Below, piece after piece: positions 1-32,481 of a stretch of 32,481 nucleotides of DNA. The stretch covers positions 1 to 32,481 of the forward strand of contig NZ_MPRJ01000015.1 of the NCBI RefSeq assembly GCF_002020805.1. Direction: 5' to 3'. The notes beneath the pieces are model-generated. The model saw only the letters and a program-made list of their open reading frames with translations. It had not been told where the DNA came from and made no database searches. The DNA comes from Solemya velesiana gill symbiont. GTDB taxonomy: Bacteria > Pseudomonadota > Gammaproteobacteria > Chromatiales > Chromatiaceae. The position numbers and the translations under genes are program-made. Position 1 is the first letter of the stretch, and each line of letters begins with the position of its first letter.

Positions 1-1
1 A

Positions 2-70
2 GCCACAAGAGGCTATCGATCACCGAATGAATTATTTATGGGGCGGCAAGTGGATTTGCTTGCTGCCTAA
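2..70 (+). pseudogene. 3' tail of an unidentified upstream reading frame, possibly a transposase
   Basis: An open frame enters from the left edge and ends at TAA 68-70. The visible 22 residues include GYRSPNELF. A Y-x-[ST]-P-x-E segment near the C-terminus is typical of DDE (rve-type) transposases of the IS3/IS481/IS30 kind, so this may be the end of an insertion sequence. No terminal inverted repeat can be verified because the element is cut off by the window edge. Its end lies six bases before the apparent start of the methylase, which looks N-terminally shortened. Identity is uncertain; it could be the end of any upstream gene. Confidence 0.3.
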
Positions 71-75
71 TTGAA

Positions 76-1929
76 TTGCAGTTATTACTTGAAACCGCCT
101 TTGTCGTTGAAGACTTCATTGTAATTATCGAGGACAAGAAAGAGACTCGGCTTACACGTTTCCTCAAAGAGGAAGAAATCACCACTGAATTCCCGTATCG
201 GCAAGACTATGCGCTCAATGGAGCTGTCCACTATGCGAACGCGATGATGCGTAATGGTATTCCACACGATAAGGGGATTTTTGCAGTTGGCGTTGGTGGT
301 GACGAACTCCACCACGAGATATCTGTGGCTTTCATTGGCTCAGGGATAATCAAGCACCTTGATGACCTAGACAACCTTGATGTCTTCGCCAAGGACGCGA
401 TAGGTGAATACCACTCAGTCGCCGTGCTCGGAAACAAGCCGCTTGCAGAAATCCGGCTTGATACAGTCAAGGAAGCAGCATCGAAGCTGCACGAAGGGAT
501 GCGGAACTATGGTTCTGTAGAGAATGACCGAAAAGCCCCACTCGTTTCAGCGATCTTGCTAGCTTTGGAAAAACCTGGCTTCGATGTTGATGACCTGAAG
601 GGTGCGTATGACGAGGATCTTCCCGATGACTGGGACGGAGCCAAGATCTACAAAGCGGCTCACGCCTACATGCTCTCGAAAGGCTTTGGTCCACAGCAAA
701 AAGTCGGTACCTTGCTTGACCAGTTCGCTTTTATCGAAAAGGCTCCAGCGTTAAACCGGGTGCATACCGAACTAGGTATGACGCCGTTAAAGTGGTTTGC
801 CCGAATTTTGAAGTCTGACGTACAAAGAGTGGTGACAGACCCTTCACTGAGTTCTTTCGACGTACTTGGCAACTTCTATCATGAGTTTATTTCATACGGA
901 GGCGGTGACGGAAATACGCTCGGCATTGTTCTAACGCCAGAGCATGTAACAACGTTAATGGCTGAGTTGATCGATGTGGGTTCTGGCGATTGGGTTTTGG
1001 ACCCAACAGCAGGCACAGCATCGTTCCTTATTGCAGCAATGCATCGAATGTTCAAGGATGCAGGAGACAATGATGGGGTGAAGGACGATATCCGTGAGAA
1101 TCGCCTTCACGGAATTGAACTCCAGGATAAGCTTTTCGCTATTGGAACCACGAATATGATTCTGCGTGGCGACGGAAAGGCAAACTTTCGCCGCGACTCT
1201 ATCTTCGAGGCGCCACTACACGAAATGCGTGGCGACCAACAAGATGAAAACGGCGAGTGGATACCAGGGCATGGATTTACGAAAGTGCTCTTAAATCCCC
1301 CGTACTCACAAGCAAAAGACAAAACAACCCGTCACCTGTCTGAGCTCTCATTTATTGAGAAGGCATTGACATTTTTGAACACTGGCGGCCGAATGGCAGC
1401 GATTGTTCCTCAGTCTGCAATGGTTGGTAAAACCAAAGAGGATAAGGAGCGAAAATCCCGGATTCTCAAGGAGAATACCCTCGATGCTGTGATCACTTTG
1501 AATGGTGCAACATTTGCTGACTCGGGGGTTGGAGTTCACCCAGTGATAGTGCTGTTTACGGCAGGTAGAAAGCACCCAGAAGATGCGATGGTTAAATTCG
1601 TCAACTTTCAGAATGACGGCTACAAGGTGCAAATGCATCGTGGGCTAACAGATGATGGCACCGCAGCGTCCCGAAGAAAGCACTTGCTTCAAGTGCTACG
1701 AGGAGACGTGATTGAGGATACGCGCTTCATAGTGCGTTCGGAGGTGATTGCTGCGGACGAATGGCAACATTCGTACTTCTACTTTAATGACCAGCCTCCG
1801 GCCTATGATGACTTCATGGAAACGGTCGCAGACTACTTATCGTGGCAGGTTGACATGCATGTGCATGGCTATGGCGATCTCATTAAGCCAGCCAGCGAAG
1901 AAATTGGCATCAAGGATGGTGAGGAATGA
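76..1929 (+). CDS. N-6 adenine DNA methylase with N-terminal nuclease remnant (BcgI A-like), probably 5'-truncated
   Basis: This is an adenine methyltransferase of the HsdM/BcgI A class. Motif I DPTAGTASF lies near residue 309 and the catalytic motif IV LNPPYS near residue 407. The N-terminus carries VIIEDKK (residues 16-22), the E-x-K part of a PD-(D/E)XK nuclease site, but the upstream half of that fold, including the conserved Asp, is absent. The only start is a TTG at 76 with no Shine-Dalgarno sequence, and the frame is open back to a stop at 28-30 without ATG or GTG. I infer that the 5' end was removed, perhaps by the mobile element ending at about 70. Type IIB A subunits combine nuclease and methylase in about 640 residues and pair with a B specificity subunit of about 340; the 617 + 363 aa arrangement here fits. 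Methylation may survive while cleavage is lost. A type I HsdM is the alternative. Confidence 0.8.
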   Translation: MQLLLETAFVVEDFIVIIEDKKETRLTRFLKEEEITTEFPYRQDYALNGAVHYANAMMRNGIPHDKGIFAVGVGGDELHHEISVAFIGSGIIKHLDDLDNLDVFAKDAIGEYHSVAVLGNKPLAEIRLDTVKEAASKLHEGMRNYGSVENDRKAPLVSAILLALEKPGFDVDDLKGAYDEDLPDDWDGAKIYKAAHAYMLSKGFGPQQKVGTLLDQFAFIEKAPALNRVHTELGMTPLKWFARILKSDVQRVVTDPSLSSFDVLGNFYHEFISYGGGDGNTLGIVLTPEHVTTLMAELIDVGSGDWVLDPTAGTASFLIAAMHRMFKDAGDNDGVKDDIRENRLHGIELQDKLFAIGTTNMILRGDGKANFRRDSIFEAPLHEMRGDQQDENGEWIPGHGFTKVLLNPPYSQAKDKTTRHLSELSFIEKALTFLNTGGRMAAIVPQSAMVGKTKEDKERKSRILKENTLDAVITLNGATFADSGVGVHPVIVLFTAGRKHPEDAMVKFVNFQNDGYKVQMHRGLTDDGTAASRRKHLLQVLRGDVIEDTRFIVRSEVIAADEWQHSYFYFNDQPPAYDDFMETVADYLSWQVDMHVHGYGDLIKPASEEIGIKDGEE

Positions 1930-3017
1930 AATCTTTCGAGAAACTGACCTTTGCACCAATGTATGTGATCAACGTTGAAGGGGAGCAGGATGGTTTATTT
2001 CACGCTCACAAAGGGAAACGTTTGATAGCGGCACATAGAAAATCCGGGGCAACCCCGTTTGTTGGGGCCTCTAGAATTAACAATAGCATTACTGATTTTG
2101 CAGATACGCCCGCGTTATTCCCTGGGGGGTGGGTGACATTAATCTATAATGGCGATGGCGGGACAGGGCATGCTAAGTACCAACCCGCTCCGTTTAGCGC
2201 ATCGGATGATGTAATCGCGCTTGAGCCAATATCGAATGATGCCACCAAGCCCGCCCTACTGATGATAGCGAGCATGCTAACGCAGCAGTGCGTGCCCAAG
2301 TTTGGATTTGGATACAAACTCACGCTGCATCGCTTGGGGCGTCAAAAGATTATGATCCCTGCGAAGACCAACGCCCGTGGCAAGCAGGTCGTAGACTGGA
2401 AAGGAATAACGCGGCTGGGTCAAGATTTGATCCACTTTGCTGGAGAGCGTGCTGCAAAAGCTAGAGTATCATCACCAAAAGAGAATGCCGCCTCGGATGA
2501 ATTTGCCTTTGAGCCGATGCTGATTACCGATGTTTTTGAGTCGATGAAGGCGTCATCAGCTTGGTACGACAAGTCGAAATTAGCTCTATCAGGTGAGAGG
2601 CGATATCCGTTCGTGTCTCGGACTCGTGAAAGCAACGGGATCGATGGGATATGCGTTCGTCAGGAAAAGAACCCTGAACCAGGAAACGCAGTCACGATCG
2701 GGTTGGACACCCAAACTGTTGCATACCAACCTGTGGCTTTTTACACGAGCCAAAATATCCAAGTGCTCCGCCACGAGCATCTTAATGCTGACAATGCCCT
2801 CGTTTTATCAACGTTGATCAAGCAGCAAATGAGTAAGTTCAGTTGGGGAGGAAACGGCGCTACGCTAGGTCGCTTGCGAAAAACACATATCTTGGTGCCA
2901 ACTACAACCAGCGACTCCGGCGAACGGGCCATCGATTGGAAAGGGATGAACCGTTATGGAAGAGCGCTTCGCGTTAGAGCCGAAAAAAGCATGGGTGCTG
3001 CGCTGAAAACACCTTGA
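1926..3017 (+). CDS. Restriction-modification specificity subunit (BcgI B-like)
   Basis: This is the DNA-recognition partner of the preceding methylase. Its ATG overlaps the methylase stop in an ATGA junction, so the two are translationally coupled. The 363-aa protein is built of two similar halves. A segment at about residues 125-165 (KFGFGYKLTLHRLGRQKI, then VDWKGITRLGQ) recurs at about 304-345 (KFSWGGNGATLGRLRKTHI, then IDWKGMNRYGR). Such duplicated target-recognition domains are expected for a subunit reading a bipartite site. No HsdR-type translocase follows, which favours a type IIB over a type I system. The recognition sequence cannot be predicted from the protein alone. Confidence 0.75.
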   Translation: MKSFEKLTFAPMYVINVEGEQDGLFHAHKGKRLIAAHRKSGATPFVGASRINNSITDFADTPALFPGGWVTLIYNGDGGTGHAKYQPAPFSASDDVIALEPISNDATKPALLMIASMLTQQCVPKFGFGYKLTLHRLGRQKIMIPAKTNARGKQVVDWKGITRLGQDLIHFAGERAAKARVSSPKENAASDEFAFEPMLITDVFESMKASSAWYDKSKLALSGERRYPFVSRTRESNGIDGICVRQEKNPEPGNAVTIGLDTQTVAYQPVAFYTSQNIQVLRHEHLNADNALVLSTLIKQQMSKFSWGGNGATLGRLRKTHILVPTTTSDSGERAIDWKGMNRYGRALRVRAEKSMGAALKTP

Positions 3018-3079
3018 ATCCAAGGTTCAACATAGATAACTACCCTGCCCCTGAGTGCTGAACTACCACGATTAAACGA

Positions 3080-3114
3080 AAAATCCCTCTAACCACGCCG
3101 GTTAGAGGGATTTT
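3080..3114. terminator. Bidirectional rho-independent terminator after the R-M module
   Basis: A perfect 15-bp stem (3080-3094 with 3100-3114) closes a 5-nt loop. The stem base is A-rich on one side and T-rich on the other, so it can act in both directions. It starts about 60 bases after the specificity-subunit stop and marks the end of the R-M operon. Confidence 0.8.
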
Positions 3115-3353
3115 ATGGTGCCGCTCAAATTACAACACCTTTATCGAACGGCTTGCGCTTCAACCGGGCTTTTTTATGCTTGGAGTTGCCATCCATGGCG
3201 CAGCACCTGGTTTGTTAATTACCCCCAGACCAGCCTTCTTTGGTCGGACGCTGAAGGGGCATTTCCTGCGCTTGATTACTCTCCTTCCTTTGTCGCTGCA
3301 ATTGAGCCAGGACAACTAAATTCACCCGCTTTATTGAGCCTTCTCAACTGGCG
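3115..3353. other. Intergenic stretch with no supported gene
   Basis: This gap lies between the R-M module and ppdK. It contains one 80-codon open frame (3115-3357) whose translation is rich in Trp, Ser and Leu, with no recognisable motif and no ribosome-binding site. I see no RNA gene or mobile-element end here. It is the transition from the AT-richer accessory segment to the GC-rich chromosome. Confidence 0.5.
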
Positions 3354-3382
3354 TTGAAAACTGTCAGCTGCCGGACATAAAA
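3354..3382 (+). promoter_or_regulatory. Possible sigma70 promoter of ppdK
   Basis: TTGAAA (3354-3359) lies 17 bases before ATAAAA (3377-3382), about 90 bases upstream of the ppdK start. The -35 box is good and the -10 box weak. A candidate by inspection only. Confidence 0.3.
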
Positions 3383-3470
3383 AAGGTGTAAATTAAGTCG
3401 TTTACCAGAAGAGAATCGCCCGTCCTGACAGACCGGGCCGAAAGTTAACAAAGAAAACAGGAACTGTTGC

Positions 3471-6248
3471 ATGTCTGATACAAGAAAATACGTCTATGCA
3501 TTCGAAGAGGGTAATGGAAGTGACAAAATGCTGCTGGGAGGCAAGGGCGCAAATCTCTGCGAGATGACCCAGATCGGACTCAACGTGCCGCCCGGATTTG
3601 TCATCACCACCGAGACATGCCTCACCTATCTGGACAATCCGGACCAGGGCCTGCCCGCCGCGGTGATGGACCAGGTCCGCGCCAACATGCAGTCCCTGGA
3701 GGAGAAGACCGGCAAATCTTTTGGCGGCTCAGATGATCCACTGCTGGTCTCCGTGCGCTCCGGTTCAGCCATGTCCATGCCGGGAATGATGGACACCATC
3801 CTCAACCTGGGCCTCAACAGTAACACCCTGCAGGGTCTTATTTCCCAGCCCAACAACGAGCGCTTCGCCTACGACGCCTACCGCCGCCTCATCCAGCTCT
3901 TCGGCAAGGTGGCACTGGGTATCTCTGACGAGGCCTTCGACGAAGAGTTCGAGGCCATCAAGGAGCGGGTCGGCGTAAAGGAGGATGTCGCCCTCTCGGC
4001 ACGGGACCTGCGCGAGGCCTCCGACATCTTCCTGGATGTGGTCGAGCGGGAGACCGGCAAGCCCTTCCCCAGCGATCCCTACGAGCAGCTGGAGATCGCC
4101 ATCAAGGCGGTATTCAACTCCTGGATGGGCAAGCGGGCAGTGGACTACCGGCGGGAGTTCAACATCACCCCCGATATGGCCAACGGCACCGCGGTCAATA
4201 TCTGTACTATGGTTTTCGGCAACCTGGGCGACGACTCCGCCACCGGCGTTGGCTTCACCCGCTACCCTGATACCGGTGAGAACGGCATGTTCGGCGAGTA
4301 CCTCACCAACGCCCAGGGCGAGGATGTGGTGGCCGGCATCCGCACCCCGAAACCCATCGACGCCCTGGCCGACGAGATGCCGGGGCAGTATCAAGAGCTG
4401 GTGGAGCTACGCAACCGCCTGGAGAGCCACTACAAGGAGGTCCAGGATTTCGAGTTCACCATCGAGCGCGGCCGCCTCTACTGCCTGCAGACCCGCAACG
4501 GCAAGATGAACGCCACCGCCCTGGTACGCACCTCTGTCGAGATGTTGCGTGAGGGGTTGATTGACAAGACCCAGGCCCTTTTGCGCATTCAGCCCGAGAT
4601 GCTGGAGCAGCTGCTGTTTCCGCAACTCGACCGCAGCGCCACGGCCAGCCCCATGGCCCGCGGCCTGCCCGCCTCACCAGGCGCTGCCGTCGGCCACGCG
4701 GTGTTCGACGCAGACCGCGCAGAACAGGAGGGCCGCGCCGGCCAGAAGGTGATCCTTGTGCGCGAGGAGACCAAGCCCGAGGACATCCATGGTTTCTTCG
4801 CCTCCCAGGGCATCCTCACCTCCCGCGGCGGCAAGACCTCCCACGCTGCTGTGGTAGCCCGCGGCATGGGCAAGCCCTGCGTGGCTGGCGCCGAAGGAAT
4901 CCACGTCGATGTGCAGATGCGCAAGGCCTTTGTCGGTGATGCCACCATCAGCGAAGGGGACCTGATCACCATCGACGGCACCACGGGCGACGTCTACCTG
5001 GGCGAGGTGGCCATGAAGGAGGCAGAGTTCAGCAATGAACTGGAAATCCTGCTGGGCTGGGCCGACGAGACGGCACGACTCAAGGTAATGGCCAACGCCG
5101 ACACACCGGACGACGCCACCAAGGCTGCCGGCTTCGGTGCCCAGGGCATCGGCCTGTGCCGCACCGAGCGCATGTTCAACGCCGTGGAACGCCTGCCCAT
5201 CGTGGTGGAGATGATCCTGGCCGAGGACGCCTCCAGCCGCCAGACGGCATTGGACAAGCTGCTGCCGATCCAGCGCAGCGACTTCAAGGCGATGCTCAAG
5301 GCGATGGCCGGACGCCCGGTTACCGTGCGCCTGCTGGACCCGCCCATCCATGAATTCCTGCCCTCGGAGCACCAGTTGGAAGAGGAGCTGGAACAACTCA
5401 GACATCTGCGGGACACGGTATTGGGCATGAACATCCTGTCGGACACGGTGGAATTCATGTACCGCACCGCCGACACCCACCCCTCCATCGACAAGATGGC
5501 CGACCCCCAGCTGGTGGACGAGGCCATCGACAAGAAAGCGGTGATGCTGAAGAAGGTGCGCGCCCTGCACGAGGTGAACCCGATGCTGGGCCATCGAGGC
5601 GTGCGATTGGGCATCACTTTTCCCGAGATCTACTCCATGCAGATCCGTGCGGTGCTGGAGGCTGCTGCCGAGTGCGTGAAAGAGGGCCTCGAGGTATTCC
5701 CGGAGATCATGGTGCCCCAGGTCTGTACCAAGCAGGAACTGGTGCGGGTGAAATCCATCGTCGACTCAGTACAGCAGGCCGTCGAGGCCCACTACGGCGT
5801 GGAGGTGAACTTCAAGTTCGGCTCCATGCTGGAGGTTGTACGCGCCTGCATGCGCGCAGAGAGCCTGGCCGATGTGGCTGAGTTCTTCTCCTTCGGCACC
5901 AACGACCTGACCCAGGCCACCTTCTCCTTCTCCCGTGAAGACGCGGAGAACAAGTTCCTGCCCATGTACAACGAAAACGGCATCCTCCAGGACAACCCGT
6001 TCGAGGTGCTGGACATCAAGGGCGCAGGCAAGCTGATGGAGCTGGCCGTGGGCTGGGGTCGCAGCAAGCGCGACAACATGAAGATGGGTATCTGTGGTGA
6101 GCACGGCGGCCATCCCGACTCGATCCGCTTCTGCCACCAGATCGGGCTGACCTACGTCTCCTGTTCCGGCCCCAGGGTACCCATTGCCAGGCTGGCGGCA
6201 GCCCACGCCGCACTGAGTGAAGGACCCGGCGGCACCCAGTCGCTGTAA
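3471..6248 (+). CDS. ppdK: Pyruvate, phosphate dikinase
   Basis: The enzyme interconverts pyruvate, ATP and phosphate with phosphoenolpyruvate, AMP and pyrophosphate in the cytoplasm. The domains are in standard order: an N-terminal ATP-grasp region with MLLGGKGANLCEM and SVRSGSAMSMPGMMDT, a swivelling phosphohistidine domain with SRGGKTSHAAVVARGMGKPC (catalytic His about residue 458), and a C-terminal PEP/pyruvate barrel with FGTNDLTQ, GICGEHGG and the acid-base Cys in YVSCSGPRVPIARL (about residue 898). At 925 aa it is near family length and intact. ATG at 3471 is preceded by AGGA at suitable spacing. It is transcribed alone; the next gene has its own promoter. In a bacterium it can serve gluconeogenesis or, running in reverse, PPi-linked glycolysis; the window does not decide between these. 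Confidence 0.97.
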   Translation: MSDTRKYVYAFEEGNGSDKMLLGGKGANLCEMTQIGLNVPPGFVITTETCLTYLDNPDQGLPAAVMDQVRANMQSLEEKTGKSFGGSDDPLLVSVRSGSAMSMPGMMDTILNLGLNSNTLQGLISQPNNERFAYDAYRRLIQLFGKVALGISDEAFDEEFEAIKERVGVKEDVALSARDLREASDIFLDVVERETGKPFPSDPYEQLEIAIKAVFNSWMGKRAVDYRREFNITPDMANGTAVNICTMVFGNLGDDSATGVGFTRYPDTGENGMFGEYLTNAQGEDVVAGIRTPKPIDALADEMPGQYQELVELRNRLESHYKEVQDFEFTIERGRLYCLQTRNGKMNATALVRTSVEMLREGLIDKTQALLRIQPEMLEQLLFPQLDRSATASPMARGLPASPGAAVGHAVFDADRAEQEGRAGQKVILVREETKPEDIHGFFASQGILTSRGGKTSHAAVVARGMGKPCVAGAEGIHVDVQMRKAFVGDATISEGDLITIDGTTGDVYLGEVAMKEAEFSNELEILLGWADETARLKVMANADTPDDATKAAGFGAQGIGLCRTERMFNAVERLPIVVEMILAEDASSRQTALDKLLPIQRSDFKAMLKAMAGRPVTVRLLDPPIHEFLPSEHQLEEELEQLRHLRDTVLGMNILSDTVEFMYRTADTHPSIDKMADPQLVDEAIDKKAVMLKKVRALHEVNPMLGHRGVRLGITFPEIYSMQIRAVLEAAAECVKEGLEVFPEIMVPQVCTKQELVRVKSIVDSVQQAVEAHYGVEVNFKFGSMLEVVRACMRAESLADVAEFFSFGTNDLTQATFSFSREDAENKFLPMYNENGILQDNPFEVLDIKGAGKLMELAVGWGRSKRDNMKMGICGEHGGHPDSIRFCHQIGLTYVSCSGPRVPIARLAAAHAALSEGPGGTQSL

Positions 6249-6266
6249 ACAATAAAGAGACCTGAT

Positions 6267-6334
6267 GTAGGAGCCCAGTCCCCTGGGCGATGGGTCCATA
6301 AATGGGCTTATCGCCGTCAGGAGACGGCTCCTAC
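6267..6334. repeat. REP-like palindromic element, GTAGGAGC family, copy 1
   Basis: Two arms in inverted orientation begin with GTAGGAGCC (6267-6275) and end with GGCTCCTAC (6326-6334). Each arm holds a smaller G/C palindrome and ends in GGCGA, as in paired REP elements of pseudomonads and relatives. It sits directly behind ppdK. A related copy lies after aroG at 7499-7570. Such elements are normally mobilised by a REP-associated tyrosine transposase (RAYT) encoded elsewhere. Confidence 0.75.
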
Positions 6335-6349
6335 TGCTCTCTCAGCCCT

Positions 6350-6378
6350 CTGGCATCCCGCTCCAGTAGGGTTATAAT
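6350..6378 (+). promoter_or_regulatory. Sigma70 promoter of aroG
   Basis: A perfect -10 TATAAT (6373-6378) is preceded after 17 bases by CTGGCA (6350-6355), a moderate -35. Initiation near 6385 would give a leader of about 40 bases before the ATG at 6426. No TyrR or Trp operator could be assigned. Confidence 0.6.
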
Positions 6379-6425
6379 CCGCCTTCCTTGTCCTTTTGAC
6401 CCGGCAGGAAAACCTGCGAGCCGAT

Positions 6426-7484
6426 ATGAAACCCAAAACAGACGATCTACGCATCCGCGCCATCAAAGAGCTGGTCTCCCCTACACAATTGCAGGCCGAC
6501 TTCCCCATCACGGAGAAGGCGGCACAAACCGTGTACGATACGCGCCAGGCCATCCACAAAATCCTCCGCGACGAGGACGACCGTCTGTTGGTGATTATCG
6601 GCCCCTGCTCGGTACACGACCCCAATGCGGCCAGGGACTACGCCCAGCAGCTGAAAAAGGTCGCGGACGAACTGAAGGAGGACCTGCTGATCCTGATGCG
6701 GGTCTACTTCGAAAAGCCCCGTACCACTGTCGGCTGGAAAGGCCTGATCAACGACCCCGACCTGGACAGCACCTTCCACATCAACAAGGGTCTGCACTTG
6801 GCCCGCCAGCTGCTGCTGGACGTGAACAACATGGGGCTGCCCGCAGGCACCGAGTTCCTCGACCTGATCAGCCCCCAGTACATGGCTGACCTGATCAGCT
6901 GGGGCGCCATCGGCGCACGCACCACCGAGAGCCAGGGACACCGGGAGCTCGCCTCCGGCCTCTCCTGCCCTGTGGGCTTCAAGAACGGCACCAACGGCAC
7001 CCTGAAGATCGCACTGGATGCCATACGCTCGGCATCCCAGCCGCACCATTTTCTGTCGGTGACCAAGAACGGCTTTTCCGCCATCTTCGCCACCGGCGGC
7101 AATGAAGACTGCCATGTCATTCTGCGTGGCGGCACCCGCCCCAACTACGACACCGAGAGTATCAACATCGCCTCAGAGGAGATGGAGAACGGCGGCTTCA
7201 AACCCAATATGATGATCGACTTCAGCCACGCCAACTCCCGCAAACGCCACCAGAAGCAGATCGATGTGGGCCGCGATGTGGCCGGCCAGATTGCCCGGGG
7301 CGACAAGCGCATCATGGGCGCCATGATCGAGAGCTTCCTGGTGGCCGGACGCCAGGACTGGCGGGCGGACGAAGAGCTGGTCTACGGCCAGAGCATCACC
7401 GACGCTTGCATCAACTGGGAAGAGAGCGAACCCCTGCTTCGTGAGCTGGCCGAAGCGGTCCGTAAACGCAGGGAGTGCTGCTGA
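6426..7484 (+). CDS. aroG: 3-deoxy-7-phosphoheptulonate (DAHP) synthase, type I, AroG-like
   Basis: It condenses PEP and erythrose 4-phosphate, the first step of the shikimate pathway. The 352-residue product follows E. coli AroG throughout: DDLRIRAIKEL at the N-terminus, LVIIGPCSVHDP, MRVYFEKPRTTVGWKGLIND, SWGAIGARTTESQ, SGLSCPVGFKNGT, MIDFSHANS and YGQSITDAC. These cover the PEP/metal site residues of the type Ialpha barrel. I start at ATG 6426 because it matches the AroG N-terminus; a TTG 30 bases upstream would add non-conserved residues. The -10 TATAAT at 6373 lies just upstream. Isozyme class (Phe-, Tyr- or Trp-sensitive) is assigned by overall resemblance to AroG, not by a proven inhibitor-site residue. 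Confidence 0.93.
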   Translation: MKPKTDDLRIRAIKELVSPTQLQADFPITEKAAQTVYDTRQAIHKILRDEDDRLLVIIGPCSVHDPNAARDYAQQLKKVADELKEDLLILMRVYFEKPRTTVGWKGLINDPDLDSTFHINKGLHLARQLLLDVNNMGLPAGTEFLDLISPQYMADLISWGAIGARTTESQGHRELASGLSCPVGFKNGTNGTLKIALDAIRSASQPHHFLSVTKNGFSAIFATGGNEDCHVILRGGTRPNYDTESINIASEEMENGGFKPNMMIDFSHANSRKRHQKQIDVGRDVAGQIARGDKRIMGAMIESFLVAGRQDWRADEELVYGQSITDACINWEESEPLLRELAEAVRKRRECC

Positions 7485-7498
7485 CAAACCCTAAACAG

Positions 7499-7570
7499 GT
7501 AGGAGCGAACTTGTTCGCGATCGGCAGAAAGCAGAATCCAGACGCTGTTCGCGAATGAATTCGCTCCTAC
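7499..7570. repeat. REP-like palindromic element, GTAGGAGC family, copy 2
   Basis: Arms beginning GTAGGAGCGAA (7499-7509) and ending TTCGCTCCTAC (7560-7570) face each other, each containing an inner TTCGCGA segment. This is the widespread GTAGGAGCGA-type REP pair. It lies directly after aroG. A further G-rich/C-rich hairpin follows at about 7585-7607 without a T run. Confidence 0.8.
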
Positions 7571-7618
7571 AATTGCAGGATATTGAGGGGGGGCATGCTG
7601 CCCCTCCCGACAGGCGGA

Positions 7619-8635
7619 TTAATAAACAATTTTCACGTTGTATTCCCTTCCACCCAGGGTGAGTGTGCCACCCGGCGGAAGGTACTCCCATGATTTCTGG
7701 ATCTTTCCGTCGCCATCCAGGTCGATACTGATTCCGTCATTGCGGTAGTCGCCGTCCAGCACATGGTTGTCCGCCAAGTAGGCGGTAAACACAACCCCGC
7801 CAAGGCGCAACCGGCCCTGCAGCTAGGTGCGGCTGTAATAGCGCAGGGCATTCTCCTGCCAGCTCTGGCTGTTTGCGAATATCCAGTGCTCGTAATCCCC
7901 TTCGAGCTCCCGCAACCCCGTAACCCGCCCCAGGGGAAGTGACACAATGCCGGCAAACCGCCCCTTGCCCCTGTTCTCAACGGCCGGGCCGTCGTCGGTC
8001 AGATCACCATTGCGGTTTCGATCGAGGTAGAGACGATAACCGGCGGGATCGGTATCCAGCACAAACCGGTACTGCTGACCGGCGGCCAGGCGGATCACAC
8101 CATACTTCTGGCTGGGCCCATCGAAATCGGGCAGCTGTTTGAAAAGCCGATTCGAGTGATTGGAGAGGGGCAGGTTCTGCTGTACTACCCCTATACGAAA
8201 GCCCACCGGCCTGAATCCCTTGCGAATGGAGAGCCTGAGCTCACCTTCCTCGGCATTGGTCTCCCCCTCCATGGGAGCAACTGCCGGCGCTTTCGCAATC
8301 TGCCGCTCTCGCCTGGCACCGCTTTCAAACCCCAAGGTCGGGCGCCGGGCATGCTCTTTCTGGACCGGGGCCAGTCTGCCGGGGGCGGGGTGTGGCTGCG
8401 ATGGTAATTTACGCTGCACAGGTTTTGTTTCGGAAACCGGCCCGGGATCATGTGTCAGCCAGTTCATGAGAGTGGCTACCAATACACCAGAAAAGGCCAG
8501 AAATATCAGCCCGAGACGAAGGGGACGTATCGCCTGCCTGCGCGCAACGAGAGAGTGCACCTCCCTTCGCTCGCCATACACATTGCCCCTGACAATGCTC
8601 GGGCGACTGGGAAACTTGCTCTCCCGGCCCTTCAT
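7619..8635 (-). pseudogene. Membrane-anchored protein with EF-hand-like Asp/Asn loops, interrupted by an in-frame TAG
   Basis: Reading leftward from ATG 8635, 270 codons run to TAG at 7823-7825. The same frame then continues for 67 more codons to TAA at 7619-7621 with clearly protein-like sequence (GGVVFTAYLADNHVLDGDYR, then DLDGDGKIQKSW). The break falls inside one continuous domain (..NALRYYSRT-stop-LQGRLRLGG..), so a CAG-to-TAG change is the simplest explanation. Residues about 41-60 form one transmembrane segment after a basic N-terminus, and a Pro/Arg-rich linker leads to a periplasmic domain with DRNRNGDLTDD and DLDGDGK, which resemble calcium-binding loops. The family is not recognised. 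It lies 26 bases downstream of the Sel1 gene on the same strand and may be cotranscribed. Readthrough or a sequence error is possible. Confidence 0.75.
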
Positions 8636-8661
8636 ATCCAGCGCATCCGGTCAGGAGGCCC

Positions 8662-9099
8662 CTACTCGAAACCGGCCATATTGTACCAGCGCTTGGTCTC
8701 CTCCAGGTCCTGCTCGACCCCATCCCCCTGCTCGTAGATCATGGCGAGGGTGGTCTGGGAGCCGGCCATGCCCTGCTCGGCGGCCTTTTTGAACCACTCG
8801 ATAGCCTTGGGCATGCTCTTATCCACGCACTCTCCCTCCATGTACATGAATCCCAGGCCGTGCTGGGCCAGCGCCAGGCCGGCGTCGGCGGCAGACTTCA
8901 TGTACTTGTAGGCCAGCAGTTCGTTGACCGTCATGCCCAGACCGTTCTGTGCCATGATCGCCATGCGGTACTGTGCCTCGATGTTGCCCTGGTCGGCCAG
9001 TGGCGAAAGGGTTTGCGCAGCCACAGAGAAATGTTTCGACTCGAATGCGGCAATGCCGCTGCTCAGCTCCATATCGAGCTGTTCGTTTTGATCACTCAT
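8662..9099 (-). CDS. Sel1-repeat (TPR-like) protein
   Basis: A 145-aa protein with about three Sel1-like helical repeats: ..LADQGNIEAQYRMAIMAQ.., ..SAADAGLALAQHGLGFMYM.. and ..KAAEQGMAGSQTTLAMIYEQ.., each with the A-x-x-G and L/M-x-x-x-Y/M-x-x-G pattern. No signal peptide is evident, so it is probably a cytoplasmic scaffold. GGAG lies about nine bases upstream of the ATG at 9099. The EF-hand-like membrane protein follows 26 bases downstream on the same strand. Sel1 proteins mediate protein-protein contacts; the partner cannot be inferred here. Confidence 0.85.
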   Translation of the reverse strand: MSDQNEQLDMELSSGIAAFESKHFSVAAQTLSPLADQGNIEAQYRMAIMAQNGLGMTVNELLAYKYMKSAADAGLALAQHGLGFMYMEGECVDKSMPKAIEWFKKAAEQGMAGSQTTLAMIYEQGDGVEQDLEETKRWYNMAGFE

Positions 9100-9110
9100 C
9101 AGGTATCTCC

Positions 9111-9126
9111 AACCGGCAAACCGGCA
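9111..9126. repeat. Perfect 8-bp tandem duplication upstream of the Sel1 gene
   Basis: AACCGGCA occurs twice head to tail (9111-9118, 9119-9126), 12 bases upstream of the Sel1 start on the minus strand. It lies in the leader, just before the ribosome-binding site, so changing copy number would alter leader length but not a reading frame. Confidence 0.7.
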
Positions 9127-9158
9127 CTACATAAATAAAAAAATAAAGTGACTGGCCT

Positions 9159-9638
9159 TCATGGCGAGTCAATCTTCCTGATCGCTACCCTCGATTCGGC
9201 TCGGGCGCACAACGTCCCGTCCTCGAGGTAGAAACCGTATCTGAACAGCGGATCGCTCTTGTGGCTGTCAGCCAGTTCCTGTGCGATGCCTGCCTCCTGG
9301 CCGCTCTCCATTTCGAACCTCAGTTCAAGATTAGTGCGGCCTTCACGTAAAAAATCAAGGTGCAGACTGCGGGTCCAGACCGTGAATTCCGGGAAAACAC
9401 GGGCACAGGGCAGTGCCTGAACCGCATCGGCAACGGAGGCCATGGCACCGCCAAACATGCTCCCGCCGGGATTGCGGGTGCGCTCAGAGAGGGGAAGCAG
9501 GATACGGGTAACACGCCCGCCGCCTTCCAGCTCCAACACCTTGATACCCAGGGCTCTAAAGGGCGGAAACCACTCCAGCCGGCGTTGACGGGAGACCAGG
9601 TTCAGTTTTCTCAGCCAGTCAGTCGGGCTCAGAAGCAT
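9159..9638 (-). CDS. Hotdog-fold thioesterase (DUF4442/PaaI-like)
   Basis: A 159-aa protein of hotdog-fold thioesterase type: the N-terminal FPPFRALGIKVLELEGGGR strand, then RNPGGSMFGGAMASVADAV, which corresponds to the active-site helix region (N-P-x-G-x-x-F-G-G-x), then VWTRSLHLDFLREGRTNL. These enzymes hydrolyse acyl-CoA thioesters; the substrate is unknown. I start at ATG 9638, which has GGGAG seven bases upstream. The longer upstream frame only repeats the neighbouring gene out of frame. The start overlaps the 3' end of the monophosphatase gene by 20 bases, indicating translational coupling. Confidence 0.8.
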   Translation of the reverse strand: MLLSPTDWLRKLNLVSRQRRLEWFPPFRALGIKVLELEGGGRVTRILLPLSERTRNPGGSMFGGAMASVADAVQALPCARVFPEFTVWTRSLHLDFLREGRTNLELRFEMESGQEAGIAQELADSHKSDPLFRYGFYLEDGTLCARAESRVAIRKIDSP

Positions 9639-10437
9639 CCAGCCACTCCCGCCACTGAAGCAGCAGGCCTTGCTCCGCAGCACCCACCGCCGCCTGTGAG
9701 GCCACTTGGCTCGCCGGGGAGATGCAGTCGCTGCCCAGCGCATCCATCAGGCAGCCCTCGCCACCGGCCTCCTGGAAAATAAGCAGCCCAGCGGCGTAGT
9801 CCCAGGGCTTTTGTGAACCGTGCAGGTAGAGCTGACCCCGACCCGCAGCCAGCCAGCACCACTCCAGGGTAACGGCCCCGAGGCTACGTTGGGAGCGGTA
9901 AGGGGCGCCACCGGCCAAGCGCATGGTCAACTCCCTGGACAGACGCTTGAAATCGACAATGGCCACGCACTGATCTAGAGATTGGGGCTGGGCAGGGAGC
10001 CTCAGCTTTTCATCGTTTAGGTAGGCACTCCCGCCAAGGTCGGCCCTGAAGCACTCCTTCCGCACCGGGTCGTATACGATTCCCAGCACAATGCGACCAT
10101 CACGAATCAGGGCAAGGGATATGGCGAAGAAAGGGATACCACAGGCGTAGTTGGTGGTACCGTCCAGGGGATCGAGACACCAATACTCGCCGGTGTCCAG
10201 TACCCGCTCCTGTTCTGACTTCTCCATCTCCTCGCCGAGCAGCGGAATGGCCGGCCAACGTGCCTGAAGGCGTTCACGTATGGCCTCCTGGGCTGCCAGG
10301 TCGGCATCGGTCACCAGTGAACCGTCGGTCTTCTGGTGGACATCCACCCCCAGAAAACGGGCCATAATCTCCTTATCGGCCACCTCCACAACCAGTTGTT
10401 GCAAATCCCTGCTATGGATCTCTTGCTTATTCATCAT
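9619..10437 (-). CDS. Inositol monophosphatase-family phosphatase
   Basis: The motifs of the lithium-sensitive, Mg-dependent phosphatase family are all present: VTDAD, LLGEEME (metal ligand Glu), CLDPLDGTTNY (catalytic Asp pair and phosphate loop) and the C-terminal KPWDYAAG. Family members act on myo-inositol phosphates, fructose bisphosphate or 3'-phosphoadenosine phosphates (CysQ); the exact substrate cannot be decided. Start choice is uncertain: ATG codons at 10437, 10434, 10452 and 10497 and a GTG at 10509 are in frame, none with a good Shine-Dalgarno. 10437 gives 272 residues, close to family length. It overlaps the downstream thioesterase gene by 20 bases and is divergent from slt. Confidence 0.85.
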   Translation of the reverse strand: MMNKQEIHSRDLQQLVVEVADKEIMARFLGVDVHQKTDGSLVTDADLAAQEAIRERLQARWPAIPLLGEEMEKSEQERVLDTGEYWCLDPLDGTTNYACGIPFFAISLALIRDGRIVLGIVYDPVRKECFRADLGGSAYLNDEKLRLPAQPQSLDQCVAIVDFKRLSRELTMRLAGGAPYRSQRSLGAVTLEWCWLAAGRGQLYLHGSQKPWDYAAGLLIFQEAGGEGCLMDALGSDCISPASQVASQAAVGAAEQGLLLQWREWLDASEPD

Positions 10438-10509
10438 GTTTTGCAAATTCATTGAGTGATGATCGCCAATTACTAAGTCCTGCACAACCACCAGCATGGT
10501 GCGCGGCAC

Positions 10510-10527
10510 AATAATAAGACTATTATT
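10510..10527. other. AT-rich palindrome in the divergent slt/phosphatase intergenic region
   Basis: AATAATA (10510-10516) and TATTATT (10521-10527) form a perfect 7-bp inverted repeat with a 4-nt spacer. It lies between the divergent monophosphatase gene and slt. It could be an operator or part of overlapping promoters. Nothing else recognisable is seen in the rest of this gap of about 190 bases. Confidence 0.4.
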
Positions 10528-11308
10528 CCCTTGATAAATCTACAAAAACACAGACAATCAGCCTTGTATATTCATCCGCTCCACCCTAAGCTTCATTTTA
10601 GTTGTAGCGGCACCCCTACGAGGAGCCATGGAAATTACAACACGGCGAAAAATTCTCATCCTGCTCCTGCTGTTCATCTCAACGGTGTGCGCCAACTCCG
10701 CCGCAAAAACTGATAACCCTTCGCTCCAATCCCTGCGACAGGACTTTCTGGCCGCTGAACAGGCCTTGGGCAGGGACGATGCCGCATTCCAGGCCCTGAA
10801 GGCACGACTCGACGCCCAGGACTACCCCCTGCTACCCTACCTGAAGCTTAAAGAGCACCTGAACAACCTGAGCGCACTTAAAAGCGATCAGGTTGAGCTT
10901 TTCCTCGCCACCTATTCCGACACCCCCCTGGCAAACCGCCTGCACTCGGCCTGGCTGAAACACCTGGCAAAGAAAAAACGGTGGTGGACCTACCGCGCTT
11001 TCTACAAGCCCACCCGAAGCACCTCACAGCAGTGCACCTATCTCTGGGCGCTGTTCAATACCGGCAAGGCCCAGGAAGCGATGAAAAAGGCCGTCAAAGT
11101 CTGGCTATCCGGCTCTTCACAACCCAAGGCCTGCGACCCCATGTTCGAGGTCCTCCAGGATAACGACCTGCTCACCGAAAAGCTGGTCTGGGCACGCATC
11201 GACCTCGCCATGGAGCAGAGAAGCAGCCGCCTGGCGCGCTACCTGGGACGCTTTCTTCCCAAGCCTGAGCAGTCCTGGCTGAACCAGTGGCTCGATATTC
11301 ATCGCCAT

Positions 11309-11322
11309 CCCGCAACCCGCAA
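11309..11322. repeat. 7-bp perfect tandem duplication causing the first slt frameshift
   Basis: CCCGCAA is present twice (11309-11315, 11316-11322). With one copy the reading is ..His-Pro-Ala-Lys-Val-Ala-Ala.. and continues into piece 2. With two copies the frame runs into TAA at 11339-11341. Confidence 0.85.
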
Positions 11323-11947
11323 AGGTTGCCGCCTTCAGTAAGAAGAGAGGAAAACACCCTTACGGGGAGCGCATACTGCTGCACGGCATGAAACAGCTGG
11401 CCCGCAAGGACATAGATGCCGCCTTGAAGACCTGGAGACAACTGCAACCTGATGCCGACAAAGCACTTCAAGACCAGGCCAGACGCGTCCTGGTGTTACA
11501 GATGACGAGACAGGATCACAAGGATGTCATCGACTGGATGGATAGCGTTATACCGGCAGAGAGTGATAAGTATTACATTGAGAAGCGACTGCGTACGGCC
11601 CTTTCACTTCAGCGCTGGGACATGCTCCTGAAGTGGCTGGACTCAGCTCCCCGGGACTTTCAGGAAAAGGAGAACTGGCGCTACTGGCGTGCCCATGCCA
11701 CCGAGGCCATGGGCAAACCCAGGGAAGCCGAGACCCAATTCAAGGCCCTCGCCGCAGAGCGCAGCTACCACGGCTTCCTGTCAGCCGATCGTGTCGGCCT
11801 GGATTACCATCTTGGGAACACGCCCCTGGTACTGCCCCGAAACGAGATCCTCTCTCTTACACAACAACCCGGGCTGAAGCGGGCGAAAGAGCTGTTGGCC
11901 CTCGATCACCTGCTGGATGCGCGCAGGGAGTGGCATTGGGCAACCCG

Positions 11948-11975
11948 TAATATGGATCAGGTAATATGGATCAGG
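11948..11975. repeat. 14-bp perfect tandem duplication causing the second slt frameshift
   Basis: TAATATGGATCAGG is present twice head to tail (11948-11961, 11962-11975). With one copy the reading is ..ATRNMDQAKLQAAAKLAQ.. straight into the catalytic domain. The extra 14 bases shift the frame. Together with the 7-bp duplication the net change is +21, so the two ends of slt share a frame while the middle does not. Confidence 0.9.
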
Positions 11976-12632
11976 CAAAACTTCAGGCTGCGGCAAAACT
12001 CGCCCAGTCCTGGGAGTGGCACGACCAGGCTATCTTCACCCTGGCCCGTACCGGCTACTGGGATGACCTGGAGTTACGTTTTCCATTGCAACATCGGCAA
12101 CAGATCAGCCAGGACACTGAGCAACAGAACATAGATGACGCCTGGGTGTTTGCGGTGGTGCGCCAGGAGAGTGCTTTCTCAAGGGATGCCATCTCTCCTG
12201 CCGGTGCCATGGGTCTCATGCAACTCATGCCAAAAACGGCCCGCTCCGTTGCCAAACGCCTGAAGAAACCCAAACCCGCAAGACGGGACCTGCTCAATCC
12301 GAAAACAAACATCCAGCTGGGAACAGGATATCTGCGACAGGTCATGGAGCAACTGGGTGAACACCAGGTGCTGGCTACTGCGGCCTATAACGCCGGCCCC
12401 CATCGCGTAAAAAAATGGTTGCCCGACGAGGCCACCGATGCCGACCTGTGGATTGAGAACATTCCCTTCAGGGAAACACGAAAATACACCCAACGGGTGA
12501 TGGCTTATTCGGTGATCTATGAACGGCGCCTGAGCAGAACCCCCGTGCGTCTGAGCCAGAAACTACAACCTATCCTGCCTAAAAAACAGCTGGTTGCCGC
12601 CCGCATTGCACAGACCGGCAGACCACCAACGG

Positions 12633-14171
12633 CTAGTGCAGATAACGCCCCTCTTTGACATCGCCTGGTGAAGAGGGAACAACCCCGGACCTGCGCTCCT
12701 TCATAACATCCACTACGGCCCGAATCGTATCCTGGTCAGTAACCACCTGGTAGTAGCTGCGTCCGCTAGCTTCCGGAGCACCGACCCGACTCCCGTCCCA
12801 AGTGCGTATCTCTGCCTCACGAATCACGAGCCAGTTCATATTCCCTTCAAGGTCCGGGTACCTGGCAGCAAGATAACGACTCTTTCTACCACCCTTTTTG
12901 AATTGCACCTGCTTCAATACCAGCTCAGACTTGAGCTTGTAAAATGCCGACACATCGAGCTCGATTCCATTGACGTTATAGCGGACCAGGCGATCACTGC
13001 TCTGCTTGTCCAACTCATCGGGATTTGCGGGCGAAAGCACCTCCACACCACGACCAAGACCCTTTCCGTATTCGGAATTGCGCAACGCTGCTGAACAGTA
13101 GGAGAGCTGATCTGCCCGGTTGATTGCAGACGAGATCATGATCTCTCTATCTTCGTCATAGAGAAAGGCCGGCTCCTCGTCACTGAAAGCAATACCCAAC
13201 CCCAGTTCCAGCATGGGCAGTCCATATTTCCTGTTTTTGTGATTCTGGCGATCCATCACCTTGAGAATATTTGCTGCAAGACCGCATGCGTGAGAGACGC
13301 TGAGCCATTGGTAAGGGGTGTCCTCATATTCAAAGACACTCAGAATCACAGCGTCACCTTCAACGAATACCTTGTTGGCACCATATACCGTATACCGTCA
13401 GCAGTTTATTGATCGGCTCGAAAAAGTTGAGACTGAAATGTGATGCGGGATTCAGGTTTTTTCACGCAACTGACTGGTGATGGCAGTGGAACCACGCCAA
13501 TCGGCTTTCAGAATCACGTGGTTCCTGATCTTTCGCTTCTCCGACTGCAACTCTTCACGCAATACGAACTCGTTGAGTGTGCCGTTACCACGGGAAAGTT
13601 CGATGTCCTCCGGTTTTGTCAGCAGGCGGATATCCGCCATCACCTTGTGCGCCTGGTAGGCCAGCTTAAGGTCGTGGCGCAGGCGCATGAAATGGCGAAT
13701 GAAACTGAAAATCCGCTTGTTCCTTTGCACAGCACCGGTCTTCCTGATACCAGCAACAGCTCTGTCGAGTACCTTTTGAACCAGTTCCGGCCAGTGTTTT
13801 TCATCCCAGCCACGCCTGGCGACATGACCGTCAGGTTGATCTTCGCTGCCTACGGAAAAAATGATCTTGTCAATGTTCTCAGGGGAATCAAGCCAGGAGA
13901 CCAGCCCCTGCTCAAATTCCAACGACTGGAGAGAACGCTTCAGTAATCGTTCTATTTCACTGAAACCGAGGCTTTTTACCTGTGTGGTTCCCGTACCGCT
14001 CGAAATGATTCCCGCATCGACACCCTCAGATGCAGCTGGCGAGCACCAGTCAGGAAGAAAATCACCAAAGACATCCGCCATCAGGCGGTTGACCCGTGCA
14101 AAGCCATCGGGGTCATCCCTGTTTGTACACACAAGCGTGTAGTGACGCATCACCTGCTCATCAGCCGACAA
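12633..14171 (-). pseudogene. Class III adenylate/guanylate cyclase-like gene, split by two frameshifts
   Basis: Two minus-strand pieces in the same frame belong together: 14171-13452 (N-terminal region of unknown fold, ending in VILKADWRGSTAITSQLREK) and 13349-12633 (GLPMLELGLGIAF, then INRADQL, then a C-terminal extension). The intervening 100 bases, read one frame off, supply the missing cyclase core: NLNPASHFSLNFFEPINKLL, then after a second shift GANKVFVEGDAVILSVFEYE. Both candidate metal aspartates (ADWRGST and EGDAVIL) are present. Shift 1 is at a run of six A (minus strand, within 13452-13465), needing one more A or a -1 slip. Shift 2 is the 7-bp duplication at 13385-13398. The start is unclear: TTG 14171 or ATG 14150, with protein-like frame extending upstream. 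The 3' end overlaps slt by 26 bases, tail to tail. Confidence 0.7.
13385..13398. repeat. 7-bp perfect tandem duplication in the cyclase-like gene
   Basis: ATACCGT occurs twice (13385-13391, 13392-13398). On the minus strand, one copy gives Leu-Thr-Val-Tyr-Gly-Ala-Asn-Lys-Val, a smooth cyclase sequence. Two copies shift the frame. Confidence 0.85.
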
Positions 14172-14435
14172 TGATGGCAGTTGCAGCAGCGGGTTGAACA
14201 GCGTGTTTAAACCCTGAAATATTCTAATTATTTTTCTGAATCTACCGTGTGACCTACTATAGATGGCTATAGATAACCACCATCCACTCCCCGTGGCAAG
14301 CCTGCTGACAGAGAAACCCCCTGATCAATGATGTATCTCAGGTATCAGATTCCATTGCCTGACAGATCGATCAGGGACTTGAAACCCTCATCCGCACAGA
14401 CCAAACTAGCAACAAATTGCATAAAGGGCCTGACT
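14172..14435. other. Divergent intergenic region between the cyclase-like gene and the secreted-protein gene
   Basis: AT-rich DNA with an 8-bp direct repeat CTATAGAT spaced by two bases near 14258-14275. On the minus strand a protein-like frame continues upstream of the cyclase-like gene to about 14260 (including NTLFNPLLQLP) but contains no ATG or GTG. This suggests that the true start has been lost or is non-standard. On the plus strand the frame of the next gene is open but not convincing before 14436. Confidence 0.4.
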
Positions 14436-15038
14436 TTGAAAAACGGACGCATCATTCTGCTTGGGTTATTAACAATGTCGTCGATAGCCGGGGCGGCTGA
14501 CCTCGACTATCCGAACCGCTACGGCACCTTGGCTGAATCCATGATGGACATGATGGACGCTTTCTCCTCCGCTTATCAGAAGCGCAAAGGCAGTGACACG
14601 CCTGGCTTCGATTGGCCCCAAAACAACTTCGGCAGCATGCCCGGTTTCTCTCCCTCGATGTCCCCGTTCAGTCCTTATGGCATGCCGGGCAGCATGTCTT
14701 TCAGCTCCTTCGGCCCCTCGCCCTACAGCAACCCCTGGGGCTCGATGCAGCAGTTCAACCAGTTCAAGCGCGCCCCAAGCGCCACAAAACAGCTGGACGG
14801 AGACTGGCGGGGCCAGGCAGGCGATGTGCTGGTCATCAACAACGGCCGTTTCCGGATTTTCAGGGATCGAAGCAATTTCAGGGAAGGCCGCATTCACATT
14901 GAGAATGACCAGCACCTCTTGATGCAGGACCTGGCAAGCGGACAATCCCTGCGCTACGAATACGCCGAACAGGAGGGCCGCCTCGCCTTGCGGGACGAAT
15001 GGGGCAATCTCATGCTCTACCGGCGTATCAGCCGATAA
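14436..15038 (+). CDS. Secreted protein with Met/Pro/Ser/Phe-rich segment, function unknown
   Basis: I choose TTG 14436 because it gives a clean Sec signal peptide (KNGRIILLGLLTMSSIAGA, then A-D) and has AGGG eight bases upstream; an ATG at 14328 would add 36 residues without signal character. The mature part starts DLDYPNRYGTLAE, has a MMDMMD stretch encoded by a perfect 9-bp tandem repeat (14539-14556), then a low-complexity Met/Pro/Ser/Phe/Gly-rich stretch of about 50 residues, and ends in a compact region (QLDGDWRGQAGDVLVINN.. to ..LMLYRRISR) that looks like a small beta-rich domain. No family is recognised. It overlaps the TauE gene by 11 bases, tail to tail. Confidence 0.7.
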   Translation: MKNGRIILLGLLTMSSIAGAADLDYPNRYGTLAESMMDMMDAFSSAYQKRKGSDTPGFDWPQNNFGSMPGFSPSMSPFSPYGMPGSMSFSSFGPSPYSNPWGSMQQFNQFKRAPSATKQLDGDWRGQAGDVLVINNGRFRIFRDRSNFREGRIHIENDQHLLMQDLASGQSLRYEYAEQEGRLALRDEWGNLMLYRRISR

Positions 15039-15831
15039 GCATCCTGGCACCCACAACCAGCAGCAGCACAGAGAAGACTCTCTTCAGGGCATTCACCGGC
15101 AGGGTGTGGGCCATCCTTGCCCCCAGGGGCGCTAACAGGACACTGGCACAGACGATGCACAGAAAACCGGGCCAATAGACAAACCCGGTACTCCAAAGGG
15201 GCAACCCGGCATCTCCCCAGCCTGCCACCACGAACCCGATCGTACCAGCCACTGCAATGGGAAGTCCGCAAGCCGCTGAAGTTGCCACAGCATTGCGGAT
15301 ATTTACACTGCACCAATTCAGAAAAGGCACGGTCATGGAACCGCCGCCTATGCCAACAATTGCCGATACCATACCGATGAGGCCGCCAGCCAGGGACATT
15401 CCCCCCAACCCCGGAAGCTCCCTGTGCGCATCGGTCTTCCCTCCAAAGGCCATCTGAAGGCCGACGACAATGACAAAAGAGGCAAACACCCGCTGTAACC
15501 AGAGAGTCGGCAGATAATCCGCAACGGCGGCCCCAATCCAGGCGCCCACCACGATTCCCGGGGCCAGTTCCAGCACCTGCTTCCAGAGCACGGCACCCCG
15601 TTTGTGATGGGCACGCACCGATGAGATGGAGGTAACCACGATGGTGGCGAGTGACGTGCCAACGGCCAGGTGAACGATCAGATCGGGAGAGAAGCCGCTG
15701 CCCCTGAAAACCCAGATCAGGGCGGGCACGATGATCAAGCCACCCCCCACGCCCAGCAGTCCGGCAAACAGACCGGCGATAGACCCCAACAGGAGATAAA
15801 TGGCGATATTTGCTAACTCAAACAAATTCAA
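15028..15831 (-). CDS. TauE/SafE-family membrane permease (putative sulfite/organosulfur exporter)
   Basis: A 267-aa polytopic inner-membrane protein of the TauE/SafE (former DUF81) family. Two homologous halves each begin with a glycine-rich motif: GLFAGLLGVGGGLIIVPAL near residue 20 and GLIGMVSAIVGIGGGSMTVPF at about 150. About seven to eight hydrophobic segments are visible. Members export sulfite, sulfoacetate or related anions; the substrate here is unknown. ATG 15831 is the natural start. It is transcribed alone and divergent from the NDUFA9-like gene. In a sulfur-metabolising organism a sulfite role is plausible, but this window gives no direct support. Confidence 0.88.
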   Translation of the reverse strand: MNLFELANIAIYLLLGSIAGLFAGLLGVGGGLIIVPALIWVFRGSGFSPDLIVHLAVGTSLATIVVTSISSVRAHHKRGAVLWKQVLELAPGIVVGAWIGAAVADYLPTLWLQRVFASFVIVVGLQMAFGGKTDAHRELPGLGGMSLAGGLIGMVSAIVGIGGGSMTVPFLNWCSVNIRNAVATSAACGLPIAVAGTIGFVVAGWGDAGLPLWSTGFVYWPGFLCIVCASVLLAPLGARMAHTLPVNALKRVFSVLLLVVGARMLIG

Positions 15832-15945
15832 ATCCTGTTTTTCTGATCATCGGCCCGGTGAGCAAAGCAGCGCAAACTTTTAACAAAAACCGTCTATATT
15901 TACAGGGTGCATCCACTCAACATAAGACACGGAACAAGGTGAAGC

Positions 15946-16902
15946 GTGAAGAGTAACAAAGTCTGCATCCTGGGCGGTACCGGTTTTGTAGGACGCCATC
16001 TGGCCGCCACGCTGAGTGCCAACGAGGTCAAGTGCGTCATCCCCAGCCGCCATCCCCAACGCCACCGCAACCTGCAGGTAGCCGGGCAGGCGGAGCTTAT
16101 TCAGGCCAACCCCTTTGACCAACAGGAACTGGAGCCCCTGCTTGAAGGGTGCGATGCCGCCGTCAACCTGGCTGGCATTCTCAACGAGAGCGGTGACAAA
16201 CGCAGCTTCAAACGGATACATATCGAGTTGACAGATACCCTGGTCAACGCATGTAAAGCCGCAGGTGTCAGACGACTGCTGCACATGAGCGCACTCAATG
16301 CCAATGAAGCAAATGGCCCCAGCATCTACCTCAAGACAAAAGGAGAGGCTGAAAACCGTGCCCACACCCTTGGCCAGCCCCAGATCAAGATCACCAGTTT
16401 CCGTCCCTCCGTGATCTTTGGCGAAGACGACAGTTTTATCAATCGTTTTGCATCCCTGCTTCAGATGGCGCCTGGACCCTTTCCCCTGGCCTGCCCCAAC
16501 GCACGTTTTGCCCCGGTTTATGTCGGCGACGTGGTACAGGCCATGTACAACGCCTTGGATGATCCCTCTACCTGGGGTAAGCATTACGACCTGTGTGGCC
16601 CAGGGACATACACCCTGAAGGAGTTGGTGGAATACACTGCGCAAACCCTGGGCATCCACAAGTGGATCGTCGGTCTCAGCCCAGGACTCTCGGCACTGCA
16701 GGCACGAATGCTGGGACTTGTGCCTGGTAAACCGTTCACCTACGACAACTACCTCTCCATGCAGGTGGACAGTGTCTGCAGTGAAGACGGCCTGGGGCAA
16801 CTTGGAATCGAAGCGACCCGTCTCGAATCGGTTGTACCCTACTTCCTCGGCCAGCGTTCGGAACGGTTGCGCTATTACCAGTTGATCACCCGGCAGAGGT
16901 AA
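15946..16902 (+). CDS. Atypical SDR / complex I NDUFA9-like NAD(P)-binding protein
   Basis: A 318-aa extended Rossmann protein. The N-terminal VCILGGTGFVGRHLAATL carries the GGTGFVG dinucleotide-binding loop, followed by AAVNLAGIL and LLHMSALNA, with the YLKTKGEAE segment in place of the YxxxK active site. This pattern fits the NDUFA9/complex I subunit family of SDRs, which bind NAD(P)H but often have no proven dehydrogenase activity. Start GTG 15946 has AAGGTGA upstream. It is convergent with the lipoprotein gene, with four bases between the stops. No nuo genes are nearby, so a complex I role is family knowledge only. Confidence 0.82.
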   Translation: MKSNKVCILGGTGFVGRHLAATLSANEVKCVIPSRHPQRHRNLQVAGQAELIQANPFDQQELEPLLEGCDAAVNLAGILNESGDKRSFKRIHIELTDTLVNACKAAGVRRLLHMSALNANEANGPSIYLKTKGEAENRAHTLGQPQIKITSFRPSVIFGEDDSFINRFASLLQMAPGPFPLACPNARFAPVYVGDVVQAMYNALDDPSTWGKHYDLCGPGTYTLKELVEYTAQTLGIHKWIVGLSPGLSALQARMLGLVPGKPFTYDNYLSMQVDSVCSEDGLGQLGIEATRLESVVPYFLGQRSERLRYYQLITRQR

Positions 16903-16906
16903 CCGG

Positions 16907-17971
16907 TCAACGAACTTCACCCCCTCTGCAATCCGCTAACAACTGCCTCAACTGCTCCTGTCGCTGCTCATAGGGCAAATCAGCCAGACGCCGGCAGGCC
17001 GCGTAGAAGCCCCGGACATCCTGTTCTTGCTGCAGCAGGTGCATAAATGCCGGCACCCACTGCTCATAGGTTGCAATAGAGGCGAGGCGCGCATTGTTAA
17101 GCCCCCGGTTGAACCAGCGATCATAACCCTTGTAGCCGCCCCAGCGCTCCCGCAGTCCTTCGTAGCGCTGCTTCAGCTCCTCGAAGACCCGGGCCTTGTG
17201 CCTGCGCATCTCATCCTGGCCCAGCTCTAGTGCATAGAGTTGCCCCAGCCTGGCCCTTGTTCCCAGCAGCATCTCCACGAATGCCTTTTCCCGTTGCTGT
17301 CCCTTTCGCCATGACACCACCGCTTCATCCTCACCCCGTCTCAGCAGCCAACGCTCCACACCCAGCTGTTCCACCGTTGTGGCAAACGACTCGTTGAATG
17401 CGCTGTCATCTTTCACATAGATGAGTTGATGGGAGAGCTCATGGAATATCAGACCCGCCAGGCGGCTTTCCAGCCACTCGATCACCGTACTCGGCACGGG
17501 ATCATCAAACCAGCCCAGGGTGGAATAGGCAGGAATGGGCTCGATTGCCACATCCAGCCCCTCAAGGGCCAACTTGTCTGCATAAACCTTGACATCCGCC
17601 CAGTCGAAATATCCCCGGTAACTGGCACAGCCGATGAAGGGATAACACCAGGTTTTAGCCTCGATCGAAAACTCGGGTGCTGCCACCAGGCTCCAGACAA
17701 CTGCCTCGCGATTGAGATCTGCAAAATCGTGATAGCTTCCATTGTCCGGTAGCTGCAGCTCTTCCACAGCGAATGCCCTCATCGATCGCACCAGCAGCAG
17801 CCGGGCTTTCAGTTCCGGCGAAGTAGCCGGGTCCTTCAAGACCTCACCAATGGGACGGCTCTTGCCCATCAGGGATAAATGCCCGCCAATGGATTGGGCG
17901 TAGTAGCCCATGGTGGTGCATCCCTGGAGTATCAACAGAAGCAATAATGTCAGCGACAAACGACCGATCAT
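16907..17971 (-). CDS. Lipoprotein aminopeptidase-like zinc protease (PF10023 type)
   Basis: A 354-aa lipoprotein. The start MIGRLSLTLLLLLILQGCTT has a lipobox (LQGC), so the protein is anchored in the membrane facing the periplasm. The HELSHQ motif, an HExxH metal site, is followed 12 residues after its second His by NESFATTVE, whose Glu can be the third ligand (gluzincin pattern). Sequence and layout match the family named putative aminopeptidase (DUF2265). I start at ATG 17971, which has GGTGG upstream and gives a perfect lipoprotein signal; the longer frame to 18073 adds an N-terminus that overlaps the divergent cca start. Its physiological substrate is not known. Confidence 0.82.
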   Translation of the reverse strand: MIGRLSLTLLLLLILQGCTTMGYYAQSIGGHLSLMGKSRPIGEVLKDPATSPELKARLLLVRSMRAFAVEELQLPDNGSYHDFADLNREAVVWSLVAAPEFSIEAKTWCYPFIGCASYRGYFDWADVKVYADKLALEGLDVAIEPIPAYSTLGWFDDPVPSTVIEWLESRLAGLIFHELSHQLIYVKDDSAFNESFATTVEQLGVERWLLRRGEDEAVVSWRKGQQREKAFVEMLLGTRARLGQLYALELGQDEMRRHKARVFEELKQRYEGLRERWGGYKGYDRWFNRGLNNARLASIATYEQWVPAFMHLLQQEQDVRGFYAACRRLADLPYEQRQEQLRQLLADCRGGEVR

Positions 17972-18053
17972 AACCACCACACTAGCATAGATAGGTGTGG
18001 ATATTGTGCATCCGGTTACATAGAAAAGAACCTGTCGTGGATTATTTTGGCAA

Positions 18054-18069
18054 GGCATCTTAGGATGCC
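18054..18069 (+). promoter_or_regulatory. Small hairpin covering the cca ribosome-binding site
   Basis: GGCATC (18054-18059) pairs with GATGCC (18064-18069) around a 4-nt loop. The likely Shine-Dalgarno TTAGGA (18060-18065) sits in the loop and stem, seven bases before the ATG at 18073. Folding could dampen translation. Confidence 0.35.
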
Positions 18070-18072
18070 CCA

Positions 18073-19272
18073 ATGAAATGTTACCTGGTTGGCGGCGCTG
18101 TAAGAGACAAGCTTCTGGGCCTTCCTGCCGAAGAGCAGGACTGGCTGGTTACCGGCGCATCGGCAGCAGAACTGCTCGACAAGGGCTACCGGCAGGTGGG
18201 ACGTGATTTCCCGGTTTTTCTCCATCCCGAAACCTCCGAAGAGTATGCCCTGCCCAGAGGCACACCCAGCGAACCTGGTGAGCGCGCCGAGATTATCGCC
18301 GACCTGGTATGCAGGGACCTCACAATCAATGCCATGGCCCTGGACAGCGAGGGAAGGCTGATCGATCCCCTGGATGGCGAAAAGAACCTACAGGCGAGAG
18401 TCCTGCGCCACACGCCCGCGTTCACCGACGACCCTCTCCGGATTCTGCGCCTGGCACGTTTTGCGGCGCGCCTGCACAGGCTTGGATTCCGTGTTGCGGA
18501 TGAAACCTGTGAACTGATCCGCAGCATGGCAAAAGAGGGCATGCTGAAAGCCCTGGTCCCCGAGCGGGCCTGGTCAGAGATCGAACGGGCGCTTGCAGGA
18601 GAGCATCCGCGCATATTCTTCGAAACCCTGAAGGCCTGTCACGCCCTGCACGGCGTGTTGCCGGAGTTGGACCGCCTGTATGGTGTCCCACAACCCGAAC
18701 ACTATCACCCGGAAGTGGATACCGGGGTCCACACCATGATGGTCCTGGATCAGGCCTGTCGGCTAAGCCAGGAACCCCAGACTCGTTTTGCGGCGCTGAT
18801 GCACGACCTGGGCAAGGGCACCACACCACCAGAGCTGTGGCCCGGTCACATCGGCCATGAAGAGCGCAGTGTCTGGATGGTCACCGATCTCTGCGCCAGG
18901 CTACGCGTTCCCAACAGCTTTAGAGACCTGGCCGTGATGGCGGCGCGCTATCATACGAACTGCCACAGAGCACGTGAGCTCAAACCCTCCACCCTGGTCA
19001 GGATGCTCAAAGCACTGGATGCAATGCGCCGGCCGGAACGCTTTGAACAGTTCCTGCTAGCCTGTGAAGCGGATACCAGGGGACGAAAAGGGCTTGAAGA
19101 ACGCCCCTATCCCCAGGCCGATATGCTACGTTACCTGTTGCAAGAAATTGCCGGACTGGACCTGTCAGGCTTATACCGGGAAGGGAAAAGTGGAACAGAC
19201 CTGACCCATGACATCGACCGCGAACGTATCCGCACTGTAGATCGGGCAAAAAAACAGTGGCTTGACAGATGA
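18073..19272 (+). CDS. cca: CCA-adding tRNA nucleotidyltransferase (HD-domain type) with altered catalytic motifs
   Basis: The protein aligns along its length with bacterial multifunctional Cca: YLVGGAVRDKLLGLP at the start, GRDFPVFLHPETSEEYAL, RDLTINAMA, DPLRILRLARFAAR, HPEVDTGVHTMMVL and the HD-domain MHDLGKGTTPPELWPGHIGH. This enzyme repairs or builds the tRNA 3' CCA end. Three oddities are visible. The usual D-x-D metal pair after LLGLP (DRDW in E. coli) reads EEQDW, so the first Asp is Glu. The loop between EEYAL and RDLTINA is about ten residues shorter and lacks the ARTERK..GY..F pattern. The RRD motif reads CRD. These are substitutions in an otherwise intact 399-aa frame, so activity may be changed. 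It is overlapped by the kinase gene (ATGA) downstream. Confidence 0.85.
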   Translation: MKCYLVGGAVRDKLLGLPAEEQDWLVTGASAAELLDKGYRQVGRDFPVFLHPETSEEYALPRGTPSEPGERAEIIADLVCRDLTINAMALDSEGRLIDPLDGEKNLQARVLRHTPAFTDDPLRILRLARFAARLHRLGFRVADETCELIRSMAKEGMLKALVPERAWSEIERALAGEHPRIFFETLKACHALHGVLPELDRLYGVPQPEHYHPEVDTGVHTMMVLDQACRLSQEPQTRFAALMHDLGKGTTPPELWPGHIGHEERSVWMVTDLCARLRVPNSFRDLAVMAARYHTNCHRARELKPSTLVRMLKALDAMRRPERFEQFLLACEADTRGRKGLEERPYPQADMLRYLLQEIAGLDLSGLYREGKSGTDLTHDIDRERIRTVDRAKKQWLDR

Positions 19273-20381
19273 ACAGCGAAATCGGAATCAAGATACCGGG
19301 TTACCGGATCGAAAAACTGGTCGCCAAGAGCGGTATGGCCTCCGTCTATCTCGCCACCCAGTCATCCCTGGGGCGCCCTGTTGCACTGAAGGTGCTGACC
19401 GATCCGGAAACCCCCCAGTTTTTCGAACGCTTTTTCAATGAAGGCCGCTATGTTGCCAAGCTCAGCCACAACAACCTGGTTGCCATCTACGATATAGGCC
19501 AGGGTGAAGGTTTCTACTATATCGCCATGGAGTATCTCCCCGGCGGCAACCTCAAGACGAAGATCAACCAGGGCATCCGGCCGAAATCAGCCTTGAAACT
19601 GATCTCCCAGGTCGCGACATGTCTCAGCTATGTCCATAGCCAGGGGTTGGTACACCGCGATATCAAGCCATCAAACATTCTGTTCCGTTCCGATGGCTCA
19701 CCGGTGCTGACGGATTTCGGTATCGCCAAGCTGATGCAGACAGACAACGACCTCACCGTGACCGGCACGGTGATGGGCAGCCCCCACTACCTGAGCTCGG
19801 AGCTTGCCCAGGGCGAACGTAAACTCGATGGGCGTTCAGACATCTACAGCCTCGGCGTGATCCTCTACGAGATGCTGACCGGCAAAAAGCCCTATAGCGG
19901 CGAGAGCTACGCAGCAACATTGATGGCCCATATCCAGCAACCGGTCCCCACCCTCCCTGAGAAGTTCCACCAGTACCAGCCCCTGCTGGAAAAAATGATG
20001 GCGAAAGAGCCCGGCCAACGATTCCAGACCGGTGGCGAAGTGATGAAGGCGATTCAGGACCTCAGGGTGCAAACACGAAAAGAGCGGAAACAGGAGGAGA
20101 AGAAGAGGCACCACATCCAACAGACACCGCTCCTCACCCGCGAACGCGTTCTTCAAATAGCTCTAACCCTCGGCGTCCTGGTACTGGCTACGTGGCTATT
20201 CATGCCTAGTGGTGATCAAACCGTCAGCGATCAGCCACCCGCCATACAGCAACCACCAGTAGAGGCAACCGCCCCCGCAACTCAACCTGGAATACAGGCC
20301 GACACAAAACCGGCTGATGAAGCGGCCAGCCATCCCCCTTCACCGGACAACGGACAACGGACAACGGAAACAACAAGGTAA
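19269..20381 (+). CDS. Hanks-type Ser/Thr protein kinase with transmembrane segment; C-terminal domain frameshifted off
   Basis: The ATG overlaps the cca stop (ATGA), so translation is coupled. Kinase landmarks: a degenerate glycine loop LVAKSGMASVYLA (first Gly of G-x-G missing), VALKVL (ATP lysine), VHRDIKPSNIL (catalytic loop), LTDFGIAKL (metal loop), GSPHYLSSEL in place of the APE motif, and DIYSLGVILYEMLTG. The catalytic domain spans about residues 9-270, followed by a basic juxtamembrane stretch, one TM helix (about 297-313) and a Pro/Gln/Thr-rich linker. The frame then enters a (CGGACAA)3 repeat and stops at TAA 20379-20381. A further 115 codons in another frame (to 20731) look like the original C-terminal domain. 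The kinase domain itself is intact and should be expressed. Confidence 0.88.
   Translation: MNSEIGIKIPGYRIEKLVAKSGMASVYLATQSSLGRPVALKVLTDPETPQFFERFFNEGRYVAKLSHNNLVAIYDIGQGEGFYYIAMEYLPGGNLKTKINQGIRPKSALKLISQVATCLSYVHSQGLVHRDIKPSNILFRSDGSPVLTDFGIAKLMQTDNDLTVTGTVMGSPHYLSSELAQGERKLDGRSDIYSLGVILYEMLTGKKPYSGESYAATLMAHIQQPVPTLPEKFHQYQPLLEKMMAKEPGQRFQTGGEVMKAIQDLRVQTRKERKQEEKKRHHIQQTPLLTRERVLQIALTLGVLVLATWLFMPSGDQTVSDQPPAIQQPPVEATAPATQPGIQADTKPADEAASHPPSPDNGQRTTETTR
20344..20364. repeat. Heptanucleotide repeat (CGGACAA)x3 in the kinase linker
   Basis: Three perfect head-to-tail copies (20344-20350, 20351-20357, 20358-20364), followed by a partial CGGA. With one or four copies the kinase frame would join the downstream frame; with three it stops 15 bases later. 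The copy number therefore sets whether the C-terminal domain is made. Confidence 0.9.
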
Positions 20382-20731
20382 AGGGATTGCTGGAGAAGGC
20401 GAAACAGCGCCTTAAGAGCGAAAAACTCAGCTACCCCTCCGGGGACAGCGCAAAAGACTATTACCAACAGGCACTTGTCATTGCGCCCGACAACCCTGAA
20501 GCCCGCAAGGGTCTGCAACAGGTTGCAGACCGCTATGCCGCACTGGCAAGGCAAAGCCTGTCGAAGCAACGCAAAATGAAAGCCGAACGGTACATAACCC
20601 AGGGACTGGCGGTGGCACCTGGACATGAAGGATTGAAACTGCAGCGGGATTTGCGTAACGGCCGGCAACAGCAGAGCACTTCACCAAACAAGGTTGAGGA
20701 TATTTTCGATCGGCTGAATCCCGGCGATTGA
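20366..20731 (+). pseudogene. Out-of-frame C-terminal domain of the kinase (TPR-like)
   Basis: In the frame shifted relative to the kinase, the sequence reads GNNKVKGLLEKAKQRLKSEK and continues with AKDYYQQALVIAPDNPEA and ERYITQGLAVAPGHEG, then ends DIFDRLNPGD. The A-x-x-x-Y-x-x-A-L-x-x-x-P-x-N-x-x-A spacing resembles tetratricopeptide repeats, about two units. A periplasmic TPR-like domain after kinase, TM helix and linker is a common architecture. There is no start codon with a ribosome-binding site of its own (only TTG 20387), so it is best seen as the severed 3' part of the kinase gene rather than a separate gene. The stop is 16 bases from the convergent lipoprotein gene. Confidence 0.75.
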
Positions 20732-20747
20732 GCCACCAGGAAAATGA

Positions 20748-21451
20748 TCAGATTGGCAAAAATACCGCCGATGCCACCGACTGGATGACATTCTTTATAC
20801 GGCGATTGCTCTTTTCGGCCACGATTCGCGCAGTGCTGTCCTGCAGGGCGATGAGCTTGCCGAAGAGTCTTTCAAAACTGAGGTTCTTGACCGGCCCTGC
20901 CGTCTCGTTACCAACCAGAAACAAACTGCCTGCGGAATCCCTGTTTGTGTTCAACTTCCAAACCGCGATCTCGATATTTCGTGCGGCGTTATACAGTTTC
21001 TGGGGATCCAGCTCATCGGTCAGAAAGATCTGCTGCTTGCCGTTATAGGAGGCGACAATCATGCTGCGCAGACCTTCCACGAAGGCCAGCACCCGGTCGC
21101 CGGCATAAGCCTCATCGAACACCAGGCATATCGCATTGATCGAGCGTTTACCCTCCAACTCAGGGTATATTCCGGTCCTGCCAGGGCCGAAGACCCGACC
21201 AACCGCAGCCTCGACATGCTTATGACCAAACCTTCTCCACTCCCCGGGATTGCGCTTGTAGAGCTTTGTCATCAACGCCTGCAGCAACTCCATGGAAAAA
21301 CGCTGCTGGGCCTCGGCCACCAGGTCCACATCGCTCTTCGCCAGGTCCTGCACCTGGAATTCCCTGGCCTTGATGGATGAGTTGCCGTCATGCAACCGGC
21401 AAGCAGCCCCAGGCAGAGCATGGAAACAAGGAGAGACTTACAGACGTTCAC
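20748..21451 (-). pseudogene. Lipoprotein of unknown function, frameshifted just after the signal peptide
   Basis: GTG 21451 with AGGGA upstream starts a clear lipoprotein signal (..SLLVSMLCLGLLAGC), overlapping the methyltransferase 3' end by 14 bases. After GC-MTA the frame runs into unrelated sequence. The mature protein continues in another frame, from about 21380 to TAA-side 20748, as SSIKAREFQVQDLAKSDVDL, then MTKLYKRNPGEWRRFG, YNGKQQIFLTDELDPQKLY and a hydrophobic C-terminus. A one-base loss (or equivalent) around 21376-21388 explains the break. I do not recognise the family; the K-F/Y-L-x-D-E-L-x-P-Q-K-L-Y segment suggests a conserved envelope lipoprotein. Without correction, the only start for the mature part would be TTG 21395, giving a protein with no export signal. 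Confidence 0.7.
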
Positions 21452-22631
21452 GCTGATCCCTCATCTGAAAGCCGAGCAGTGACTCGTTGAACGCCTTGGT
21501 CAGGCCCAACATTTTGAAGCGCTCCCCCATCTCCGTGGGCAGGGTAAGGCGCTTGACCCCCTGCACCAGCTCCATGTGGTTGCGCACATCGTTGGGATCA
21601 GACTGGGCAACCAGTTGATCGAGGCCGCAGCTCATGAGGAAAAAGGCCTGGGAGGTATATCCCGAAACCGTAAAACCAGCTTCTGCAGCAGACCCGGCAA
21701 TGGCGCTGAAATCGACGTATGCGGTGATATCCTGCAACCCGGGATAGACAAAGGGATCAGGATGAGCGCGATGGCGGTAGTGACACATCAGCGTTCCCCG
21801 GTTCCGCTGGGGGTGGTAATACTCTGCGTGGTTGTATCCGTAATCAATCAGCAGCACAAGCCCTTCAGCAAGACGCTCCCCCAGTGCCTGTAGCCAGGAT
21901 ACGGCTCGCTGATTGATCTCGGACTCGTAGTCCTCACGATCCTGGCCGAGCCTTTCACACAAAGCCGCCACCGCCGATTCAATGCCAGGACTTTCGGTCG
22001 GCCCCCAACTGTCGGCAAAGCCCTCGCCCGCCAGGCCGACAAACTGCTCGAATACCGTACCCTGCTCAAGCCTGAATCGCTGCACCGGCATCGCATCCAA
22101 CAGTTCATTGGCAATCACCACGCCCCTGAAACCGGCATCAGGCAGATCCTCTATCCACGCCACCCTGGAGACCAGGCCCGGCACCCTGCTCTCGAGGGTC
22201 TCGCACTGGCGCTGCCGCAACTCCGGACTCACGTCCAGGATCAGGTAACGCTCCGGCAGGGCATCGAGGCGGGCCAGTTCTTCCAGCAGGTCTGCAGCCA
22301 GCGCACCCGAGCCGGCACCGATCTCCAGAAGCTCTCCCCCCCCCAGTCGCTTGAATACCTGCTCGCACTGCCGAGCCAGGCAGCGCCCGAAGAGGGGGGA
22401 GACCTCGGGTGCCGTGATAAAATCCCCCGCCTCGCCGAACTTGCGTGCACCACCTGTGTAGTAGCCAACCCAGGGGGCGTAGAGCGCCAGCTCCATGTAG
22501 CGATCGAAAGGGATCTTTCCGCCAGAGGCTTCGATTTCCGAACGGATCAGCGTAATCAGACGTTCACTCTGAATACGCGCATCTTCATCGGGTTCCGGCA
22601 AGCTGCCGGGACGGGTTAAATGATCAGACAT
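21438..22631 (-). CDS. Class I SAM-dependent methyltransferase, MidA/NDUFAF7 family
   Basis: A 397-aa protein. GGKIPFDRYMELALYAPWVG and GYYTGGARKFGEAGDFITAP are the family hallmark near the N-terminus, LLEIGAGSGALAADLL is the SAM-binding motif I, and VVIANELLDAMPV follows as motif II/III. Homologues methylate an arginine of a complex I subunit in mitochondria; the bacterial substrate is uncertain. I start at ATG 22631; a GTG at 22655 adds eight residues. A run of nine G (minus strand, 22335-22343) encodes Gly-Gly-Gly just before the SAM motif and is a potential slippage site, but the frame is intact here. The lipoprotein gene overlaps its 3' end, and the pteridine reductase is divergent. Confidence 0.88.
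   Translation of the reverse strand: MSDHLTRPGSLPEPDEDARIQSERLITLIRSEIEASGGKIPFDRYMELALYAPWVGYYTGGARKFGEAGDFITAPEVSPLFGRCLARQCEQVFKRLGGGELLEIGAGSGALAADLLEELARLDALPERYLILDVSPELRQRQCETLESRVPGLVSRVAWIEDLPDAGFRGVVIANELLDAMPVQRFRLEQGTVFEQFVGLAGEGFADSWGPTESPGIESAVAALCERLGQDREDYESEINQRAVSWLQALGERLAEGLVLLIDYGYNHAEYYHPQRNRGTLMCHYRHRAHPDPFVYPGLQDITAYVDFSAIAGSAAEAGFTVSGYTSQAFFLMSCGLDQLVAQSDPNDVRNHMELVQGVKRLTLPTEMGERFKMLGLTKAFNESLLGFQMRDQRERL
22335..22343. repeat. Nine-base C/G homopolymer inside the midA-like gene
   Basis: Nine consecutive C on the plus strand (G on the coding strand) within the sequence for Arg-Leu-Gly-Gly-Gly-Glu-Leu. A gain or loss of one base would truncate the protein early. Such tracts are common phase-variation substrates. 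Confidence 0.7.
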
Positions 22632-22703
22632 CAAGGGCCTGTTTTTCAAAAGCACAGTTTCAGTTTAGAGTTGTGGTTATCTTAACAAGTGTGGGATTCA
22701 GAC

Positions 22704-23459
22704 GTGACAGAAAATTTGGACGCCTTGAAAGGCAAGGTTGCCCTGGTTACCGGTGCCGCCCACCGCATCGGTGCAACTATCGCACGACGACTGCATGGAG
22801 CGGGCATGGACATCGGGCTGCACTACCGCAGCTCGGAGGCTGCCGCCCAGGCACTCAAGGAGGAACTCGAAGCCCGGCGCCCCGAGTCGGTAAAGCTGAT
22901 CCAGGCGGACCTGCATGACACTGGATCCCTGCCCCGCGTGATTGCAGAAATCGACGCCTGGCGAGGCCGCCTGGACCTCCTTGTCAACAACGCCTCCAGT
23001 TTTTATCCCACGCCCCTGGAATCGGTGGAAGAGTCACACTGGGACGATCTGATCGGCAGCAACCTCAAGGCACCGTTCTTCCTGGCCAAGGCGGCAGCCT
23101 CCCTGTTGAAGGCGAGCAAAGGCTGCGTCATCAACCTGGTGGATATCCATGCCGAGCGCCCGCTTTCGGGCTATCCCATCTACTCCATGGCCAAGGCCGG
23201 TAACGCCATGATGGTCAAAACCCTGGCCCGGGAACTGGGCCCGGATGTCCGGGTCAACGGGGTGGCTCCCGGCGCCATACTCTGGCCGGAAGAAGGGCTG
23301 GACGATGAGGCCAAGGAGACAATCCTCTCCCGCACCGCACTGAAACGACCCGGCAACCCGGAGGATATTGGTGGCACCGTACTGTTCCTGGCCCGGGAGG
23401 CGAATTACATCACCGGCCAGATCATCGCCGTGGATGGTGGGCGTTCGGTACAGCATTGA
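22704..23459 (+). CDS. Pteridine reductase-type short-chain dehydrogenase (FolM-like)
   Basis: A classical SDR of 251 residues. VALVTGAAHRIG has the T-G-x-x-x-R-I-G cofactor loop, with the Arg typical of NADPH-specific pteridine reductases; LLVNNASSFYPTP; the catalytic YSMAKAG; and VNGVAPGAILWPE. The R-I-G and N-A-S-S-F-Y motifs are those of PTR1/FolM enzymes, which reduce dihydrobiopterin or dihydromonapterin and dihydrofolate. The nearby folK and folB genes support a role in pterin/folate metabolism. I prefer GTG 22704 (GGGA upstream) over GTG 22689, which adds only five residues. A 6-bp tandem repeat CAGTTT lies upstream at 22655-22666. Convergent with folK across 199 bases of repeat-bearing DNA. 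Confidence 0.85.
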   Translation: MTENLDALKGKVALVTGAAHRIGATIARRLHGAGMDIGLHYRSSEAAAQALKEELEARRPESVKLIQADLHDTGSLPRVIAEIDAWRGRLDLLVNNASSFYPTPLESVEESHWDDLIGSNLKAPFFLAKAAASLLKASKGCVINLVDIHAERPLSGYPIYSMAKAGNAMMVKTLARELGPDVRVNGVAPGAILWPEEGLDDEAKETILSRTALKRPGNPEDIGGTVLFLAREANYITGQIIAVDGGRSVQH

Positions 23460-23470
23460 GAGAATCGAAG

Positions 23471-23484
23471 ACAAGAAACAAGAA
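23471..23484. repeat. 7-bp perfect tandem duplication after the pteridine reductase gene
   Basis: ACAAGAA occurs twice (23471-23477, 23478-23484), 12 bases after the stop codon. It is not in a gene, so it is neutral to reading frames, but it has the same unit length as the duplications in slt, the cyclase-like gene and the kinase gene. Confidence 0.75.
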
Positions 23485-23520
23485 CCTGTCCAGGAATATC
23501 CTCAACGGTTCCTATTCCAC

Positions 23521-23591
23521 GTCATTCCGGCGAATGCCGGAATCTATCTCCTGATGAGGTGGTTTTGGATTCCGGCATCCGCCGGAATGAC
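23521..23591. repeat. Intergenic palindromic repeat, GTCATTCCGGCGAATGCCGG type
   Basis: Two 24-base arms, each itself a palindrome (GTCATTCC..CCGGAATC at 23521-23544 and its inverted partner at 23568-23591), face each other. The core GTCATTCC-x-GGAAT is a widespread dispersed intergenic repeat. It sits between the convergent pteridine reductase and folK genes and could also act as a transcription terminator for both. It is a different family from the GTAGGAGC elements. Confidence 0.8.
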
Positions 23592-23658
23592 GGGGTTTAT
23601 TCACCCAAAAGTGTCGCTCCTAAGTGACAAATAACCAGTCGCAATTCAGGCCAACAGC

Positions 23659-24150
23659 CTATTTATACTCAAACTCCACGGGCCAGAGCTTTTGTCCTGA
23701 TGCATCAAAGGCCTGCCAGAGTTCGGCATAGGTCTTCTCTTCCACCGGGTGTCGTTCGTCGCCTGCCACTTCGGACAGGGGCTGAAGAACAAAGGCGTAT
23801 TTCAGGATCTCGTCCCGGGGCAGTTCCATCCCGCCGTCTGCCAGTACCTGGTCACCATAGGTCAACAGGTCGATATCCAGGGTTCTGGCAGCGAACTTAT
23901 CATCACCCCGCACTCTACCGAAATCGGACTCGATGCCCCTGAAAACCCCCATCAGATCGTCGATGGAGGATTCACTCTCCAGGCCAACGACGAGGTTATA
24001 GAAAGGATCGCCCTCGAACCCTACCGCCTCGCTTTCAAAAACCCGGGATATCACGAGGGGGCCAAAATGCCGATCCAAAGCCTGAAGTGCACCGCAAATA
24101 TTGGCTTCCCGATCGATATTGCTGCCGAGACTGAGCCAGATTCTGGGCAC
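23659..24150 (-). CDS. folK: 2-amino-4-hydroxy-6-hydroxymethyldihydropteridine pyrophosphokinase
   Basis: HPPK transfers pyrophosphate from ATP to 6-hydroxymethyl-dihydropterin in folate synthesis. The 163-aa protein has IWLSLGSNIDREANI at the start, SRVFESEAVGF, FYNLVVGLES, the signature FGRVRGDDKFAARTLDIDLL (catalytic and metal-binding residues R and DID) and LELPRDEILKYAFVLQPL-type C-terminal sequence (here MELPRDEILKYAFVLQPL). The GTG start at 24150 overlaps the folB stop in TAGTG, so the two are translationally coupled. Confidence 0.95.
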   Translation of the reverse strand: MPRIWLSLGSNIDREANICGALQALDRHFGPLVISRVFESEAVGFEGDPFYNLVVGLESESSIDDLMGVFRGIESDFGRVRGDDKFAARTLDIDLLTYGDQVLADGGMELPRDEILKYAFVLQPLSEVAGDERHPVEEKTYAELWQAFDASGQKLWPVEFEYK

Positions 24151-24503
24151 TAGCGCTCTCCCCGCTCGATAATGACACCGACGTCACGGGCACTGCTCAC
24201 CGCGCCGATTTTGTTCAGGGTCAGCCTGACCCAGGGTACATTGAACTCCTCGCGCACGATCTGGGCACATCGCTCCGCCAGGGTCTCCACCAACTGAAAA
24301 CTGCTCTCTTCCACAAAGGCGATAAGGCGTTTGGAGACCGCCTTGTAATCGAGGGTATCCTCGATACTGTCACTGGCGGCCGCTTTGCTGATATCCGCTC
24401 CCATCTCCAGGTCCAGCACCACGGTCTGCTTGATCTCCCGCTCCCAGTCGTAGATACCGATGACAGTCTCTATGCGCAGGCCCCGCAAAAAAACTATATC
24501 CAT
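24150..24503 (-). CDS. folB: Dihydroneopterin aldolase
   Basis: FolB converts dihydroneopterin to 6-hydroxymethyl-dihydropterin and glycolaldehyde; its product is FolK's substrate. The 117-aa protein starts MDIVFLRGLRIETVIGIYDW and contains LDYKAVSKRL, ETLAERCAQIV with the active-site Glu, and the C-terminal VRLTLNKIGAVSSARDVGV, where the conserved Lys precedes the strand. Size and order match the family exactly. The frame is open for another 59 codons upstream, but that part is non-conserved; ATG 24503 gives the expected N-terminus. Stop overlaps the folK start. Divergent from plsY, with the decayed GDCC-type gene in between. Confidence 0.95.
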   Translation of the reverse strand: MDIVFLRGLRIETVIGIYDWEREIKQTVVLDLEMGADISKAAASDSIEDTLDYKAVSKRLIAFVEESSFQLVETLAERCAQIVREEFNVPWVRLTLNKIGAVSSARDVGVIIERGER

Positions 24504-24633
24504 AAAAAAGGAATTCCAAATTGATTCGAAGTGTGGGCGACATAGTAAAGCAGTGTTCACCTTTCGCAAACCACCTTGACCCTGGCGACCGCCAGGGATC
24601 AGAATACTGGTACCTACAGAGAGGAATCCTGTT

Positions 24634-24789
24634 GTAAAGCCGATCCTGGAATCCACCATCACCTGCCCACACTGCGGCACAATCCGAACAGAGCAGATGC
24701 CGACCGATGCCTGCCAGTGGTATTACGAATGCACCGGGTGCGATAAACTGCTTTCCCCAAAACCCAGCGACTGCTGCAGCCGAACCTGA
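24634..24789 (+). pseudogene. GDCC-type zinc-ribbon miniprotein, decayed (no start codon, altered C-terminus)
   Basis: This 51-codon frame has four Cys in two C-x-x-C pairs: STITCPHCGTIRTEQMPTDA, then CQWYYECTGCDKLLSPK, ending PSDCCSRT. The pattern matches the small GDCCVFCSYG zinc-ribbon proteins often found beside metal-related genes. The tail should continue after D-C-C with a V-x-C-S-Y-G segment; here it ends three codons later. The frame's first codon is GTA at 24634, ten bases after AGAGAGG, where GTG would be expected; no ATG, GTG or TTG lies in frame. It therefore seems to have lost both its start codon and its C-terminus. It is too short for usual ORF cut-offs. Confidence 0.6.
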
Positions 24790-24807
24790 ACAATCCGGAC
24801 CCGATTC

Positions 24808-25425
24808 ATGACCGACATCCTATTCATCCTTGGCGCCTACCTGCTGGGTTCTGTATCCAGCGCAATCATCGTCTGCAAGCTCATGGGACTACCCGACCCG
24901 CGCACCCAGGGTTCACACAACCCGGGGGCAACCAACGTATTGCGTATCGGCGGCAAGAAGGCGGCGGCCATCACCCTGCTGGGAGACAGCCTCAAGGGGC
25001 TGATACCGGTTCTTATCGCCAACCTGATGGGAGTGGAGCCAATTGTCCTTGCAGGTGTCGCCATGGCGGCATTCCTGGGCCATCTCTACCCGATCTTTTT
25101 CGGCTTCAAAGGGGGTAAGGGGGTAGCCACTGCCCTGGGCGTACAGTTTGGCCTGGGCTGGCAGATCGGCGGCACCATCGCACTCATCTGGCTGTTCATG
25201 GCCAAGGTGGTCAATATCAGCTCCCTCTCCGCCCTGGTCTCCATGGCCCTGGCGCCCCTGGTGGTCTGGTACTTCTGGCCAGCACCGGAGCTGGTGGGCA
25301 TGCAGATCATCCTCTCGCTGATCCTGTTCTGGCGCCACCGCAGCAACATCCGCAACCTGCTGACGGGCGCCGAGGGCAAGATCAAGGACGAGAGCGGTCC
25401 CGAGAAAGAAAAAGCCGAGGATTAA
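24808..25425 (+). CDS. plsY: Acyl-phosphate:glycerol-3-phosphate acyltransferase
   Basis: PlsY is an inner-membrane enzyme that acylates glycerol-3-phosphate with acyl phosphate to start phospholipid synthesis. The 205-aa protein shows the three conserved loops: YLLGSVSSAIIVCKL, GSHNPGATNVLR (motif 1 region), and GHLYPIFFGFKGGKGVATALG (motif 2), plus FWRHRSNIRNLLTG at the C-terminus, with about five TM helices between. The C-terminal tail is Lys/Glu-rich. ATG 24808. Convergent with tsaD, ten bases between the stops. Confidence 0.95.
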   Translation: MTDILFILGAYLLGSVSSAIIVCKLMGLPDPRTQGSHNPGATNVLRIGGKKAAAITLLGDSLKGLIPVLIANLMGVEPIVLAGVAMAAFLGHLYPIFFGFKGGKGVATALGVQFGLGWQIGGTIALIWLFMAKVVNISSLSALVSMALAPLVVWYFWPAPELVGMQIILSLILFWRHRSNIRNLLTGAEGKIKDESGPEKEKAED

Positions 25426-25435
25426 AGCTGCCCCG

Positions 25436-26473
25436 TCAAACCGCCGGCAGCTCTTCCATGGGCCATCTTGGCCTGGCCCCGAACAGAAGTGGCTCATGCT
25501 GTCCGGCGCTGAAACGCTGCCAGCCGGCATAAGCGATCATGGCCCCGTTGTCGGTGCAGAATTCGGGACGGGGGTAGTAGGCACGCCCTCCCTCTTTCTC
25601 CATGATCTCCTGGATCCGTGCGCGCAGTCGCTGGTTGGCGCTGACACCACCGGCCAACACCAGGGTTTTCGCCCCGCTCTCGCGCACTGCCCTGCGGCAT
25701 TTGATGGCCAGTGTCTCCACTACCGCATCCTCGAATGCACGGGCGATGTCAGCCTTGCTCTGCTCCGAGGCTTCCCCCCCTTCACCTGCCGCATGCTGGG
25801 CCTCATGCAATGTGTTGAGGGCAAAGGTCTTGAGGCCGCTGAAGCTGAAATCCAGGCCGGGCCGGTCGGTCATGGGACGGGGAAAACGGTAGCGCGTCGG
25901 ATCACCCTGTTCCGCCAGGCGCGCCAGCTCCGGCCCACCTGGATAGGGCAGCCCCAGCAATTTCGCGGTCTTGTCGAACGCCTCCCCCGCCGCATCGTCC
26001 AGGGATTCGCCCAGCATGCGGTAGCGCCCCACACCCTTGACCTCCACCAGCTGGGTGTGTCCGCCGGAGACCAGCAGGGCCACAAAGGGGAAATCCGGCC
26101 CCTCGGCCTCCAACATCGGCGCCAGCAGGTGCCCCTCCATGTGGTGCACACCCAACGCAGGGACACCCCAGGCCCAGGCCAGGGAACGTCCGATAGCGCT
26201 CCCCACCAGCAAAGCGCCCACCAGGCCAGGCCCACAAGTATAGGCGACCGCATCGATATCCTGTTTCCGAAGGCCCGAGTCTCGCAGTACGCCTTCCACC
26301 AGGGGCAAGGTCTTGCGCACATGATCACGGGAAGCCAGTTCCGGCACCACGCCGCCAAATTCGGCATGGACCGCGACCTGTGTATGCACCTGGTGCCCCA
26401 GCAGACCCTTTTCCCCGTCGTAAATTGCAACGCCTGTCTCGTCACAGGAGGTTTCGATACCCAGAACCCGCAT
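25436..26473 (-). CDS. tsaD: tRNA N6-threonylcarbamoyladenosine biosynthesis protein TsaD
   Basis: TsaD, with TsaB and TsaE, transfers threonylcarbamoyl from TC-AMP to A37 of ANN-decoding tRNAs. The 345-aa protein begins [19 protein letters not shown], has the metal-binding HHMEGHL (H-x-x-x-H), [27 protein letters not shown] and the C-terminal [11 protein letters not shown] and [14 protein letters not shown] start at ATG 26473, which has GGTGGAG upstream; the 14 upstream residues are not conserved. It is divergent from rpsU, as in many gammaproteobacteria, with the rpsU promoter in the gap. Confidence 0.97.
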
Positions 26474-26500
26474 TAACTCCACCTTTTCCCAACAAAAATT

Positions 26501-26529
26501 TTGCAAACTGCCCAATCTGGCAGTAGAAT
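26501..26529 (+). promoter_or_regulatory. Strong sigma70 promoter of the rpsU-dnaG-rpoD operon
   Basis: TTGCAA (26501-26506) is followed after 17 bases by TAGAAT (26524-26529). The boxes match the consensus at most positions, and the start of rpsU is about 50 bases downstream. No nut-like or LexA operator could be recognised with confidence. Confidence 0.8.
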
Positions 26530-26580
26530 TCGCGCTCTTATGCTTCCAGCATTCACTGAAACGAACATTTGAGGTTACAA

Positions 26581-26796
26581 ATGCCCAACGTACGAGTCAA
26601 AGAAAACGAGCCCTTCGAAGTCGCTCTTCGCCGATTCAAGCGTGGTTGCGAGAAGGCCGGAATCCTGGCTGAAGTACGCCGTCGCGAATTCTACGAGAAA
26701 CCGACCGCAGAGCGTAAGCGCAAAGCTGCCGCTGCAGTAAAGCGCCACCTGAAGAAGGTATCCCGCGAAAACCGTCGCTGGGAACGCCAGTACTGA
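26581..26796 (+). CDS. rpsU: 30S ribosomal protein S21
   Basis: The 71-aa basic protein starts [20 protein letters not shown] and ends [12 protein letters not shown], diagnostic of S21, the late-assembling small-subunit protein that contacts the anti-Shine-Dalgarno end of 16S rRNA. ATG 26581 has GAGG at good spacing; the four extra codons upstream are not part of it. It is the first gene of the macromolecular synthesis operon. Confidence 0.98.
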
Positions 26797-26834
26797 TCTA
26801 GCTGTTTCGCTTTCCACACCTGAGTCTACAGGCC

Positions 26835-27278
26835 ATGCTCAAACAGCGCATCCAAGATGAGATGAAGGCAGCCATGAAAGGCGGCGACAAGCCCCGTCTG
26901 GCAACCATCCGGCTCATCATGGCCGCCATAAAACAGCGTGAAGTCGACGAAAGGATTGAGCTGAACGATGAGCAGGTCCTCGCCGTGCTGGACAAGATGG
27001 TCAAGCAGCGCCGGGACTCCATTGCCCAGTATGAGCAGGCTGGTCGTACCGAACTCGCCGAGCAGGAGCACTACGAAATCAGCGTGCTCCAGGACTACCT
27101 GCCGGAAGCCCTGAGCGAGGAGGAGATCGCCTCCATGGTAGCCAAGGCCATAGCCAACAGCGGCGCCGAGTCCATACGCGACATGGGCAAGGTGATGGGA
27201 CAGCTGAAACCGAAGGTCCAGGGCCGGGCGGACATGGGTGCTGTAAGCACCTTGGTAAAGCAGCAACTCAACGGCTGA
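26835..27278 (+). CDS. yqeY: GatB/YqeY-domain protein
   Basis: A 147-aa, alpha-helical protein of the YqeY family (the C-terminal domain of GatB as a free protein). LKQRIQDEMKAAMKGGDKPR at the start, ATIRLIMAAIKQREVD, YLPEALSEEEI and KPKVQGRADM are the characteristic segments. YqeY resembles the tRNA-binding tail of the GatCAB amidotransferase; its own function is unproven. It is inserted between rpsU and dnaG, as in many gammaproteobacteria, and is followed by a terminator-like hairpin. Confidence 0.93.
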   Translation: MLKQRIQDEMKAAMKGGDKPRLATIRLIMAAIKQREVDERIELNDEQVLAVLDKMVKQRRDSIAQYEQAGRTELAEQEHYEISVLQDYLPEALSEEEIASMVAKAIANSGAESIRDMGKVMGQLKPKVQGRADMGAVSTLVKQQLNG

Positions 27279-27298
27279 CACTCCGCACCACCCTGAAA

Positions 27299-27334
27299 AG
27301 AAGCTTCAGCGCCACATGGCACTGGGGCTTTTTT
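27299..27334 (+). terminator. Terminator/attenuator between yqeY and dnaG
   Basis: A 14-base stem (27301-27314 with 27317-27330, one mismatch and two G-T pairs) ends in a run of six T. The position, just before dnaG, matches the attenuator known between rpsU and dnaG in E. coli, which lowers primase relative to S21 and sigma70. Confidence 0.65.
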
Positions 27335-27391
27335 GCGTTATAGAGAGGCCTCTGCTTAAATCCTCTGACTACAATAATCCCGAATGGATCA

Positions 27392-29176
27392 ATGGCCGGA
27401 CGCATTCCTGAGCAATTCATTGACGAGCTTGTTAACCGGGTCGACATCGTCGACCTGATCAACAGCCGCGTGCCTTTAAAAAAGGCGGGAAAGGAGTACC
27501 AGGCCTGCTGCCCGTTCCATGACGAAAAGACGCCCTCATTCACCGTCAGCCGGGAAAAGCAGTTCTACCACTGCTTCGGCTGCGGCGCCCACGGTACCGC
27601 CATCGGCTTCCTGATGAAGTACGACAACATGGGGTTCGTGGAAGCCGTTGAGGAACTGGCCACGCAACTGGGCCTGGAGATTCCCCGTGAAGCCGGTGAG
27701 CGCAGCGGACCGGATTTCAGGCCGCTCTACGAAACCCTTGAGAAGGCAGCCCGCTACTACCAGTGGCAGCTGAGAAAACACCCCAACGCCGAACAGGCCG
27801 TGGATTATCTGAAACAGCGCGGACTGAGTGGAGAGATTGCCAGCGAATTCGGCATCGGCTATGCCCCACCGGGCTGGAACAACCTGGACAGCGAACTGGG
27901 CCGAAACTCGGAACAGACCCAGCGCCTGCTGACCACCGGCATGCTCACCCATCCGGAAGACAGAAAAGAGCCCTATGACCGCTTCAGGGAACGCATCATG
28001 TTCCCAATCCGTAATCATCGGGGCCAGGTGATCGCCTTCGGTGGCCGCATCCTGGGAGATGGCAAGCCCAAGTACCTGAATTCCCCGGAAACGCCTGTCT
28101 TCCACAAGGGCAGGGAGCTCTATGGACTCTACGAGGCGCGCAAGCATCTGCGCAAGATTGACCGACTGCTGGTGGTCGAGGGCTACATGGACGTGGTTGC
28201 CCTGGCGCAATTCGGCATCCGCTATGCGGTTGCCACCCTCGGCACCACAACCACCCCGGAACACCTCGAGCGACTGTACCGAACCTGCCCGGAAGTGGTC
28301 TTCTGTTTCGATGGCGACCGTGCTGGCCGGGATGCCGCCCGAAAAGCCCTGGAGACCACCCTTCCCTTCATACGCGACGGCAGAGAAGCACGATTCCTGT
28401 TTCTGCCAGAGGGGGAAGACCCCGACACCCTGATACGCAAAGAGGGAAGCGAAAGTTTCGAAGCACGGGTCAACAGTGCCACCCCCCTTTCGGACTTCCT
28501 GTTTGACCATCTTGCACAGCAGGTGGACATGGGCGCCCTGGAAGGCAGGGCGCAACTTGCCGAACTCGCCAAGCCGATGCTGCAGAAGCTGCCGGACGGC
28601 GTGTTTCGCGAAATGATGTTCAAACGCCTGGGCCAGCAGGTGGGCCTGGAAATGCCAGCCCCAAAATACCCAAGCAAAACAACTGGCAGACCAAAGCCGA
28701 AACAGGCCAGCAGGTCGTACCTGGGCACTATGCCCCCGGTGCGGCGAGCTATTGCCCTAGTGATATCCAACCCCAGGCTGGGGCAACAAGAGAATCTGCC
28801 CGAGCAGTGGAAACACTCCAGCCTGCCCGGCATCACACTTTTGAAAGAACTTCTTGAATTAGTTCAGTCCCAGCCTAACCTTAGTACAGCAGCGATACTG
28901 GAGAGATGGCGCGAACGGGAGGAAGGCAGGCACCTGCAGAAACTCGCTGGCGTGCTCATCGATCTCCCCGAAGAGGACCAGGCCAGGGAGCTGTCAGACA
29001 CCCTGCAGACCCTCTCAAACCAGTATTTGGACCAGGAAGCAGAACTTTTGCTTCAGAAAGCTGCCGAAAAAGGGCTCAGTGGTCTTACGCTGTCTGAAAA
29101 GGAGCGCCTGAACCAGGCCCTTGCAGAGAAAGCCCAGCGTAAAACCGGACAAACAGAAGTGGATGAAAACGAATAA
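27392..29176 (+). CDS. dnaG: DNA primase
   Basis: DnaG makes RNA primers for replication. The 594-aa protein has the zinc-binding domain [13 protein letters not shown] with C40, H43, C61 and C64 ([10 protein letters not shown]), the catalytic core with the TOPRIM motifs [11 protein letters not shown] (EGYMD) and [17 protein letters not shown] (DxD), and a C-terminal helicase-binding domain of helices (about 440-594). Length is close to E. coli DnaG (581). ATG 27392 is preceded by a weak ribosome-binding site, in line with low primase expression. Downstream, rpoD's coding sequence starts 59 bases after the stop. Confidence 0.97.
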
Positions 29177-29179
29177 CGA

Positions 29180-29188
29180 TGCTATACT
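29180..29188 (+). promoter_or_regulatory. Extended -10 promoter for rpoD
   Basis: TG at 29180-29181, one base, then TATACT (29183-29188): an extended -10 element, about 50 bases upstream of the rpoD ATG. No clear -35 is seen, as allowed for extended -10 promoters. It would let rpoD be transcribed independently of the rpsU promoter. Confidence 0.5.
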
Positions 29189-29235
29189 ATGCGGCTTCGC
29201 ATTTCGTTCGTCAAAATATCTTTTACAGGTTGGAA

Positions 29236-31065
29236 ATGGATCAGGAACAGCAGCAATCCCAGCTAAAGCAACTCATCGCTAAAGGTAAGGAACAAGGCTT
29301 CCTAACATATGCAGAGGTAAATGATCATCTCCCCGACGGCATTGTCGAACCGGAGCAGATCGAGGACATCATTCGGATGATCAATGACATGGGTATCCAT
29401 GTCTATGAAAGCGCACCCGATACCGAAGACACGAACCTCTCAGACACCGCGGTTACCCCAGACGAAGATGCCGCCGAAGCTGCAGCAGCAGCCCTGGCCT
29501 CAGTGGACAGCGAATTCGGCCGCACCACAGACCCTGTACGCATGTACATGCGCGAGATGGGCACGGTGGAACTGCTCACCCGCGAGGGCGAACTGAAGAT
29601 CGCCAAACGCATCGAAGAGGGCCAGAACCAGGTTCTTGCAGCCCTTTCGACCTTCCCTGACACCATTGAAAGGGTCCTAAAGCTGTTCAAGAAAGCCGAG
29701 GATGAAGAGATTCGCCTGACCGACGTGATCAGCGGATTCGCCGAGCCGGAAGAAGTTACCATCCACCCCCCGAAGGTCCAGCCAGCCCAGGATACCGCGG
29801 CCGCGGCTGACAAAGCGGATGAGGACGACGAGGAAGAAGAGGTGGATCGCGGCCCCGATCCGGCAGAGGCAGCCAAGAAGGCTGCCGACCTGCGCAAGGC
29901 GTTCAAGGCTTTTTCCAACGCCCTGGACAAGCACGGCCGCGACGACAACAAGACTGTCAAGGCGCTGACCAAAGTGACAGACGCCATGATGGAGTTCAGA
30001 TTCGTACCCGCCGTCTTCAACGAGTTGGTGGAAAACCTGCGCTCAGCCATCGCCTTCATCCGCAGCCAGGAGCGTAGCATCATGGAACTGTGTGTCACCG
30101 ATGCACGAATGCCGCGAAAGGAGTTCATCACCTCCTTCCCTGACAACGAAACCAATCCCGAGTGGGTCACTGAACAGATTGCCGCCGGCAAGAGCTACTC
30201 CGACGCCCTGGAAGGCATCAAGGATGATGTTGCCCGCGCCCAGAAAAAGCTGCGAGAACTGGAAACCAACAGCAAGCTGAGCATCAGCGAGATCAAAGAG
30301 ATCAACCGCAAGATGTCCATCGGCGAGGCCAAGGCACGCCGGGCCAAGAAAGAGATGGTCGAGGCCAACCTGCGACTGGTGATCTCGATTGCGAAGAAAT
30401 ACACCAACCGCGGCCTCCAGTTCCTGGACCTGATCCAGGAAGGCAACATCGGCCTGATGAAGGCAGTGGACAAATTCGAGTACCGCCGGGGCTACAAGTT
30501 CTCCACCTATGCAACCTGGTGGATTCGCCAGGCGATCACCCGCTCGATTGCCGACCAGGCACGCACTATCCGTATCCCGGTCCACATGATCGAAACCATC
30601 AACAAGCTGAACCGCATTTCACGGCAGATGGTCCAGGAGATGGGACGAGAGGCCACTCCGGAAGAATTGGCCGAACGCATGGACATGCCGGAGGACAAGG
30701 TACGCAAGGTGATGAAGATCGCCAAGGAGCCGATATCCATGGAGACCCCCATCGGCGATGACGAAGATTCACATCTTGGAGATTTCATCGAGGATGCAGG
30801 CGTCGTTTCACCCATCGACTCCGCAACCGGCGAAGGCCTCCGCGAGTCCACCCAGCAGATGCTGAGTGGACTGACTTCCAGGGAAGCAAAAGTACTGCGT
30901 ATGCGCTTCGGCATCGACATGAATACCGACCATACTCTCGAGGAGGTCGGCAAGCAGTTCGATGTTACCCGCGAGCGCATCCGACAGATTGAGGCCAAGG
31001 CGCTGCGCAAGCTTCGCCACCCCTCGCGTTCAGAAAAGCTTCGCAGCTTCCTCGATACCGATTAA
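29236..31065 (+). CDS. rpoD: RNA polymerase primary sigma factor (sigma70)
   Basis: A 609-aa housekeeping sigma factor. Region 1.1 occupies the N-terminus ([20 protein letters not shown]), region 1.2 begins [20 protein letters not shown], then a long acidic non-conserved region (Asp/Glu-rich near residues 195-210), regions 2.1-2.4 with [39 protein letters not shown] and [15 protein letters not shown], and region 4.2 with [14 protein letters not shown], the DNA-reading [19 protein letters not shown] and end SFLDTD. I start at ATG 29236 because it matches the family N-terminus, with AGG and GGAA upstream; the 19 upstream codons are a read-in. Length matches the usual 610-615. Confidence 0.98.
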
Positions 31066-31080
31066 AATAGACTCGCATTT

Positions 31081-31157
31081 GGGCCTATAGCTCAGTTGGT
31101 TAGAGCAGTGGACTCATAATCCATTGGTCCCAGGTTCGAGTCCTGGTGGGCCCACCA
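31081..31157 (+). tRNA. tRNA-Ile (CAU anticodon, AUA-decoding)
   Basis: A complete 77-nt cloverleaf: acceptor stem GGGCCTA with TGGGCCC, D arm TAGCTCAGTTGGTTAGAGCA, anticodon stem GTGGA/TCCAT, loop CTCATAA with CAT at 31115-31117, T arm GGTTCGAGTCC, and encoded CCA. The CTCATAA loop equals that of E. coli ileX, so the C34 is presumably converted to lysidine by TilS and the tRNA reads AUA. It lies 15 bases after rpoD with no terminator in between, so it is likely cotranscribed. It is the probable attachment site of the integrase-bearing element to its right. Confidence 0.93.
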
Positions 31158-31165
31158 ATACAAAG

Positions 31166-31200
31166 CGGGTTAGTGTGATAGTAAGCACTAACCCGTTTTT
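31166..31200 (+). terminator. Rho-independent terminator after the tRNA
   Basis: A perfect 10-bp stem CGGGTTAGTG (31166-31175) with CACTAACCCG (31186-31195), followed by five T. It is the end of the rpoD-tRNA transcript. Confidence 0.85.
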
Positions 31201-31202
31201 CG

Positions 31203-31222
31203 TTTGCGTGAATTTTGCGTGA
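31203..31222. repeat. Two direct copies of TTTGCGTGA beside the tRNA (candidate integrase arm sites)
   Basis: TTTGCGTGA at 31203-31211 and 31214-31222, spaced 11 bases (one helical turn), between the tRNA and the integrase gene. Directly repeated short sites on one face of the helix fit arm-type binding sites of a tyrosine integrase. Inference from position only. Confidence 0.35.
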
Positions 31223-31230
31223 CCTCCTGT

Positions 31231-31256
31231 CACAAACAAACCGCTCACACAGCGGT
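31231..31256 (-). terminator. Terminator of the integrase gene
   Basis: ACCGCT (31240-31245) and AGCGGT (31251-31256) form a 6-bp stem with a 5-nt loop, directly after the integrase stop on the minus strand and followed there by TTTGTTTG. Confidence 0.5.
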
Positions 31257-32345
31257 CTAGCTATAGTTCAACCTTCTCAACACCACAAGTTCCGGACGCT
31301 TATCATCCCGGTCGCAGACCCGCTCAGCCGCCTCAATGAGCCTTGTGAGCTCGGCACCTGAGTAGTGGGTAGTGATCCTACCGGACTTGTGGCCCAGCAG
31401 ATCCTGCCTATCCTCGAAACTGACACCTGCCGCCCTGAGCCTGCGACCATAGGTATGCTTCATATCGTGGACCCTGACCTGCGGCAATCCCACCTCTTGC
31501 CTGGCCCGACGCCATCCATTTGAAAGCATGTGCTTCAACGGATGCCCCCGGTAAGTGAAGACATAGGTATCATCCTTTCCACGCCGCTCCTCAATTACCG
31601 ACCGAGCGATACGATTCAGAACAACCACCCTCTCTTCACCATTCTTGGCTTAGATATCCGGGATAATGAACACTGAGGTATCCAGGTCATCGGCCCGAAT
31701 ACGCTCTTCCCAAGCCCATTGCAGGTTGCAGATCTCATTGTCCCGACATCCGGTATTGACGGCAAACAACGCCATCTGCGCCAGATAGCTCGGTAGAGCA
31801 TGAAACAACAGATTTTGCTCTTCCCACGTCAGCGGGTAAGGCCGACGCGCACCCCTGACGGGAAACAGTTTGATTTTCGGCGCAGCCTGCAGCCAGGTTA
31901 GACCGTGTTCATCGATCCACTCACTGGCCGCCAAATTCACAATCCGACGAATCAGTTTGAGATCATGGTTGTGTGTTGCTGTCTTTACTCCTTTATTACG
32001 GCGATACTCGATCAGTTGCTGTAACGTTCCCATATGAATTCGATCCAGTCGCAGCGAACCAATAACCGGTACGATATTCTTCAATCGCCCAATATCAGTA
32101 TGGATACTCCGCTTGTGCTGATTCTCCAGCACAAACTTCGCCGCAGCTTCATCGAATGTCCTAATGGGGCGCACCCCAAACAATCGCGCTTGCCTTTCCT
32201 CATCGATCAACTTCGCCAGCACTAATTCCGCTTCTTCAAGCTGAGTTGTTTCAGCACTGAAGCAAATGCGCCGTCCGCCGATCCTTTTGTCAATGTGCCA
32301 GGTTTCTCCCCTTCGCTTGAGGCCTGGCGATGCTTTTCGCCCCAT
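31257..32345 (-). pseudogene. Tyrosine-type site-specific integrase, interrupted by an in-frame TAA
   Basis: Starts at ATG 32345 with a perfect GGAGGTGA ribosome-binding site. N-terminal residues (MGRKASPGLKRRGETWHIDK) form an arm-binding region, followed by the SAM-like core-binding domain and the catalytic domain with the first Arg in VNTGCRDNEICNLQW. The frame meets TAA at 31650-31652 after ..TSVFIIPDI, then resumes without shift as AKNGEERVVVLNRIARSV, with the second box HDMKHTYGRRLRAAG (Lys in place of the usual Arg of HxxR, but R follows), LLGHKSGRITTHY and the nucleophilic Tyr candidate. A single change such as AAA to TAA explains the stop. The truncated product lacks the catalytic Tyr. 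The gene points at the tRNA, typical of islands inserted into tRNA 3' ends. Confidence 0.85.
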
Positions 32346-32400
32346 GTCTCACCTCCATAGGCGTTACCGGGACGTCCGTTGCAAGAGGCGGTTTCGGATA

Positions 32401-32474
32401 ATAAGTGCAATTGGTAGTTGAAGGGCCAGCTGGTAGAGTCGGCGCTTCTCCCGACCAAGAGACGAAGCACTTAT
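32401..32474. other. Inverted repeat enclosing a hairpin, upstream of the integrase
   Basis: ATAAGTGC (32401-32408) and GCACTTAT (32467-32474) are perfect inverted copies 58 bases apart. Inside lies a GTCGG/CCGAC hairpin (32439-32443, 32451-32455). The segment is upstream of the integrase gene. It could be a structured leader, an operator pair or a recombination-related site. It is not a tRNA: it lacks a T-arm and the hairpin is in the wrong place. Confidence 0.35.
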
Positions 32475-32481
32475 GAGCTAC

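What the first reader, a model, noticed from the sequence alone, without database searches (positions are those of the whole stretch)
1..1929. BcgI-like methylase apparently truncated at its nuclease end, beside a mobile-element tail
The E-x-K half of a PD-(D/E)XK site is present, but the start is a TTG without ribosome-binding site just six bases after another reading frame ends. Loss of the nuclease N-terminus would turn a self-contained type IIB system into a methylation-only (epigenetic) system.
Basis: partly seen in the sequence, partly recalled or inferred. Interest (0 to 1): 0.5.

Follow-up and report, generated by a model that had tools for sequence, protein, structure and literature searches.

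The report
Restriction gene split by inserted element
A bacterial gene for an enzyme that both cuts and marks DNA has been split in two by a jumping element, which almost certainly ends the cutting; whether the marking still works cannot be told from sequence, and events of this kind are ordinary.

Summary
The window is contig C35 of a 128-contig draft genome. Bases 1-99 are the right end of a repeated mobile element (tentatively IS30-like) present at 19 contig-end junctions; its left end is at 18. The missing N-terminus was found on contig C84: 56 residues (MGNEKATDQF...GKPEFVF) running straight into the element's left end. Stub and body share one codon, TTT, matching the element's 3-bp target duplication, and align back to back with intact relatives (L023; Sau42I of phage phi42). 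A BcgI-like type IIB gene was thus split inside its PD-(D/E)XK site: the PE half is on C84, the ExK half in the window. The N6-methylase domain and the S subunit are intact.

The odd TTG start lies inside the element; two of its three outward frames offer a TTG, so it signals no design. Loss of cutting is a strong inference. Methylation-only function is possible (about 0.3) but untested: no promoter-like site or ribosome-binding site was seen, and IS6110 in another type IIG gene (mamB) went with lost methylation. Two further broken relatives turned up, so such breakage is not rare. Interest is low.

The parts
1..99 (+). right end of a repeated mobile element (tentatively IS30-like), cut by the start of the contig
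   Evidence: 97-100% identical at 18 other places of the genome; common end ...TTGCAGTTATTACTTGAAACCGCC at 19 junctions, each with 94-99 element bases at a contig end
2..70 (+). putative C-terminal tail of the element's transposase, ATRGYRSPNELFMGRQVDLLAA*
   Evidence: translation; by-eye resemblance to the tail of an IS30-family match on contig C6
100..102 (+). TTT, second copy of the 3-bp target duplication; the first is the last codon of the stub on contig C84
   Evidence: both junctions read; 3-bp duplications supported over all junctions, 10 of 18 shared 3-mers against 4.39 +/- 1.67 in controls
76..1929 (+). remainder of the BcgI-like A (nuclease-methylase) gene; 76-99 is element sequence, gene sequence starts at 100
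   Evidence: PADLOC PDLC03602, E 4e-179, from model position 55; 80-84% identity to relatives
130..138 (+). E-D-K, second half of the PD-(D/E)XK nuclease site
   Evidence: E-D-K invariant in 6 of 6 aligned sequences
856..1656 (+). N6-adenine methylase domain, with DPTAGTASFL (from 1000) and NPPY (1294-1305)
   Evidence: Pfam PF02384, E 1.1e-27; motifs conserved in relatives
1926..3017 (+). S (specificity) subunit gene, intact, its ATG overlapping the A stop codon
   Evidence: Pfam Methylase_S, E 2.9e-39, two stretches; full length, 63-70% identical to three relatives; overlap

Best explanation
A BcgI-like type IIB restriction-modification operon (A = nuclease + N6-methylase, then S) was interrupted by a repeated mobile element at A codon 56, between the PE and ExK halves of the PD-(D/E)XK site, with a 3-bp TTT duplication. 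Shown: both junctions, the shared TTT, the open methylase and S frames, and a single A gene in the draft. Inferred: the physical order C84 - element - C35; loss of DNA cleavage, because no single frame holds both halves of the site; and little or no methylation, because the remainder has lost its own start and promoter. So it most likely works as an inactivated R-M system, with residual methylation the main open question.
For: The N-terminal 56 residues are on C84 at 86% identity to L023 and run into the element's left end, the frame stopping 4 codons later. Against Sau42I A the stub covers residues 8-60 and the body 60-638. 3-bp duplications over all junctions: 10 of 18 shared 3-mers against 4.39 +/- 1.67; 4-mers 2 against 1.57. 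One match only for A and one for the stub in the genome. No promoter-like site in 1-400, no ribosome-binding site before TTG 76. IS6110 in mamB: two isolates without MamB activity (PMC7591249, passages).
Against: No contig or read spans the element, so adjacency is inferred. TTT also flanks one other right end and one other left end, so the triplet alone does not prove the pairing. The draft is 84% complete, so a second A gene could be missing from it. The promoter scan is a simple consensus scan. Methylase and S frames are undamaged, which fits a recent insertion but also a retained methylase. TspGWI nuclease-site mutants keep methylation.
Confidence: 0.65

Rival explanations
1. Methylation-only system: transcription through the element and translation from TTG 76 (or a later start) give a nuclease-less A that still methylates a bipartite site together with S.
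For: Methylase motifs and S intact; an in-frame TTG lies 5 bases after the putative transposase stop and the frame runs on into A; TspGWI point mutants at D58, E72 and K74 lost cleavage (all listed but E72D) and kept methylation (PMC2700111, passages); in BsaXI one REase domain is partly or wholly unresolved in the DNA-bound maps (PMC11997821, passages).
Against: Two of three outward frames of the element offer a TTG, so the in-frame start is expected by chance; no promoter-like site in 1-400; S overlaps A and probably depends on its translation; TspGWI cases are point changes, not loss of 56 residues; IS6110 in mamB went with lost methylation.
Confidence: 0.3
2. Assembly artefact: the gene is intact in the cell and the element was joined to it wrongly.
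For: Short-read draft broken at repeats; no spanning contig.
Against: Two independent contigs end in opposite ends of the same element at the same codon, sharing a triplet of the length that the element duplicates; no intact copy in the draft.
Confidence: 0.03
3. The two pieces assemble in trans into a working nuclease.
For: Both pieces keep their motif residues.
Against: The break lies inside the nuclease site; the stub has only 56 gene-encoded residues. I searched for no precedent.
Confidence: 0.02

Closest known systems
Sau42I, BcgI-like R-M system of Staphylococcus phage phi42 (X94423, locus L087)
   Same: A subunit 44% identical over the body, stub matching residues 8-60; followed by a second gene overlapping A
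   Different: A is uninterrupted in phi42. That Sau42I is BcgI-like is taken from a reference title (PMC6532042, passages) and the record title
Intact operons in Winslowiella iniecta B120 (L024), a gammaproteobacterial MAG (L023), Sphingopyxis sp. LC81 (L025) and a plasmid of Arthrobacter sp. YC-RL1 (L060)
   Same: A 80-84% (L023-L025) or 69% (L060) identical, followed by an S gene
   Different: Nuclease N-terminus joined to the rest in all four
IS6110 insertion in mamB (type IIG) of M. tuberculosis (PMC7591249, passages)
   Same: An insertion sequence in the gene of a methylase of the R-M fusion type
   Different: Methylation was measured and lost there; here unmeasured. Insertion site in mamB not read
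Macrococcoides caseolyticum plasmid p19Msa1047-1 (L086)
   Same: IS30-family transposase gene 279 bp from a truncated A-like methylase gene
   Different: Similarity starts only at residue 309 of the query and S is annotated as two pieces

Membership tests
BcgI-like type IIB R-M system | A subunit with N6-methylase motifs DPxxGT and NPPY | tested here: met
BcgI-like type IIB R-M system | separate S subunit with two recognition regions | tested here: met
   two Methylase_S stretches; aligns over its length with three relatives
BcgI-like type IIB R-M system | uninterrupted PD-(D/E)XK nuclease site at the A N-terminus | tested here: not met
   PE half on C84, ExK half in the window, element ends at both junctions. 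The pre-insertion gene had both; the present allele is a broken member
BcgI-like type IIB R-M system | cuts on both sides of a bipartite site and methylates it | not testable with these tools
   no activity or methylation data
Methylation-only (orphan) methylase | active methylation without a cognate nuclease | not testable with these tools
   needs m6A calling
IS30-family element | transposase recognised by the family model | tested here: inconclusive
   no transposase body is held for the element; NCBIfam NF033563 matched only C67, C62 and C6, none of them a contig of the 19 right junctions or 18 left junctions; tail resemblance by eye
IS30-family element | imperfect terminal inverted repeats and 2-3 bp target duplication (definition recalled) | tested here: met
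   ends GGCGGTTTCGGATAATAAGTGCAA and GGCGGTTTCAAGTAATAACTGCAA, 4 mismatches in 24; 3-bp duplications. Other families share these features

The most novel reading that the evidence does not exclude
One insertion turned a BcgI-like system into a methylation-only one: the element takes away the first half of the nuclease site and also supplies transcription and a re-initiation start (TAA, 5 bases, TTG) for a nuclease-less A subunit, so that the cell keeps the methyl mark without restriction.
Probability: 0.15. Interest if true: 0.4.

Novelty: new member of a known kind. Interest (0 to 1): 0.15.

Why it matters
It explains an odd start codon as an insertion junction and shows how a short-read draft can present an element-interrupted R-M gene as a truncated methylase. 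It also offers a concrete allele for testing whether losing the nuclease by insertion leaves a working methylase.

Tried and rejected
Structure: prediction of the intact relative L023 A with a 5-row alignment gave mean pLDDT 33.4, so I make no claim about the fold and ran no fold search. Deepening the alignment from viral contigs gave none (518 pattern stretches, 0 confirmed).

Element name: its 99-base end and 22-aa tail found no match in plasmids. A 64-base match in G011, in 2 of 55 genomes with a match (own included), has no transposase frame beside it. IS30-like is therefore tentative.

Prevalence of nuclease-less forms: 369 genomes of the class gave 4 with a match at E <= 1e-40, own included. 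Of the 5 matches outside the own genome, 4 start at query residue 1-3 (one with an internal TAA) and one (G281) aligns only from residue 304, inside a 783-aa frame. This is too few to state a prevalence.

Considered and rejected: assembly artefact; the TTG as an evolved start; a stub from a second gene (one match each for stub and body).

Paper searches: five terms, 1 paper; at least 2 of 4 terms, 24 papers, 20 listed, abstract starts seen; listings. No claim of absence in print is made. Papers seen as passages only: PMC3874165, PMC11997821, PMC6211672, PMC2700111, PMC4027205, PMC1892151, PMC6532042, PMC7591249. Two BcgI papers are not held.

Full report
What the window is. The window is contig C35 (32,481 bp) of a 2.55-Mb genome in 128 contigs, 84% complete. 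Its first 99 bases match 18 other places at 97-100% identity. The 24-base end repeat, searched with up to 3 mismatches, occurs 19 times, all exact, this one included. At each of the 19 junctions the contig holds only 94-99 bases of the element and then ends, as expected where a short-read assembly breaks at a repeat. The element's other end is at 18 junctions, C84 included; one is the far end of the window itself (32387-32477, minus strand).

The missing N-terminus. Five relatives came from genome contigs. Four (L023-L026) have an uninterrupted A frame of 659-716 aa as listed, sharing NEKATDQFVRDLLRD and GKPEFVFV; the fifth (L027) is broken, see below. The first 56 residues of L023, searched in the window's own genome, gave one match: C84:92-259, minus strand, 86% identity, no stop. 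On that strand C84 reads ...GGAAAGCCCGAGTTTGTGTTT and then GGCGGTTTCGGATAATAAGTGCAATTGG, the element's left end; the frame stops after 60 codons. The window reads ...GAAACCGCC and then TTTGTCGTTGAAGAC. The stub ends with a TTT codon and the body starts with one; intact L023 has one Phe there, F56. Against Sau42I A of phage phi42 the stub aligns to residues 8-60 (35% identity) and the body to 60-638 (44%).

Is TTT a target duplication? Over all junctions, 19 right and 18 left flanks share 10 of 18 3-mers, against 4.39 +/- 1.67 at 1,369 offset positions (fraction reaching 10: 0.002). For 4-mers the figures are 2 and 1.57. So the element duplicates 3 bp. TTT also flanks one other right end (C111) and one other left end (C123); the pairing of C84 with C35 therefore rests on the protein match more than on the triplet.

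What was broken. E-D-K is invariant in 6 of 6 aligned A sequences, and PE is present in the 5 that reach that far. The element lies between the two. In the type IIB enzyme BsaXI, alanine at E73, D90, E105 or K107 of the nuclease domain abolished cleavage (PMC11997821, passages). No single frame here holds both halves, so loss of cutting is a strong inference, not a measurement. The methylase domain is complete (Pfam N6_Mtase, E 1e-27; DPTAGTASFL and NPPY). S is full length and 63-70% identical to three relatives; its ATG overlaps the A stop.

Could it still methylate? For: in TspGWI (type IIG) the listed substitutions at D58, E72 and K74, except E72D, removed cleavage and kept full methylation (PMC2700111, passages). 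Against: those are point changes, whereas here 56 residues and the native start are gone. TTG 76 has no recognisable ribosome-binding site, and two of the element's three outward frames have a TTG after their last stop, so an in-frame TTG is expected by chance. No promoter-like site was found in 1-400, against 0.7 expected in shuffles, a scan of low power. BcgI A alone has neither activity (PMC1892151, passage), so S is needed too. In two M. tuberculosis isolates with IS6110 in the type IIG gene mamB, MamB was inactive (PMC7591249, passages). I put methylation-only at 0.3, and the version in which the element itself drives it at 0.15.

Other broken relatives. On a Macrococcoides plasmid an IS30-family transposase gene lies 279 bp from a truncated A-like methylase gene, with S annotated as two pieces (H20, the one opened of four records with that match). 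In a betaproteobacterial MAG (L027) the A frame matches to residue 145 and the contig then runs into 140 bases found identically at the starts of two other contigs; residues 354-658 are on a further contig, and 146-353 were not found. Neither case looks like a preserved nuclease-less methylase.

Surroundings. On C84 the stub follows a 589-aa gene whose relatives lie just upstream of A in L023 and L027. It has no Pfam match above the curated score and NCBIfam matches below cut-off to the IS1 transposase (41 bits, cut-off 100) and the IS1/IS1595 zinc domain. Of the 15 plasmid relatives listed, 5 are called 'insertion element protein' and 6 'hypothetical protein'; the other 4 have no annotated feature. 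Pieces also lie on C53 of the same genome. It is probably transposase-like; its part in the spread of this operon is a guess.

Verdict.

Noticed in passing
window 32387-32481: The far end of the window is the left end of another copy of the same element, in the same orientation, so contig C35 is bounded by the element on both sides.
   Followed up: partly
L059 315-2084 (-), that is G000:C84: A 589-aa zinc-ribbon, transposase-like gene directly before the A stub; relatives sit just upstream of A in L023 and L027.
   Followed up: partly
L027 5260-5408 and L093 (genome G422): A second interrupted A gene of the same subfamily, in a betaproteobacterial MAG, at a 140-base repeat found at two other contig ends.
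   Followed up: partly
L086 1768-4830: Macrococcoides plasmid with an IS30-family transposase gene beside a truncated A-like methylase gene and an S gene annotated as two pieces.
   Followed up: no
L021, the end of G000:C111: The element sits beside a short tandem repeat, TTTCTTGTG.
   Followed up: no
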